From NCBI GenBank assembly GCA_003543135.1, contig DPJG01000025.1, positions 1 to 64,000 on the forward strand: a DNA stretch of 64,000 bases, in the 5' to 3' direction. Under the pieces are notes generated by a model. The model did no database searches. It saw only the letters and a program-made list of their open reading frames with translations, and had not been told where the DNA came from. Origin of the DNA: Rheinheimera sp. (lineage in GTDB: Bacteria > Pseudomonadota > Gammaproteobacteria > Enterobacterales > Alteromonadaceae). This document shows, piece after piece, positions 1 to 64,000 of this stretch. Position 1 is the stretch's first letter; each line of letters opens with the position of its first letter. Made by a program: the position numbers and the translations under genes.

Positions 1-1313
1 GTCCGGATGACCCCGAAATACGCATCTTGCTTGTCGACCAATTGTAGCTCTTCAAACAAATATACATTTCCTAAACGAACGCAACGTTCTATGTAGTCCA
101 GAAAGCCAAGCGTTATCAGTTGTTTATGGACGGGAACTACCCGTTTGCTGCTGTGATTTTTTGTATCAACTTCAGACAAGCTCACATAAATGAGGTCGTC
201 CTGTCTGCGAATATCCCTAAGTTTCAGATCTGCGATCTCGCTTGGTCTCATGAGCATCAGTGCCATTATTTTGGGGAGCCAATAAGCGGCATCTGGATAA
301 CCTCGAGCCTCTAAAACATGGGCTGGACGATAACTAAAAATCGATCTTATTTCTGGGGCAGAAAATTGTCGGCGAACAACTTGCTTAGACACTCCGATAT
401 CCAACATGAGACCAGAAAAAGGATTTTTTTGGAAATTAACCCGACCTGTTTCACGCGCCCATTCCAGTAGCGAATGAAAAAAACCAACGTATTGATTAAC
501 TGTTGAGGGCTGCATTTTCTCCGTCATACGCCGCCCTGTTTTCATCTTGGATAACTGATCACGAAATTTGATCGCCAGTGGTTGGTCACCCAGTTTCGGC
601 TCATCCAAAAACTCAGTAATGAGCCGATTCTCTCCCAAGAGTTGCTTAAATCGGTTAATGAACTGGGCATATTTCGAGAGCGTTTTCTGATCTAGCCCTC
701 GTTTGTCGAACAGAAAATCCTCTGCGATCTGAGGAATTCTGAGATGGGGACATTTTTTCGCATCGAATTCGCGCTCAATCCTGCGCGCGAAATTTGAAAA
801 CGAGTGCAATTGCAAGAGCACTGGAGTGTCCCCAATGACTGCGGTTCTGGGTAATTCACCATTTGGGCTGATGGCATTTTTGTCGTACTTTGCAAAGTCG
901 CGAAACTGACGTTTTAAATCAGAAATCAGCCGGTTTAACATCTGGGCATCAGCAGCCAAAACTCTCAGATCAATATTTAAGAGTGCAGCTCCATCCAAAA
1001 ACTGTTTCAGTTCGTGTTTATGCAAGGAGACATGGCGATCAAAATTCGCTGCTGAATCACCATAGATATCAGCGAATACACAATCCGGTACTGTTTTGAG
1101 TTTTGTGATATCCGTGCCGATAAAAATACCGGACATTAACATCGCTCGACAACTCTCGGAGTATTCGTGAAATTTATTCAGCAGAAATTGGTGCAGTCGA
1201 CTTTTCAACTCAAATACGTTCATTTCATTTTGAGGGAATATGTTCGGGCTTTTACGTCTCGAATCGCCCATCACTTCTGAGATTTGCACGGAAAGTTTAC
1301 AGTTTGCCATCAT
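1..1313 (-). CDS. Tyrosine recombinase/integrase, C-terminus cut by window edge
   Basis: An uninterrupted minus-strand frame runs from ATG codons at 1313/1310 to position 1, giving 436-437 residues before the window ends. A G-rich ribosome site (GGGGGGAG) abuts the start. The C-terminal half is a phage-type integrase catalytic domain: a core-binding region with NPFSGLMLD, then the box I arginine in LMRPSEIADLKLRD and the beta-hairpin lysine/VPVH stretch (TKNHSSKRVVPVH). The HxxR and tyrosine boxes would lie beyond the edge. Box I is slightly unusual, with MR where most have GxR. It aligns visibly with the other recombinase at 17389-18897 (NPF-G, SY-P-H, DAA-WLP, EIA-L-LRD), so the two are homologous. 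It probably catalyses excision or integration of an island element. Whether the gene is intact cannot be judged. Confidence 0.85.
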   Translation of the reverse strand, partial: MMANCKLSVQISEVMGDSRRKSPNIFPQNEMNVFELKSRLHQFLLNKFHEYSESCRAMLMSGIFIGTDITKLKTVPDCVFADIYGDSAANFDRHVSLHKHELKQFLDGAALLNIDLRVLAADAQMLNRLISDLKRQFRDFAKYDKNAISPNGELPRTAVIGDTPVLLQLHSFSNFARRIEREFDAKKCPHLRIPQIAEDFLFDKRGLDQKTLSKYAQFINRFKQLLGENRLITEFLDEPKLGDQPLAIKFRDQLSKMKTGRRMTEKMQPSTVNQYVGFFHSLLEWARETGRVNFQKNPFSGLMLDIGVSKQVVRRQFSAPEIRSIFSYRPAHVLEARGYPDAAYWLPKIMALMLMRPSEIADLKLRDIRRQDDLIYVSLSEVDTKNHSSKRVVPVHKQLITLGFLDYIERCVRLGNVYLFEELQLVDKQDAYFGVIR

Positions 1314-2178
1314 CTCCCCCCCAGCTGATTCACTGTATAGATGCACAGTCCACAGCTTAAACTAATCCATATTTATGTCAACAAAGAATTTATTAATCAA
1401 TTTAATGGATTAATATTACACCACAATCAACCAACTTTTAGGTTGAGAAACCTTGTTTAAATATGAAAAAATATCCATATTAATCAAAATCTTGAGAATG
1501 TCATTGTTCGATATATGTGATGACCAGAACTTCTCAGCCGCATGAATAGCATCCAGTGCTTCTAACTAATTCAAATCGTATTCTAATTTAGAATTATGTC
1601 TTATAACTTCATAAAAAACCGACACCTAGGGAATAAGATCTTGCAGCATTTGTATTGAACAGAATTCGAATCCGAGGGAGGAATGTTATGAAATTCACTT
1701 AGTTTTTAAAGGTATGTCATTCTGCATATTCGGCGTTGTCGAATTTGGAAGGACGCACAAACCAAGCCTCTTGCAACTATGTCAGCTCAAGTCTCTCAGC
1801 ATGCAAATAGTTCCAACTTCACAGTCCAGTTCGCTAAACAAGCAAGTACGCTAACCATCAAAATTCAAAAAAGTTTTTTACGGGAGTTTTGGTTGGGTGC
1901 GATTCTTGGCCGTCTTGCTAGCGCTCTCTTCCACGTTTCCTCGAAGGGTTGTGCCTCACTTATTCCGATTAAATATTACACCACAATTGCATATTCCATT
2001 TTGGAATATGCAATTAAATATTACCCTCTAAACAAAAAATAAAAAAATCAATCACATATACATTATCAAGACAAAAAAGAGAAAGTCCAAAAAGATATTT
2101 CACAGCTTGATGGCTTCAATTTAGCATTTACCACGTTTGCAACCGTAAACAACTAAACCGAATCGATAAGGACTATTG
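1314..2178. other. AT-rich intergenic region with repeats and a palindrome
   Basis: 865 bp with no credible gene. The 87-codon plus-strand frame at 1779-2042 lacks a ribosome site and has a composition unlike protein. The stretch has a near-direct repeat: GATTAA(A)TATTACACCACAAT occurs around 1409-1427 and 1967-1987. A perfect 14-bp inverted repeat lies at 1985-2015. It may carry control sites for the divergent integrase (left) and the DUF3987-like gene (right). Confidence 0.5.
1985..2015. repeat. Perfect 14-bp palindrome flanked by direct repeats
   Basis: AATTGCATATTCCA (1985-1998), a TTT spacer, and its exact complement TGGAATATGCAATT (2002-2015). The nonamer AAATATTAC occurs immediately on both sides (1971-1979 and 2016-2024). 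No T-run follows, so a terminator is unlikely. A protein-binding dyad or cruciform-type site upstream of the DUF3987-like gene is plausible, but its function is unknown. Confidence 0.6.
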
Positions 2179-3699
2179 ATGATGAACATATTTGATGCTC
2201 TGCAAAAGCTGTTAACAGCAACACCCAAACCAACGGAAATCGCGGAGGTGCCAAAAGAACTAGTCAACAACACAGCTTGTTTGGTCGCAAATGACCCAGT
2301 AAATACTGATCAAGCTTCGGAAGAAGATGAATTCGATGCTCTGACGGCTCCATTAACAAACAAAAGCTTGAAGCAGGGTTTTCAGTATCAACTTAACGAT
2401 GTCGTTTTTCCATTGCCAGGTAAGCTCCAAAAATTACTTGATTGTGTCGATCTGTGCTCTGCTCCAGGATTGGCAGGCGCCTTCTGTAGTGAGCTAGCTC
2501 GATACGAGATGCGAATCTTGGAAGAACCGCGCATTATCGCCGCGTTAAATGTATTGGCCATAACAAGATCCAAGCAAGGTCTCTACGAAGGAATGAAATC
2601 TAGCTTTTTTTCCATCGTGGCAGCTTTATCGGCTTGCGGAAAAGAACGCCATCAAGCTTTCCAGCAAAAACTCTTTGATGCAATCTCACTGAACGACGTG
2701 ATCGTAGCGTCGGTAACATCAGGCAAACAAGTTCATGAAGCTCTCGCTTACAATCAAACTCCGGTATTAATTGTCGACGAATGCCACCAACTTTTTAAGG
2801 CAGCCACATTCGGCACAGATTTTGGTGCATTAGATACAATGATGTCGATGATGACCGCCAATGTTGCAAAGTTTCCATTTAAAACCCGACGAGAACTTAT
2901 CGATAGTCTGCGAGCATTAATTGCAAGCCTACAGAAAGATAAATCTCTGATCCCAACTGACAAGGCCATGCTTTCACGTCTGATAGAGTCAGAGAAGAAA
3001 CTGAGCAGGAATGATTGGCAAAACCCTTATTTTGCGTACGTTGGTTATTCAACGCCGATCAACACAGACTTTATTGTCAATACGCAAAATGTAGATTCGG
3101 GGCTGATGGGACGCCCAATTTTCATGCGTGTAGCTGAATATCGGGACGATCTGAATCCCAATAAAGATCTGAATGGTCCAACGGATTCGTTAGTTCAACG
3201 TTTCAAAGCCTGCATTAGCAATAATGGGGCGATTGAAATGTCTGCCGAGGCAGCAGAATTGGTTGGCGAGTTCATCCAATATTTTGAAAGTAATCGGAAT
3301 CATCGAGAATTTGGCGCAATCTACGCCAGAGGGGCTGAGCATGTATTCCGGGTGAGTTCGTTACTGGCTGCCGAGACGCTGGTCATCACCGAAGCAGAGG
3401 TGCTTTATGCGGCTAAGTTGTTTTTACGCAGCCTCGCTTCAATTCAGGAAGTAAAATCCGGCAAAAGCAGAAACTTTTTGTTCCAATCAGCACTGGAAAC
3501 CATTAAAAAGCACGCTGCAGGTAAAAAATTATCAGTTGCAGTGTTGGCTAATAAGCTGATAGCGAGTAATAAGCACATTCGAGCTTATCAGCAAGAAGAA
3601 CGGGACATTGCCAAAATAATGGTTCAACAGGCAATTGACGAAGGTTTTCTGATACTAGAGAACAAACTTGTTCAGTTAGCGGATGCCGACTCACAGTAG
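2179..3699 (+). CDS. DUF3987-like protein (primase/helicase-associated NTPase fold)
   Basis: 506 residues from ATG 2179, with AAGGA six bases upstream; a TTG at 2176 and an ATG at 2182 are alternatives. The N-terminal 60 residues are low-complexity and acidic. The core resembles DUF3987 proteins, which sit in phage and island replication modules. There is a P-loop-like segment at about 149-158 (ALSACGKERH), degenerate against the usual GxxGxGK, and a convincing Walker B with DECH at about 196-203 (VLIVDECH). The C-terminal ~100 residues look like a helical, winged-helix-like tail. It stands alone on the plus strand, divergent from the recombinase at 1-1313 and about 200 bp from the mrr remnant. 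A role in replication of the island is inference from family context. It might also be a defence-associated ATPase. Confidence 0.55.
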   Translation: MMNIFDALQKLLTATPKPTEIAEVPKELVNNTACLVANDPVNTDQASEEDEFDALTAPLTNKSLKQGFQYQLNDVVFPLPGKLQKLLDCVDLCSAPGLAGAFCSELARYEMRILEEPRIIAALNVLAITRSKQGLYEGMKSSFFSIVAALSACGKERHQAFQQKLFDAISLNDVIVASVTSGKQVHEALAYNQTPVLIVDECHQLFKAATFGTDFGALDTMMSMMTANVAKFPFKTRRELIDSLRALIASLQKDKSLIPTDKAMLSRLIESEKKLSRNDWQNPYFAYVGYSTPINTDFIVNTQNVDSGLMGRPIFMRVAEYRDDLNPNKDLNGPTDSLVQRFKACISNNGAIEMSAEAAELVGEFIQYFESNRNHREFGAIYARGAEHVFRVSSLLAAETLVITEAEVLYAAKLFLRSLASIQEVKSGKSRNFLFQSALETIKKHAAGKKLSVAVLANKLIASNKHIRAYQQEERDIAKIMVQQAIDEGFLILENKLVQLADADSQ

Positions 3700-3908
3700 G
3701 ATCAACAAAATCTGTTGTTTCTATCTGAATAAAAAAACGAGCCTGGATGTAGAGCAACACCAAGCTGCGTTTTACTCTTCTAACAGATACATTTCATTTC
3801 CAATGTCTTTGTAGAAACGACTAACACAGATATCCCACCCTAATTTCGATCAAAACAGCCCCCCTCTATGCTGCAGTAACCTGAATAATTACTGTAACGG
3901 GGTAAAGC

Positions 3909-4205
3909 TCACCTCTTGCGATTACTGAGATTACTGCGATTACTGGAGTTAATGATATAACCTGCTTTTTTCAGGTAGGTGCGAGCCCAGGCTAGCCGAT
4001 AACCAATCTCCGTTTGATTTCCTCTGTCTGGCCTATGGAGTACTGCCGCCACGTCGTCAGCGATACCCTCTTATTTAATAACTTGATCGAGCAATTCTGA
4101 ATTTGATGCTGAGCCACCCAGTCGGGCTAACGCACGCAGAAGCGGATTCATTAACTGATCGTAGGTCACCGGAAAAACATCTCTTTCGGCAGTAATGGCA
4201 GGCAT
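3909..4205 (-). pseudogene. Mrr-type restriction endonuclease remnant (N-terminal winged helix only)
   Basis: From an ATG at 4205, with GAGGAT eight bases upstream, the frame reads 44 codons (TYDQLMNPLLRALARLGG) to an in-frame TAA at 4071-4073. The same frame then continues for 53 codons (LAWARTYLKKAGYI) to a TGA at 3909-3911. The order TYDxLMxPLLRxLA followed by ARTYLKKAG is characteristic of the Mrr N-terminal winged-helix domain. The catalytic PD-(D/E)xK domain is absent. The end of the frame runs into short tandem AGTAATC(G/T)C repeats (about 3916-3947), perhaps where the rest was lost. Read as a decayed restriction gene. Expression of a 44-residue peptide cannot be excluded, because the start and ribosome site are intact. 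Confidence 0.75.
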
Positions 4206-4734
4206 TGCTTATCCTCAAATTTAAAATTCTGGTCACAAACCAAGGACATTCACCCCATCATATCAATACCGTAAGGGTTGGCCGTGGCCAGGCTACTGTA
4301 ACTGCTGTATTTACAGTAAAAATTAAAAAACGAAATGTTCTTCTATATATTCTTACAGCGTTTACTGCGGTCCATTCCAGTAGTTCCTACCTAGTGAATA
4401 CCTGTGCATCTGCCTTGGAACAGTAAAGTCGTACCTGTACGCAGCGATTTAGGCTAAAGATGATCGAGCAGTCTATGCCTTTCTGCTCAGCTGAACTGGT
4501 CACTTTGTTGAATAGCGTCTTGAAAGTCAGACATACGATATCCTTATCGTAGACCAAAGTTTACTTTGAGCCTTTTTAAAATCCAGCCCCGTAATTCAAG
4601 TAAAACTTGTAAAAGCAGTACTGAATCTCTATTATTCACGCATCTCATCTACCATGCGTAGAAGGAGTTACGGCCCCGTCCCTTTCGGGGGGCGCGGCCA
4701 GCTTAAATCCCACCAAATAGTCCGTCATCCAGCA
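4206..4734. other. Intergenic region, 529 bp, no credible gene
   Basis: Short open frames on the plus strand here (4205-4426, 4654-4890) show no ribosome site or family signal. The stretch contains the dyad at 4294-4318 and a GC-rich imperfect inverted repeat at about 4671-4702 (GGCCCCGTCCC...GGGGGGCGCGGCC). That repeat lies just beyond the end of the defence cluster and could be its transcription end, though there is no T-run. Confidence 0.4.
4294..4318. promoter_or_regulatory. Dyad TACTGTAA-N9-TTACAGTA, possible operator
   Basis: Perfect 8-bp inverted repeat with 9-bp spacing, about 90 bp upstream of the mrr remnant start. A related palindrome TTACTGTAA lies near 3888-3896 on the far side of the remnant. 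The spacing does not fit LexA (CTGT-N8-ACAG). It resembles a site for a dimeric regulator, but no regulator gene is adjacent. Confidence 0.35.
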
Positions 4735-5211
4735 TTAATTTTGCGAACGCAACCAGCGTTTGTTGAGTTTATTACGCTCATGTTGTTGCTCGACAAAATA
4801 AGCAGTCCATGGCAACAGATAATCAATTCTGTCATCCAGTACAACCAGATAACCTTCGGCCTCGCACCACAAATGCACTCTATTGTTTGAACCGCGTTTT
4901 TCTGTCCAGATTTTTAAATCTGGCGATTGGTCGTTCTCTATAATTGGCTTTGGCCAGCGCATCCGTTCACACCTGCGTATGTCCGGAATACGTTCAGCTT
5001 CATCCATTCCAGTGCTGATCATATGCCAAAAAGTCGCTGATTTGCCATCATACTCTGGATGACGTTTTAACCCCAAACGTCTCCCTTGGAACATCGGTTT
5101 ACTATCAACAAAATCAGCAGCAAATACTGCATACACTGCCGCAAAATAGCGTTCCCAATTACCTCCATAATCTTCCATAAGCAATAAGGATGGTAGCCAA
5201 TTTAATGTCAT
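4735..5211 (-). CDS. Unrecognised 158-residue protein coupled to DUF3800 gene
   Basis: The ATG at 5211 overlaps the stop of the DUF3800 gene (ATGA), with an AGCGGAG ribosome site about nine bases upstream. A longer frame exists (to 5235) but lies wholly inside the previous gene. The protein is soluble, charged and rich in Trp, Tyr, His and Arg, with no signal peptide or membrane span. Possibly diagnostic stretches are RRLGLKRHPE (44-53), ATFWHMIST (59-67), RRCERMRWPKPIIE (79-92) and YLLPWTAYFVE (131-141). Clustered His/Arg/Trp/Glu residues would fit a small nuclease-like fold, but I cannot assign a family. Coupling to DUF3800 at the end of the SIR2-HerA cluster suggests the two proteins work together. 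Confidence 0.75.
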   Translation of the reverse strand: MTLNWLPSLLLMEDYGGNWERYFAAVYAVFAADFVDSKPMFQGRRLGLKRHPEYDGKSATFWHMISTGMDEAERIPDIRRCERMRWPKPIIENDQSPDLKIWTEKRGSNNRVHLWCEAEGYLVVLDDRIDYLLPWTAYFVEQQHERNKLNKRWLRSQN

Positions 5212-5921
5212 GAAGATGCTCCGCTTCCTTGCCAAATCATCAGGTTAAACTTGTTCTCACGTAGCATTGTATTCAAAGTTAACTTATAGCCACTGCGGTT
5301 TTTTATCCGTTCAATTAGCGCAAGCTTGGCCGAATTAGTTGATAAGCCACGATGTAAATAAGAGAGTGCTCCAATCAGAAGGTCTGCTAATTGCAGCTGT
5401 TCCACCTCGTGAGATTGCACTCGTTGCACACGCTGGATCATTTTGCGCGAGAAATCGTAAGCGTTGTGGCATAACACATCGTGCAACTTTGCAACCTTTT
5501 CATGCCCAAGTGTATCTTTAATATCGATATACACCCGATACTGACAAGTTGGTTCGAATACTACTTTCAATAAGGTAAAGTACATTTTGTAGTACCAGTC
5601 GTCATGGTTCTGACCAAATTGCGCGTGGTTTAACAGCGCCTTATCGGGAACCACCACAGCGCGAAAATGCAGGTCATCGTCATCAAAGAAGTAGTCGACT
5701 AAATCCAGATAAAATTCTTGCTTCCCTGGGCTTACTTTGGTCCATTTAATTTCAAAATCAGCAGCAAGCCCATGCTTTTGCTTTATTTCCCGGATCCTTG
5801 TCGCAATTTCTGTGCGTTTTTCATCAGGACACCAAACCGCCCCTAAAACCATGGCAGTTTGGTTGTCATTCTCTAGGTGACAGGATTCATCACAGTAAAG
5901 GTTGTATGTTGTCGTTGTCAT
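5208..5921 (-). CDS. DUF3800 protein, RNase H-like fold predicted
   Basis: 237 residues. The N-terminus has the family's YCDES motif (residues 9-13). Conserved acidic positions follow in YIDIKD (131-136) and the C-terminal QLADLLIGA (177-185). These arrangements define DUF3800, a family thought to have an RNase H-like fold with clustered metal-binding acids; its activity is not established. It starts 49 bp after the HerA stop and overlaps the next gene by 4 nt, so it is probably co-transcribed with SIR2-HerA. DUF3800 genes are common in defence islands and mobile elements. A nuclease role in defence is inference. Confidence 0.85.
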   Translation of the reverse strand: MTTTTYNLYCDESCHLENDNQTAMVLGAVWCPDEKRTEIATRIREIKQKHGLAADFEIKWTKVSPGKQEFYLDLVDYFFDDDDLHFRAVVVPDKALLNHAQFGQNHDDWYYKMYFTLLKVVFEPTCQYRVYIDIKDTLGHEKVAKLHDVLCHNAYDFSRKMIQRVQRVQSHEVEQLQLADLLIGALSYLHRGLSTNSAKLALIERIKNRSGYKLTLNTMLRENKFNLMIWQGSGASS

Positions 5922-5970
5922 AGATTTCTTTTCTTCAAGATTTTTGATGACATCTGAATTTAACGTACTT

Positions 5971-7704
5971 TCATATCACACGTCGCCAAACGGTCGAGAA
6001 CGATGCACTGCGAGATTCAGGTTTAGCCGTTGGAGTTTTGATTTTAACCGTCATTGGGAACGGAAAATCGACGCCCAATAACAGGGCTTCCCCCTGTCCC
6101 AAAACCGGCAAAAATGACGCCGAACGATGGTCAATGGAGCCTACCGCCTTTTTGACCACTTCTTGGTCTTTCTCGTTGGTTAATCGGTGGACAATCAATG
6201 TGCCGATTTGACTGAGCACATCCTCCGGGATGTCCCTCGGACGCTGGGTGGCAATCACTACATTTAAGCCGTACTTTCGTCCTTCTTTGGCGATATTCCC
6301 AAAAGCATCAAGTGCAAAACGCGAGGATTCATCACCAATCTGTTTGTTTAAAAATTGGTGGGCTTCATCGATGAATACCAGCAATGGTTGGCCGTGATGA
6401 ATAGTGCCGATACGTGCACACGCTAGTAATTTTCTGCCAATTGCATTTACAAGAATCTCTCTGGCATTTGCTTCGAACGGAATGGCTGATAGGTCGAGGC
6501 GGATTATCTGCCGGGAGTTAATAGCACAGAATTGGTCCATTAACGCAGGAATGGTCAGAAGTGTTCTATCACAATCAATCATCCATTTTAAATGTTGATT
6601 GCTGGCCATTGCCTGAATTCTCGAAATCAAATTCATACAATGACCTACGTCATTGTCTGCTCTTCCGCCCCAAAGATCAGGTCGAGGAGCTTGGTTTGTA
6701 CCGCCGTTCGGCCAAACACATTCCTCAATGATCTGTGAAGCAAGCGAGGTAAAAGACCACGGAATTTGGCTTTCAATACTACTGATACTCCTCACCGCAT
6801 TTTCAAAACTAGCCTTTTGCTGACCAGATTTTTGAAAGGTATATGAAGAAGTGTTTATGCTTAAACCATGATTGGGCGTTTGATGATACTGGGTAACCAC
6901 TCTTAAACTTTGAATTGCTGCATCCAGTTTCGGCGCTTGGCTCTGTGCTGACGGTCTTAACAAAGCTCGAATATCTGAATCAGTAAACATCCAGTGTGGA
7001 TATGTCACCTTGTTGGTTGCATTACCATTCGGATGCTCTCCAACATAAAAACTAGTGCAAGGCAGAGCAGAAAACTCACCTGTTGGGTCCAACAGAAGTA
7101 CTTTACCACCAGCCTGATGCACGTTTTCAATCAGGTTCGCCATGGTAAAACTTTTACCACCACCAGTAGAACCCAACACGGCGCAGTGCCTGGCAAACAG
7201 CTTTTCAGGTGTAACATGGATGGTCACTGACGAATCATGGGGCATTTCAGCTATAGGAAGCTGCAACTCATCTTCTCTAGAATTCAGTGTGCCTTCGGCC
7301 AGAATTGACACCAACTTCGGGTGAGCTGCGTAAACTTGCGCGCCAAGTTTTGGATACTGCTTAACCCCTTTGAAGTTATAACCGGTTTCAACATCCACGC
7401 TTACCAACAACTGCACCAATCCAATAGGGTTGTTACTGGGTTTACTGTCATCAAAACCGTCAACACTCAGTCTTTCACCACTTTCCAGCCATACCTTGAC
7501 CACACGCGCCAGAATTGACAGTTGCCCACAATCGATAAACACAAACTCGTTTACTTCGCCAACTGGTAAACGTGTTCCCAAGATCCATGTGTGATCGCCA
7601 GTCCCTGCTTTGGTGAGGTTTATTTTGGCTTCAGTGGCCGACACATCCAGCAAGCTACCTACGCGGCGTTTTGTGTCGTGAGGTGAAAACCAGCCTGTGC
7701 TCAT
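5971..7704 (-). CDS. HerA-type ATPase of SIR2-HerA defence system
   Basis: 577 residues. An N-terminal beta-rich HAS-barrel-like region (about 1-120) precedes a HerA/FtsK-type motor. The Walker A is GSTGGGKS (178-185), Walker B is VFIDEAH (443-449), the sensor stretch is ATQRP (485-489), and HRLTNEKD follows as in HerA/DUF87 proteins. The length fits SIR2-associated HerA proteins. Its start overlaps the SIR2 stop by 4 nt (ATGA), indicating translational coupling. In the described SIR2-HerA systems the two proteins assemble and phage infection triggers NAD+ depletion; that function is transferred here by family and gene pairing. Confidence 0.88.
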   Translation of the reverse strand: MSTGWFSPHDTKRRVGSLLDVSATEAKINLTKAGTGDHTWILGTRLPVGEVNEFVFIDCGQLSILARVVKVWLESGERLSVDGFDDSKPSNNPIGLVQLLVSVDVETGYNFKGVKQYPKLGAQVYAAHPKLVSILAEGTLNSREDELQLPIAEMPHDSSVTIHVTPEKLFARHCAVLGSTGGGKSFTMANLIENVHQAGGKVLLLDPTGEFSALPCTSFYVGEHPNGNATNKVTYPHWMFTDSDIRALLRPSAQSQAPKLDAAIQSLRVVTQYHQTPNHGLSINTSSYTFQKSGQQKASFENAVRSISSIESQIPWSFTSLASQIIEECVWPNGGTNQAPRPDLWGGRADNDVGHCMNLISRIQAMASNQHLKWMIDCDRTLLTIPALMDQFCAINSRQIIRLDLSAIPFEANAREILVNAIGRKLLACARIGTIHHGQPLLVFIDEAHQFLNKQIGDESSRFALDAFGNIAKEGRKYGLNVVIATQRPRDIPEDVLSQIGTLIVHRLTNEKDQEVVKKAVGSIDHRSASFLPVLGQGEALLLGVDFPFPMTVKIKTPTAKPESRSASFSTVWRRVI

Positions 7705-8942
7705 GGCTGGTTCCCCCTAGCAATTACCTGCTCAAACATATTGAGCAATGTTTCTTCTGGGCTAGGTTTATGCCTGTCCGGCAATAAGCTAACAAAGGTG
7801 TCAAAAGTACAATCGACAATCGCTAACCTGGAATCGCCTGCAGTGATGGCATTCATGAACTGAGAGCGAATTTCTGGATTGAATGCACCTTGAGGGTTAA
7901 ACGGATCTTTGGTTGCTGCCATCACCATAATCTCGGAATTGGTTCGCAACGCCATGGTAATCGCATTGTTGAGATGTTTGTCGTTGAACCCAAACCCAAT
8001 GCATAACAGCGCAGTTTTGGGCTTTTGCACAGCTTCTAGGAAAGCGGCCATCATATCCAAATAGGGGGAATCGTAAGAACTTTGGTACTTGGTACTGCTT
8101 GGGTAAATAAACACCGGCTCCCCAGAAGTTTTATCCGCACCCGTTTGCTTGTATACCCCTGCCGTAGTTCTGACCCAATCAATTGAACCATGCACTTTGT
8201 ACAGGTGAATGATATTGGGCAGGTACGCACCGCCCTTCTCTGAGGCTTGCGTTCTGTTCACAATGTCGTAGTGAAACCAAGCAGGGTTAAAACGATGCGG
8301 TTGAGAGAACTCAAAGCCATCAATGACAATCATGCCGGTATTTGATGCAGCAACTTCAAAGGCCAAGTCGTAATTAGTAGTGAATACCTTTAAACGTTTT
8401 TGCTTTGGTGACCGCTTGCCAAGCACGCTAATAAAGCGATTGTGTGCAGGCCATGAATCATGGGGGACCCGGTCGACAAAACTCGTCTCTTTGATGATGT
8501 TTTGTTTTGCGGCAATTAAAAACTCTGAAACTTTACGATGGCGTGTTGAACTTAAATTTTTAAGTGGTAGATACGAATCACACAGGGAAAGCAATAGTTC
8601 AATATCTTGCCTTTGCAATCCGTCTTGCCAAGTCCCAGCAACATCATCATATTTTACCGAGCGTAACACTTCATCAAATCTGGCTACATCTAAATTACGA
8701 CAAGATGCCCAAAGGTCGGCCATACTGGGCGCAACCTTTGGTAGGCCTTGCCTATTAAAGGTTAGCGAAGTGCCAGAGCCTGCAAGGACTACAAGATTTT
8801 CCGCATCAACAAGTTGATTGAGAAAGCGATTCAATGCTGAAGATGCGAACTCATTTGTTTGAGAGTCAATATCGATCCTAGGCGGCAATCCATTCGCATC
8901 TAATTGCTTAAAATCGGATAAAAAAAACGAAACTTCTTTCAT
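7701..8942 (-). CDS. SIR2-domain NADase of SIR2-HerA defence system
   Basis: 413 residues with the sirtuin-like NAD-binding signatures in order: the glycine-rich loop LAGSGTS (53-59), FTTNYD (187-192), KVHGS (249-253) and IGFGFND further on. There is no zinc-ribbon Cys quartet of deacetylase sirtuins, as expected for defence NADases. It starts 27 bp after the hsdS stop and overlaps herA by 4 nt. The pair matches the known SIR2-HerA anti-phage system, where the SIR2 subunit consumes NAD+ on infection. The unusual feature is its position directly behind hsdS in the same orientation. Confidence is high for the domain and good for the system. Confidence 0.88.
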   Translation of the reverse strand: MKEVSFFLSDFKQLDANGLPPRIDIDSQTNEFASSALNRFLNQLVDAENLVVLAGSGTSLTFNRQGLPKVAPSMADLWASCRNLDVARFDEVLRSVKYDDVAGTWQDGLQRQDIELLLSLCDSYLPLKNLSSTRHRKVSEFLIAAKQNIIKETSFVDRVPHDSWPAHNRFISVLGKRSPKQKRLKVFTTNYDLAFEVAASNTGMIVIDGFEFSQPHRFNPAWFHYDIVNRTQASEKGGAYLPNIIHLYKVHGSIDWVRTTAGVYKQTGADKTSGEPVFIYPSSTKYQSSYDSPYLDMMAAFLEAVQKPKTALLCIGFGFNDKHLNNAITMALRTNSEIMVMAATKDPFNPQGAFNPEIRSQFMNAITAGDSRLAIVDCTFDTFVSLLPDRHKPSPEETLLNMFEQVIARGNQP

Positions 8943-8969
8943 ACCATCAATCCTTGTAATTGATACTTT

Positions 8970-10760
8970 TTAAATCATTCCCTGTTCCGCCAAGGCTGAT
9001 GCTATTTCCACTTGTTTGTTTTGGAATTGCTCAAGCTTTTTGAGCAATTCCTGACATATAACCTGAACATCATTAACTTTTGCTAGGATTCTCAACTGCT
9101 CTGACTGCGGTGGCAATGGGATGAGCAAATGTTGGATTTGAATCCTGGATACATTTTTCATTGAGCTGCTTGTACCACCCGCGACTTGAGCATAATAGTG
9201 CCTCGAGAGGAGTGAGTTGTTTACAAGGTTTACGTAATTAACAGCAATATGCTCAGTAAACCTAAAACGTATAATTTTATCACTGAGCATTAATTTAGAT
9301 TGAGCATCAGCAGGTACCACTACAGCACGAGCAACTAATTCTGCGGTGTTAGCACGGGAAATCAAAAAGTCGAAGGGCTTTACTTCAAATTCAACCTTTG
9401 GTTCCAAATGAATTGGAAGAGCTTTATTTTCAGTTTCATTGTACGCCCCCCATGTCACAGCACTAACCTTAAGCACTCCCCACTTTCCTGACTCACGTGG
9501 ATAATTTTCACATTGTGGACTCCAACCAGCTTCAGAACCTAAAGAAAGCTCATCTAACCTGCACCATTCCCACCCATTCGGCAGTTCAAACGGTTTTTCG
9601 GCGTCCGTGATTGGGGGGAGTGGTTTTTGTTTTTTGATTTTGCCTGCTTTGACGAGGGCTTCTTTTTCTTTGGCGATGCGTTTTAGGAGTTCGCTGGCTG
9701 GCTCGTCGGTTGGGTCTTGTTTGACGAGTTTGCCCATGACTGCGAGTTGCAGGATGGTTTGCTTTAAGGCGTCGATGCTGTATTCGGTGGTGAATAGCGT
9801 GTCGAAATGCTCGGATAAGCGCTGCCAGTTGCTGGCCAATTCGCCGGCGTTGGCGCTATCTACCAAGGTTTGTAACAAGGTATCCACCAGCTGGTTATGG
9901 GCGTCGATGCTTTGGTAGCTTTGTTGTTCTAGTTGATCGCAAAGTGCCATCAGCTCTTCGACTTTGTCAGCAATTCTAAATTGCTCTTCTAGAGGAGGGA
10001 GGGCTATTGGGAAATTACGCAGCATGTTCAATGAAACAAACGCCTGCACGCCTCCTGCCGATTGCTCTTTTAAATGAACAGTCGCGAACTTTAAAAAAGT
10101 TAAAAGGAATTCACCACTCAACTTAATTCCCGATATGCATTTAAATAGAGCGACATTTTTTATGCTGAACTGTCGGTCTGTCTTTACAACAACTGGATTG
10201 CCAATTGTGCCAATCATGGCCATCAGAACATCACCCTTAGCTACTGATGACCTCTCAGATATTTTTGAATGATCTTCTCCGGATATAAAATTTACATTTT
10301 CGAAATCAATCTGATCACACACCAGATTTTTACTAGTCACAAGAGGATATCCGCTGTCTACATATTTAGGTGTGTCGTGGGTTCCGTCACGGACGTCATA
10401 GATTTCGCCAAGTCGACTCCAACACCAATTTAAGGGTATGTTGAAAGATCTATCACTTTCATCGACAGGCAGTAATTGCTTATTCTTCTTCAAATCACCG
10501 CGTTTAACCAAAGCCTCTCGTCGGTCGATGATCTTTTTTAACAGCTCACTCGCGGGCTCATCATTCGGATCTTGCGGCACCAATTTCCCACGTACCGCCA
10601 GCTCTAAAATCAATTCACGCAGCTTTTTAATGCCGGTGAGTTCAATCTTGTTATTGCTGCCACGGCCTGCAGTGCTTTTAGCTGTTTGCGCACTGGTCCA
10701 AAGGTCTAAGTGCTGGACAATCAGCTGTTCAGCATCAACTACTTGCTTATCAACAGCCAT
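8970..10760 (-). CDS. hsdS: Type I restriction-modification specificity subunit S
   Basis: 596 residues with two target-recognition domains. Each is preceded by a repeated conserved block: GKLVPQDPNDEPASELLKKI (about 55-77) and GKLVKQDPTDEPASELLKRI in the middle. These blocks and the coiled-coil regions near 265-300 and at the C-terminus set the spacing between half-sites and dock HsdM. Recognition domain 1 is about 105-260, domain 2 about 390-545. The domains are AT-rich, whereas the central conserved block (about 9600-9960) is visibly richer in G+C, which fits shuffling of recognition domains. It starts 3 nt after the hsdM stop. The DNA target cannot be read from sequence. Confidence 0.93.
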   Translation of the reverse strand: MAVDKQVVDAEQLIVQHLDLWTSAQTAKSTAGRGSNNKIELTGIKKLRELILELAVRGKLVPQDPNDEPASELLKKIIDRREALVKRGDLKKNKQLLPVDESDRSFNIPLNWCWSRLGEIYDVRDGTHDTPKYVDSGYPLVTSKNLVCDQIDFENVNFISGEDHSKISERSSVAKGDVLMAMIGTIGNPVVVKTDRQFSIKNVALFKCISGIKLSGEFLLTFLKFATVHLKEQSAGGVQAFVSLNMLRNFPIALPPLEEQFRIADKVEELMALCDQLEQQSYQSIDAHNQLVDTLLQTLVDSANAGELASNWQRLSEHFDTLFTTEYSIDALKQTILQLAVMGKLVKQDPTDEPASELLKRIAKEKEALVKAGKIKKQKPLPPITDAEKPFELPNGWEWCRLDELSLGSEAGWSPQCENYPRESGKWGVLKVSAVTWGAYNETENKALPIHLEPKVEFEVKPFDFLISRANTAELVARAVVVPADAQSKLMLSDKIIRFRFTEHIAVNYVNLVNNSLLSRHYYAQVAGGTSSSMKNVSRIQIQHLLIPLPPQSEQLRILAKVNDVQVICQELLKKLEQFQNKQVEIASALAEQGMI

Positions 10761-10763
10761 GCC

Positions 10764-12233
10764 TTACTCCTTGCCACTCAGTGCAGCTGCCAAAATGGCT
10801 TTAAGCTGGTCACGTAGTTGCTGGATGTCGGCTTGTTGCTGTTGATATTGCGCCAATAATTCGTCCGGGCAATGGCTTTGGGTTGCCACTACATGTGGAT
10901 TTTTGCAGTCGAGGTTAAAGTTGCGGGCGCGAATATCATCGACACTGACTTTCCAGGCCTGAGCGTGTTCGGTGCGGCTGGCAAAGCCATCGCTTTCACT
11001 GCCCCACCAGGCGGCTAAGCCCTCTAATTCTTCGACTTTCATCGGCCGGGTTTTGCTGTAGTTTTTGACGCCTTCTGGGTATTGGTGCTCGTAAAACCAA
11101 ATCTGCTCGGTGGCTTTGCCTTTGGTGAAAAACAGCAGGTTGGTTTTGATGCCGGTATAAGGGTTAAATACACCATTAGGCAGACGGACGATGGTGTGCA
11201 GGTTGCACTTGGTCAATAAGTCTTCTTTTAAGCGCGACTTCATGCCCTCGCCAAATAAAAAGCCATCTGGCAGCACCACGGCGGCGCGGCCACCGTCTTT
11301 GAGTAAATGAATAATCAGCGCCATAAACAAATCGGCGGTTTCGCGGGTGCGAAAGGCGGCTGGAAAGTTGGTTTCAATGCCGTCTTCTTCCATACCACCA
11401 AATGGCGGGTTAGTGACGATGACATCCACCCGTTCACGCGGGCCCCAGCTAATCAGCGGGCGGGCCAGCGTGTTGTCATGGCGAATGTTAAACGGCACTT
11501 CAATACCGTGCAAAATCATGTTGGTGGTGGCCAGCATGTGCGGCAATGGTTTTTTCTCCACACCGGCGATGCTTTGCTGAAGCGTTTGTTCGTCTTCTGC
11601 GGTTTTTACATAGCGGGCGCGTTTGTGCTCGATGGTGCAGGTTAAAAAGCCGCCGGTACCACAAGCCGGGTCTAGTACTCTGTCGTCCAGTTTTGGGTCA
11701 ACCATCCGCACCATAAATTCGGTGATGGGGCGTGGTGTGTAAAACTCACCCGCGTTACCGGCGTTTTGTAAATCACGCAGCAGCTGTTCGTACATATCGC
11801 CAAACAGGTGACGTTCTTGCGCTTTGTTAAAGTCGATACCTTCCTGGATTTTGTTGATGACCTGGCGCAGTAACTGGCCAGATTTCATGTAGTTGTAGGC
11901 ATCTTCAAATACGCTTTTAATGACAAAAGCACGGGCGTCTTCGCCTTTTGGCACTAAGGTTTGCAGCGCTGGGAATAAATCGTTATCGACGAAGTCTTTC
12001 AGCGTATCACCTGTCATGCCTTCCGGGTTTGCTGCCCAAGTCCGCCAGCGGTATTTTTCTGGAATAGGCGATTGATAGTCGTCCTGCATCAACTCCCATT
12101 CTTGTTCTTTGTCATCGTAGATTTTTAAGAACAGCATCCAAACAAGCTGACTTAAGCGCTGCGCGTCACCGTCGACACCCACGTCTTTACGCATGATGTC
12201 CTGAATGGATTTGATGGTAGAGCTAATTGACAT
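10764..12233 (-). CDS. hsdM: Type I restriction-modification methyltransferase subunit M
   Basis: 489 residues. An N-terminal helical HsdM_N region (1-140) precedes an N6-adenine methyltransferase domain with SAM-binding DPACGTGGF (188-196) and catalytic NPPF (275-278). The HsdM signature AGEFYTPRPI sits just before it (161-170). It methylates adenine in the target chosen by HsdS and is also part of the restriction complex. The ATG at 12233 follows AGAGG. It is the middle gene of hsdR-hsdM-hsdS: 69 bp after hsdR and 3 nt before hsdS. All catalytic motifs look intact. Confidence 0.95.
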   Translation of the reverse strand: MSISSTIKSIQDIMRKDVGVDGDAQRLSQLVWMLFLKIYDDKEQEWELMQDDYQSPIPEKYRWRTWAANPEGMTGDTLKDFVDNDLFPALQTLVPKGEDARAFVIKSVFEDAYNYMKSGQLLRQVINKIQEGIDFNKAQERHLFGDMYEQLLRDLQNAGNAGEFYTPRPITEFMVRMVDPKLDDRVLDPACGTGGFLTCTIEHKRARYVKTAEDEQTLQQSIAGVEKKPLPHMLATTNMILHGIEVPFNIRHDNTLARPLISWGPRERVDVIVTNPPFGGMEEDGIETNFPAAFRTRETADLFMALIIHLLKDGGRAAVVLPDGFLFGEGMKSRLKEDLLTKCNLHTIVRLPNGVFNPYTGIKTNLLFFTKGKATEQIWFYEHQYPEGVKNYSKTRPMKVEELEGLAAWWGSESDGFASRTEHAQAWKVSVDDIRARNFNLDCKNPHVVATQSHCPDELLAQYQQQQADIQQLRDQLKAILAAALSGKE

Positions 12234-12302
12234 GAAAACCTCTGTTTAGTGGCCTGCAGCACTGAATGTGGGGAAGCTGCAGGCAAAAACCAGCATCAGC
12301 CT

Positions 12303-14708
12303 TTAGGCGGATTGCTGGTCTGAATACAATTGTTGTTCTAAATCCTGCACGGCTTGCTGGTATGCGGCTTTGCCGCCAAAGGCATTCAGCAGTTCCATGG
12401 GGGCGCCCATTTTATCAAAGGGCGGTAACAGCAGGATTTTCATTTCTTCGATATGTTCAATGCCGGTATCGGCATATTTATCAAGCAGGGATTCCAGCAC
12501 CTGACGGGCCGCGCCTTGATATTTGGTAAAGTAATTGCGCTTTTTCACGCTGTTGGCCCGCTCTCGACGTGTGAGCGGCGGCTGATCGTACACCAAATGG
12601 CTAATAAGGTCGAAGGCATCTAAATCCGCACCGTTCTTGGCCTTCACTTCACTGTGCAAGTCTTCCCAAACCACGCCTTGCTCGGCCAAAGTCTGGATGA
12701 TGTGTTGCTTACGCTCAGCGGCTGTCCAGTGTTTAAAGAAGTCCTGCAATGTTGCGTATTGTTTTTTCACCGTTTGACGGGTGAAGTCGGTCAGTGATTC
12801 TGTGATCAACCTGCCATCTGGACCTAAATGCTGTACCCGTTTACCAATGACGGTGAACTGTACGCCTTTGACGTAGAACTTTTTAGCGGGCTCGCCTGGC
12901 GGGTCGAGAATAATGGGCGGCTGATATGGTGGTGTGGGTTCTTCAATGCCGCTATTATCAGAGCCATCCCCACCAATAGGTTTTGGCGTATCACCACCGA
13001 TAATCTCCGGTGGCTCTGGGTCATCCCCGGGTTTTGGTTGATAGATTTGAACCGGATCACCGTCAAAGGCTGGGTCGGCAAAAAGTTCGGTGGCTTTTTT
13101 GAAGTCCATAATGGTAAACCAGAGCTTGTCGTAGTCTTCATCAATGCGGGTGCCACGACCGATGATTTGCTTAAACTCGGTCATCGACTGAATGCGCTGG
13201 TCCAGCACCACGAGCTTACAGGTTTTAGCATCGACGCCGGTGGTCATTAACTTACTGGTGGTGGCAATCACCGGGTACTTTTCTTCAGGGTTAATGAAAT
13301 TGTCGAGCTGCGCTTTGCCCTCTTGATCATCGCCTGTGATGCGCATCACATAGCGATTACTCTCTTTCACGCGCTGTGGGTTTAAATTCACCAAGGCCTG
13401 ACGCATGCGCTCGGCGTGGTCGATGTCATCGCAAAACACGATGGTCTTTTGAAATTCGCCAGTCTTTTGCAGATATTCGGTGATTTGTTTCGCTACCAGA
13501 TAAGTACGTTCATCAAAAACGATATTACGGTCCATATCCTTTTGGTTGTAGATACGGTCTTCAATCAGATTGCCGTGCTTATCGGTTTGCCCTTTGGTGG
13601 GCCGCCAGCCTTGCAGGTCAATATCAAAGTCCATCCGGATAACTTTGTAAGGCGCGAGGAAACCGTCATCAATACCTTGCTTTAACGAGTAGCTGAACAC
13701 CGGCTCGCCAAAATAATGAATATTGCTGACTTCTTCAGTTTCTTTCGGGGTGGCGGTTAAACCGACATGCGTAGCGGACTTGAAATACTCCAGAATTTCG
13801 CGCCAGGCAGAGTCTTCGCGAGCACTGCCACGATGGCATTCGTCGATGATGATTAAATCAAAAAAGTCTGGCGAGAATTCACGGAAGATTTTGTCGGCTT
13901 CTTCAGGCCCGGTAATGGCCTGATAGAGCGACAAGTAAATCTCAAAGGCCTTATTGACGGTGCGATTAGTGATTTTGGTCATCGCCGCGCCAAACGGCTT
14001 AAAGTCGTTGTTTTTGGTTTGGTCGACCAAGATATTACGGTCAGCTAAAAATAGAATGCGTTTTTTCTGCTTGGATTTCCACAGCCGCCAGATGATTTGA
14101 AATGCTGTATACGTTTTACCGGTGCCGGTGGCCATCACCAGCAAAATGCGCTGTTGGCCCTGTGCAACCGCTTCAACCGTGCGGTTTACAGCAACCATTT
14201 GGTAATAGCGCGGGCTACGTCCGGTGCCGTCGTCGTAATACGGGGTATCAACTATCGGCTTTGCCGCTTCGCTGATGCCTTTATATTGGCAGTACCACTG
14301 CCACAGCTGTGCAGGTGATGGAAATTGGTCGTTGGTTAACTCAGATTCAGTTGCGCCACTTAACCCCGTCTTGTCATGAAACAAGAAACCATCGCCATTG
14401 GATGAGAAGACAAACAATACATCCAAGGCTTCGGCGTAGGCCAATGCCTGCTGCATACCGCTGCCAACACTGTGGTTGTTATCTTTGGCTTCAATAACGG
14501 CAATGGGTTGGTTCTTTTGGTGGAATAACACGTAGTCAGCACGGCGCTTTTCGCCCCGACTATGCAAGCGTCCACGCACAATGACACGCCCTGCGGTAAA
14601 GGTGAGTTCTTCCCGAACTTGCGTTTGCAAATCCCAGCCTGCGGCTTGAATGGCGGGGGTAATGAACTTACTGCAAATGTCTCTTTCGCTTAGCGTTTTT
14701 TTGTTCAT
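12303..14708 (-). CDS. hsdR: Type I restriction enzyme translocase/nuclease subunit R
   Basis: 801 residues from ATG 14708. The frame is open upstream to 14780, but a good promoter lies at 14739-14766, so upstream starts would not be transcribed. The N-terminal nuclease domain has D58 and EAK (73-75), the PD-(D/E)xK pattern. Two RecA-like SF2 domains follow, with Walker A ATGTGKT (193-199) and DECH (289-292), then a GTRIDED helicase motif VI-like stretch and a helical C-terminus that docks HsdM. It translocates unmodified DNA and cleaves at collision. It is the first gene of the cluster, and the upstream promoter may drive hsdRMS plus sir2-herA. The size is shorter than EcoKI HsdR (about 1170) but normal for this subgroup. 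Confidence 0.93.
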
Positions 14709-14738
14709 GCGCGCACTTATCCCTATGATCACTCCCTG

Positions 14739-14766
14739 ATTGTATCGAAATATGCCACTTAGGCAA
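14739..14766 (-). promoter_or_regulatory. Sigma-70-like promoter for hsdR cluster
   Basis: On the minus strand, -35 TTGCCT (14766-14761), a 16-bp spacer and -10 TACAAT (14744-14739) place the transcript start near 14732, about 24 bases upstream of the hsdR ATG at 14708. This is the main argument for that start. No comparably clear promoter was seen before sir2, so it may serve all seven genes down to 4735. Confidence 0.55.
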
Positions 14767-14812
14767 TCTGAATGTTCCAAAGCAGAATATTGCTATTTGT
14801 AGATGTACATCG

Positions 14813-14853
14813 ACTTCGTCGGCTTTTGGCACAAAACCCCAATCCGACGAAGT
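14813..14853. repeat. Inverted repeat upstream of hsdR promoter
   Basis: ACTTCGTCGG (14813-14822) and its exact complement CCGACGAAGT (14844-14853), with a 21-bp gap and GTAC on each outer flank. It lies 50-90 bp upstream of the hsdR promoter. It could be a regulator site controlling the restriction cluster or a structured transcript end; no T-run supports a terminator. Confidence 0.4.
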
Positions 14854-14963
14854 GGTACCTTCCGTGAAAGTGGCGGTTCGATTAACTTGCAACATGAGGT
14901 AATGAACGTTTTGAATGAAGTGGTGAATTAAATGAAGTTAACCATCTGACTCGAATCTAATCC

Positions 14964-14994
14964 GACAGACACCAGCACAGAACTGGTAACTGTC
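14964..14994 (-). terminator. Imperfect hairpin after the Mob-like gene
   Basis: GACAGACACCAG (14964-14975) pairs with CTGGTAACTGTC (14983-14994) at 10 of 12 positions across a 7-nt loop, 25 bp past the stop of the Mob-like gene. There is no U-run, so a weak or factor-assisted terminator is the most that can be claimed. Confidence 0.3.
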
Positions 14995-15018
14995 AGATCA
15001 AGTCCGAACTAGTACATT

Positions 15019-16005
15019 TTACTTTGTTTTGTTATGCCAATTGTTCGAGTTTTTTCGCTGCCTTTCTTCCACTGCAGTGATTTTAGGCATCAGGGAATTC
15101 AAGAGCCGACGAGCTTCATGCTTAGTCGCTGCGATAACAGATTTCAGTGCCGAGTTTAACTCGTTTATATCTTCGATAAGCTTGTCTCGGATTTGCCGTG
15201 CGAGGCCGATGAATGTCTTCAACTGTTCGAGTTCAGTTTTTCTTTGTTGTAACTCCATTTCCAGTTTCTTGTTTTCTTCTTCTGTCGCTTTCAAAGCAAG
15301 CTGGTTGTGCTGGAGTTTCTGCAGAACAAAGACTTCTTTTCTAAGATGATCACGGCCAGTGACATTTTTCGAGATCCCACGACGGAATCCAATTTTCTGA
15401 AAAACTTCAGCGGCAATATCCTGAAAGCGCGAAAAATGAGGGTTCAGCTGATTTGTTTTCCCATCAATGCCCAGCCCTCTCGTCATTAGGTGGCGAAGAG
15501 GTGCAACACCTTTTTTAAAATCGTAGTTATAGAACTGAACGTGAAAATGAATATTTCGCCGCACTTTACCGGAGAGCGGATCCTCAAAACCTTCATCTAA
15601 ATGCATATCAAAACCAAGCGGTTCAAAACCGAATTCATGTTTTATTTGGTCGGCATAACGTTCGAGCAGATGCGTGAATGCATTCTTCACACGCTCAGAG
15701 CCATTTACACGTTCCAAATGAGCATAAAGCGGCTCTGAAAAAATCAATACATGCTCAAAAAGTGCATTAAAATCACTGCGAACTCGTTTTTTGATTGCAG
15801 TTTGATGCATCAATTCAACGATCAAGAACGCTTCACTACAGGATGTTGCGTTATGACGGTAGCAACCGAAGTTGTTGTGTGACAAAGAGGAAATTACATT
15901 GACTGAATTTGTAAAACCGTTACGGTGCGCGTAGGCATGATCAAGCTTAGGCAATGCCTTGGGGCGCTTTGAGTACTCTGTGCGCACAGCAACAAAGTTC
16001 TTCAT
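15019..16005 (-). CDS. HUH endonuclease, probable Mob/Pre-like (MobV-type) relaxase
   Basis: 328 residues. The central region carries DMHLDEG followed by RRNIHFHVQF (about 153-176), matching the HxDE...PHxH (HUH) metal-binding motif of plasmid Mob/Pre relaxases. A GKTNQLNPHFSRFQ segment and FRRGISKNVTGRDHLRKE follow, resembling the lysine- and RG-containing block after that motif in Mob_Pre proteins. The last ~100 residues are a predicted coiled coil (EEENKKLEMELQQRKTELEQ), again typical of Mob_Pre. Such enzymes nick at an origin of transfer and would make the island mobilisable by another conjugative element. It is the last gene of a three-gene set. The candidate nicking tyrosine is not identified, and a rolling-circle replication initiator is the main alternative. 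Confidence 0.55.
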   Translation of the reverse strand: MKNFVAVRTEYSKRPKALPKLDHAYAHRNGFTNSVNVISSLSHNNFGCYRHNATSCSEAFLIVELMHQTAIKKRVRSDFNALFEHVLIFSEPLYAHLERVNGSERVKNAFTHLLERYADQIKHEFGFEPLGFDMHLDEGFEDPLSGKVRRNIHFHVQFYNYDFKKGVAPLRHLMTRGLGIDGKTNQLNPHFSRFQDIAAEVFQKIGFRRGISKNVTGRDHLRKEVFVLQKLQHNQLALKATEEENKKLEMELQQRKTELEQLKTFIGLARQIRDKLIEDINELNSALKSVIAATKHEARRLLNSLMPKITAVEERQRKNSNNWHNKTK

Positions 16006-16012
16006 TGGACCC

Positions 16013-16255
16013 TCATCTGTCCTGAGTCTTCAGATCTTCCGCCAATTCAAAGCCGCTACAACGTGATAGTTCGACATTTGAAATATTCTTCTGGCAATAC
16101 AAAAACTGACTGCGATACCTGATCCCAACACAGTATTCCTGGGGGACATCGCCATAACCGGAGAACTCACAGAAGGAGCACATAGTACGAACCTCCTCTT
16201 CTATGCAGATAATATTTTCTGCTGAGAGTAAGTGATTTTTACATAGCTGAGCCAT
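16013..16255 (-). CDS. Small cysteine-rich protein, function unknown
   Basis: 80 residues. Cysteines are at CKNH (5), MCSFC (25 and 28), YCVG (42), YCQ (54) and RCSG (66), suggesting a small zinc-binding fold, though the pairing is not a classical zinc ribbon. The start overlaps the previous gene by 17 nt and the stop is 7 nt before the Mob-like gene, so the three are almost certainly one transcript. I do not recognise a family. An accessory DNA-binding protein for the relaxase is one possibility from context only. Confidence 0.6.
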   Translation of the reverse strand: MAQLCKNHLLSAENIICIEEEVRTMCSFCEFSGYGDVPQEYCVGIRYRSQFLYCQKNISNVELSRCSGFELAEDLKTQDR

Positions 16256-16640
16256 TTATATTATCCTGATAGAGCTTTGAAACCAACATCACGACATTTT
16301 GAATGTCGCTTTCGTTTTCATACAGTCGTTGAAGACGACTTCTAAGAATTCTTTCATTCCCCCAGAAATCTTCTTTAAGGTCAAAACAATACTGATTGTT
16401 ACAATACAGTTTGAAAACATGCAGTATTTTTTCAAGCACCATCACGTCATCGTCTGATGGTTGATAGCCAACAAAACGCGATAAATCTCGATTTGAAAGG
16501 ACATTTGCTCTGGCATCTTGAAGTGATTCCCAATACTCACTAGCGAACAGTTGATGAAAATTCACCTTCTCCCGCATCAAGCGAGCAATCATTATTTCAT
16601 GATAGATAGATGGGTTCAGAAGTTCTTTCAAGATATACAT
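16239..16640 (-). CDS. Unknown protein, first gene of mobilisation-like set
   Basis: 133 residues from ATG 16640, with GAGG five to eight bases upstream; a GTG at 16646 is an alternative. It is mostly helical with no membrane segment or signal peptide. A repeated theme of aromatic and acidic residues (FWGNERILRSRLQRLYENE) is visible but gives no family. It overlaps the following cysteine-rich gene by 17 nt. A possible -10 (TATTAT, about 16664-16669) lies upstream. Co-transcription with the HUH gene suggests an accessory role in mobilisation or replication; this is inference. Confidence 0.6.
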   Translation of the reverse strand: MYILKELLNPSIYHEIMIARLMREKVNFHQLFASEYWESLQDARANVLSNRDLSRFVGYQPSDDDVMVLEKILHVFKLYCNNQYCFDLKEDFWGNERILRSRLQRLYENESDIQNVVMLVSKLYQDNINGSAM

Positions 16641-16757
16641 AATCACCTCACCGTTAATTCAAAAAGATAATACCAGAGGATTTACGGGTGAGATCAAAAT
16701 TTCACAAACTTCATGAAAAATAAAAAAAATAAAAAAATAAATTTCAAGCGAGAAAAA

Positions 16758-16766
16758 TGATATAAT
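16758..16766 (+). promoter_or_regulatory. Extended -10 promoter, plus strand
   Basis: TGATATAAT is a perfect extended -10 (TGN-TATAAT) in an AT-rich stretch. It points rightward into the 3' end of the minus-strand gene at 16789-17184. A 23-codon frame starts at 16775 with AAGGGG directly abutting, too close for a good ribosome site. An antisense transcript is possible. Confidence 0.35.
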
Positions 16767-16788
16767 CTAAGGGGATGCTTATTCAATA

Positions 16789-17184
16789 TTATACTACAAA
16801 ACTAAGATTTTTTATTTCATACTCATTGAATCTCACCAGAACGTAAAATATTACTGATGGTATATTGCCTGCGGATGGGCACACCAGCCAGCCCGAATTC
16901 TCATCTAACCACCAGCCCTCTGTGGGAAGATAATCAGCCTCTATAGTTTCCAGGATAAACTCCGTATATGGCAGTTCAACTGCGCTTCTAATTGGCACGA
17001 TGCGTGATTGCTCAACACAAACGTCGATAGGACAGTACCCTGCCTCCCCGTGTTCATCTGATAGGTTCAGTATTAAACGTAGTACGGAGCCTGATTTGAT
17101 AGGAATAGCATCCATTGCCAAATCTCTTTGCCAGACTTCCAGGCGAGCAACCTGTGCTCCGGTGATGACACATGTGAATTTCAT
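16789..17184 (-). CDS. Unknown 131-residue protein
   Basis: A soluble, mainly beta-type composition with no signal peptide, membrane span or recognised motif. Notable stretches are a Trp-rich TEGWWLDENSGWLVC (about 88-102) and a hydrophobic FYVLVRF near the end. GAGAGTGAG lies just before the ATG at 17184. It is flanked by AT-rich DNA on its 3' side and by inverted repeats on its 5' side. It lies between the mobilisation-like genes and the integrase in the same orientation, a position often taken by small excision or regulatory proteins, but the sequence does not show a helix-turn-helix. Confidence 0.55.
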   Translation of the reverse strand: MKFTCVITGAQVARLEVWQRDLAMDAIPIKSGSVLRLILNLSDEHGEAGYCPIDVCVEQSRIVPIRSAVELPYTEFILETIEADYLPTEGWWLDENSGWLVCPSAGNIPSVIFYVLVRFNEYEIKNLSFVV

Positions 17185-17388
17185 CTCACTCTCCAGTAAA
17201 CATATACTTCAGTTCAAGGCAATACACGACGCGGCTCCCACAAAGAATCCAAGCCTGTTTCCGGCTTTTTCTCTCCTTTTTGCTCTCGCAAAAAGCCCAC
17301 CAGCGCAGCTGGCCTATGAACATAGGCTTTAGTGGGTTAAAACCTATTGCATAGGCAAATAGCGGGAACGGATGTTAAAGCAAGATTT
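17185..17388. repeat. Cluster of short inverted repeats downstream of integrase
   Basis: A 204-bp gap packed with dyads: AAGCC-N7-GGCTT followed by T-run (about 17250-17270); CTTTTTGC-TCTC-GCAAAAAG (17276-17295); CCAGC-GCA-GCTGG (17300-17312); GCCTATG-AA-CATAGGC (17312-17327); CCTAT-TGC-ATAGG (17343-17355). CCCAC and GTGGG enclose the middle two hairpins. CATAGGC occurs twice. The first two could end transcription; the others may be recombinase or excisionase arm sites, or an attC-like structured element. Confidence 0.5.
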
Positions 17389-18897
17389 TCACAGCTCATA
17401 TTTCAGCACTTCGATAGCAGCCTGAAGTGCAGCAAGTTTCGTTGAAACATTCCCCGCATAGACACCCCATGTGATGTCTCCGTCAAGCTCATGGCCCAGA
17501 ACCTGTTTTGCTATATAAGCTGGTACGCCATGAAGTTTGAATTGACTGGCGACTGTGTATCGGCAGCAGTGAAAATCAACCATGATAAATCTCCGTTTTT
17601 CGAGATCTTTATCAATACCTATCCGCGACAATAATGTCCTGTTAAACCACTTTCCAACGCTGGAGCCGATACCGTCCCTCGACTGACGATCAGGACCGCA
17701 AGTTAGATCTGGAAATAGTGAAGTATGGCCGTTGAGGCGAACTTGTCCGACATAATCCAGCAATCCTCGTCGGATCAACTCACTATGTATTGGAATGTAG
17801 CGGTTTGAGTTTTCAGTTTTTAATCGATGATTTGATAGGTCAAAAAACCAAACGCCATTCTCATTTCGCACATCACGTAACTGAAGGCCTGCGATCTCAT
17901 TCAATCGCATCCCTGAGTAAAGCGCTATTGCCGGCAACCAGTTTGCTGCGTCACGAAATTCAATCGCTTCCAGTTTGTGCTGAGGTTGATAGGAAAGAAT
18001 GGCTGATACCTCCCGCTCATCAAAAGCTCTTCGCCGCATCTGAGTTCGAGAGTCCATTTTCAGCAAGGTCCCTGTAAACGGATTTTTTGTGAGTAGCTGA
18101 CGTTGTTCAACAAGCCAATCACAAAATGTAGACATGTTTGTCAGGTACTTATTCACCGATTTGACGGATAACAGGCCGCCCGTACCGCCCACATTCTTTC
18201 TGCCTGATGTCAGAGTGAGAATTCTGCTTTTTACTATCTGCGATTGTGAATGAGTGAGTAACCGCACATCAAATCCAGCCCCGAGCACCTCAGTAAGAAA
18301 ACCTAATGATGTGCGGTATTGCTGCTGCGCACTCATACCGACCTCGCGGAATTTACTGTCATAAAACTGTTGAACACAGCGCTCCAGGCGCATCTCGGCT
18401 CGTTTTGGGGGATTTTTTGATGCTAACTGAGGCGTGGTAACGGAAAGCGGCGTGAGCTGCTGTAGATTGGTTTGGTGGAGGATTTGATTAAGTAGTGTGA
18501 TCAGAGGATCGAGTTCAACCTGCTGAGGTTTGAGCTGTGCAGTTGAAATCTCACCACCACCTGGGCGTTCGAGTCGAAGAGCTGTGTAGCTGCAGCTTAA
18601 CAGCTGCAAAAATTGTGTTTTAAACCACGACCTGAATGGAACCCTGTTATGTGTTATGCCCCCCACTCCAACATCAACTACTAGGAATGGATAGCTACTA
18701 GCGATACGTTTTAGATGCGTAATAAGGTAACGGGATAATAAAAGTGCATCATCAGGATCAGATGTTTTTAGTGATGCAACGAAGTGATCGTTTGTCTGAG
18801 GCTGTTTGGCTAAACGCTCGAACTCCCGAAACCGGACTCGAAAATAGTAATTTTTTGACGCAGGAACTCGGTATAAACAAGAGGAAAAAGACTGCAT
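17389..18897 (-). CDS. Tyrosine recombinase (integrase) at tRNA-Ser
   Basis: 502 residues from ATG 18897, with GGGGGT about five bases upstream; the frame is open to 18945 but only this start has a ribosome site. The N-terminus (LYRVPASKNYYFRVRF) is of the kind found in large phage/island integrases. The catalytic domain is complete: box I arginine in YSGMRLNEIAGL, a lysine in HRLKTENSNRYIPIH, HCCR (HxxR), then GHE and the nucleophile in WGVYAG. It probably drives site-specific integration into the adjacent tRNA-Ser gene, whose 3' end lies about 90 bp upstream. It is homologous to the recombinase at 1-1313. Confidence 0.92.
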   Translation of the reverse strand: MQSFSSCLYRVPASKNYYFRVRFREFERLAKQPQTNDHFVASLKTSDPDDALLLSRYLITHLKRIASSYPFLVVDVGVGGITHNRVPFRSWFKTQFLQLLSCSYTALRLERPGGGEISTAQLKPQQVELDPLITLLNQILHQTNLQQLTPLSVTTPQLASKNPPKRAEMRLERCVQQFYDSKFREVGMSAQQQYRTSLGFLTEVLGAGFDVRLLTHSQSQIVKSRILTLTSGRKNVGGTGGLLSVKSVNKYLTNMSTFCDWLVEQRQLLTKNPFTGTLLKMDSRTQMRRRAFDEREVSAILSYQPQHKLEAIEFRDAANWLPAIALYSGMRLNEIAGLQLRDVRNENGVWFFDLSNHRLKTENSNRYIPIHSELIRRGLLDYVGQVRLNGHTSLFPDLTCGPDRQSRDGIGSSVGKWFNRTLLSRIGIDKDLEKRRFIMVDFHCCRYTVASQFKLHGVPAYIAKQVLGHELDGDITWGVYAGNVSTKLAALQAAIEVLKYEL

Positions 18898-18937
18898 AGT
18901 ACCCCCATTGGTGGATGAGGGTTGGGGTAAAATAAAA

Positions 18938-18982
18938 AACCCCACGATGTCACTTGGAAATATCCAGTAAAATCATGGGGTT
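18938..18982. repeat. Inverted repeat between integrase and tRNA-Ser
   Basis: AACCCCA (18938-18944) and TGGGGTT (18976-18982) flank 31 bp between the integrase start and the tRNA 3' end (CCA at 18990). The position fits recombinase binding near an attachment core or an autoregulatory site; the arms are short. Confidence 0.35.
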
Positions 18983-18989
18983 ATGGTAT

Positions 18990-19079
18990 TGGCGGAGAGA
19001 GAGGGATTCGAACCCTCGTTAGGGGTTAACCTAAACACACTTTCCAGGCGTGCGCCTTCAGCCACTCAGCCATCTCTCC
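18990..19079 (-). tRNA. tRNA-Ser (GGA anticodon)
   Basis: The 90-nt minus-strand gene has a class II long variable arm, a GGTTCGAATCC T-loop and a CTGGAAA anticodon loop (GGA). The seven-base acceptor GGAGAGA pairs with TCTCTCC, followed by discriminator G and encoded CCA. It is intact despite the island beside its 3' end, as expected when integration restores the tRNA end. Confidence 0.97.
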
Positions 19080-19196
19080 GGGACTTGCCACAGCAAGCGC
19101 GGCTATACTAGGTAAATTCAGCGCCCGGCGCAACAATAAATTGCTGTTACACCGCTTTTCGCTGGAATTTTCAGCAAAGCCGCTATTTGTGCAACT

Positions 19197-20264
19197 TTAG
19201 GCGTTGCCCTTCACGGCAACTCTGTTGCTTTTGGCAAAACTTAACATCCTATCCAGCGGCAACAAAGCTCTGTCACGAAGTGCTGCGTCGACAAAAATTT
19301 CATGGCCGCTTGCGTCCGTCAACGCCTCTTCTATAGCTTTTAAGCCATTCATCGCCATCCAGGGGCAATGCGCGCAGCTGCGGCAAGTGGCGCCATTACC
19401 ACCTGTTGGCGTTTCAATAAAGGTTTTATCAGGCATCGCCTGCTGCATTTTATAAAAAATGCCTTTATCAGTGGCGACAATAAAAGTGTCGTTGGCCATC
19501 GTCTGGCTGGCTTTAATCAACTGACTGGTGGAACCCACAGCGTCGGCTAAATCCACCACAGCAGCAGGCGACTCGGGATGCACCAACACAGCAGCGTCTG
19601 GATATTGTTTTTTCAGCTCAATCAGTGCATTGGCTTTAAACTCGTCATGCACAATACAGGCGCCCTGCCATAACAACATATCGGCACCTGTTTGTTTTTG
19701 CACATAAGCGCCTAAGTGTTTGTCCGGGCCCCACAGAATTTTTTTGCCTTCACTGTCCAAATGTTCAATCACATCCAGCGCGATGGACGAAGTCACCACC
19801 CAATCGGCGCGCGCTTTTACCGCAGCTGAGGTATTGGCATACACCACCACAACACGGTCCGGGTGCGCATCACAAAAAGCAGAGAACTCTTCAGCCGGAC
19901 AGCCTAAATCCAAAGAACAGGTGGCTTCGAGCGTTGGCATTAAAATAGTTTTTTCCGGGGTCAGAATTTTGGCGGTTTCGCCCATAAACTTCACGCCGGC
20001 TACAATCAGTGTTTTTGCCGGATGTTGATTACCAAAACGGGCCATTTCTAATGAGTCTGACACACAACCACCGGTTTCCTCTGCCAGCGCCTGAATTTCC
20101 GGGTCGGTGTAATAGTGCGCGACCAGAACTGCATCACGTTCAACCAGTAATTTTTTGATCCGGTCTTTATAAGCTTGTTTGTCGTCAGCGCTTAATGGCA
20201 ACGGCTTTTTTGGGAAGACATATTCAAGTTCATTAAACTGCAGTGCTTGATTCATGCTGACCAT
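19197..20264 (-). CDS. nadA: Quinolinate synthase A
   Basis: About 352-355 residues, closely like E. coli NadA throughout. It condenses iminoaspartate with dihydroxyacetone phosphate to quinolinate in NAD synthesis, using a 4Fe-4S cluster. The family blocks [44 protein letters not shown] and [16 protein letters not shown] are all visible, including the conserved cysteines. The likely start is the internal ATG of MNQALQFNE (20255), three codons in; 20264 is the longest form. It sits between tRNA-Ser and tRNA-Lys and is the first core gene outside the island. Confidence 0.96.
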
Positions 20265-20324
20265 CCAACAATAAAAGGTGGCGCATTATACACGGGTTTT
20301 GCAGTGAGAAAAACTATCGGCAAG

Positions 20325-20400
20325 TGGTGGGTCATGATGGATTCGAACCATCGACCAACGGATTAAAAGTCCGCTGCTCTACCAGCTGAGCTAATGACCC
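20325..20400 (-). tRNA. tRNA-Lys (TTT anticodon)
   Basis: A 76-nt cloverleaf on the minus strand: acceptor GGGTCAT with ATGACCC, D-arm AGCTCAGCTGGTAGAGC, anticodon loop CTTTTAA (TTT), T-loop GGTTCGAATCC, and encoded CCA at 20327-20325. It lies downstream of the tol-pal cluster, the position it has in other gammaproteobacteria. Confidence 0.98.
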
Positions 20401-20614
20401 CTGTCGCGGAGGCATATCTTACTTATTTACGCGCTCAGTGCAACTTATATTTGCCAAAAACGCGCATTTGCCATGCCAACTGCTTAATTTCGCAGCACCA
20501 CAGCAATTCACTGTAGAATAATAAAGCGTTGCCTGCCTGAAATATCAGCAGCATCAATTACAAAGCATGATTACCGCAGCAAAGCCAAAATCGGAAAAAT
20601 ACAATTTCCCCAAT

Positions 20615-20644
20615 AAAAAAGCCCGCTTTAAGCGGGCTTTTTTT
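20615..20644 (-). terminator. Rho-independent terminator of the tol-pal operon
   Basis: GCCCGCTT/AAGCGGGC stem bracketed by A-runs and T-runs, so it works in both orientations. It lies 12 bp past the cpoB stop and ends the tolQ-to-cpoB transcript. Confidence 0.9.
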
Positions 20645-20655
20645 GTAAAAACGAC

Positions 20656-21516
20656 TTACATAGTCTCAAGCTTTTTGCGGGCTGTTGCCGCAGGCTTAGA
20701 TTTTGGAAAACTTTTGACCAGCTGATTGTAATATTTTTTTGCTGCCGCAGATTCGTTCTGTTTTTCCGCCACCATGCCCAGCTTTAATAAAGCATCAGGA
20801 ACACGGGTGGTGTTTGGATATTGAGTGACAACACGCTCAAAATGGTTTTTCGCTTTGCCTAACTCATTTTTCTGATAATAGAGCTGGCCTAACCAATAAT
20901 GAGAATTTGAGGTGTAGTCTGAATTCGGATAGTCACGGATAAAACTTTCAAACGCCGGAATAGCCGCAGCGTAGTTGTTATCCTTGATCACATAGTTGAT
21001 GGCTTGTTCGTAAGCCTGTGCTTCGGTCATAGTTACAGCAGCTGGCGCTGCCGCAACATCCGCAGTAGCAACCTGATCGGCTGCTACAACGGCTGCGGGA
21101 TTGCCCGCCGGCACGTTAGCCGGAGTTTGTGCCGGCACATTTGCAGAAGACTGCACCTGTGTCGCTGCACCACCCTGGCCACCCATACGGCGGTCAATTT
21201 CCTGATAGATATCGCGTTGTTGTTGCAATATCTCTTCTAATTTATAAGAGTGCATTTCAGTTTTGCCGCTTAACTCGCTGACCTCGTCAAGCAAGGTCTG
21301 GAGTTGTTGCTGCATCTGAAGTTGTGCAGCAGCACGAGCTTCAACCACACGTTCCAGCGCAGACAGCCGTTCTTCCACAGAACCACTACGACTACTGGAT
21401 TGCGCGGCATAACTCTTATTGCTGCTGCGACTTAAGTCAGCAACGGGCGCCGGATCAGCTAATACAGCTACTGCAACTAAGGAAAGCGCAGTAATCAGTG
21501 ACTTTTTAACGTCCAT
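20656..21516 (-). CDS. cpoB: Cell division coordinator CpoB (YbgF)
   Basis: 286 residues from ATG 21516; a GTG at 21522 is two codons upstream. A signal peptide (KKSLITALSLVAVAVLA) precedes a short coiled coil (about 45-110, with QLQMQQQLQTLLDEVSELSG) that trimerises and contacts TolA, an Ala/Pro/Val-rich linker, and three C-terminal tetratricopeptide repeats (AFESFIRDYPNSDY, AKNHFERVVTQYPN, AKKYYNQLVKSFP). CpoB couples outer-membrane constriction to peptidoglycan synthesis at division. It is the last gene of the tol-pal operon, 17 bp after pal. Confidence 0.95.
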   Translation of the reverse strand: MDVKKSLITALSLVAVAVLADPAPVADLSRSSNKSYAAQSSSRSGSVEERLSALERVVEARAAAQLQMQQQLQTLLDEVSELSGKTEMHSYKLEEILQQQRDIYQEIDRRMGGQGGAATQVQSSANVPAQTPANVPAGNPAAVVAADQVATADVAAAPAAVTMTEAQAYEQAINYVIKDNNYAAAIPAFESFIRDYPNSDYTSNSHYWLGQLYYQKNELGKAKNHFERVVTQYPNTTRVPDALLKLGMVAEKQNESAAAKKYYNQLVKSFPKSKPAATARKKLETM

Positions 21517-21533
21517 GCACACTCACTAGTAAA

Positions 21534-22043
21534 TTAGTAAACTAAAACAGCGCGACGGTTTTTAGCGAACGCGTCTTCAGTGTTACCAGCGTCAACTGGT
21601 TTTTCTTCGCCGTAGCTAACCACTGACATTTGGCCAGCAGCAACACCCAGGTTTTCCAGGTAGCTTTGAACTGACTGAGCACGACGCTCGCCCAGAGCGA
21701 TGTTGTACTCTGGAGTACCACGGGCGTCAGTGTGACCTTCAACTGTTACAGAAACAGTAGTACGAGCACGCAGGAAAGCAGCGTGAGCGTCCAGTACTGA
21801 AGCGAATTCAGGACGGATAGCTGACTTGTCGAAGTCGAAGTAAATAGTGTTTTGCTGACGCAGAGCTTCTAATTGCTGACGCAGTTGTTCTGCATCGCTC
21901 ATGCCTTGGTCAACAGCTTGAACTGGAGCGTTGGTGTTTGCGTTTGCATCGCCAGCGTCAGTTTCGTTGTTAGAGCTACATGCAGCTAAAGTCAGCACTG
22001 GCACTGCTACTAACAAACCTTTTAAAACTTTATTTAAGTTCAT
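21534..22043 (-). CDS. pal: Peptidoglycan-associated lipoprotein Pal
   Basis: 169 residues from ATG 22043, preceded by AAGGAAA. The lipoprotein signal peptide ends in LTLAACSS (lipobox, with the acylated Cys at about 22). A disordered Asn/Asp/Ala linker leads to an OmpA-C domain: IYFDFDKSAIRP, VEGHTDARGTPEYNIALGERRA and the NRRAVLVY end. The Asp and Arg in HTDARG bind diaminopimelate of peptidoglycan. Pal anchors the outer membrane to the wall and is moved by the TolQRA motor through TolB. It follows tolB by 41 bp. Confidence 0.97.
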   Translation of the reverse strand: MNLNKVLKGLLVAVPVLTLAACSSNNETDAGDANANTNAPVQAVDQGMSDAEQLRQQLEALRQQNTIYFDFDKSAIRPEFASVLDAHAAFLRARTTVSVTVEGHTDARGTPEYNIALGERRAQSVQSYLENLGVAAGQMSVVSYGEEKPVDAGNTEDAFAKNRRAVLVY

Positions 22044-22084
22044 GATTTTTTCCTTAGTAAAACGATTAACCAAATTTTTGTGTT

Positions 22085-23437
22085 TTATAAAAATGGTGAC
22101 CACGCCGGGGATTTTACTCTCCCATTAGCAGCAGGTAACCTTGCTTTAAAGCGACCATCCATGGATACCAGTGCCAGTACTTGTGACGAACCGTGCAAAG
22201 TACTATAAATAATCATTGAGCCGTTAGGCGCAATGCTTGGTGACTCATCCAAATAAGTGCGAGTCAGCACTTGCATTTGACGGGTAGTCCTATCCATGCG
22301 CGCAATATTATACTGACCGTTTGTGCGGTTTACCATAACAATTGCTTGGCCGTTAGGTGTAAATTTACCCGCTAAATTCATTTCACCTTCAAAAGTAACA
22401 CGAGTTGTCGCTTTTGTATTGATATCAACGGAATATAACTGCGGATTTCCGCCCCTTTCTGAAGTAAAAATAATCGACTGACTATCAGGACTCCAGTTAG
22501 GCTCGGTATCAATAGCCCGGTGATTTGTCAATTTTGCCAGATTTTTACTGGCAATATCCATCACGTAGATCTCAGTATTGCCATCTTTTGATAAAGTCAT
22601 CGCCATTTTACGGCCATCCGGTGACCAAACAGGCGCACTGTTGATGCCTTTAAAAGATGTCAGGATACTACGACGGGCAGTGTAAACATCCTGGATATAA
22701 ATCTGAGATTGTTTGCGTTCAAAAGTAACATAAGCCAATTTAGTTCCGTCCGGTGACCAGGTTGGCGACATTAAAGGCTCTTTGGCACGTAACAGTACCT
22801 GCTCGTTCTCACCATCATAATCGGCAACAACTAATTGATAACGATACTCTTGTTTATCACGCACTAATACATAGGCTATTTTGGTGGAAAATGCACCTCT
22901 TTCACCAGTCAATTTTTCATAAATTACATCGCTCATACGATGTGCATATTGACGAAACAATTTTCCGGCAATGGTAATTTCGCTTGAATGCAGAATATGA
23001 TTGTTGCCTGCCACCAAACGACCACTTGAAGTCATCATTGGCTGACCGACACCACCATTTGCTTTGACCACATCAACCAGTTCATAACTAATTGTATAAC
23101 GATCAAGCCCTACTTCTTTTACTGTGCCCATAACCACAGCTTCAATGCCTGTTTTACTCCAGGCTGCAGCATTAAACTGACTGCTGTTTTGTGGTTGTTG
23201 TGGCATCCGCATTACATTCACCGGATTAAACTTACCACTGCGCATTAAATCGGCGGCAACAATCTGGCTGATATTTTGTGTTGGCTGGTTTTGCCCCACA
23301 AAAGTAAATGGAACTATGGCTACTGGCCGCGCTGTATCCACACCTTCGGTAATCACAATTTCTAAAGATGCATGACTCTTCAGCGATACAATTGCCATCG
23401 CCACTATCGCTGCTTTTCCTATCAACTTGAATATCAT
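22085..23437 (-). CDS. tolB: Tol-Pal system protein TolB
   Basis: 450 residues. A signal peptide ([23 protein letters not shown]) precedes an N-terminal TolB_N domain (about 25-155) that binds TolA. A six-bladed beta-propeller follows with repeated blade motifs [43 protein letters not shown] and SPAWSP, and it binds Pal. It is periplasmic and lies between tolA (17 bp) and pal (41 bp). The length is normal. Confidence 0.97.
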
Positions 23438-23454
23438 TGTCGTATCGTCTCAAC

Positions 23455-24375
23455 TTATTTTTTAAATGGTAACTTCAATTGACGGAACTCCGCGTTCAAC
23501 TCAGGATCTTCCGGCATTGGGAACCGACCGACCCGGTTGATTGCATTGACCGCAGCATTACAAACGCCAGGGTCACCGCCTTCAACATTCATGTTAATCA
23601 CAAAACCATTACTGGCGAGGCTCAGTGAAATCACACATTCTTTGCCATTCATGGTGTCGTCAGTAAACCAGCTCTGCCGAACCCGCTCTACAATCATGGC
23701 CACATAACGCTGTTTCTCAGTGAGTAACTGCCCCTGCCTTGCCAGACGCCTTGCTTCTTCGGCTTCTTCCGCCAGCTCGTCTTCCATCATCTGCTCTTCA
23801 GCCTGACGTTCGAGCTCCTGCTGACGTTTCTTCTCTTCAGCTTTTTTCTTCTTTAACTCTTCTGCTTTTTTCTTTTTCGCTAACTCGTCTTTTTTCTTTT
23901 TCTCAAGACGGGCTTTTTCTTCAGCCTTTTTCTTTGCTTCTTCTTTTTTCTTTTTGTCTTGTTCTTTCTTCAGCTTCTCTTGCTCTTTTTTCTTTTTAAG
24001 CGCGATATCAGCTTCTTTTTTCTTTTTCTCAGCTTCGAGCTTTTTCTTTACGATCAGCTCTTTTTCCTGCTGCAGTTTTTTCTCTTCCTGCCGTTTTATT
24101 TCCGGATCTTCTTTCGGCTCTTCCTTGACCGGTTCAGGTTCTTTTTTCGGCGGCTCTTTTTTCGGTTCCGGTTTCTTTTTTGTTGCCTTGTCTGCTTCTT
24201 TGATTTTCGGATCTTCAACCACGCTGGCTTGCAGTGGCGCATTGCTTGCCGAATACAATGGCACAACAATCACTTCATTTTTTTTAAAAAAATTAAAATT
24301 GATAAACATTGCCAGAAATAACAGCAGGTGCACCCCTGCCGATATTTGCAGCGCCTTCTTAAACGACGGATCCAT
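23455..24375 (-). CDS. tolA: Tol-Pal system protein TolA
   Basis: 306 residues in the classic three-part layout: an N-terminal membrane anchor (about 10-30), a long charged Lys/Glu helix (about 55-205) with runs such as KKKKEADIALKKKKEQ, and a C-terminal globular domain (about 215-306) with VRQSW, CVISLSLASNG and NAINRVGRFPMPEDPEL. It spans the periplasm and links the TolQR proton motor to TolB-Pal. It is shorter than E. coli TolA (421) because of a shorter helix. The start is 1 nt after the tolR stop. Confidence 0.95.
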   Translation of the reverse strand: MDPSFKKALQISAGVHLLLFLAMFINFNFFKKNEVIVVPLYSASNAPLQASVVEDPKIKEADKATKKKPEPKKEPPKKEPEPVKEEPKEDPEIKRQEEKKLQQEKELIVKKKLEAEKKKKEADIALKKKKEQEKLKKEQDKKKKEEAKKKAEEKARLEKKKKDELAKKKKAEELKKKKAEEKKRQQELERQAEEQMMEDELAEEAEEARRLARQGQLLTEKQRYVAMIVERVRQSWFTDDTMNGKECVISLSLASNGFVINMNVEGGDPGVCNAAVNAINRVGRFPMPEDPELNAEFRQLKLPFKK

Positions 24376-24376
24376 G

Positions 24377-24808
24377 TTATTTGGACTCCACGTCTTCTGT
24401 CATCAATCCTACTGCCGGCGCACCAGCTTGTTTCATCAGATTTAGTAAATGAATCACTGCATTGTAATCAACGCGGCCGTCGGCTTTGAGAATCACCTGA
24501 GTGCCCGGTTCAATGGTCAGGGTGTCCATCACTTCAGCCTGCAGCTGTTCAGCATTCATTGGCCCCTTTTCAACACCATCTTTTTGGTAATAATACAAAC
24601 CTGCTTCATCAACAGTGGCCACAATAGGGGTTTTGCCATCTTTCATCTGCTCAATAGGCTCAGCTTTTGATTTTGGCAGCTCTACTTTAACCCCCTGAGT
24701 AATGATGGGCGTGGTCACCATAAAAATAATCAGCAACACCAACATCACATCGATATAAGGCACCACGTTTATTTCCGCCACCATGCGGCGTTTCTTGCGC
24801 ACGTACAT
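24377..24808 (-). CDS. tolR: Tol-Pal system protein TolR
   Basis: 143 residues. A short basic N-terminus and one membrane segment carry EINVVPYIDVMLVLLIIFMV; the Asp in YIDVML is the proton-path residue conserved in ExbD/TolR. The periplasmic ExbD-like domain has LKADGRVDYNAVIHLLN. It forms the inner-membrane motor with TolQ. The start overlaps the tolQ stop by one base (TAATG), so translation is coupled. Confidence 0.96.
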   Translation of the reverse strand: MYVRKKRRMVAEINVVPYIDVMLVLLIIFMVTTPIITQGVKVELPKSKAEPIEQMKDGKTPIVATVDEAGLYYYQKDGVEKGPMNAEQLQAEVMDTLTIEPGTQVILKADGRVDYNAVIHLLNLMKQAGAPAVGLMTEDVESK

Positions 24809-25494
24809 TATTGATTGTCTCCGGCACTGACCGCCTGGCGATGCAGGATGTTGGCAAACTCTTCCACAAAGTTGGCATAGGAGTTTTCCAGTTGTTCAAC
24901 GCGGTGTGAAAATCTGTTGTAGGCGATAACGGCCGGAATAGCGGCAAACAAACCAATGGCGGTCGCGATCAGGGCTTCAGCGATACCAGGCGCCACCATG
25001 GCTAAAGTGGCCTGCTGTACCGCACCCAAAGCGATAAATGAATTCATAATACCCCAGACTGTGCCAAACAGACCGATATAAGGGCTGATAGAACCGACAG
25101 TGGCCAGAAACGGCAAATGAGTTTCCAGTCGTTCAACTTCACGGGATAAACCAACACGCATCGCGCGCTGAGTGCCTTCCATAACAGCGCTTGGCTGACG
25201 TGCATTGGTTTTATGTAAACGGGCAAATTCTTTAAAACCGGCTTTAAACAGAGATTCCATGCCGCTGACATTAGCGCGGGCACTCACTTCGTTATACAGC
25301 TTTGATAAATCAATACCAGACCAGAAACGGTCTTCAAATTTCCGGGTGTCTTCGATAGCGGCATTCAGTGCTTTATTGCGCTGGATAATCATGGCCCAGG
25401 ACACGACTGAAGCTGCGACCAGAATAGCCATCACACATTGCACCACAAAGCTTGCATGAAGGATAAGTTCGAGAATTGAAAGTTGACCAGCCAC
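24808..25494 (-). CDS. tolQ: Tol-Pal system protein TolQ
   Basis: 228 residues with three membrane segments (about 15-38, 135-158 and 170-195) and the MotA/TolQ/ExbB domain ([39 protein letters not shown]). It is the proton channel partner of TolR. It is the first gene of the operon here: ybgC, which commonly precedes tolQ, is missing. A strong promoter lies 50-80 bp upstream. Confidence 0.96.
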
Positions 25495-25545
25495 CAGAAA
25501 ATACCTCTAAAAAAACGCTGAAATAAAGCAACAAATTTGGGCGCT

Positions 25546-25574
25546 ATGATATGGGACACCGCGCCCTAACTCAA
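25546..25574 (-). promoter_or_regulatory. Sigma-70 promoter for tolQ operon
   Basis: Minus strand: -35 TTGAGT (25574-25569), an exact 17-bp spacer, -10 TATCAT (25551-25546). The predicted start is near 25539, leaving a leader of about 45 bases before the tolQ ATG at 25494. Confidence 0.65.
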
Positions 25575-25914
25575 CAGCGCAGCACCCGCTATACCGAAAA
25601 ATAATTCGCCATACTCAGTCCGGCCTGTGCTTTACCTGTCTGTTGAAACAAATGTCGGGCAAAAGTTCATTTTTTACGTTAAAACGGCCTATTTCAGCGA
25701 TAAAACGGCGAAATCAGTTTTTTATGTCGACAATTGATGAAAAAAATAATTGGAAGTATTCATTTCGGGTTCAGCATAAAGCAGGATGAATTCATATTTA
25801 TCAAGGCTTGCACAGCAAGCATGACCATTATTCACTATTTATGAATTTTTATTCGCATTACTTTTATTAATGCAAATCGGCAATTTTTCTCGTTTGAAGT
25901 AATTATTCTAAATC

Positions 25915-26098
25915 CTTAAGATACGCAGGTGTTCTGAGCTAGCGCAACGGTGTAATACGAGGGTGTTCACTGTAGTTGAGATCACAGAGTGATTGGAACC
26001 CCACTTAAGCGGTTCGGATCGCTCAGCATGTTCCCTGGATTTTTGAAGTTCTACTTCAACTTGTTGCATTGGCCCGCTGCTTAGCGGGCTTTTTTTTA
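25915..26098 (+). ncRNA. Candidate structured small RNA between tolQ and ruvB
   Basis: No protein frame is seen, but several perfect hairpins stack up ahead of a strong terminator: ATCAC/GTGAT (25981-25993); an outer GGAAC/GTTCC (25995-26034) enclosing AGCG/CGCT (26008-26023); TTGAAGT-TCT-ACTTCAA (26043-26059); then GCCCGCT-GCTT-AGCGGGC and nine T (26072-26098). GGTGTTC occurs twice (about 25930 and 25963). The terminator is oriented plus, while both neighbouring genes are on the minus strand, so it does not serve them. An AT-rich stretch with TATTCT near 25908 could be the promoter. I do not recognise it as 6S, 4.5S, Spot 42 or a CsrB type. The 5' end is a guess. Confidence 0.45.
26072..26098 (+). 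terminator. Rho-independent terminator, plus strand
   Basis: Stem GCCCGCT (26072-26078) / AGCGGGC (26083-26089), a four-base loop and a run of nine T. On the minus strand the bases that follow are not T-rich, so it acts on plus-strand transcripts, i.e. the candidate small RNA. Confidence 0.85.
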
Positions 26099-26161
26099 TT
26101 CAAAAATCAACATCTTGCCCCCGCAGCTAATGTCAGCCGCAGGGGTATGAACTCAGTTGGG

Positions 26162-27178
26162 TTATTCCTGCGATGTTGCCGGCAAGTCAAAACCAAAATG
26201 GGCGTAAGCGTGCTTTGATGCAATACGCCCGCGTGGCGTGCGCTGGATAAAACCCTGCTGAATTAAAAAAGGCTCTATCACATCTTCTATCGTGTCTTTT
26301 TCTTCACCTATGGCCGCCGCCAGATTATCCAGGCCCACAGGTCCGCCCATAAATTTTTCGATGATGGCCAGCATCAGCTTGCGATCCATATAGTCAAACC
26401 CTTGTGCATCCACATCCACCATCAATAATGCCTGATTGGCAATGTCGGTACTGACCACCCCCTTTGATTTCACCTGGGCAAAATCCCGCACCCTTCGAAG
26501 CAGCCTGTTGGCAATTCTTGGTGTGCCCCGCGAGCGACGGGCAATTTCAGTGGCGGCGGGAAGATCCAGCTGCAGGTTCAGAAAATGGGCCGAACGCAGA
26601 ATAATTTGCGCCAGCTCATCGACTTTATAAAACTCCAGCCTTTGTACTATGCCAAATCTGTCCCGCAGGGGAGAGGTTAAAGCGCCGGCTCTGGTGGTGG
26701 CGCCGACCAGGGTAAAAGGCGGTAAATCCAGTTTAATAGAACGTGCAGCCGGACCTTCGCCAATCATAATATCAAGCTGATAGTCTTCCATTGCCGGATA
26801 TAAAATCTCTTCAACCACCGGACTTAACCGATGAATTTCATCGATAAAAAGTACATCGTTGGGTTCAAGGTTGGTTAAAAGCGCAGCTAAATCACCGGCC
26901 TTTTCCAGCACAGGGCCTGAAGTTTGTTTGATATTTACGCCCATTTCGTTGGCAACTATCATCGCCAGCGTGGTTTTGCCTAAACCCGGTGGACCAAAAA
27001 TGAGCAAGTGATCCAGAGGTTCACTTCTGCCGCGTGCCGCTTCTATAAAAATGGCCATTTGCTCACGCACATGACTTTGGCCTGTGTAATCCGCCAGAGA
27101 TTTGGGACGAATAGCCCGATCAATAACTTCATCTTCCCGACTGGCCGAAGGGGCTATTAAACGATCTGCTTCTATCAT
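26162..27178 (-). CDS. ruvB: Holliday junction branch migration ATPase RuvB
   Basis: 338 residues. The AAA+ domain has Walker [12 protein letters not shown] (about 62-72) and Walker B FIDEIHR (about 111-117). Sensor and arginine-finger region [16 protein letters not shown] and the C-terminal winged helix ([15 protein letters not shown]) follow. It drives branch migration with RuvA. It is the last gene of ruvC-ruvA-ruvB, 59 bp after ruvA. Downstream lies the gap where ybgC would be expected. Confidence 0.97.
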
Positions 27179-27237
27179 GGCTGGCTACTCAATCGGATCT
27201 TGTTGCGATGCAACAAAACGCCTTGGTTAATTCCTGA

Positions 27238-27861
27238 TTAAATCATCGACTTTAACGCAGCTTTGATCAGCTGTTCGCTGCCAAGATCTGCTTTAAATAC
27301 TTTTTTCACCGCCAATGCGGCTTGTGACTGACTATAACCCAGGGAAATCAGTGCGCTGATCGCATCTGCTTCCGGGCTTTCTTTGAGCTCAAAACTTTGA
27401 ACTTCATCATCACCCAGCACCAGATGATCAGTGACAGGCGTGGCAACAGACAACCCCCAGTCTTTGAGTTTATCGCGCATTTCCACCAATAAACGTTCGG
27501 CGGTTTTTTTACCAACACCAGGTAATTTTACCAAAGTGCTGATGTCATCCTGTTGTACACAACGCACAAACTGACTGGCCGTTAAACCCGACAAAATGGT
27601 CAACGCCATTTTAGGGCCTATACCATTTGCTTTAATTAACTGACGGAACAAACTACGCTCCGTTGGATTGGCAAAACCATATAACAGCTGCGCATCTTCC
27701 CGGACCACAAAATGGGTATAAATAGTGGCTTCCTGGCCAACAGCCGGCAAGGTATAAAAACTGGTCAGCGGCAACTGCACTTCATACCCTACCCCAGCTA
27801 CTTCAATCAATAAATCCGGCGCTTGTTTTTCGGCGATAATGCCTCTTAATCGACCAATCAT
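27238..27861 (-). CDS. ruvA: Holliday junction DNA helicase subunit RuvA
   Basis: 207 residues: an N-terminal OB fold ([21 protein letters not shown]), two helix-hairpin-helix elements ([15 protein letters not shown] and [20 protein letters not shown]), an acidic flexible linker, and the C-terminal domain III ([19 protein letters not shown]) that touches RuvB. It binds the four-way junction as a tetramer. Length and order match the family. Confidence 0.97.
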
Positions 27862-27931
27862 AAAAATCCTGCTGCATAAAAATGCGAATTGCTCTTATTT
27901 GCGCTCTGGCAACCGGGCACCGGCAAAAGGC

Positions 27932-28453
27932 TTACCTTAACCGGCCACGCACTGTTTTACTGGCCTGTCCTGCCATACTGATCAAACTTTGTTGCGTATG
28001 ACCATGGCACAGTGCCACAGCCAATGCATCCGCAGCATCTGCCTGCGGGCTGGCGGGCAGCTTCAGCAGCGTTTTCACCATATGCTGCACCTGGGTTTTA
28101 TCGGCAGCTCCTGTACCCACTACAGATTGTTTGACCTGGCGGGCGGAGTATTCAAACACCTCAAGTCCGGCTACTTTAGCAGCGACAATAGCAGCCCCAC
28201 GGGCCTGGCCAAGCTTTAGCGCTGAATCCGGATTACGCGCCATAAACACCTGCTCTATGGCAAATACTGTTGGCCGGGTTTGTTCAATAATTTGACTGAC
28301 GCCGTCAAAAATCTGTTTCAGCCGATCCGGCATTTCACCAAGCGTCATCCGGATACAACCACTGGCGATATACTCAAATTTAGAACCTTGCTGCCGGATC
28401 ACGCCGTAGCCTGTGAGCCGGCTGCCGGGGTCTATACCCAGAATAATATTCAA
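27932..28453 (-). CDS. ruvC: Crossover junction endodeoxyribonuclease RuvC
   Basis: 173 residues with an RNase H-like resolvase fold. The catalytic acids are visible in [15 protein letters not shown] (D7), [10 protein letters not shown] (Glu at about 66) and [13 protein letters not shown] (acidic pair at about 138-141). It resolves Holliday junctions with RuvAB. It starts 2 nt after the yebC stop, so the two genes are likely co-transcribed. Confidence 0.97.
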
Positions 28454-28455
28454 GC

Positions 28456-29199
28456 TTATTCCACCAGCGCCAGCACATCATCACTGATGTCGGCATTGTG
28501 ATAGACGTTTTGCACATCGTCAAAATCTTCAAGCATATCAATCAGCTTGAAAAACTTTACCACAGTGTCAGCGTCTATCTCGGCTTTGGTTGACGGCACT
28601 AAACTCACTTCGGCATGTTCCGCCTGTAAACCGGCATGCTCCAAAGCTTCTTTAACATCCAAAAACAGCTCAGGACTGGTGACCACCTCAAAAGAGCCGT
28701 CGTCATGCGCCACTACATCATCAGCACCGGCATCCAGCGCTTGTTCCATCAGTTTGTCTTCATTAACACCTGCAGCAAAACTTAATAAACCCTGGCGGGA
28801 GAACAAATAAGAAACAGAGCCGTTGGTGCCGAGGTTACCACCATATTTGGTAAAGGCACTGCGCACATCCTGCACTGTGCGTTTATGATTGTCGGTGAGG
28901 GTTTCAACAATAATTGCGACCCCATTCGGGCCATAACCTTCGTACACCAGCTCTTCGAAATTTTCGCCACCGTTTTCACCGGCACCACGTTTTACCGCAC
29001 GCTCAATCACATCCCGCGATAAATTATTCAGCAGCGCTTTGGCAATGGCGGTACGTAATCTCGGGTTACCGTCCGGATCTGCGCCTTGTTTGGCAGCAAC
29101 TGTCAACTCGCGGATCAGCTTGGTAAATATTTTCACCTTTTTGGCATCCTGACGCGCCTTGCGGTGCTTCATGTTGGCCCATTTACTATGACCTGCCAT
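28456..29199 (-). CDS. yebC: YebC/PmpR-family protein
   Basis: 247 residues, full length, starting with the family signature [30 protein letters not shown]-type N-terminal helices and the [14 protein letters not shown] core are present. YebC proteins were named as transcriptional regulators and have more recently been tied to translation of proline-rich stretches. It sits between aspS and ruvC as in many gammaproteobacteria, with a terminator separating it from aspS. Confidence 0.95.
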
Positions 29200-29261
29200 C
29201 TTGATACTCCCTCAATAACAAAACTTGTGATGATCTGCCAGCACAGGCTGATTGCAGAGAT

Positions 29262-29291
29262 AAAAACGGCGACTCGATGTCGCCGTTTTTT
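29262..29291 (-). terminator. Rho-independent terminator of aspS
   Basis: AAAACGGCGAC-TCGAT-GTCGCCGTTTTT: an 11-bp stem with A-run and T-run on either side, 48 bp past the aspS stop and upstream of yebC. Confidence 0.9.
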
Positions 29292-29338
29292 GCTGAAGCT
29301 GCTGTGGTCAATGCCACAGTGACATGTCGTGGTCGCTG

Positions 29339-31126
29339 TTATTTGTCAGCTTCAGCTTTGGCAACAACGGCAATCCCCAGATCGGCCAGTTGTTGTGGAT
29401 TGGCAAAACCAGGTGCGTCTGTCAGCGGACAAGCGGCGGTGGCGGTTTTCGGGAAGGCCATCACATCGCGGATAGAGCTGGCGCCTGTCATCAGCATCAC
29501 TAAACGGTCCAGGCCAAAAGCCAGACCCGCATGTGGTGGTGCACCATAACGTAAAGCTTCTAATAAGAAACCAAATTTTTCCGCCGCTTCTTCATCACTG
29601 ATGCCCAATAGCTGGAACACTTTGGCTTGTACTTCAGGCGTGTGAATACGCACAGAACCACCGCCTAATTCAGTACCGTTCAACACCATGTCGTAGGCGT
29701 TGGATAATAAGGTGCCAAGCTCCAGCTTGTCGGTGTCAGTCGACAGGAAAGCTGCAGTGTCCAGCGGTGAAGTAAAGGGATGGTGTACAGCGGAATAACT
29801 GCCGTCATCGTTTTCTTCAAACATGGGGAAATCAACAACCCACAGCGGTTTCCAGCCAGGCTGAGTGATACCTAAATCTTCACCCAGTTTTAAGCGCAAA
29901 GCGCCCATAGCTTCACACACGACTTTGGCCCTGTCAGCACCAAAGAAAATCAGGTCGCCGTTTTGGGCGCCGGTACGCGCTAAAATTTCACTGACGATTT
30001 CCGCAGTTAAAAACTTAGCGACTGGCGACTGAATACCTTCCAGACCTTGTGCTACATCGTTCACTTTTAACCAGGCCAGGCCCTTGGCACCATAAATGCC
30101 AACAAAAGCGGTGTAAGTGTCGATGTCTTTACGGGAAACTTTTTCCGCTGCGCCAGGTACTTTCAGTGCAACCACACGACCTTTCGGGTCGTTGGCTGGG
30201 CCTGAGAATACTTTAAAATCAACGTCTTTGAGTAAATCAGCCACGTCAACAAACTGCATCGGATTGCGTAAATCCGGTTTGTCTGAACCATACAAACGCA
30301 TGGCTTCAAAATAGGTCATCTGTGGCAGCTTGCCTAAATCCACATCCAGCATCGACTTAAACATCGATACCACCATTTCTTCTGTGACGGCCATCACTTG
30401 TTCGGCAGTCATAAAGCTGGTTTCGATATCAATCTGGGTGAATTCCGGCTGACGGTCAGCACGTAAGTCTTCGTCACGGAAACATTTGACGATCTGATAA
30501 TACCTGTCCATACCGCCCATCATCAGCAGCTGCTTAAACAGCTGAGGTGATTGTGGCAACGCAAAAAACTGGCCTTTATGGGTGCGGCTTGGTACTAGAT
30601 AATCGCGGGCACCTTCAGGGGTCGCTTTGGTCAGAATTGGCGTTTCGATATCTAAAAAGCCGTTGCTGTCCATAAAGTTACGGACAAAACTGGTGACTTT
30701 AGCGCGGAATTTTAATCTGTCGCTCATCACCGGGCGACGGATATCTAAATAACGGTATTTCAGGCGCTGCTCTTCACTGTTGTTCTGGTTAAAGTCCAGT
30801 GGCAGGGCCGGTGCTTTGTTCAGTATGGTCAAAGCTGAAGCGTAAACTTCTACTTCACCGGTAGCCATGTCTTTATTCACCTGCGAGTCAGGACGGGCAC
30901 GCACTGTGCCTGTGATCTGCACACAGAATTCGTTGCGCAGCTCAGCGGCCTGAGCAAACATTTGAGTTAAATCCGGATCAAAAAACACCTGCACCAGACC
31001 TTCACGGTCGCGCAGGTCAACAAATATCAGACCACCGAGGTCACGACGACGGTTGATCCAACCGCACAGAGAAACTTGTTGCCCGACATGTTGTGCGTTC
31101 AACAGACCGCAATAATGACTACGCAT
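29339..31126 (-). CDS. aspS: Aspartyl-tRNA synthetase
   Basis: 595 residues, a bacterial-type class IIb enzyme. The N-terminal OB fold for the anticodon ([26 protein letters not shown]), the class II catalytic core with motif 2 ([20 protein letters not shown]), the bacterial GAD insertion (about 280-420) and motif 3 ([15 protein letters not shown]) are all present. It charges tRNA-Asp. The length matches E. coli AspS (590). It is transcribed alone, as a terminator lies before yebC. Confidence 0.97.
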
Positions 31127-31202
31127 GCACTGATCCTTTCTACCGGTACTTGAGCTTTACGCTGAAAAATGAGCGCCAATTATATAGAAAAGATCTCTAA
31201 AG

Positions 31203-34016
31203 TCACTGCCCTTGATGACTAAAACGATAACAGCCTTTGCCACTTTGTTTAGCGCGGTACATCAGGCCATCGGCAGTCTTCAGCATCTGCTGGCTGTCGA
31301 TGCCATTGTCCGGATATAAGGCAATGCCGATACTGGCGCCTACTCTTGCGGCACAGGCCGACAACTGCAGCGGGTTGGATAAATGCAGCAAAATTTTTTC
31401 TGCAACTATAGCGGCATCGTCTTTATCCAGCAGTCCGGTCAGCATAATGACAAACTCATCACCACCAAAACGCGCAACAGTGTCACTTTTGCGCACACAG
31501 TGTTGCAGCACTTCGGCCACCTTTACCAGGAGCTCATCCCCGACATGATGACCATACTGGTCATTCACTTCTTTAAAACCATCTAAATCCAGAAACAACA
31601 ACGCCAGTTTTTCATGATGCCTTGCATGTTGCAGTAGTGCCTGTGTTAACCGCTCTTCCAGCAGATTACGGTTGGCCAGTTTGGTTAAATCGTCATGCGT
31701 GGCCATAAAACGCATTTTTTCTTCCATGTCTCTGCGTAAACCAATTTCGCGGCGCAAAGACATATTCCAGAAGAACACCAGCACTAACAGCACAGCACCA
31801 ATGCCGACCACCTGCAATACCAGACTGATAACCCTGTCTTCATCAAAACCCTGATGAATTTCTACCGAAAACCAGCGATCGAGAATTTCGCTGCGGTCCG
31901 ACTCATTCAGTGTTTTTAAACCTTTATCCAGAATTTGCAGAAGTTCAGGCCAGTCTTTGCGCACCGCAAATAAAGATGGATAAGTGGGCATATCCACCGG
32001 CAAATGCATCCGCAGATTGCTGTTTTCGGCCTGCCTTAACGCCCGGCCAGAAGAGATGACAGTGTCAACGACAAAATCCACTTCACCACTTTGCAGCATG
32101 GCGAGCCCATGCGTCAGATCCTTGCTAAAACGCAGCTGAATGTCCGGATGATTGGCCTGAAAATATTTGACGATTTGATAATCTTGCAACACCGCTATTT
32201 TTTTGCCTTTGAGCTGACTCAGTGCTGTGATTTCCATCACAGCGTTATGGCTGATTAACGTCCACTGGAAAGGCCAGAAGTTATGGCTAAAAGCGGCAAA
32301 TTTACGACGCTCTGGCAAATCCGACATATTGGCAACCAAATCCAGTTTACCGGCGGCAAAATCGGCTTCCAGATCAACCCAATGCTGGTAAGGTACGGCA
32401 GTAAAACTGGTACCCAGGCGCTGATTGAGCTTTTGCAAAATATCGTCAGTGACCCCTCTGAACCGCCCGCTTTGATCCACAAACTCCATCGGTGCCCAGT
32501 CCGCCATCACACCTACTTTCAGCAACCGGTGTTCAGCAAGCCATTGTTGCTCCTGCGGTGTTAACGGCACCTGCTGGCGAAAGCGTGCAAAATAAGCCAG
32601 TTCAGGTGAGGACACCCAGCGTTTTTCAATCGCTTCCAGTTGATCCTGAGTCAGGGCATTAAAACCAAGCCGGATTTTACTGGCCAGCTCATTGTTGCCC
32701 TCCCGCACCAGCACCTGCAAACCGGTTTGATATTTGGGGAAATCGAGCATTTGATAACTGTCGGTTTGTTGCAACATCAGGCGCTGTTGCATAATCAGAT
32801 CAGCCCCAAAAAAACCGGCAATTTCCCTGCGATCCAGCGCCTGTTGCATCTCTTCCAGTTTGTCAAAAGTCATAAATTTCAGCGTGGGATAATCCTGACG
32901 TAATGCTTTTTGATAAGCAGCAGCGGCAAAAACGCCAATAGGACTCTGGACCTGATTCAGGTTACTGAACTGCTGATGTTTTGGATAATAAAAAGACGAA
33001 CTCAGGTTATAAATAGGATAAACACTCTGTACGCCGGCTTTACTGTCCGGCTGGAATGGATAGCCCATATGCACATCCACCCTGCCCTGACTCAGACTGG
33101 TTAAACCTGCAGCTGTAGTGTCCGGCACTATGGCGATCGGAATGCCGGTTTTCTCCGACCACAGCCGCCACAAATCAACAAGTAACCCCTGCGGCTGACC
33201 ATTGCTGGCCATACTCATTAAAGGTTGATTCCCCACCGACATGGCAACCACTATAGTGTCATCGCTGCTGATCCCACTGAGCCAGCGCCGCTGCAGTTTA
33301 TCGGGTAAGGTTGCCGGCAGTTTGGCGGCTAACAGCTGTATTTCAGTAGCCAGTGCCGCCGATGTTTTCGGCAAAGCATAAGTCAGCTGCATTTTTTCCA
33401 GAGGGATCTTTTTAAACAGCGGATACAACTCGCTTAGTTGCTGGATGCGGCCATAACGTGGCGTTAACCTGTCCAGACTGATAAAAGCTTTAATGCGCCC
33501 TTCAAGGGCTGCATCAAACATAGCGCTGGTATGGTCAAACTGCTGCAACACGAGATCCGGCTGTTTTTGTCGTATTGTTGCCAGATGACCGGAATTACGC
33601 ACCACCCCAACTAAATGTGGTAACAGTGCCGGCAGATTATTTACAAAGTTTAAATCGCGGTGGATAAATACATTGCTGTGCACTTCAGCAATAGGGTTCC
33701 CCAGCAGATAACTGGCCGCCCGGTCTGGAGTTACCGCCAGGCCACCAATCACGTCTGCTTTGCCGTCTGCCAGTGTCTGATAAATGTCAGTCCAGTCCAC
33801 GGCAACAAATTCAATACGACGGCCATCCACAGCGGCCAAAGCCCGCCACCAGTCAACGACCAAACCGCCCGGCTGATTCTGGCTGTCCAGATACATATAA
33901 GGGAAACTGTCATTACTGATGGCAATACGCAGCGGTTTTGAAGGCTCAGCAGCCTGAACATCCGGCGCAGCAAACAGGCCACACCAAAGAATCAACAACA
34001 CAAGGCATAACTTCAT
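31203..34016 (-). CDS. Diguanylate cyclase with three periplasmic solute-binding domains
   Basis: 937 residues. A signal peptide (MKLCLVLLILWCGLFA) is followed by three tandem SBP_bac_3-type domains at about 28-248, 252-470 and 495-722, one membrane segment (about 733-757) and a GGDEF domain (about 770-937). The active site is intact (RFGGDEFVIML), and an RKSD inhibitory site sits exactly five residues upstream. It should make c-di-GMP in response to a periplasmic amino acid-like ligand. The third sensor domain has the best-preserved family start (LLKVGVMADWAPMEFVD). It is monocistronic and divergent from the DUF72 gene with about 71 bp between starts. The ligand is unknown. Confidence 0.92.
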   Translation of the reverse strand: MKLCLVLLILWCGLFAAPDVQAAEPSKPLRIAISNDSFPYMYLDSQNQPGGLVVDWWRALAAVDGRRIEFVAVDWTDIYQTLADGKADVIGGLAVTPDRAASYLLGNPIAEVHSNVFIHRDLNFVNNLPALLPHLVGVVRNSGHLATIRQKQPDLVLQQFDHTSAMFDAALEGRIKAFISLDRLTPRYGRIQQLSELYPLFKKIPLEKMQLTYALPKTSAALATEIQLLAAKLPATLPDKLQRRWLSGISSDDTIVVAMSVGNQPLMSMASNGQPQGLLVDLWRLWSEKTGIPIAIVPDTTAAGLTSLSQGRVDVHMGYPFQPDSKAGVQSVYPIYNLSSSFYYPKHQQFSNLNQVQSPIGVFAAAAYQKALRQDYPTLKFMTFDKLEEMQQALDRREIAGFFGADLIMQQRLMLQQTDSYQMLDFPKYQTGLQVLVREGNNELASKIRLGFNALTQDQLEAIEKRWVSSPELAYFARFRQQVPLTPQEQQWLAEHRLLKVGVMADWAPMEFVDQSGRFRGVTDDILQKLNQRLGTSFTAVPYQHWVDLEADFAAGKLDLVANMSDLPERRKFAAFSHNFWPFQWTLISHNAVMEITALSQLKGKKIAVLQDYQIVKYFQANHPDIQLRFSKDLTHGLAMLQSGEVDFVVDTVISSGRALRQAENSNLRMHLPVDMPTYPSLFAVRKDWPELLQILDKGLKTLNESDRSEILDRWFSVEIHQGFDEDRVISLVLQVVGIGAVLLVLVFFWNMSLRREIGLRRDMEEKMRFMATHDDLTKLANRNLLEERLTQALLQHARHHEKLALLFLDLDGFKEVNDQYGHHVGDELLVKVAEVLQHCVRKSDTVARFGGDEFVIMLTGLLDKDDAAIVAEKILLHLSNPLQLSACAARVGASIGIALYPDNGIDSQQMLKTADGLMYRAKQSGKGCYRFSHQGQ

Positions 34017-34087
34017 TATGTTACTCTTCTATGATTCACAGTGCCGGCGCATGCCCGACCGGCATCGCGCTTTTACAGGTGAGAGCT

Positions 34088-34954
34088 ATGTATTATTTAG
34101 GTTGCCCGGTTTGGGCTCACACACCATGGCAAGGCAGCCTCTATGCCAAAGATAGCCGATCGGCAGATTTTTTAGCGCAATATTGTCGTTTTTTCAATGC
34201 AGTAGAGGGTAACACCACCTTTTACGCCAACCCGGCAGCCGACACCATAACACGCTGGCTGGAGCAGAGCACAAGCGATTTTCGCTTTAATCTGAAGGTG
34301 CCCAAGGCTATTAGTCATCAGCAGGGAGGCCCACAATTATTAGCGCAATGGCTTGCGCTGATTAGCCCGTTACGTGAGCGGATTGGCTTTATTCATCTGC
34401 AACTGCCGGAGCGTTTTGGCCCCTGGCAGCTTACTGAACTTGTGCCGCTGCTGGAGCTCATCCGGGCGCAACATGCCTGCGCCGTAGAGATCCGCCATCC
34501 ACAATTTTTTGATAAAGCCGACAACGAAAAAGCGCTGCATCAATTGTTGCGTTCTTATCAGTGTGAACGCCTGAGTTTTGATAGCCGCAGTTTATTTGCG
34601 GTGCCTGCGACCACAGCAGCCTTATTGGATGCTCAAAGCAAAAAACCAAGGTTGCCTGTCCATGCGGTGGCGTTAACAGATGCACCGGTGTTTCGTTTTG
34701 TTGGCCAGGACGACCTGGCGGCTAACCGGCCTTTTTATCAGCCCTGGCTGAAAAAAATGCTGCAGTGGCTTGGGGAAGGCAAAACCCCTTATGCCTTTTT
34801 TCATACACCGGACAACACTCTGGCTCCGGCTCTTGCCCGGCAATTTGCGGCAGATTTACAGCAACTGGGCGGTCCTGCTCATGCCATTCTGGCGCCCTGG
34901 CCAGGTGAGCTTGCCAAAGAAGCTGAAACACAGCTGGCTCTTTTTGGTGACTAA
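34088..34954 (+). CDS. DUF72 (YecE-like) protein
   Basis: 288 residues from ATG 34088, with AGGTGAG upstream; the frame is open back to 33938 but that part overlaps the divergent gene's signal peptide. A TIM-barrel-type DUF72 pattern is seen: MYYLGCPVWAHTPWQGSLY, CRFFNAVEGNTTFYANP, FRFNLKVPKAISHQ, FIHLQLPERFGP and AVEIRHPQFF. The biochemical role of the family is not established. The next gene, cmoA, starts 115 bp downstream in the same direction. Confidence 0.9.
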   Translation: MYYLGCPVWAHTPWQGSLYAKDSRSADFLAQYCRFFNAVEGNTTFYANPAADTITRWLEQSTSDFRFNLKVPKAISHQQGGPQLLAQWLALISPLRERIGFIHLQLPERFGPWQLTELVPLLELIRAQHACAVEIRHPQFFDKADNEKALHQLLRSYQCERLSFDSRSLFAVPATTAALLDAQSKKPRLPVHAVALTDAPVFRFVGQDDLAANRPFYQPWLKKMLQWLGEGKTPYAFFHTPDNTLAPALARQFAADLQQLGGPAHAILAPWPGELAKEAETQLALFGD

Positions 34955-35069
34955 GTTCAGGCTGCTTTTTTAGCACCTGACCTGCGCTTTTTCTTTGGCC
35001 GCTAACTTACGGTAACAACGCCAAATCGGGTAAACTAACGGCATTTGGCTTAGTTTGCCGTGGATGTAT

Positions 35070-35819
35070 ATGCAAAAAGATTCAATTTACGCTGAGCCGC
35101 TGGCTCAAATTCAGGACTTCTGTTTTGACGCCACTGTGGCCGAAGTTTTCCCCGATATGATCCAGCGCTCTGTGCCTGGTTATCAAACGATCATTCAGAC
35201 CATCGGCAAATTAACGGCAAAATATCAGCAGGATAACAGCAACTATTACGACCTTGGTTGCTCTTTGGGCGCCGCCAGCCTTGCCATGCGCCGCCAGCTC
35301 AGTGACAGCCAAAGCAACATTGTCGCCATCGACAACAGCCCGGCCATGGTGGAGCGTTGCCAGCGCCATTTACAGTCGTTTCGTTCCGAGGTACCTGTTG
35401 AAGTGCTGATGGCCGATATCCGCGATGTTGACATCAATAATGCCGCAGTGGTGGTCAGCAATTTTACTCTGCAGTTTTTACCCAAGCAGCACAGAGACGA
35501 GCTGGTGCAGCGGATTTATCAGGGCTTAAAACCGGGCGGAATTTTTATTCTGTCGGAAAAGTTTGTGCAAAACGATGCGCAAACCCATGAGCTGCTGATT
35601 GATTTGCACCACGATTTTAAAAGAGCCAATGGCTACAGTGAGCTCGAAATCAGCCAAAAACGCACAGCGCTGGAAAATGTAATGCGCCCGGACACTATCG
35701 AAGAGCACCAGCAGCGCTTTAGCAAAGCCGGTTTTGGCAGCAGCACCGTCTGGTTCCAGTGTTTTAATTTCTGCTCTATGGTGGCTATCAAAACTCAGGC
35801 AGAGGCCGCATATGCTTAA
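35070..35819 (+). CDS. cmoA: Carboxy-SAM synthase CmoA
   Basis: 249 residues from ATG 35070 (ATG 35064 is an alternative). It converts SAM and prephenate to carboxy-SAM, used for the cmo5U modification of wobble uridine in tRNA. The family stretches [36 protein letters not shown] (SAM site), VSNFTLQFL and [12 protein letters not shown] are plain. It overlaps cmoB by 8 nt, so the two are translationally coupled. Confidence 0.96.
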
Positions 35820-36777
35820 TTTCAATGAGTTTTATGCTGCAATAGCGCAAAACAAACTGGCCGCATGGCTGGACGTGTTACCGGCGCAGTTGTCTGCCTG
35901 GAAAAAAGAAGCATTGCACGGCGACTTTAAGCAGTGGCAAAAAGTGCTGGCCAATTTACCAAAAAGCCCAAGTAGCGTGAAAAACATCAGCACTGAAGTC
36001 AGTTTTGGCGCGCCGGAGGAACTCAGCGCCGGCGAAAAACAGCGGTTGGAAGTGCTGCTGAAACAACTGATGCCCTGGCGCAAAGGGCCTTTTACATTGC
36101 ATGGACTGCATATCGACACTGAATGGCGCTCTGACTGGAAATGGGACAGAGTGTTGCCGCATCTGGCACCGCTTCAGCACAGAACTGTACTGGATGTGGG
36201 TTGTGGCAGTGGTTATCACTTATGGCGCATGCGCGGCGCCGGTGCAGACTTTGTGGTAGGCATAGACCCAAGCCAGCTGTTTTACAGCCAATTTTGCGCC
36301 ATTAAACATTTTAACCCGGATCCCAATGTACATTTGCTGCCAATTGGCATTGACGATATGCCCAAATTGCAGGCGTTTGATACGGTGTTTTCCATGGGGG
36401 TGCTGTATCACCGCAAATCACCGATAGACTTTTTGCAGCAACTGAAAAATCAGCTGCGCCCTGGTGGTCAGCTGGTGCTGGAAACTCTGGTGGTCGAAGG
36501 TGATGAAACCACAGTGCTGGTGCCCGGCGAGCGCTATGCCAAAATGCGTAATGTCTGGTTTATTCCAAGTACCGATGCCCTGCTGGGCTGGCTGGCCAGG
36601 GTCGGTTTTCAAGATGCGACAGTAGTTGATTTAAATCACACTTCGCTTGATGAACAACGTAAAACGGCCTGGATGGAAAATGAAAGTCTGGTTGATTTTC
36701 TTGATCCGAATGATCATAGTAAAACCATTGAAGGCTATCCGGCGCCTCTGCGTGCCGTTGTTATTGCAACTGCCTGA
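35812..36777 (+). CDS. cmoB: tRNA U34 carboxymethyltransferase CmoB
   Basis: 321 residues from ATG 35812, eight bases inside cmoA; the frame extends to 35734 but the E. coli-like length (323) supports this start. The N-terminal helical domain ends in the family's [20 protein letters not shown]; the SAM site is [15 protein letters not shown], followed by [12 protein letters not shown]. It transfers the carboxymethyl group from carboxy-SAM to 5-hydroxyuridine-34 in tRNA. Confidence 0.96.
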
Positions 36778-36794
36778 TTGGCAATAGGAAGATT

Positions 36795-37703
36795 ATGCCG
36801 TACCGCCCCAAGTCAACACTGGAACAATGGCGCATTCTGCAAGCCGTGGTTGACGCCGGCGGTTACGCTCAGGCGGCCGAATTACTGAATAAAAGCCAGT
36901 CCAGCCTGAACCACGCAGTGGCAAAATTACAGTCCCAGCTCGGTGTTGAGCTGCTGCAGGTGATTGGCCGCAAAGCATTTTTAACTGAGGCCGGCGAAGT
37001 GATGCTGCGCCGCTCCCGCATTCTGACCGCACAGATTGAAGATTTGGAACTGCTCGCCGCCAGCATTGATATGGGCTGGGAGCCGGAGATCCGCATTGCG
37101 GTTGAGCTGGTGTACCCGAAAAAATATTTATATCAGGCGCTGGCAGAGTTTCACCCGCAAAGTCGCGGCAGTCGTATTCAGATCATCGACACCGTTATTA
37201 CCGGCACCACTGAAGTTATTCTGGAAGCAAAAGCAGATTTAGTTATAGCTGCAAGTGGTGTGATCCCTAAAGGTTATCTCGGAGAGCCGATTTGTGTGAC
37301 CCGGATGATCCCGGTGGTTGGCAAACAACATGTTCTTGCAGAACATCAGACGCTGGATCTGGATGAACTCAGTCAGCATCTGCAGATTGTGATCCGCGAT
37401 ACAGCCAGCAAACCGATGGACAATATTGGGGGTTGGCTCAAAGCGGAACAACGCTGGACCGTCAGCAACTTTTATGAAGCCATTGAAATTTTAAAAAGTG
37501 GCATCGGTTTTTGCTGGTTGCCGGCGCATTTAGTGCAAGATTTAACAGATTCAGGTGAGCTGAAAAGACTGCCGCTGAGTCAAAGTTCCGAGCGGCTGGT
37601 TCCCATGTCGCTGCTGACACCCAAAGAAGAAAAACTCGGTCCAGGCGGCCGGCAACTACGTCAGTTGCTGCTTGCTGTGCATGGCAAAGGCGGAAATCCA
37701 TGA
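36795..37703 (+). CDS. LysR-family transcriptional regulator
   Basis: 302 residues. The N-terminal winged helix-turn-helix (about 8-66) has AGGYAQAAELLNKSQSSLNHAVAKLQ, and the C-terminal periplasmic-binding-like effector domain runs from about 92 to 295. AAT AGGAAG lies upstream of the ATG. The start follows cmoB by 17 bp and the stop overlaps the next gene by 4 nt. The effector and targets cannot be inferred. The usual divergent target gene is absent, so it may act elsewhere. Confidence 0.92.
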   Translation: MPYRPKSTLEQWRILQAVVDAGGYAQAAELLNKSQSSLNHAVAKLQSQLGVELLQVIGRKAFLTEAGEVMLRRSRILTAQIEDLELLAASIDMGWEPEIRIAVELVYPKKYLYQALAEFHPQSRGSRIQIIDTVITGTTEVILEAKADLVIAASGVIPKGYLGEPICVTRMIPVVGKQHVLAEHQTLDLDELSQHLQIVIRDTASKPMDNIGGWLKAEQRWTVSNFYEAIEILKSGIGFCWLPAHLVQDLTDSGELKRLPLSQSSERLVPMSLLTPKEEKLGPGGRQLRQLLLAVHGKGGNP

Positions 37704-38113
37704 TGATCAATACTACTGAATTACAACAACTGATGCTCGACAGTGCCAGCGAAGCTGTGCAATACGCAGCAGAGCAACATCAGCAACACCTTGATTTCAG
37801 CAAAGAAAGCGTGCCTTTATTAGACACTATGCTGGTGAAATTACATCTGCAACACAAAAGGGAAGCCATCAGCAAAGAACATCTGTTTACCTTAAGCCAT
37901 TTATTCGGCGCTTATCTTGGGCAGATTTTCCAGCAAAAAGTGGGCGGCCAGTGGCAACAACTGCAGCTTGGCGACGACAATCCGGTGATTTGCCTCTGCC
38001 ACAACGGCAAGGAATTTCCATTTGCATCAGTCTGTTACAACAAGATTGTCAACGACGTAGCACTGAGTGTCGACGCTTATCTGACCCAGGCGCTTAATAA
38101 CGCCACTCAGTAA
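37700..38113 (+). CDS. Unknown 137-residue protein coupled to LysR gene
   Basis: The start codon overlaps the regulator's stop (ATGA). The protein is cytoplasmic, with no signal peptide. A conserved-looking C-terminal half reads LFGAYLGQIF, GGQWQQLQLGDDNPVICLCHNG and FPFASVCYNKIVND, similar in style to DUF3806-type small proteins, but I do not assign it firmly. Coupling suggests shared expression with the LysR regulator. Confidence 0.75.
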   Translation: MMINTTELQQLMLDSASEAVQYAAEQHQQHLDFSKESVPLLDTMLVKLHLQHKREAISKEHLFTLSHLFGAYLGQIFQQKVGGQWQQLQLGDDNPVICLCHNGKEFPFASVCYNKIVNDVALSVDAYLTQALNNATQ

Positions 38114-38227
38114 CAAAGCCGGGGAAAAATCAACAGCCCTTGCCATAATCCTTTTGTCTGAACGCAGAACAGGGTAAAATGCGCCGGATTTTTTACCCTG
38201 ACTTTATTTCAGCCATCGAGGATTACC

Positions 38228-39280
38228 GTGAGCGAGCAAAAAACTTCGTTAAGTTACAAAGACGCAGGCGTAGACATTGATGCCGGTGAGGCTTTGGTCG
38301 ACAGGATCAAAGGTGCCGTCAAACGTACGACCCGTAAAGAAGTGATTGGTGGTCTCGGTGGTTTTGGCGCTATGTGCCAGATCCCGGCTGGTTATAAAGA
38401 GCCGGTGTTAGTATCGGGCACAGATGGTGTTGGTACTAAATTGCGTCTGGCAATAGATTTAAACCGCCACGACAGCGTTGGTATTGATTTAGTGGCCATG
38501 TGTGTCAACGACATCGTAGTGCAAGGCGCTGAACCGTTGTTTTTCCTCGATTATTACGCCACAGGCAAACTGGATGTTGACGTTGCTGCCAGTGTAGTCA
38601 ATGGTATTGCCAATGGCTGTGAGCTGTCTGGTTGTGCGCTGGTGGGTGGTGAAACGGCCGAAATGCCGGGTATGTACCATGCCGGTGACTACGACATCGC
38701 AGGTTTTTGTGTAGGTGTGGTGGAAAAAGCTGACATTATTGACGGCTCTAAAGTAAAAGCCGGTGATCAGATCATCGCCCTCGCCTCTTCAGGCCCACAC
38801 TCCAATGGTTTTTCACTGATCCGCAAAATTATCGAAGTCAGTGGCCAGACACCAGACACTCTGCTTGAAGGCAAACCTCTGGCCGACCATTTAATGGCGC
38901 CAACCCGGATTTATGTAAAAAATCTGCTGAGCCTGATCAAAACTGTACCTGTTCATGCCTTATGCCATATCACCGGTGGTGGTTTCTGGGAAAATATTCC
39001 ACGGGTACTGCCGGCTAACACCAAAGCTGTCTGTAACGAGCAAAGTTACCAGTGGCCAGCTGTATTTAACTGGTTACAGCAGCAAGGTAATGTCACCCGT
39101 CATGAAATGTACCGCACCTTTAACTGTGGTGTTGGCATGATTGTGGTGGTCAGCCCGGACAACCTGAATGCAGCACTGAAATTTCTCAATGATGCCGGCG
39201 AAACCGCCTGGCACTTAGGTGAAATTCAGACCGCTGGCGAAGGCGAAGCTCAGGTCATTATTCCTGGTGTGAACGCTTAA
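38228..39280 (+). CDS. purM: Phosphoribosylformylglycinamidine cyclo-ligase
   Basis: 350 residues from a GTG start at 38228, preceded by GAGGA. PurM (AIR synthetase) closes the imidazole ring in purine synthesis. The characteristic blocks are [61 protein letters not shown] and [11 protein letters not shown]. It is followed 5 nt later by purN, the usual operon. Confidence 0.97.
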
Positions 39281-39285
39281 GCCTT

Positions 39286-39939
39286 ATGAAATCAATTGTT
39301 GTATTGATTTCCGGCAGCGGCTCTAACCTGCAAGCCATTCTGGATGCCTGCAAGACCGGCTTTATTGCCGGTCGTGTCAGCGCTGTAATTTCCAATAAAG
39401 CCGGGGTCTATGGCCTGGAGCGCGCGGCGGCTGCTGGTGTGAAAACATTGGTACTTGACCACAAAGCTTATGCCGACAGAACCAGCTACGACAAAGCGCT
39501 GATGGCGGCCATTGACGCCGAACAAGCGGATTTAGTGGTACTGGCTGGTTTTATGCGGATTTTAACACCGGAATTTGTCAGCCATTATCAGGGCCGGCTG
39601 TTAAATATTCATCCGTCGTTATTGCCCAAATATCAGGGTTTAAACACCCATCAGCGGGCTATTGACGCCGGCGATACCGAACATGGTTGCAGTGTGCACT
39701 TTGTTACGGCGGAGCTGGACGGTGGCCCTGTGGTATTGCAGGCCAAAGTACCAGTGTTCAGTGATGATGACGCAGCTGCAGTTGCCGAACGTGTGCACGA
39801 ACAGGAACACCGGATTTATCCCTTGGTAGTGCGTTGGTTTTGTCAGGACCGTTTACAACACCTTGCAGATAAGGCATTGTTAGACGGCCAGATTTTATCA
39901 GCTCACGGATACGCCGACGATGATGATGACAACGAATAA
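39286..39939 (+). CDS. purN: Phosphoribosylglycinamide formyltransferase
   Basis: 217 residues. The GAR transformylase signatures VLISGSGSNLQAILDAC, LVVLAGFMRILTPEFV, LLNIHPSLLPKYQGLNTHQRA (catalytic Asn-His) and GCSVHFVTAELDGGPVVLQ are all present, with the catalytic Asp in the last. It uses 10-formyl-THF. The gene overlaps the next one by 20 nt. Confidence 0.97.
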   Translation: MKSIVVLISGSGSNLQAILDACKTGFIAGRVSAVISNKAGVYGLERAAAAGVKTLVLDHKAYADRTSYDKALMAAIDAEQADLVVLAGFMRILTPEFVSHYQGRLLNIHPSLLPKYQGLNTHQRAIDAGDTEHGCSVHFVTAELDGGPVVLQAKVPVFSDDDAAAVAERVHEQEHRIYPLVVRWFCQDRLQHLADKALLDGQILSAHGYADDDDDNE

Positions 39940-40708
39940 AAAATGGCGCCTGTCGGCGTCTTTTTTTTGCCTGACTGCTTTTTTCCTCACCCCGGTTTTC
40001 CTGACCACATTCAGCGCCAATAGCCAGGCAGTGGTAATGGAAGAACAGGTATCGCCTGCCAGCGACAAAGCTGCGCTGCAACCATTTGAAGCCAAATATC
40101 TGATTTACCGCTCCGGCAAGCAACATGGCGAAGCCAGCCGTTATCTGCAAACGGACGGTCAGAGCTATGAACTGGGTTATCACAGCAAAATCAGCTGGCT
40201 GATTTTTAGTGATGAACGCAATGAACGTTCACGTTTTTATTTGCAGGATGGCCGCATTAAACCCACCCAGTACCTGATGAAGAGATCCGGCACCGGGCCA
40301 AGCCGTCATTATGAGCTGAATCTGGATTGGGCCGGCAAAAGCCTGAAGGTTGATAAAAACCAAAAACTGAAAAAAGTGAATTGGAACGACAACTGGCTGG
40401 ATTTACTCAGTTTTCATAGCCAAATTGTGTTGGATCTGAAGGCCGGTAAAACAGATTTTGTGTACGACGTATTAAACCGCCACGGCGAAACCCGCAATTA
40501 CAAATATAAAGTAGCCACTGAAGAGTGGTTGTCTTTGCCATTTGGCAAAATTAAAGCCATCCGCATTGAACGTTACGGCCAGAGTCCGGATAAACAGGTG
40601 TATGCCTGGGTTGCGCCTGAACTGGATTATTTATTGGTGCGGTTATGGCAATCAGAAGACAACGTAGAGCAGTTTGACGTGCAGCTGCAAAGTTACCAAC
40701 CTAAATAA
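39920..40708 (+). CDS. DUF3108 exported protein
   Basis: 262 residues, with alternative ATGs at 39923 and 39926; the start lies inside the end of purN. A signal peptide (about 1-38) with hydrophobic LSASFFCLTAFFLTPVFLTTFSA is followed by a DUF3108 domain (about 55-260): FEAKYLIYRSGKQHGEASRYL, YELGYHSKISWLIFSDERNE, and WLSLPFGKIKAIRIER near the end. The family is periplasmic or outer-membrane associated and of unknown function. It commonly follows purN in related gammaproteobacteria. Confidence 0.9.
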   Translation: MMMTTNKKWRLSASFFCLTAFFLTPVFLTTFSANSQAVVMEEQVSPASDKAALQPFEAKYLIYRSGKQHGEASRYLQTDGQSYELGYHSKISWLIFSDERNERSRFYLQDGRIKPTQYLMKRSGTGPSRHYELNLDWAGKSLKVDKNQKLKKVNWNDNWLDLLSFHSQIVLDLKAGKTDFVYDVLNRHGETRNYKYKVATEEWLSLPFGKIKAIRIERYGQSPDKQVYAWVAPELDYLLVRLWQSEDNVEQFDVQLQSYQPK

Positions 40709-40763
40709 AGCTATTGTTATCAAGGGCTGCTGTCTGGCAGCCCTACACCTTTAACACTTAACG

Positions 40764-41534
40764 CTATAGCGGCATCAGCTCTCCAGCTTTAAATAAACAA
40801 GCCTGCCCAGGCGTCATCGCCCGCCAGCTTTCATTGGATGTCAGCGGCAACGTAGCCACTATAGTCACCACATCGTTGGGAGTGGTTTCACGGCTAAAAT
40901 CAATATCCACATCCACATCAGATAAACAGGCTTTACCAAAAGGCGCACGCCTGGTGATCCAGTGCAATTTGGTGCTGCAATAACAAAACAGATAATCACC
41001 GTCCGACAACAACAGGTTAAACACCCCGAGCTGACGCAGGCCATGGCTTAATTTCAGCAAATAGCGAAACAGCTGCTTTTTGCTTTTTGGGCCATTGGGG
41101 TATTTATCAGCAAGGGCAGAAAGCAGATAACAAAAAGCCTGTTCGCTGTCGGTCGTGCCAACAGGTTTAAAACGGCCAACCGGCAGTGTTTTATAGTCTT
41201 TGAGCTGGCCATTATGGGCATAAGTCCAGTAGCGCCCCCATAACTCCCGGGTAAAAGGATGGGTGTTTTCCAGCGCGACGCGGCCGCGATTGGCCTGACG
41301 CACGTGTCCCACCACCACATTACTTTTGATCGGATAGTCACTGACGAGCCGCGCCACTTCAGACTGATGACTGGCCTGTGCATCTTTAAAAGTCGACACC
41401 CCTTTCCCCTGATAAAAAGCGATGCCCCAGCCATCTTTATGTGGGCCTGTGTTGCCGCCCCGCTCTTTTAAACCTTTAAAACTAAAACAAATATCTGTCG
41501 GTACATTGGCCGACATGCCAAGCAGTTCACACAT
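40764..41534 (-). CDS. YafJ-like class II glutamine amidotransferase
   Basis: 256 residues. Cys2 after removal of Met (MCELLGMSANVPTD) is the predicted N-terminal nucleophile. GNTGPHKDGWGIAFY, GHVRQANRGRVALENTHPF and WTYAHNGQL match the Ntn-type glutaminase fold of the YafJ/GATase family. No synthase domain is attached, so its acceptor is unknown. It is monocistronic and convergent with the DUF3108 gene. Confidence 0.9.
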   Translation of the reverse strand: MCELLGMSANVPTDICFSFKGLKERGGNTGPHKDGWGIAFYQGKGVSTFKDAQASHQSEVARLVSDYPIKSNVVVGHVRQANRGRVALENTHPFTRELWGRYWTYAHNGQLKDYKTLPVGRFKPVGTTDSEQAFCYLLSALADKYPNGPKSKKQLFRYLLKLSHGLRQLGVFNLLLSDGDYLFCYCSTKLHWITRRAPFGKACLSDVDVDIDFSRETTPNDVVTIVATLPLTSNESWRAMTPGQACLFKAGELMPL

Positions 41535-41735
41535 AACGGTTCTGGATTCTGGTTATCACCTGAAGATGGTGCGAGGTTAGCAGCACAACCCCTGCCTAAA
41601 CAACCCAAAGCAGGAAGCCAGCGGCAGAAAAAACCTGCTTACGGTGCTATCCGCATAAGTTGACAGCAGATCAACTAGACTGACAAAGGAATCACTTGCA
41701 TCTTGCGCCGAACCACTTTACCCTTAGCCAGTTAG

Positions 41736-41746
41736 TGGTCAGACCT
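41736..41746 (+). promoter_or_regulatory. FadR-like operator upstream of fadE
   Basis: TGGTCAGACCT matches the core of the FadR consensus (CTGGTCNGACCAG), a near-perfect dyad, 18 bp upstream of the fadE start. FadR represses fadE in E. coli when long-chain acyl-CoA is low; the same control is inferred here. No fadR gene is in the window. Confidence 0.55.
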
Positions 41747-41763
41747 CTTATCTGGAGAAACAT

Positions 41764-44226
41764 ATGGATTTATTACTCTTTATCATCGGCTTGCTGTTGG
41801 CAATCGGTGTACTGGCCTATCACAGAGCCAGTTTAACTCTGTTTACGGCCGCTATTGCGGTTATCCTTGCCGTTGGTACTGTCAGTGATACAGTCGGCTT
41901 GATCAGCTGGATTATTTTTGTGGCCATAGCGCTGCCGCTGAATATTGCCAGCATCCGTCAGCAACATATCACCAAACCTTTGCTGAAACTGTACCGCAAA
42001 ATTATGCCGGAAATGTCGACTACGGAAAAAGAAGCCATCGATGCCGGTACCACCTGGTGGGAAGGCGATTTATTCCGTGGCAACCCGGACTGGCACAAGC
42101 TGCATAATTTCCCAAAACCACGCTTAAGTGCAGAAGAGCAGGCATTTTTAGACGGCCCGGTTGAAACTGTATTACGGATGGTTGATGACTGGCATACCAC
42201 GCATGAGCGTGCTGATTTATCTCCGGAAGTTTACCAATACTTAAAAGATCACGGTTTCTTTGCCATGATCATCAAAAAACAGTACGGTGGTTTAGAGTTT
42301 TCTGCTTTTGCCCAGTCCTGTGTACTGCAAAAATTAACCAGTAAAAGCATGGTGTTATCCAGCATCGTTGGTGTACCTAACTCGTTAGGCCCTGGTGAAT
42401 TATTGCAACACTATGGCACCAAAGAGCAGCAGGACTATTACCTGCCACGCCTGGCCAAAGGTCTGGAAGTTCCTTGTTTTGCTTTAACTTCACCGGAAGC
42501 CGGTTCTGATGCTGGCGCTATTCCGGATTTTGGTATTGTTTGTAAAGGTGAGTGGCAGGGCAAAGAAGTGCTGGGTATGCGCTTAACCTGGAACAAACGT
42601 TATATCACACTGGCTCCTATCGCTACTGTGCTGGGCCTTGCTTTTAAATTGCAGGACCCGGAAAAATTACTCGGTGATAAAGAAGATTTAGGTATTACCT
42701 GTGCCCTGATCCCAACAGATACACCAGGTGTCAAAATTGGCCGTCGTCACTTCCCGCTGAACGTGCCTTTCCAGAATGGTCCAACACAGGGCGACAATAT
42801 TTTTGTGCCGCTGGACTTTATTATCGGTGGTCCAAAAATGGCCGGTCAGGGCTGGCGTATGCTGGTGGAATGTTTATCAGTAGGCCGTGCTATCACCCTG
42901 CCGTCTAACAGCACAGGTGGTATTAAAGCTGTGGCTATGGCCACAGGTGCTTATGCCCGTATCCGTCGTCAGTTCAAACTGCCAATCGGCAAAATGGAAG
43001 GTGTGGAAGAAGCAATGGCCCGTATTGGCGGTTATGCCTATATGGCCGATGCGTCAACCACCATGTCGGTGGGTTCTATCGATCTTGGTGAAAAACCTTC
43101 TGTGATTTCTGCCATTACCAAATACCATATGACAGAGCGTATGCGTCAGGCCATCATCGATGCGATGGATATTCATGGTGGTAAAGGCATCTGTATGGGC
43201 CCGAACAACTATTTAGCCCGTGGATATCAGGGTGCGCCTGTTGCTATTACGGTAGAAGGTGCCAATATTCTGACCCGCAATATGATTATCTACGGTCAGG
43301 GCGCGATTCGTTGCCATCCTTATGTACTGGCTGAATTACAGGCGGCACAACTGGAAGACGAACGTGCAGCAGTTACCGCCTTTGATCGTGCCCTCTTTGG
43401 CCATATCGGTTTTAGTATCAGTAACTTCTTCCGTACTTTCTGGTTGTCGTTCACCAACGCTGCCTTATCGCATGCGCCGGTGAAAGATGAAACAGCCCGT
43501 TACTACAAGCAGATGAACCGCTTCAGTGCTGCTCTGGCACTGATGTCTGATATTGCCATGGCAACTTTAGGCGGAGATTTAAAACGTCGTGAACGTATTT
43601 CTGCCCGTTTAGGTGATATTTTGTCGATGCTGTATATCACCTCAACAGTACTGAAAAAATACAACGACGAAGGTCGTCAGGTGCAGGATTTACCACTGGT
43701 ACAGTGGGCCTGTGAAGACAACCTGGCCAAAGCCCAGCTGGCACTGGACGAGTTATTTGATAACTTCCCAAGCCGTGCTGTAGCAGTGGTATTAAAACGT
43801 GTGGTGTTCCCATGGGGCCGCACTTTACGCCGCCCAACTGATGTACTGGATCACAAAGTTGCCCGCATTATGCAAACACCTTGTGAAGCCCGTTCACGTC
43901 TTGGCAGCCATCTGTACCTGACACAAGAGCCGAACAACCAGTTAGGTCTGGTTGAAAAAGCGCTGGCTGACATTCTGGCCGCCGAGCCACTGTTTGATAA
44001 AGTAGTGCATGCCGCCAACAAACGTCTGCCTTTCTACCGTTTAGGTGAAGTGGCTGATTTAGGCCTGGAACTGGGTGTGTTAAGTCAGGCTGAAGCCGAA
44101 AAACTGCGGGTTGCTGAAGCTGGTCGTTTACATGTGATTAACGTAGATGACTTTGATCCTCTGGACTTAGCTGCCGATAAATCCTTGTTTAACAACACTG
44201 CTGCTAAACCAGAGCAGGCAGCTTAA
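41764..44226 (+). CDS. fadE: Acyl-CoA dehydrogenase FadE
   Basis: 820 residues. Two or three N-terminal hydrophobic segments (about 1-62) anchor it to the membrane, as in E. coli FadE (814). The acyl-CoA dehydrogenase domain follows with [17 protein letters not shown] (FAD/substrate site), [27 protein letters not shown] and [21 protein letters not shown], then a DUF1974 C-terminal domain. It catalyses the first step of fatty acid beta-oxidation. TCTGGAGAAAC precedes the ATG, with a FadR-like box just upstream. Confidence 0.96.
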
Positions 44227-44295
44227 ACACCATGTCAAAGGCACTGCTGTTCAGAGTTTGCAGCTGAACCCAGCGCTTGAATAAGCAAAGTAAAC

Positions 44296-44326
44296 AACGC
44301 CGGCGATATGCCGGCGTTGTTGTTTT
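44296..44326 (+). terminator. Rho-independent terminator of fadE
   Basis: A perfect 9-bp stem AACGCCGGC/GCCGGCGTT with a 5-nt loop, followed by a T-rich tail (GTTGTTTT), 70 bp past the fadE stop. Confidence 0.85.
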
Positions 44327-44462
44327 AAGGCCCGGCAAACTGCCTGTCCTGATGTTCTGCCAAAGCAATACAATCACCTGCCAAAAACCTTGCTGCCAAC
44401 TTGCCCTGCCCTGCAATCGCCATCTATGCTGTTACCAAAGTCACGACAAGGAGCGTCCAGTT

Positions 44463-44801
44463 ATGTGGTTTTCATGGCTGAAAAAAACACCTGTGTACCA
44501 AATGCACCTAAATGGCAACAACATTCCGGTACGCCAAGGGCAAAGCCTGCTGCAGGCTGCGCTTGAACACAACATCCATATTCAATCCGGATGCAAGGTT
44601 GGCAACTGTGGTTTATGCAAATGCCGGCTGCTGGCAGGCAGTGTGCAACCCCTGCCCGATGCTGACAATGCAGCACTGAACGCAACAGAGCAAAATTCCG
44701 GCCTGATCCTGGCTTGCCAGAACACGGCGCAAAGTAATTTGTGGTTAGAAATTGCTGAAACAAAAAGACAAAAACGAAACAGAGATGAGCAGCTGGCTTA
44801 A
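44463..44801 (+). CDS. Small 2Fe-2S ferredoxin-like protein
   Basis: 112 residues from ATG 44463 with AAGGAGC upstream; the longer open frame to 44277 runs through the fadE terminator. The plant-type 2Fe-2S ligands are SGCKVGNCGLCKC (C-x4-C-x2-C) and a later LACQ. The N-terminal beta-grasp reads VYQMHLNGNNIPVRQGQSLLQAALEHNI. The partner is unknown. It is monocistronic; related proteins are found as stand-alone electron carriers or fused to reductases. Confidence 0.88.
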   Translation: MWFSWLKKTPVYQMHLNGNNIPVRQGQSLLQAALEHNIHIQSGCKVGNCGLCKCRLLAGSVQPLPDADNAALNATEQNSGLILACQNTAQSNLWLEIAETKRQKRNRDEQLA

Positions 44802-44904
44802 ATAAGTAATTACGTTGACTAAACAGCCAGAGATGTTGTTGATTTAGTGATTTGGAGACTTCGGGACAATTCTGAATAACTGAGGAAATCAAAGCGTTGG
44901 GAAA

Positions 44905-44981
44905 TGGTCGGTGATGCAAGATTCGAACTTGCGACCCCTTGGACCCAAACCAAGTGCGCTACCAAGCTGCGCTAATCACCG
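44905..44981 (-). tRNA. tRNA-Pro (TGG anticodon)
   Basis: A 77-nt cloverleaf on the minus strand: acceptor CGGTGAT/ATCACCG, D-arm AGCGCAGCTTGGTAGCGC, anticodon loop TTTGGGT (TGG), T-loop AGTTCGAATCT, and encoded CCA at 44907-44905. It closely resembles E. coli tRNA-Pro(TGG). Confidence 0.97.
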
Positions 44982-45223
44982 ACATCGTTACACTACTGCA
45001 ACGGGGCGCAATATTACAACCCGACCCCGAATGCGTCAAACGTTTTTTTTGCCAATAAATTCGTTTGCTTATATTTTGAACCTTTCGCCACTTTTTTGCT
45101 GATAAAGCCAGCAATTTCACTGATTTCAAGCGAATAGGACACAAATAAATCTTTGCGCTTGGCGCATTTGACGCTGCTGTGAGAAAATACGGCAACTTTT
45201 AAAAGCTGGATCAGAGGCGCTCA

Positions 45224-46084
45224 ATGGCAGCACAAATTATTGATGGCAAAGCCGTCGCTCAGGCGACAAGGGGACAGGTAGCAATCCGGGTACAACAAAG
45301 GTTGGCAGCAGGTAAAAGGGCGCCAGGTTTAGCCGTAGTACTGGTGGGTGCTGATCCCGCTTCTCAGGTCTATGTAGGCAGTAAACGCAAAGCCTGTGAA
45401 GAAGTTGGTTTTGTATCTTTTTCATATGATTTGCCCGCTGACACCAAACAACAACAATTAATCGACCTGATTGACCAGCTCAACGCCGACACCGCAGTCG
45501 ATGGTATTCTGGTGCAACTGCCCTTACCTGCTGGTTTAGACTCCTCTGCTATTCTGGAACGCATTAATCCACTGAAAGATGTTGATGGCTTCCATCCTTA
45601 CAATATCGGCCGTTTAGCGCAGCGTATGCCTGCCCTGCGCCCTTGCACGCCTAAAGGCATTATCAAGCTGCTGCAAAGCACTGGTGTGCAAATCCGGGGC
45701 ATGGATGCAGTAGTAGTTGGTGCTTCTAACATCGTTGGCCGCCCAATGGCGCTGGAACTGCTACTGGCAGGCTGCACTACCACGGTTTGTCATAAGTTCA
45801 CTAAAAATCTGGAACAACAGGTGCGCCGTGCCGATTTATTGGTGGTTGCTGTAGGTAAACCTGAATTTATTCCCGGTGATTGGGTAAAACCTGGAGCTCT
45901 GGTCATAGACGTGGGCATTAACCGGCTGGACTCAGGTAAGCTGGTGGGTGATGTGGAATTTGATAAAGCTGTGGAACACGCCCGTTTTATTACGCCAGTG
46001 CCTGGTGGTGTTGGCCCTATGACAGTGGCCTGCTTAATTGAAAATACGCTGGAAGCCTGTGAGCAATTTCACGATTTAGTTTAA
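45224..46084 (+). CDS. folD: Methylenetetrahydrofolate dehydrogenase/cyclohydrolase
   Basis: 286 residues. FolD signatures [21 protein letters not shown] (catalytic-lysine region), [39 protein letters not shown] and [15 protein letters not shown] are all present. It interconverts 5,10-methylene-, methenyl- and 10-formyl-THF, supplying PurN among others. It lies between tRNA-Pro and cysS, with which it is convergent. Confidence 0.97.
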
Positions 46085-46179
46085 ACACTTAGCAGCGGCC
46101 AGCAGCCTTTGATGCTGGTTAAACTGAACTTTCAGTTTAACTCAGCGCAGAAACACCAGAAAACGCTGTTCCCGGCCAT

Positions 46180-46208
46180 AAAAAACGCGACTTGAAGTCG
46201 CGTTTTTT
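46180..46208. terminator. Bidirectional terminator between folD and cysS
   Basis: AAAAAACGCGAC-TTGAA-GTCGCGTTTTTT: a long perfect stem with an A-run and a T-run, placed between two convergent genes, so it can stop both. Confidence 0.92.
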
Positions 46209-46239
46209 ATGGTTTAGATCAGACAAACGATAACGGCGA

Positions 46240-47619
46240 TTAACCGCGGCGCCAGCTGGTCACACCATTTTTATCTTCCACAATAATACCTTTAGCCGTT
46301 AAAGCAGCCCGCGCTGCATCCGCTGCAGCCCAGTCTTTATTGGCTCTGGCTTCATTACGCTGTGCAATCAGCGCTTCAATTTCAGCCACGTCATCATCAG
46401 AGCCACCGGCCTGCAGGAAAGCTTCGGCGTCCCCTTGTAAAATACCCAGCACTTCACCAAGTTTGACCAAAATGGCTGCAAGCTCAGCTGCTTTTTGTGC
46501 GTTTTGCTCTTTTTCCTTATTAATATCACGCGCCAGTTCAAATAACACCGGCAAAGCGAGTGCGGTATTAAAGTCATCGTCCATCGCCTGTTTAAACTGC
46601 GCCACATAACTGTTATCCAGCGACACTTCTGCAGCTGGTGTGACGCCACGCAGCGCCGTGTATAAACGGCCTAAGGCCGCATGCGCCTGTTGCAGGTTTT
46701 CCGCCGAATAGTTCAGCTGGCTGCGATAATGGCTGGAGATCAGGAAATACCGCACCGACTCCCTGTTGTATTCATTTAATACATCTTTGACGGTGAAAAA
46801 GTTGCCCAGCGATTTGGACATTTTTTCTTTATCGACCTGCACCATACCTGTGTGGATCCAGGTATTCACATAAGGGGTGTCATGGGCACAGCAAGATTGC
46901 GCAATTTCGTTTTCGTGGTGCGGAAACTGTAAGTCAGAGCCACCACCGTGAATATCAAAATGATTGCCCAGATGTTTGGCACTCATGGCAGAACATTCAA
47001 TATGCCAGCCCGGACGGCCTGCACCCCATGGCGACTGCCAGCTTGGTTCACCTGGCTTGGCCATTTTCCAGAGCACAAAGTCCAGTGGGTCATCCTTGGC
47101 CTGATCAATTTCTACTCTGGCGCCCGCTTGCAGCATGTCAAGGTTTTGCTGGCTCAGTTTGCCGTATTGCGGATAAGTACTGACATCAAACAACACATCA
47201 CCGTCGGCGGCGATATAAGCATGTTTTTTCGCCAGCAAAGTCTGAATTAATTCAATAATTTCGGACATATGTGTTGTTACACGGGGCTCAATATCGGCCG
47301 GCAGCAGGTTTAAGGCTTTAAAATCTGCGTGCATAGCTTCAGTGTAACGGGCGGTTAATGCATCACAACTTTCACCATTTTCATTGGCACGTTTGATAAT
47401 TTTGTCATCAACGTCGGTGATATTGCGGACATAAGTGACGTCATAACCGGAAAAACGCAAATAGCGGTTCATCACGTCAAAAGCTACATAAGTACGGGCG
47501 TGCCCCACGTGACAGAAATCATAAATGGTAATACCACAGACATAGAGGCCCACTTTGCCGGGTTGCCTTGGCACAAAAGTCTCTTTTTGGCGGCTCAGGG
47601 TATTATAAATCTGTAACAT
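46240..47619 (-). CDS. cysS: Cysteinyl-tRNA synthetase
   Basis: 459 residues, a class I synthetase. [20 protein letters not shown] holds the zinc Cys and the HIGH-type motif (HVGH). [18 protein letters not shown] adds further zinc ligands, and [10 protein letters not shown] is KMSKS. The C-terminal DALR-type helical domain and [18 protein letters not shown] tail follow. Length and order are normal. It is monocistronic. Confidence 0.97.
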
Positions 47620-47787
47620 GGGTTTCCTCTGATAAAAATGCTTGCGGCGAAAGGGTGATAGTGTAACACCGGATCTATAGCGCGGCTACGGCCGGCAAGC
47701 CCAATTACAGTGCCTTTGGCTTTGTGTTCAGTCACTTCTGCGTTAAACTAGCGCCACTTTTTACTCTCTCAATTCAGAGGACATTCC

Positions 47788-48282
47788 ATGGTCAGCTTAC
47801 ACACCAATTTCGGCGTCATTAAATTGCAGTTATTTGCCGACAAAGCGCCTGCAACTGTTGAAAACTTTAAGAGTTATGTCAGCGAAGGTTTTTACGACGG
47901 CACCATTTTCCACCGTGTGATTGATGGTTTTATGATCCAGGGTGGTGGTTTTACTGTGGATATGGACCAAAAAGAAACCAAAGCGCCAATCAAAAACGAA
48001 GCCAACAACAAAGTGCCAAACAAAAAAGGCACTATCGCCATGGCTCGCACCAACGACCCACATTCAGCCACTTGTCAGTTTTTTATTAACGTTGCTGACA
48101 ACAGCTTCCTGAACTTCAGCTCAGAAACTTCTTCTGGCTGGGGTTATTGTGTATTTGGTGAAGTGGTTGAGGGTATGGACGTTATCGACAAAATTAAAGC
48201 TGTGGCCACAGGCCGTAAATTTGGTCATGCCGATGTGCCGGTAGAAAACGTTGTTATTGAAAAAGCAGAACTGCATGGCTAA
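47788..48282 (+). CDS. ppiB: Peptidyl-prolyl cis-trans isomerase B (cyclophilin)
   Basis: 164 residues, no signal peptide, hence cytoplasmic. Cyclophilin motifs are [30 protein letters not shown] and [16 protein letters not shown]. Convergent with nothing, it starts 168 bp from cysS (divergent) and overlaps lpxH by 8 nt, the E. coli-like ppiB-lpxH pair. Confidence 0.95.
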
Positions 48283-49036
48283 GGGTTTAACCCTCGTTAT
48301 TGCTGATTTGCATTTAAGCCAGGAACGCCCGGATATTACCGCGGCGTTTTTGCTTTTTTTGCAGCAAAAAGCTGTTCATGCTGATGCACTTTATATCCTC
48401 GGTGACTTATTTGAAGTCTGGATTGGTGATGATAACCCCTCACCTTTGCTCAGTCAGGTTGCTGCAGCGCTTCAGCTGTTAAGCAGCCAAGGTGTGCAGT
48501 TATATTTTTGCCATGGCAACCGCGATTTTTTGCTGGGCACAGGTTTTGCCAACAGAGCTGGTTTTCAGTTATTAGCTCCGGCCACTGTGGTGGATTTATA
48601 CGGCACCAAAACACTGCTGATGCACGGCGACAGCCTTTGTACCCTGGATTTGCAATATCAGAAGTTTCGCAAGTGGTGGAACCAACCCTGGTGGCAGTGG
48701 CTGATTTTGTCAACGCCACTCTGGTATCGCCAGCATCTGGCGCGCAAAGCCAGGCGTATCAGCAAAGCAGATAAATCCGCCAAAACCGCCATGATTATGG
48801 ATGTCACCCCGGATGAAGTGCCGAAAGTGATGACGGCTCATCAGGTAAAACACTTAATTCACGGCCATACCCACAGGCCTGCGGTGCATCAGCTGGATTT
48901 AGCAGACGGCAGCACGGCTTATCGTTATGTGGTTGGTGACTGGTATCAGCAAAGCTCTTATCTGGAAATTACCCCAGAACACTGGCAGCTGCATTTTGCC
49001 GCTTTACCTGAGCTTGACGCTCAAACCAGTGGCTGA
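48275..49036 (+). CDS. lpxH: UDP-2,3-diacylglucosamine diphosphatase LpxH
   Basis: 253 residues from ATG 48275, eight bases inside ppiB; the frame extends to 48251 but family alignment begins at VIADLHLS. Metallophosphoesterase motifs are DLHLS (D-x-H), [28 protein letters not shown] and HGHTHRPA. It cleaves UDP-diacylglucosamine to lipid X in lipid A synthesis at the inner membrane. Confidence 0.95.
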
Positions 49037-49071
49037 CCAGTTTTAAACGCAATACCTGCTGCAAGCTAAAC

Positions 49072-49098
49072 AAAAAGGAGCTTTGAAGCTCCTTTTTT
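49072..49098. terminator. Terminator between lpxH and miaE
   Basis: AAAAAGGAGCTT-TG-AAGCTCCTTTTTT, a symmetric stem with an A-run and a T-run, placed between the convergent lpxH and miaE genes. Confidence 0.9.
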
Positions 49099-49147
49099 GT
49101 TTTTGTATCATGCGGTGATGGCAGGCATCACAATAAGTTCGATGTAG

Positions 49148-49924
49148 TCAGGCTGGCACACCACTGTGAAAACGGAATTCTGTATCAGGCGTCAGAATTA
49201 AATCCCGCTCCACCCCGGCAAAAAAGGCAACACGCTCGTCAATAGGTTTTTTGCTGTAACTTTGTGCCAGCTCCAGATAATCGCTGTAGTGCCGCGCTTC
49301 AGAACGTAATAACGAAATATAAAACTTTGCCAGTTCGTCATCGAGCAAAGGCGCCAGCGCGGCAAAACGCTCGCAGGAGCGCGCTTCAATAAAAGCACCA
49401 ATAATCAGCTTGTCGATTAAAGCTTCAGGTTCATAAGTGCGCACATGCGTCAGCATGGCTTTGGCATAACGGCCGGCGGGCATTGGCGTATAAGGAATAC
49501 CCCGGTTTTTCATCAGTTCTATCACTTGTTCAAAATGATGAATTTCTTCCCGCGCCAGACGGGCCATTTTTGCCAGAATATCGTCGTTGTGAGTGATGTC
49601 GCTGATGGAATTAAGCGCTGCTGTTAAAGCACGTTTTTCCAGAAAATCCTGCTCGTGTAAACCGCCCTCTTCCACATCAATACACTGGTAAAAATCCAGA
49701 TTTGGGATCAGTTGTTTTTTGCCCTTTGGCAAACAATAACGGCGGATCATACTGTGTGCTGTCATGGCGGCTTTTACTTCACAGTTTGCATGATCAATCA
49801 ATATGGCACTGAGCTGCGCAGCTTCTGCCGCCTTGCTTAACCAGGCTTGTGGTGTCCGGCATGCCAGAAAACCAGCCACAGGTGCAACTAACTCAGCTAT
49901 TTCTTCAGAAAGGACCACTGCCAC
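49148..49924 (-). CDS. miaE: tRNA-(ms2io6A)-hydroxylase MiaE
   Basis: 258 residues from a GTG at 49924, chosen because GAGGT lies seven bases upstream and the E. coli homologue begins at the equivalent point. The frame is open to 49981, but that start lies inside the promoter (see 49953-49981). A ferritin-like diiron enzyme: EEIHHFEQV, FIEARSCERFAAL and RSEARHYSDYLELA supply the iron ligands. It hydroxylates the isopentenyl group of ms2i6A37 in tRNA, which needs molecular oxygen. It ends in EFRFHSGVPA like E. coli MiaE. Confidence 0.95.
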   Translation of the reverse strand: MAVVLSEEIAELVAPVAGFLACRTPQAWLSKAAEAAQLSAILIDHANCEVKAAMTAHSMIRRYCLPKGKKQLIPNLDFYQCIDVEEGGLHEQDFLEKRALTAALNSISDITHNDDILAKMARLAREEIHHFEQVIELMKNRGIPYTPMPAGRYAKAMLTHVRTYEPEALIDKLIIGAFIEARSCERFAALAPLLDDELAKFYISLLRSEARHYSDYLELAQSYSKKPIDERVAFFAGVERDLILTPDTEFRFHSGVPA

Positions 49925-49952
49925 AACTTTTACCTCACAAAAAAGACGCGCC

Positions 49953-49981
49953 ATTATAACGACGGCGCAGTCTGGTACCAA
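49953..49981 (-). promoter_or_regulatory. Sigma-70 promoter for miaE
   Basis: Minus strand: -35 TTGGTA (49981-49976), a 17-bp spacer and consensus -10 TATAAT (49958-49953). The start would be near 49946, giving a leader of about 22 bases before the GTG at 49924. This rules against ATG 49954 and the longest frame as translation starts. Confidence 0.65.
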
Positions 49982-50137
49982 GGCAGTTTTTCCTGAAGCT
50001 GTGGTTAAACTCAGAAAACAGGTGGATATTCAGGGGCAAACTTGACGGGATAAGCTCCGTTAGCCATAACTTAATTATGAGTGTTGGCTAGTCACTCAGA
50101 CACCATTAGTTCAGCAGTCGACAAGGATAACTAAAAT

Positions 50138-50737
50138 ATGATCTTAAATCACTTATGGGGGCTGTACGCCCACCCGAAAGAAGAATGGCAAACCATCGAT
50201 GCCCGTCACGAGAGCCTGAGATACAGTTTGATCCATATTTTACTGGTGGCACTGATCCCGTCGGTTTGTGCTTATTTTTCCGCGGTACATATCGGCTGGA
50301 GTATAGGGGTTGGCGAACCTATCAGTTTAACGTCCGAAAGTGCGCTGATGCTGGCCGTTGCCATGTATATCGCCCTGATCCTGGGGGTCTTTGCGCTGGC
50401 TTATCTGGCGCACTGGATGGCACATACCTTTGGTTCAGAACCGACCTACACCCAAACGCTTGAACTGGCTTCTTATACTTCAACACCACTCTTTATGGTT
50501 GGTATTGCCGCGCTGTACCCTGAACTCTGGTTTGTGATGCTGGTGGGTTTAGCCGGTTTATCCTACTCAGTGTATTTATTGTATGTTGGTGTGCCTATTT
50601 TGATGCACATCCCGGAAGAGCGTGGTTTTATTTATGCAAGTTCAGTGGTTACCTGCGGCTTAGTGCTGTTGGTTTGCGTGTTAACTGCAACGGCAATTTT
50701 ATGGAGTTCAGGCTTCCAGCCGGTATTTACCCATTAG
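50138..50737 (+). CDS. Yip1-family inner-membrane protein
   Basis: 199 residues. The short N-terminal segment HLWGLYAHPKEEWQTI is typical of bacterial Yip1-domain proteins, followed by five hydrophobic segments (about 30-52, 68-92, 110-130, 133-155 and 168-192). ACAAGGATAAC precedes the ATG. The function in bacteria is unknown. It is monocistronic. Confidence 0.85.
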   Translation: MILNHLWGLYAHPKEEWQTIDARHESLRYSLIHILLVALIPSVCAYFSAVHIGWSIGVGEPISLTSESALMLAVAMYIALILGVFALAYLAHWMAHTFGSEPTYTQTLELASYTSTPLFMVGIAALYPELWFVMLVGLAGLSYSVYLLYVGVPILMHIPEERGFIYASSVVTCGLVLLVCVLTATAILWSSGFQPVFTH

Positions 50738-50770
50738 CGCATCACTAAAATGCTGCTCGTCACCAATAAC

Positions 50771-50793
50771 AAAGGGAGCCAAGGCTCCCTTTG
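50771..50793. terminator. Terminator between Yip1 gene and purF
   Basis: AAAGGGAGCC-AA-GGCTCCCTTTG, a 10-bp stem between the convergent Yip1-family gene and purF. The T-run is short, so it is weaker than others here. Confidence 0.75.
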
Positions 50794-50827
50794 TTCTGAC
50801 CAAAATATCTGCTTTTACCGCTGTAGC

Positions 50828-52342
50828 TTAGTTGCCTTCGTTATAAGTTTCCAGATTGCCGGCCATTAATGCTGCTTTGCCACCTTTTTTGGCGTCATTG
50901 CGCGCAGCGTCCAAGCTGTTGAGGTATTCCTGGGTAATGTCATTAGTGACATAAACCCCATCAAATACTGAAGTTTCAAACTTTTTAATATCCGGATTCT
51001 GGCTACGCACAGCTTCCACCAAGTCGGTTAACGACTGGAAGATCAGGCCGTCGGCACCAATGATCTTGCAGACACTCTCAGCGTCATGACCATGGGCAAT
51101 CAACTCATTAGCCGATGGCATATCAATACCATACACGTTCGGGAAACGGATTTCCGGCGCAGCTGAGGCAAAATACACTTTGTTGGCACCGGCTTCGCGT
51201 GCCATATCAATAATTTGCTCTGAGGTGGTACCACGCACAATAGAGTCGTCTACCAGCAATACATTCTTGCCTTTAAACTCCTGCCAGATAGCATTGAGTT
51301 TGCGTTTCACCGATTTTTTACGCTGGCCCTGACCCGGCATAATAAAAGTACGGCCGATATAACGGTTTTTCACAAAACCCTGGCGATACGGCAGGCCTAA
51401 CTCAGTGGCAATTTGTAAAGCTGCGTCGTTACTGGTTTCCGGAATTGGGATCACCACATCAATGTCCAGATGCGCCCATTCTTTTTTAATTTTTTCGCCG
51501 AGTTTTTTGCCCATAGCCACCCGCGACGCGTATACAGAAACGTTGTCGATAGTGGAGTCCGGACGGGCAAAATACACATACTCAAAAATGCACGGTGTAT
51601 AAGTTGGGTTTTCCGCACACTGCTGGCTGTACAGCTGACCATCTTCAGTGATGTATACGGCTTCACCAGGTGATACGTCACGCAATACGGTAAAACCATC
51701 AGCATCCAGCGCCACACTCTCTGAAGCCACCATATATTCGGTGCCTTTGTCGGTTTCCCTTTTACCCATCACCAACGGACGAATGCCATGTGGGTCACGA
51801 AACGCCACCAGACCATGGCCGATGATCAGCGCCACTACAGCGTAACCACCACGCACTTTACGGTGCAGATTCGCCACAGCATTAAAAATGGCATCCGGCA
51901 TCAGTTGCATGGCACCATCACCTTGCAGTTCATGCGCCAGCGCGTTTAATAACACCTCAGAATCTGAACTGGTGTTGACATGACGGCGTGCCACTTTAAA
52001 GAGTTCGTTTTTTACTTCTTCAGCGTTGGTCAGGTTGCCATTGTGGGCCAAAGCCAGACCAAAGGGGCTGTTCACGTAAAAAGGTTGAGCTTCGGCAGTG
52101 CTAGAAGAACCTGCCGTTGGGTAACGGACATGTCCAATACCTATGTTACCGGCCAAACGCTCCATATGGCGTTCTTCAAAAACGTCTTTGACCAGACCAT
52201 TGGCTTTACGCAAGCGCAGCCGGTTTTGATCGACAGTAACAATACCGGCAGCGTCCTGACCGCGATGTTGTAACACGGTTAAGCCGTCATATAAGGCTTG
52301 ATTGACCGGATATTTACCTACGATACCAACAATACCACACAT
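50828..52342 (-). CDS. purF: Amidophosphoribosyltransferase
   Basis: 504 residues. Cys2 ([10 protein letters not shown]) is the N-terminal glutaminase nucleophile. [22 protein letters not shown] and [11 protein letters not shown] complete that domain. The C-terminal phosphoribosyltransferase domain has the PRPP motif [17 protein letters not shown]. It catalyses the first committed step of purine synthesis. It is last in accD-folC-dedD-cvpA-purF, 6 bp after cvpA. Confidence 0.97.
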
Positions 52343-52348
52343 GGAACC

Positions 52349-52852
52349 TTACCTCGTCAGCGCTGATGTCTGTTGCATAAAACTGGAATTGTCTTTCAGG
52401 TAACTGAAAAACCACTCAATAATAAAATCAAATTCTGGGATCAGGACTGAGGCTTTCCACCAGTCGGATCCGGCTGAAGGCGTAAAAGCGTCCAGAAAAA
52501 ACAACAGCGCACTGACCACCAGCACCCCACGCAATGCACCAAACAGCAGGCCAAGTAACCTGTCGGTACCACTGAGGCCGGTTGAATGCACCAGCTTACC
52601 CACCAGGTAATTAAAAAGACCGCCGAGCAGCAGACAACAAATAAACAAGGCCGCTATAGCCACAGCATTGCGGATCAACAGATTGTCGATGTTGGAGAAA
52701 AAAGGCGAAAGATAAGGATAATAATGACTGGCGACAAAAAATGCCGCGATCCAAACGATCAGAGAAATGGCTTCTTTTACAAAACCGCGGATCAGACTGA
52801 TAACAGTCGATAATCCGATAATTGCCAGAATGGCATAATCAACCCAGACCAT
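52349..52852 (-). CDS. cvpA: CvpA family membrane protein
   Basis: 167 residues from ATG 52852 with GGAAGC upstream; the frame is open to 52894, but E. coli CvpA (162) begins at the equivalent MVWVDYAI. Four membrane segments (about 5-25, 30-50, 65-87 and 102-122). The conserved [14 protein letters not shown] and [19 protein letters not shown] are visible. It is named for colicin V production; newer work links it to envelope stress resistance. It is immediately upstream of purF as in E. coli. Confidence 0.95.
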
Positions 52853-52911
52853 GTGCTTCCAAAGGCTGCTCGATGACGGCGCGCATTCTATCAAAAGGCG
52901 CGCCGCTTAGG

Positions 52912-53661
52912 CTAATTATTTTCAACCGGCTGGAACGGAACCACCTTCAGTTTTGGCACATCAGCCAAAGTCTGCAGCTGGCTCAGACTGTTTTCCAGTT
53001 TCTCTTTTTTAAGGTCAGGGCCAACCAACACGCTGACCATGGTCTGACCCTGAGCGTTCACCACCTTGCGGCTGAAGGTGGCAAAACCAGCGGCTCTGAG
53101 CTTACTTATCAGCGCATTGGCATTGGCCTCTTTGCTAAAAGAGCCAACACGCACCACCCAGGCGGCTTTTGTCAGCGCACTGTCAGCAGGTTTTGCTTTT
53201 TCATCTGCCTTCGGCTGTGGTTTTACTGCTGCCTCTTCGACTTTGGCCGGTTCAGCAACAGGTTGCTGCACAGGCTGTGTTTCTACTGCCTTTGGCAGGG
53301 GATCGGTCAGCTCTGTTGGTTTAGCTGCTGCGCTGTCGGTGCTGACTGAAGCATAAGTTTGATCAGGTAATGTATCTTGTACACCTTGTGTGCCTGGCTC
53401 AGCAGCTGCTGCAGGCTGCGGATCCGGATCTGAATTTTGCTCCTGCGGCAACGCCATGGCTGCAGCTCTGCTGGCATCATGCTGATCCTGCGCAAAAACC
53501 TGTTGCTGCGCGACAGATGCAAATTCCGGACGCTCAGGTATCGCTTTAAAATCGTCTTTACTGACCTGTTTCTGGCCATCAAGTAAATCCGGTAAAAAGA
53601 CGATGGCAGCAATAATTAAAATAGCACTGCCAATCAGACGGTTTCTAAATACAGCTGTCAT
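52912..53661 (-). CDS. dedD: SPOR-domain protein DedD
   Basis: 249 residues. One N-terminal membrane segment (RLIGSAILIIAAIVFLPDLLDG), a long Pro/Ala/Gln/Glu-rich periplasmic linker (about 45-165), and a C-terminal SPOR domain (about 170-245; AWVVRVGSFSKEANANALISKLRAAGF). SPOR binds denuded septal glycan, so DedD acts at division. It overlaps the folC stop by 4 nt. Confidence 0.94.
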   Translation of the reverse strand: MTAVFRNRLIGSAILIIAAIVFLPDLLDGQKQVSKDDFKAIPERPEFASVAQQQVFAQDQHDASRAAAMALPQEQNSDPDPQPAAAAEPGTQGVQDTLPDQTYASVSTDSAAAKPTELTDPLPKAVETQPVQQPVAEPAKVEEAAVKPQPKADEKAKPADSALTKAAWVVRVGSFSKEANANALISKLRAAGFATFSRKVVNAQGQTMVSVLVGPDLKKEKLENSLSQLQTLADVPKLKVVPFQPVENN

Positions 53662-54944
53662 ACATTTCCTTGCGGCCAGAGTGTCAGAAACTGTGACACT
53701 GTGACAAATGAACCAAAAATCAATACCAAATCATCAGCAGCAAGCTCGGGTGCCAATGTTGACCATGCATTGTGCATATTTTCATAACAATGTGAAACTG
53801 CTGTAGAAGGTAATTGCTGTGCCAGCTGCTGTGCAGTGGCGCCACGTGGCCCGGGTAAAGTCACCAGATGCCACTGATGCACCAAAGGCACAAAGTCCGC
53901 CAGACTCTGGCGCATATCTTTATCTTTTAACATGCCTACCAGCGCATGCACTTTGCGATACGCCGGCGCAATTTCACTGAGTTTACCGGCGAGGTACCCC
54001 GCCGACTGCGGATTATGCGCCACATCAAGCAACACCGCTGGTGTTTTGCTCAGCCACTGCATGCGCCCTGCCAGCTGAATTTCAGACAACACTTTGGTCA
54101 CTAAAGCTGCATCCGGTAACAAATTCAGCACTTCGAGACAGGCAAGGCAAGTGGCCATATTCTGCAGCGGTAACGAGGCAAGCGGCAGCGCACTGAAACT
54201 TTGATGAACACCGTGAAACGACCAGCTGTTGCCAGCTTCGGTCAACTGATAACGATAATCCCGATTCACCAGCCTGAGTGTGCTGCCAAGTCGGGCTGCT
54301 TCGTCAAGCACAGACTGCGGCACAGCCAGATCTCCCACCACTGCTGGTTTGCCGGCACGGAAAATACCAGCCTTTTCCTGGCCGATTTTTTCTCTGGTAT
54401 CGCCAAGCCAATCCTGATGATCCAAATCTATGGTGGTTAATACACTCAAGTCAGGCTCAATAATATTGGTGGCATCAAGTCTGCCGCCTAAGCCAACTTC
54501 AATAATACAAACATCAACCTTGGCTTGTTTTAATACCGAAAAAGCCGCCAGCGTGGTGAATTCAAAATAAGTTAAAGCAGTGTCAGCACGCAGTTGATTC
54601 ACCTTCGCCAAAGCGCTGGCCCAAAGCTCATCGCTGACATCGATATTGTTGATACGCAGCCGTTCATTAAATTTCAGCAAATGTGGTGAGGTGTAAACAC
54701 CGACCGAATAGCCCTGGGCTAACAGCAGCTGCTCCAGGCAACGGGCACTGCTGCCCTTGCCATTGGTGCCACCAAGCAGAATTTTAATACCGGGAAGTTG
54801 TTGCAGCTGACCACGTTCTGCCACCTGCAGCACCCGCTCCAGGCCCAGTTCGATACGATCAATAGGATGGCTTTGTTCAATAAATGAAAGCCAATCGGCC
54901 AGAGTCTGGCACGATTGGCTGGAAGATACCGCTTGAGAGTTCAT
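53658..54944 (-). CDS. folC: Dihydrofolate/folylpolyglutamate synthase
   Basis: 428 residues of the Mur-ligase type. P-loop LLGGTNGKGSSAR, EVGLGGRLDATNIIEPDLSVLTTIDLDHQDWLG and LLDVAHNPQSAGYLA are diagnostic. It adds glutamates to folates (and in many proteobacteria also makes dihydrofolate). Between accD (6 bp) and dedD (4-nt overlap). Confidence 0.96.
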   Translation of the reverse strand: MNSQAVSSSQSCQTLADWLSFIEQSHPIDRIELGLERVLQVAERGQLQQLPGIKILLGGTNGKGSSARCLEQLLLAQGYSVGVYTSPHLLKFNERLRINNIDVSDELWASALAKVNQLRADTALTYFEFTTLAAFSVLKQAKVDVCIIEVGLGGRLDATNIIEPDLSVLTTIDLDHQDWLGDTREKIGQEKAGIFRAGKPAVVGDLAVPQSVLDEAARLGSTLRLVNRDYRYQLTEAGNSWSFHGVHQSFSALPLASLPLQNMATCLACLEVLNLLPDAALVTKVLSEIQLAGRMQWLSKTPAVLLDVAHNPQSAGYLAGKLSEIAPAYRKVHALVGMLKDKDMRQSLADFVPLVHQWHLVTLPGPRGATAQQLAQQLPSTAVSHCYENMHNAWSTLAPELAADDLVLIFGSFVTVSQFLTLWPQGNV

Positions 54945-54950
54945 AACGCC

Positions 54951-55823
54951 TTAGGCGACGCGATTCTCCGACACCGGAGCTGGCAGCCGCATGAATTTTG
55001 CTACTAATCGGGCAATTGTATCGCGCATTTGACGGCGGTCAACAATCATATCGATAGCACCATGATCCAACAAGAACTCACTGCGTTGGAAACCTTCTGG
55101 CAATTTTTCGCGAACTGTCTGTTCAATAACCCGCGGGCCGGCAAAACCAATCAGCGCTTTGGGCTCACCTATATTGACATCACCGAGCATAGCTAAACTG
55201 GCAGAAACACCACCCATAGTCGGGTCTGTTAATACCGAAATATAAGGCAAACCGGCTTCACTGAGCTTGGCAAGGGCCGCTGAGGTTTTCGCCATTTGCA
55301 TCAGTGAGAACAAGGCTTCCTGCATCCGTGCACCACCTGAAGCAGAAAAACAGATAAACGGCACTTTATGTTCAAGGGCAAATTCAACACCTTTAACAAA
55401 CTTGGCGCCGACCACTGAGGCCATAGAGCCACCCATAAAGTTAAACTCAAAGCTGGCCACAACCACCGGCATGCCTTTAAGCGAACCACGCATCACCACC
55501 ATGGCATCTTTTTCGCCGGTTTCTTTTTGTGCTGCCACAATACGGTCTTTGTATTTTTTTGAATCTTTAAATTTCAGCACGTCCTGAGGTTCTAACTCAG
55601 CGGCCATTTCCACACCTGTGTTGGTGTCTAAAAAGCTGGCGAGGCGCTCACGGGCACCAATCCGCATATGGTTGTCACATTTTGGGCAAACACCCAGCTG
55701 GCGATCCAGATCGGCCTTATACAACACAGCGTCACAAGCAGTACATTTGGTCCACACCCCTTCCGGAATGTTACGACGTGCCGACGACGAGGTTCTGGGC
55801 AGGATTTTTTCTAACCAACTCAT
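54951..55823 (-). CDS. accD: Acetyl-CoA carboxylase carboxyltransferase subunit beta
   Basis: 290 residues. The N-terminal C4 zinc ribbon (Cys 27, 30, 46, 49) is followed by the crotonase-like carboxyltransferase domain: [38 protein letters not shown] and [16 protein letters not shown]. It makes malonyl-CoA with AccA. It is the first gene of the accD-to-purF cluster; about 230 bp separate it from truA, enough for its own promoter. Confidence 0.97.
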
Positions 55824-56056
55824 AAATATTCCTTAGATCTCACTGTACGATTTTCGCGCACAGATTTAGTGAATTTATGCAAAATTCAGCGAAAATATGG
55901 CAAACGGCGGTTATTAAAACACAAAGGTTGCAGAAGCAACATAAAAAACTGGTCTTAGTAGTGCAGGCTGAAACAGGTCTGTCCAGCTAAGCAAAAAATG
56001 CAGGGATCCACTGAATTCTGTGGCACTGCCAGACACAAGCCGGCAGTACCCACTGC

Positions 56057-56842
56057 TTAGTCTGGCAGGAATAAAGGGCCAAGCGCGCCCTGTGGGATTT
56101 CAAACTGCGCCGGATAATCCACCGCCACCAGATATAAACCCTCGGCCTTGGCCGTGGCCGCTGCTAAAGTCCTGTCTTTGGCCGCCAACAGCTCCGCAAT
56201 CCACTCAGGCGGGCGTTTTTTCATCCCCACTTCCAGCAAACTGCCGGTGATATTACGCACCATATGATGCAAAAACGCATTTGCCTTGATATCAATAACA
56301 ATAAAGTCCTGAAAACGTTCGATATTCAAATGCATGATATTACGAAACGGCGTATTGGACTGACACTGAATGGCGCGAAATGACGAAAAATCCTGCTCAC
56401 CAAGTAATACAGGTGCCGCCTGTTGCATCAGGCTGACATCAATATCCTGGTGATAATGACTGAGCCCCTGCCCCAGGATGGCCGGACGGTATTTGCGGTT
56501 ATAAATCACATAACGGTAACGACGGGCTGTTGCCGAAAAACGGGCATGAAAGTCATCAGAAACAGCTTTTGCCCAGCGCACTGCAATACCCACTGGTAAA
56601 TTGGAATTTGCACCCATGATCCAGCCGCGCATATCACGGCTGGCCTGGGTATCAAAATGAATCACCTGACCCGTACCATGCACACCGGCGTCGGTGCGGC
56701 CTGCGCAAAAAATTTCAATGGGTTCATTGGCAACCTGACTGAGCGCACGCTCGAGCTCACCCTGAATACTTTTGACTTCACGTTGACGCTGCCAGCCAAA
56801 ATAGCCGGTGCCGTCATATTCGATACCCATTGCAATGCGCAT
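56057..56842 (-). CDS. truA: tRNA pseudouridine(38-40) synthase TruA
   Basis: 261 residues from ATG 56842, with AAGGAG nine bases upstream; the open frame to 56923 adds an unrelated N-terminus. [14 protein letters not shown] starts the fold, the catalytic Asp51 lies in [18 protein letters not shown], and [18 protein letters not shown] follows. It modifies U38-40 in many tRNAs. It lies between fimV and accD, as in pseudomonads and relatives. Confidence 0.96.
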
Positions 56843-57048
56843 GCATACTCCTTTTTTGTCCGGCGCGAGTATAACAAAGCACAACACAATTCCCAAAGTT
56901 CTGTCATCAGCTGCAAAAAACAAAGCCGGTGCTGCATCGCAGATCCGGCTTGGTGAGAACTTTCAGGCTGGGTTTAGCTTTTACGCCACTGTCACAACAG
57001 CTGTTGTTGTGATGGCAAAACCCACTTTGTTATCTGTGCTTAAAAAGC

Positions 57049-60000
57049 TCAGGAATTTTGTAGATGAATGGCCTCTTGTTTGACATGAGCCGGCGCGTCT
57101 GAAGCCAGAATTTCTTTAATCAGCTGCTGGGCGCTGTCGGTATCACCAATTTCGTTATAAGCACGGATAAGATCAAGCTGACCGGCAAAACCGGCATCAG
57201 CCTGGTCGACATCGCCCATTTCATCGGCGGCAATTAAATCTTCAAAATCGGCCAGACCCACATCGATATTCAGACCAGGCGCCATTTCAGCTTCGATATC
57301 GTCTTCGGTGGCCGCCAGCAATTTATCAATATGCACATAATCTGGCAGGTCGTGCGCCGGGGGTTGGAGTGTGTCCACTGACTCAGTTGCTTGTGTTTCT
57401 GGCTCTGTTAACCCGTCAATCTTATCCGGCACCGACTCGTCATCTGTTAACAGTAAATCAGGCTGCAACTCGTCCAGTGCCTGTAACATCTCGTCAAAAT
57501 TGGTGTCTTCAAGCTCAGATAATTCACTGAGCAGCACGTTGTCAGCGCTATGTTCTGCCTGCGAAAGCAGCTGCGGCTCAGTCAGTTCTATATCAGTCCG
57601 TTGTGGCTCAGCCAGCAGCACATCATCAGGGAAAATATCTGCATCAATCGCCAATTCGTCTTCCAATGCCAGCTCCGGATATTCATCCAGCACCTTGCTA
57701 GGCCGTTCGACTGACGAAATAGCATCATAAAGTTTGCTGACAGAATCATCGTCCAACTCTTCCAGATCCGGCATATTCTGCGCCGCAGCAAATGCGCCGG
57801 CCTGCTGTAAATCTGCCGCAGTTTCACCGGCAAGCTCTTCATCCAGCAAAATATCATCAGCATTGAAAGTATCGTCGGATTCAGGCTCTGCGGCCGGCAA
57901 TACTTCTTCTGCCTGCACAGGCTCTTCAACCAGCTCAGACACGCCAGAAAGCGCGGGCTCAATATCAAAAGCACTCTCATCAGCCTCCTGCAGCATCTGA
58001 CTGATATCCGAGACCGACAACTCAGCTTCATCAAAGTCTTGTTGTGCTTGCTCAAGCGCGGCAGAAGGCAGTTCCAGCTCTGTCAACGCTGCGGCTTGCT
58101 GACTCTGCGCCCTGATTTGAGCGACTTCGGTCATAATGTCATCAAGTTCGTTAAAAAGCTCAGATTCATCAGCTTCAAACAGCTCGGTAATGGGCTCTTC
58201 TTCGTCTGCTTTTGAAGACTGCTGCAGGTTGCTTTCGTCCGGCAACCGCTCTTCGGCCAGTGACTCGGCAAAAGCATCAAGCTCTGAGCTGTCAAACTGT
58301 GGTACTTCAGCTTCGGCTTTGCTGCTGACAGCACTATTGGCCGACAACAAGGCATCAATATCAAAATCATCGGCATCAGCAGCAGGTTCAGACGTTGGCG
58401 CAGCAGCTATTGGCGCAACCGGCTCCGCCGCAACAAATTGAGACGGAGCAGCGGCCTGTTGTTGCTGTGATTGCGCAACCAGAGCATCAATATCAAAATC
58501 TTCATCCAAATCAATGTTGTCGTTGCTACTGTCTTTATCAGCAGGAATATCCAGCTCAATTTCTTCCAGCAGCTCGTCAAACTCGTCCGCCTGCGCCGCA
58601 GCACTTTGTAACGCGTCAGCAGACAAAGGGGTATCCGGCAATAAATCCTCGTCCATCACATCAGCTGCCTGCTGGGCAGCCAGAGCGCTGGCAAAAATAG
58701 CATCCGGATCTTCATCGGCACTGCTGGCAACCGGTGTTTCAAACAATGAATCTAAATCGTTGTTCGACAGAATGTTATTGGGGTCAAATTCTGTTTTGGC
58801 ACTAAAAGACGGTTCATCCTCAGCACTGGCAAATAACGAATTTAAGTCATCACCGGACAAAATATTGTTCGGGTCAAACTCAGTTTTTGCCGTGCTGCTG
58901 GCCGGCGTATCAAAAGGCTCGTCCAGCAAATCGTCCAGATCAAAGTCTGTTTTAGTGTTTGCTGTAGGTGTCGGCGAAAAATCATCCAATAAATCATCGT
59001 CAGGGAAACTAACCGCTGCTTTGCTGCTGCGAGCCGGTTGATTATCGTCATCAAGCCGGATATCCGATTGCATCCGTTGATTTAATAACGAGTCATCCAG
59101 ATTAATCAGGCTACTTTCATCAAAGTCCAGACTGTCATCCAAAGGTGGCAAAGGTGAACGGTAATTTGGATCGACCGCAGGTGCAGCTGTGGCGGCGCTT
59201 ACCACTGCTGCGGCCTTTTGACCACGGCGGCGGATCACCGACACTATCACCAATAACAGGATCACGGCAGGTAACGAGCCCATAATGGCCCAGCCCACCG
59301 GACTTGCGGCAAATTTTTGCCAGAACTCGGCAAAATTAAACCCCTCTTCGGCTTTGCGGATCTGTTCGCGTTGTTGCGCCAGCAATTCCGCCTGTTGCTG
59401 CAACAACTGTTGCAGCTGCAGCTGAATTTCACTGTCTTTATCCAGCTGACTTTTCACCACAGTCAGCTCTTTCACCACAGTATCCAGCTGATTTTTTAGC
59501 TGGGTATTTTCCTGCACTATGGTTTCAACATTAGTCATCGAAGCGCCCAGCCGCTCGCGCAAATCAGACAGTCGTTCTGTTTGCTGGGCTTCAACCCGGC
59601 TCAGCTCTTCAGTAATTTCGCGGGTGGCTTTGGCGAGATCATCGGCTTTGGCGGTTTTATCTTCGGGTTTAGCCTGGGCCGCCAGACGGATTTTCTCCGC
59701 CCACAGTCTGTCGTCATTTTCCGATTTACGCTGGGCTTCAACGGCATTCACTGCCAGAATTTCACGTAAGCTTGGGATTTCAAGATAAGCCCCTGGTTTT
59801 AAATGATTAAAGTTGTCATCTAAAAAGGCATCAGGGTTTTTCTGATAAATGGCATACATCACCTGATACATGTTCAGGCGTGGATCTGGCCTGGCTTGTT
59901 CGGCCAGCCGCCACAGGGTGTCACGCGACGACAAAGGCCCCAGCCGTGTGACAACTGGGGCGTCAAATTCTTTAGGTCCACGTAATTTGGCCGTGGTGTC

Positions 60001-60063
60001 CGCCCAGGCGACCGTCATAAAATTGACAATCAGCAACAGGATCAATAATCGCAGATGATGCAT
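57049..60063 (-). CDS. fimV: FimV-type hub protein
   Basis: 1004 residues from ATG 60063 with AAGGAT upstream; the frame is open to 60159. A signal peptide (MHHLRLLILLLIVNFMTVAWA) precedes the FimV N-terminal/LysM-like domain (about 40-110; SRDTLWRLAEQARPDPRLNMYQVMYAIYQ-type, peptidoglycan binding). A coiled coil (about 150-260), one membrane segment (about 265-290) and a very acidic cytoplasmic region follow. The C-terminal FimV TPR helix pair is QLDLIRAYNEIGDTDSAQQL. FimV is a polar hub for type IV pili and chemosignalling in other bacteria. The acidic region has duplicated units of the form KTEFDPNNILS-DL-SLF. Confidence 0.9.
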   Translation of the reverse strand: MHHLRLLILLLIVNFMTVAWADTTAKLRGPKEFDAPVVTRLGPLSSRDTLWRLAEQARPDPRLNMYQVMYAIYQKNPDAFLDDNFNHLKPGAYLEIPSLREILAVNAVEAQRKSENDDRLWAEKIRLAAQAKPEDKTAKADDLAKATREITEELSRVEAQQTERLSDLRERLGASMTNVETIVQENTQLKNQLDTVVKELTVVKSQLDKDSEIQLQLQQLLQQQAELLAQQREQIRKAEEGFNFAEFWQKFAASPVGWAIMGSLPAVILLLVIVSVIRRRGQKAAAVVSAATAAPAVDPNYRSPLPPLDDSLDFDESSLINLDDSLLNQRMQSDIRLDDDNQPARSSKAAVSFPDDDLLDDFSPTPTANTKTDFDLDDLLDEPFDTPASSTAKTEFDPNNILSGDDLNSLFASAEDEPSFSAKTEFDPNNILSNNDLDSLFETPVASSADEDPDAIFASALAAQQAADVMDEDLLPDTPLSADALQSAAAQADEFDELLEEIELDIPADKDSSNDNIDLDEDFDIDALVAQSQQQQAAAPSQFVAAEPVAPIAAAPTSEPAADADDFDIDALLSANSAVSSKAEAEVPQFDSSELDAFAESLAEERLPDESNLQQSSKADEEEPITELFEADESELFNELDDIMTEVAQIRAQSQQAAALTELELPSAALEQAQQDFDEAELSVSDISQMLQEADESAFDIEPALSGVSELVEEPVQAEEVLPAAEPESDDTFNADDILLDEELAGETAADLQQAGAFAAAQNMPDLEELDDDSVSKLYDAISSVERPSKVLDEYPELALEDELAIDADIFPDDVLLAEPQRTDIELTEPQLLSQAEHSADNVLLSELSELEDTNFDEMLQALDELQPDLLLTDDESVPDKIDGLTEPETQATESVDTLQPPAHDLPDYVHIDKLLAATEDDIEAEMAPGLNIDVGLADFEDLIAADEMGDVDQADAGFAGQLDLIRAYNEIGDTDSAQQLIKEILASDAPAHVKQEAIHLQNS

Positions 60064-60353
60064 TCCAATATCCTTTACCGCTGCAGTGGCCGTTGAGCCC
60101 ACTCGAAGATGCGGTGTCATCGCCTCAGCTTTTGAGAATAAAATCTTCACTGCAAGCATTGTTCCACATTCGCTGGCAGTTCAAAGCGCCGATCCTAAAC
60201 CAGTTTGCCGCACAATGCGATCTGCGCTTTGCTGCAGTGATGCAATTTTATCTGCCGAAACAGCGGAAACTTAACTAAAGACGGGAAATTAATGAACAAA
60301 CAATAATTTGCCAGGTCGCAGTTCTGGTCATAACAACATCATTCAACATCAAT

Positions 60354-60381
60354 AAAAAAGCTCCCGGTGAGGGAGCTTTTT
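60354..60381 (-). terminator. Rho-independent terminator of asd
   Basis: AAAAAAGCTCCC-GGTGA-GGGAGCTTTTT with A-run and T-run, 35 bp past the asd stop, separating asd from fimV. Confidence 0.9.
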
Positions 60382-60415
60382 GCCAACCAATAGTTTGCTT
60401 ACCAATACTCGCGGG

Positions 60416-61435
60416 TTACAGATAATCGCGAATGAGATGTTCAGCAATCTGAATACTGTTAGTGGCAGCACCTTTGCGGATATTGTCAGCAACAATCCAA
60501 AGATTCAGGCCGTTTTCATAAGACAAGTCTTTGCGCACCCGGCCAACAAACACATCGTCCTGGCCCTGAGCGTTGCCCACCTGAGTTGGGAAATCAGCAT
60601 TATCTTCCAGCAAGGTCACACCAGGGGCATTGGCAAGCAAGGCTTTGACCTGCTCCACGCTGATTGGATGACGGGTTTCCAGATGTACAGCTTCGGCGTG
60701 GCCATAAAACACCGGCACCCGCACCGCAGTGGCGTTTACCGCAATATGGTCATCACCCATAATTTTCTGGGTTTCCCAGTGCATTTTCATTTCTTCTTTG
60801 GTGTAACCGTTGTCCAAGAACACATCAATTTGCGGAATGACGTTAAACGCAATCTGACGGCTGAATTTGCCAGTGCTTTCAATAGGACGACCGTTTAACA
60901 ACTGCGCAGTTTCCTGTGCCAGTGCTTCTACACCCTGCTGACCTGCACCGCTCACCGACTGATAGGTGGCGACGTTAATGCGCGTAATGCCCACCGCATC
61001 ATGAATAGGTTTTAACGCCACCAGCATCTGAATAGTGGAGCAGTTTGGGTTCGCAATGATGTTGCGGTTGCGATAATCGGCAATAGCATGGGCATTCACT
61101 TCAGGCACCACCAGCGGAATATCCGCTTCATAACGGAAGTGTGAGGTGTTGTCGATCACCACACAACCTGCGTCAGCAGCGCGTGGGGCGTAAATGGCCG
61201 ACACGCTGCCACCTGCGGAGAACAAACCGATTTGGGCTTCTGACCAGTCAAAAGTTTCAGCATCCAGCACTTCAATCTGTTTACCCTTGAAGGTCACAAA
61301 ACCGCCAGCAGAACGACTACTCGCTAAAGGGATCAACCGTTTCACCGGAAAATCGCGTTGTTCAAGAATTTCAATCAGATGCTGACCGACTAAACCGGTT
61401 GCGCCTAATACTGCGACGTCGAATTGCTGCGCCAT
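60416..61435 (-). CDS. asd: Aspartate-semialdehyde dehydrogenase
   Basis: 339 residues. An NADP-binding start (VAVLGATGLVGQHLIEILEQRDFP), the catalytic Cys132 in IIANPNCSTIQM, and GHAEAVHLETRHPI in the dimerisation domain. The catalytic Cys-Gln arrangement marks it as a true Asd (the second gammaproteobacterial type) and not the related non-catalytic Usg protein. It makes aspartate semialdehyde for lysine, methionine, threonine and diaminopimelate. It follows pdxB by 15 bp. Confidence 0.95.
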   Translation of the reverse strand: MAQQFDVAVLGATGLVGQHLIEILEQRDFPVKRLIPLASSRSAGGFVTFKGKQIEVLDAETFDWSEAQIGLFSAGGSVSAIYAPRAADAGCVVIDNTSHFRYEADIPLVVPEVNAHAIADYRNRNIIANPNCSTIQMLVALKPIHDAVGITRINVATYQSVSGAGQQGVEALAQETAQLLNGRPIESTGKFSRQIAFNVIPQIDVFLDNGYTKEEMKMHWETQKIMGDDHIAVNATAVRVPVFYGHAEAVHLETRHPISVEQVKALLANAPGVTLLEDNADFPTQVGNAQGQDDVFVGRVRKDLSYENGLNLWIVADNIRKGAATNSIQIAEHLIRDYL

Positions 61436-61450
61436 ATCGTCTTTCCTCTT

Positions 61451-62587
61451 TTACTGGCTGCTAAAACCTAACTGCGTTAAATATTCTGGAATTGCGCCCC
61501 TTGGGGTCGCTAACCGCAACGAACTGAATTCACGTCGCGGTGGATAATGTTTTCTGAGCCAGTCAAACCCGTTGCCATTCAGATGATATCTGAATAAAGC
61601 GTCATCACGGCGCACATCATATAACATACGGCACAGATTTTGGACATCTGAAAGTCCAAAATTTGCAGAAATTTGCAGCATTTCCATCACAGGAGACGGG
61701 CAAAAATGATGCAGGTTATGCTGTGGCTGAATTTTTAATAAACGGCAAAGCGCCTGATACAACATTTCGGTACCTCGGGCCTTGCCTTCGATGCTGTGAC
61801 CGGCGATATGGGCAGTGGCAATCCGGCAATAAGGCACCAGAGCCTTCAGCACCAAGGGCTCGTTGTCCCAGACATCCAGCACCAGTGGTCTTTGGCTGCC
61901 ATTTTGTGCAAGCCTTTGAGCCTCAGCAAGCAGCGCCTGATTACAGGTGACTTCACCGCGCGAGGCATTAATAATGGCCACCTCTGGCGCTAACTGCGCC
62001 AACGTCTGGCTGTTCAGCAGTTTGAAGGTGGCATGTTCGCCACTTTTTACGAGCGGAACGTGAAAACTTAACGCATCGACCTGTTTGAGCAAGTCTGCAA
62101 ATGGCGTATGCGCAAAGTCCGACTCAACAGCCGCACGCAGCGGGTCGCATTGCAACACCTTTACCTGCAAAGCCTGTAAAGCTTTGACCAGGCGCGAGCC
62201 AATTTGCCCAACACCCACCACACCTATAGTCCATTGCTGCAGCGGTTTTTGTTGTTGCTCGGCCAATAAAAATAAGCTGCTGAGCACGTATTCCACCACC
62301 GACTGCGCATTACAGCCTGGCGCGCTGCTAAAATGGATGCCCTGCTGTTGCAAATAAGACTGGTCTATATGGTCAACCCCGATAGTGGCTGTGCCAACAA
62401 ACTTTAACTTGTTGTTTTGTGACAATAATTCAGCGTTAACTTTGGTAACTGAGCGCACCAGCAACACATCGGCATCAGCCACTTGCGCTGGCGTCAGATT
62501 GCGGCCATCCACCAGCTGCACCCGCCCAAGCCCAGCAAAAAAATGCTGCACATAAGGCATATTTTCATCAGCATAAATTTTTAACAT
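61451..62587 (-). CDS. pdxB: Erythronate-4-phosphate dehydrogenase
   Basis: 378 residues. A D-2-hydroxyacid dehydrogenase fold with NAD motif VGVGQIGSRLVKAL, catalytic INASRGEV region and a catalytic His in ATAHIAGHSIEGKARGT. The C-terminal PdxB dimerisation domain (about 290-378) ends the protein. It acts in the DXP-dependent pyridoxal phosphate pathway. The start MLKIYADENMPYVQHFF is typical. It lies between fabB and asd. Confidence 0.95.
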   Translation of the reverse strand: MLKIYADENMPYVQHFFAGLGRVQLVDGRNLTPAQVADADVLLVRSVTKVNAELLSQNNKLKFVGTATIGVDHIDQSYLQQQGIHFSSAPGCNAQSVVEYVLSSLFLLAEQQQKPLQQWTIGVVGVGQIGSRLVKALQALQVKVLQCDPLRAAVESDFAHTPFADLLKQVDALSFHVPLVKSGEHATFKLLNSQTLAQLAPEVAIINASRGEVTCNQALLAEAQRLAQNGSQRPLVLDVWDNEPLVLKALVPYCRIATAHIAGHSIEGKARGTEMLYQALCRLLKIQPQHNLHHFCPSPVMEMLQISANFGLSDVQNLCRMLYDVRRDDALFRYHLNGNGFDWLRKHYPPRREFSSLRLATPRGAIPEYLTQLGFSSQ

Positions 62588-62671
62588 CAGCGCTCCTGCC
62601 AGAGGTTTTATCGGCGAGCTGTAACCATAGAGATTACAAGTCAGGCCGGCATTCTAAAACGCTGCCAAAAA

Positions 62672-62696
62672 CAAAGCCACCTGTTGGTGGCTTTGT
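62672..62696 (-). terminator. Hairpin terminator after fabB
   Basis: ACAAAGCCACC-TGTT-GGTGGCTTTGT, a strong stem about 75 bp past the fabB stop; the T-run is short (interrupted). Confidence 0.7.
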
Positions 62697-62767
62697 GGTT
62701 CCGTTTTGCAGCTTAGACTTAAGAGCAACGTTGTTAACAGCGGTGCAGTTATTAAGCGCGGTATTTT

Positions 62768-63985
62768 TTATGAACTGCGATATTTTTGCATCACTAAAGT
62801 GGCATTGGTGCCGCCAAAACCGAAGCTGTTTGACATCACCGTATTTAAATCGGCCGGACGGGCTTCGGTCACTATGTTCAGACCTTTGGCCGCTTCATCC
62901 AACTCGCTGATGTTAATAGATGGCGCAATAAAACCGTGCTCCATCATCAGCAGTGAATAAATGGCTTCATGCACACCGGCAGCGCCTAAGGCGTGGCCTG
63001 TCATGGCTTTGGTGGCGCTAATCGCAGGTGATTTACCGGCAAATACTTCCTGAATAGCACCCAGCTCTTTTACATCCCCCACTGGCGTACTGGTACCATG
63101 GGTGTTGACGTAGTCTATAGGTGCATTGACACCTTGCATCGCCATTTGCATACAACGCACAGCGCCTTCACCACTTGGTGCCACCATATCGTAACCGTCT
63201 GAGGTTGCGCCATAACCGACGATTTCCGCATAAATTTTTGCGCCGCGGGCTAAAGCGTGTTCCAGCTCTTCAATCACCAGAATACCGCCGCCACCACTGA
63301 TGACAAAACCATCGCGGTTCGCATCATATGTGCGTGACGCAATTTCCGGCGTGTCGTTATATTTGCTCGACAGTGCGCCCATAGCGTCAAATTCCATCGC
63401 TAAGGTCCAGTGCACTTCTTCACCACCACCGGCAAAAATAATGTCTTGTTTGCCCAGCTGAATCAGCTCTACCGCATGGCCAATACAATGAGCACTGGTA
63501 GCACAGGCTGAACTGATGGAATAGTTCACGCCTTTAATTTTAAATGGTGTGGCTAAACAGGCTGAACAGGTGCTCGACATGGTTTTTGGCACCACATAAG
63601 GGCCTACTCTTTTGACGCCTTTTTCGCGCAGAATGTCAGCGGCTTCCACCTGAGTTTTTGATGAAGCACCACCTGAACCTACCACTAAACCGGTGCGGGG
63701 ATGTGACACCTGCTCTTCGGTTAAACCAGCATCTTCAATGGCTTGTTGCATGGAGATATAAGCAAAAGCGGCAGCGTCGGCCATAAAACGTAAGGCTTTG
63801 CGGTCAATCAGCTCGCTGGTGTCGAGTTTGATATTTCCCCAGACTTGCGAACGCAGGCCCAGATCGGCAAATTCCTGTGAATAGGTGATCCCTGAGCGGC
63901 CGGCTTTTAATGACGCCAATACTTCCGCCTGATTGTTACCGATGCTGGAGACTATGCCCAATCCGGTGATCACTGCTCTTTTCAT
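62768..63985 (-). CDS. fabB: 3-oxoacyl-ACP synthase I (FabB)
   Basis: 405 residues, matching E. coli FabB (406). A KAS I/II fold with catalytic Cys161 ([12 protein letters not shown]) and two histidines in [11 protein letters not shown] (about 296) and [13 protein letters not shown] (about 331). It elongates acyl-ACPs, including unsaturated ones. The ATG at 63985 has AGGAGT upstream; the promoter lies beyond the window. FabA/FabB regulation by FadR or FabR cannot be checked here. Confidence 0.95.
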
Positions 63986-64000
63986 TCTGACTCCTGAAGC

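What the first reader, a model, noticed from the sequence alone, without database searches (positions are those of the whole stretch)
4735..14766. Seven-gene defence cluster joining type I RM and SIR2-HerA with DUF3800 and an unknown partner
Seen: seven minus-strand genes (hsdR, hsdM, hsdS, sir2, herA, DUF3800, a 158-residue gene) run with gaps of 69 or fewer bp and three 4-nt or smaller junctions. One promoter lies ahead of hsdR. Known: RM and SIR2-HerA are separate anti-phage systems, one cutting foreign DNA and one depleting NAD+. Inference: sharing a transcript may link them, so RM clears most invaders while SIR2-HerA acts as a backup when restriction fails.
Basis: partly seen in the sequence, partly recalled or inferred. 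Interest (0 to 1): 0.75.

Follow-up and report, generated by a model that had tools for sequence, protein, structure and literature searches.

The report
Restriction operon carrying two defence modules
A DNA-cutting immune operon on a mobile island carries two extra antiviral gene pairs in one row, and the pieces turn up plugged into unrelated cutting operons elsewhere, which suggests such operons serve as carriers for backup defences.

Summary
In detail: seven intact minus-strand genes (hsdR, hsdM, hsdS, sir2, herA, DUF3800, a 158-residue gene), gaps 69, 3, 27, -4, 49, -4 bp. They are an EcoAI-type type I restriction-modification (RM) operon plus two known modules: SIR2-HerA (Nezha/GAO_19 kind) and PADLOC candidate PDC-M04A/B. 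The 'unknown partner' is a homologue of phage P1 RlfB; the DUF3800 protein is predicted to fold like RNase HII. The cluster sits on an island in tRNA-Ser with a 20-bp repeat at each end. I did not find the exact seven-gene order elsewhere, but its halves recur: in sampled genomes, 7 of 22 SIR2-HerA loci and 5-6 of 20 M04A loci (window counted in both) lie in the same gene run as type I RM genes, against 0 of 16 Shedu loci. The closest SIR2-HerA relatives (64-75% identical HerA) sit in RM operons whose HsdR is only 26-31% identical, so the module moved between unrelated RM backbones. In viral contigs the link is rare (1 of 62). RM operons with embedded defence genes are already known (DarTG2, TgvAB, PrrC), so this is a new variant of a known kind. 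Backup or guard behaviour is plausible but untested.

The parts
12303..14708 (-). hsdR, EcoAI-type type I restriction subunit
   Evidence: NF046051 1206 bits over cut-off 550; Pfam HSDR_N, ResIII, EcoEI_R_C; D..ExK, GTGKT, DECH motifs
10764..12233 (-). hsdM, N6-adenine methyltransferase subunit
   Evidence: Pfam N6_Mtase 1.6e-80 and HsdM_N; DPACGTGGF and NPPF motifs
8970..10760 (-). hsdS, specificity subunit
   Evidence: Pfam Methylase_S 1.4e-15; PADLOC Specificity_I full length
7701..8942 (-). sir2, NADase-type SIR2 of the SIR2-HerA module
   Evidence: Pfam SIR2_2; PADLOC SIR2 591.9 bits; homologous to SIR2 chains 8yhx, 8j4u, 8w9l; TTNYD and HGS motifs, N190 and H251
5971..7704 (-). herA, ATPase of the SIR2-HerA module
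   Evidence: PADLOC HerA 930.8 bits; solved HerA relatives; Walker A at 178 and B at 444
5208..5921 (-). DUF3800 gene = PDC-M04A, RlfA-like, predicted RNase HII fold
   Evidence: PADLOC PDC-M04A 335.6 bits; AlphaFold2 pLDDT 89.3; the 22 Foldseek hits with E up to 0.001 are all RNase HII/H2, best 6.6e-6
4735..5211 (-). 158-aa partner = PDC-M04B, RlfB-like
   Evidence: PADLOC PDC-M04B 243.9 bits; P1/P7-type RlfB/RapB 42-43% identity in 8 of 9 phage records; model pLDDT 92.5, no significant fold match
17389..18945 (-). tyrosine integrase of the island that carries the cluster
   Evidence: Pfam Phage_integrase; beside tRNA-Ser
18990..19009 (.). 20-bp attachment core in the 3' end of tRNA-Ser, repeated at G000:C21:1244-1263
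   Evidence: main homology with 12 congeners starts at 18990 or within about 75 bp of it

Best explanation
The cluster is one mobile-island operon in which a type I RM system carries two plug-in defence modules. Step 1 (family knowledge): HsdRMS methylates host DNA and cuts unmethylated phage DNA. Step 2 (family knowledge; catalytic motifs present here): the SIR2-HerA complex depletes NAD+ when a phage gets past restriction, stopping the infected cell. Step 3 (inferred from predicted fold): the RlfA-like protein, an RNase HII-fold nuclease, works with its small partner as a third layer acting on nucleic acid. The modules are autonomous units that were captured by the RM operon and gain from its expression and transfer; any coupling to RM is functional rather than through contacts specific to one Hsd family, because unrelated RM backbones carry the same module.
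For: Seven tightly packed genes without disruption. hsd genes in the same-strand run of 7 of 22 SIR2 loci (all 22 with HerA next door) and 5 of 20 M04A loci, 6 of 20 with L132, the window counted in both; control Shedu 0 of 16; Fisher one-sided p 0.0135 and 0.041. Embedding between hsd genes: L006 hsdS-sir2-herA-198 aa-hsdR, L023 hsdM-sir2-herA-hsdS-hsdR, L122 hsdM-hsdS-M04A-M04B-hsdR, L121 hsdM-M04A-M04B-hsdS. Same module in unrelated backbones: window, L006, L089 share 54-70% SIR2 and 64-75% HerA identity but 26-31% HsdR; window and L096 share 59% HsdR but 26% HerA. On the HsdM tree the SIR2-HerA and M04 labels need at least 4 changes each. Autonomy: M04AB in P1 and in an E. coli chromosome with no hsd gene annotated within 10 kb.
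Against: Full order seen once only. 15 of 22 SIR2-HerA and 14 of 20 M04A loci have no type I RM in the run. In viral contigs 1 of 62 SIR2 loci has it in the run (L186); one further contig (L151/L161) has an HsdR-like gene (just under my threshold) and hsdS 6-9 kb downstream. Of 23 viral M04A loci 1 has hsdS next to it. One control family with 16 loci, so the statistics are modest; leaving out the window gives 6 of 21 and 4-5 of 19. A Shedu locus (L108) has a type ISP-like protein about 5 kb away, which the type I profiles do not count. No expression, NADase or phage data. M04A nuclease activity rests on fold and conserved acids only.
Confidence: 0.62

Rival explanations
1. Guard model: SIR2-HerA (and perhaps RlfAB) is switched on when phage anti-restriction proteins block the Hsd complex, as PrrC does in EcoprrI.
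For: PrrC sits inside a type IC RM locus and fires when EcoPrrI is inhibited by T4 Stp (PMC12707154, passages). L089 carries an AAA_13 protein (the Pfam family that I recall as including PrrC) between hsdS and hsdR, and SIR2-HerA after hsdR.
Against: The module sits with Hsd families whose HsdR is only 26-31% identical, which does not suit a contact with one Hsd complex; 15 of 22 SIR2-HerA loci have no type I RM in the run.
Confidence: 0.15
2. Product-coupling model: DNA ends or translocation products made by HsdR load HerA and thereby activate SIR2.
For: Partners beside SIR2-HerA share DNA cutting rather than ancestry: type I HsdR, type ISP enzyme (L003), Mrr-type (L025), McrBC and a restriction endonuclease as annotated on two plasmids. 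HerA-DUF4297 takes dsDNA through the HerA pore (PMC12198126, passages).
Against: The trigger of SIR2-HerA is listed as unclear in the same paper. 15 of 22 loci lack type I RM genes in the run; of eight plasmid neighbourhoods read, three (L014, L015, L016) show no annotated restriction gene directly beside SIR2-HerA.
Confidence: 0.13
3. Passive stacking: unrelated defence genes accumulate in islands and the shared strand and small gaps have no functional meaning.
For: Island setting. EcoAI-type hsd operons hold other defence-type genes in the same row in other genomes: AAA_21, GmrSD, SIR2_2, HipA-like, KwaB-like. GC3 differs between hsdRM (56-58%) and hsdS to M04B (38-45%). The link is rare in viral contigs.
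Against: Whenever a type I hsd gene lay within 8 kb it was in the same-strand run (7 of 7 SIR2, 5 of 5 M04A loci); modules lie between hsd genes in several loci; Shedu 0 of 16.
Confidence: 0.25

Closest known systems
RRDM island: DarTG2 embedded in a type I RM operon of EPEC (PMC12255303, passages)
   Same: Defence module inside a type I RM operon of seven ORFs; authors call the hsdS-hsdR site a potential recombination hotspot
   Different: Module is DarTG2 between hsdS and hsdR with repressor RptR; here SIR2-HerA and RlfAB lie after hsdS. I did not search for an RptR-like gene
TgvAB embedded in the VPI-2 type I RM cluster (PMC11411939, passages)
   Same: Two-gene module inside type I RM; the whole cluster protected better against several phages than the module alone
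   Different: Module is a GmrSD-like type IV restriction system
SIR2-HerA / Nezha / GAO_19 (PMC11559045, PMC11514479, passages)
   Same: Adjacent SIR2 and HerA genes, conserved catalytic Asn and His; in S. thermophilus the pair is described between or downstream of R/M systems
   Different: Distant subfamily (SIR2 scores 101.6 bits against NCBIfam cut-off 500); here in one run with hsdRMS and M04AB
PADLOC candidate PDC-M04A/B and phage P1 rlfA/rlfB
   Same: Same gene pair, same order
   Different: The P1 pair follows kilA and repL and is listed as possibly lytic replication, non-essential (PMC10695390, one passage); here in an RM operon
PrrC in EcoprrI (PMC12707154, passages)
   Same: Effector carried by a type I RM locus
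   Different: tRNA nuclease with a known RM-inhibition trigger; no PrrC-type match among the window's seven proteins

Membership tests
Type I RM, EcoAI family | HsdR over the curated cut-off with nuclease and motor motifs | tested here: met
   NF046051 1206.3 bits, cut-off 550; motifs
Type I RM, EcoAI family | HsdM and HsdS present in the operon | tested here: met
Type I RM, EcoAI family | methylates and restricts a bipartite site | not testable with these tools
   needs methylome and restriction assay
SIR2-HerA (Nezha/GAO_19) | adjacent sir2 and herA genes related to the solved complexes | tested here: met
SIR2-HerA (Nezha/GAO_19) | catalytic Asn and His of the NADase, Walker A and B of HerA | tested here: met
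   residues needed in V. cholerae are N168 and H227 (PMC11559045, passages)
SIR2-HerA (Nezha/GAO_19) | over NCBIfam equivalog cut-off | tested here: not met
   SIR2 101.6 of 500 bits, HerA 176.3 of 800 bits: a distant subfamily, so only 'SIR2-HerA-like' by that test
SIR2-HerA (Nezha/GAO_19) | NAD+ depletion on phage infection | not testable with these tools
   none
PDC-M04 / RlfAB | both genes, A before B | tested here: met
   335.6 and 243.9 bits
PDC-M04 / RlfAB | proven anti-phage activity of the pair | not testable with these tools
   no paper found for 'PDC-M04'
RNase HII | RNase HII fold | tested here: met
   predicted model; Foldseek best E 6.6e-6, TM by query length 0.43-0.55 over the 22 hits with E up to 0.001
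RNase HII | sequence family match | tested here: not met
   only PF12686 DUF3800 matched in Pfam: works-like claim only
RM guardian (PrrC, PARIS) | activated by RM inhibition or an anti-restriction protein | not testable with these tools
   none
RM guardian (PrrC, PARIS) | PrrC or AriAB proteins | tested here: not met
   none among the listed Pfam and PADLOC matches of the seven (the PADLOC lists of SIR2, HsdS and HsdM show the best 25 only)

The most novel reading that the evidence does not exclude
Type I RM operons are a general chassis that arms death effectors: HsdR translocation or cleavage of phage DNA supplies the ends that load HerA and switch on the SIR2 NADase, while the RNase HII-fold RlfA with RlfB removes RNA-DNA hybrids or primers that phage replication needs, so one operon runs three successive layers from one recognition event.
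Probability: 0.12. Interest if true: 0.78.

Novelty: new variant of a known kind. Interest (0 to 1): 0.47.

Why it matters
The trigger of SIR2-HerA is listed as unclear in a 2025 paper (PMC12198126, passages). A natural operon in which SIR2-HerA and type I RM travel together, seen repeatedly with unrelated RM families, makes a direct test possible: does restriction, or its failure, switch the NADase on? It also gives the P1 genes rlfA/rlfB a defence context and a predicted RNase HII fold, where the one source seen here lists them only as possibly linked to lytic replication.

Tried and rejected
Exact recurrence of the seven-gene order: not found in E. coli complete genomes by DNA of the M04A-to-sir2 part (3 of 5,426 genomes match, over M04A only), nor in the neighbourhoods read. 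Plasmids were searched with SIR2, M04A and M04B proteins: eight SIR2 neighbourhoods were read of 553 records with a match; no plasmid neighbourhood of M04A or M04B was read. Phages were searched with M04B only. None of the 22 SIR2 and 20 M04A genome loci other than the window shows it. The one scan of 84,980 genome contigs used stiff 8-residue patterns and returned one relative; it is not evidence of absence. Literature: 'PDC-M04' gave no paper; 'DUF3800' with 'restriction-modification' gave one unrelated paper; HerA+SIR2+HsdR gave two papers. The library lacks bioRxiv and most subscription papers; the Payne et al. 2024 preprint on embedded defences was seen only as a reference and not read.

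Promoter scan as proof of a single transcript: dropped, fewer sites than shuffles. Idea that hsdRMS-M04AB was the ancestral unit into which sir2-herA was inserted (window against L021): not supported, the L021 HsdM lies in a starred branch that leaves out the window's and the intergenic flanks do not match by eye. M04B as a RelE/BECR-like RNase: only a hint, HigB1 at E 0.18. Hits to MADS proteins (mad2, mad5, mad8) score far below the type I RM and HerA models and were not pursued.

Selections made by me: the 36 SIR2 viral loci read are 36 of the 62 (near-copies and some weak ones dropped by eye); all 62, with the HerA loci, 70 loci in all, were then scanned for hsd genes. Pfam was given 30 proteins from 15 of the 27 fetched EcoAI-type loci. 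The hsd profiles were built from EcoAI-type operons only (26 HsdR, 19 HsdM, 15 HsdS), with the SIR2-HerA-bearing L046 left out but the SIR2-bearing L049 kept in; they miss distant HsdR (L132, found by Pfam). Several loci are cut by contig ends (for example L109, L120, L126, L132), so their neighbourhoods are seen in part.
Full report
What is there. Seven minus-strand ORFs lie end to end between 4735 and about 14708 (sequence of the left part). Their gaps are 69, 3, 27, -4, 49 and -4 bp; sir2/herA and DUF3800/small gene overlap as ATGA. Pfam, NCBIfam and PADLOC name HsdR (EcoAI/FtnUII family, 1206 bits against a cut-off of 550), HsdM, HsdS, a SIR2_2 protein, a HerA ATPase, DUF3800 and PDC-M04B. 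Active-site motifs are present in HsdR, HsdM, SIR2 and HerA. SIR2 aligns with chains of solved SIR2 entries (8yhx, 8j4u, 8w9l), entries that also hold HerA chains, and HerA aligns with several solved HerAs.

The 'unknown partner'. PADLOC holds the DUF3800 gene and the small gene as a candidate module, PDC-M04A and M04B. In phage records the small gene matches RlfB of P1 and RapB of P7 kinds at 42-43% identity (8 of 9 records; the ninth, a Bifidobacterium phage, at 31.5%). A P1 screen lists rlfA and rlfB as 'possibly associated with lytic replication' and non-essential (PMC10695390, one passage). AlphaFold2 models from alignments of 14 sequences are confident (M04A pLDDT 89.3; M04B 92.5). For M04A all 22 Foldseek matches with E of 0.001 or less are RNase HII/H2 (best 6.6e-6, TM by query length 0.43-0.55), and the invariant acids D11, E12, E57, D133, D136, D180 fit a metal-dependent nuclease of that fold (inference). 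M04B has no significant match (best HigB1 toxin at E 0.18).

The setting. A tyrosine integrase (17389-18945) lies beside tRNA-Ser (18990-19079). In the 12 congeneric genomes searched the main homology to the right flank starts at the tRNA 3' end, 18990, or within about 75 bp of it; one of them, G562, also has weak matches inside the integrase. The last 20 bp of the tRNA recur exactly at G000:C21:1244-1263, and in congener G572 the matches to the right flank and to C21 overlap by just those 20 bp (L145 2833-2852), the picture of an empty site. If contigs C21 and C27 adjoin, the island is about 20 kb. GC3 is 56-58% in hsdR and hsdM but 38-45% from hsdS to M04B, so the operon looks like a mosaic.

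Does the arrangement recur? SIR2 model PDLC04075 at E 1e-20 or less hit 7 of 369 genomes of the class and 15 of 398 of the phylum (17 places); two places are shared, giving 22 loci, all with HerA next to SIR2. Flanks were fetched and scanned with hsd profiles built from EcoAI-type operons of the order, leaving out the SIR2-HerA-bearing L046. Seven of 22 have type I hsd genes in the same-strand run: the window, L022 (R-M-S-SIR2-HerA), L023 (M-SIR2-HerA-S-R), L027 (M-DUF4062 gene-S-SIR2-HerA), L089 (M-S-AAA_13-R-SIR2-HerA), L096 (SIR2-HerA-R-M-S) and L097 (R-M-S-SIR2-HerA). Three more have other restriction or modification genes in the run: L025 Mrr, L092 N6_N4_Mtase with a UvrD helicase, L102 an Eco57I/TaqI-like methylase. 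Outside the sample, Aquaspirillum serpens (L006) has hsdS, 13 bp, sir2-herA, a 198-aa gene, hsdR, and an Acinetobacter plasmid has hsdR-sir2-herA.

M04A model PDLC04353 at 1e-15 or less hit 20 of 398 genomes. Five of 20 have hsd genes in the run (window, L121, L122, L128, L130), and L132 has hsdR directly downstream, so six. L121 also holds DarT and a macro-domain gene after hsdS. L130 has hsdM-207 aa-hsdS-SIR2-hsdR-270 aa-M04A-M04B: RM, a SIR2 protein and M04AB together a second time, but with a SIR2 that has no HerA. In the order, M04B hit 2 of 197 genomes, both in type I RM operons: window, and G389/L021 with hsdR-hsdM-hsdS-M04A-M04B. One viral locus of 23 (L066) shows hsdS-M04A-M04B; some of the 23 start at a contig edge.

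Control. Shedu (PF14082) hit 16 of 398 genomes of the phylum; none of the 16 has a type I hsd gene in the run or within 8 kb by the same profiles; one, L108, has a type ISP-like protein about 5 kb away. Fisher one-sided p is 0.0135 for SIR2 and 0.041 for M04A. Without the window the counts are 6 of 21 and 4 of 19 (5 with L132). Each locus with an hsd gene within 8 kb had it in the same run (7 of 7, 5 of 5), which is not what loose island neighbourhood gives.

Results against. Of 62 SIR2 loci in viral contigs, one (L186, hsdR-hsdS-hsdM-SIR2, cut by the contig end) has type I RM in the run; one further contig (L151/L161) has an HsdR-like gene just under the threshold and an hsdS about 6-9 kb downstream. 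Fifteen of 22 genome SIR2-HerA loci and 14 of 20 M04A loci have no type I RM in the run. So the modules look self-sufficient and RM is one common home among others.

Who moved? The window, L006 and L089 share SIR2 at 54-70% and HerA at 64-75% identity, but HsdR at 26-31%; the window and L096 share HsdR at 59% but HerA at 26%. On a tree of 31 HsdM proteins the SIR2-HerA label needs at least 4 changes and so does M04; this is counted among labelled rows only, several branches are long, and shuffled labels need as many, so it says the label is scattered, not more. The modules were captured repeatedly by different RM operons (inference).

General cargo. EcoAI-type HsdR hit 25 of 197 genomes of the order, 29 places; 27 were fetched, the other two being the window and L021. 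Pfam was given 30 neighbouring proteins from 15 of the 27; in ten of these 15 it names a defence-type gene in the row: AAA_15/AAA_21 (L035, L044, L048, L052), GmrSD (L037, L038, L044), SIR2_2 (L049), HipA-like kinase (L043), KwaB-like (L036) and AAA_11/12 helicase-like (L045); in L039, L040, L041, L042 and L054 it did not, or named something else. An eleventh of the 27, L046 (= L096), has SIR2-HerA ahead of hsdR. The row around hsdS thus holds different cargo in different genomes.

Compared with the literature. DarTG2 inside a type I RM operon (PMC12255303, passages), TgvAB inside another (PMC11411939, passages), PrrC and the remark that RM systems carry accessory genes thought to be toxins (PMC12707154, passages), and SIR2/HerA 'inserted between' or 'downstream of' R/M systems in S. 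thermophilus (PMC11514479, passages) show that the kind is known. New here, as far as these searches of one library go (mostly listings), are two modules in one RM operon, the repeated capture of SIR2-HerA by unrelated type I families, M04AB/RlfAB as RM cargo, and the RNase HII fold of its DUF3800 member.

Mechanism. Shown: gene content, order, motifs, island, recurrence. From family knowledge: restriction by HsdRMS, NAD+ depletion by SIR2-HerA. Inferred: co-transcription, layered backup, nuclease activity of M04A. Most likely the modules are autonomous backups carried by the RM operon; guard and product-coupling models are open and testable.

Noticed in passing
L089 (G902:C1:687000-706000) 13494-14804: An AAA_13 protein (the Pfam family recalled as including PrrC) lies between hsdS and hsdR, with SIR2-HerA after hsdR: perhaps a classical RM guard and SIR2-HerA in one RM operon.
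   Followed up: partly
L121 294-6097: A type I RM operon carries M04AB between hsdM and hsdS and DarT plus a macro-domain gene after hsdS.
   Followed up: partly
L130 1-10037: hsdM-207 aa-hsdS-SIR2-hsdR-270 aa-M04A-M04B: a second RM operon with a SIR2 protein and M04AB, but without HerA.
   Followed up: partly
window 14813-14853: A 10-bp perfect inverted repeat (arms 14813-14822 and 14844-14853) upstream of hsdR, a possible operator.
   Followed up: no
G000:C30:4735-5733: A second N6_Mtase (HsdM-like) gene elsewhere in the same genome.
   Followed up: no
G000:C21:1-375: An ORF open at the contig edge that looks by eye like the C-terminal part of another tyrosine recombinase, inside the far end of the island.
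   Followed up: no
window 2176-3699 and 15019-16005: Island ORFs of 507 and 328 aa with no Pfam, NCBIfam or PADLOC match at E 0.001.
   Followed up: no
L049 6559-8682: EcoAI-type hsdRMS followed by a SIR2_2 gene and an unknown 310-aa gene: possible SIR2 module without HerA.
   Followed up: no
L040 10892-14215: TniQ and a Csy2-like protein downstream of an EcoAI-type hsd operon, suggesting a Tn7-like CRISPR element next door.
   Followed up: no
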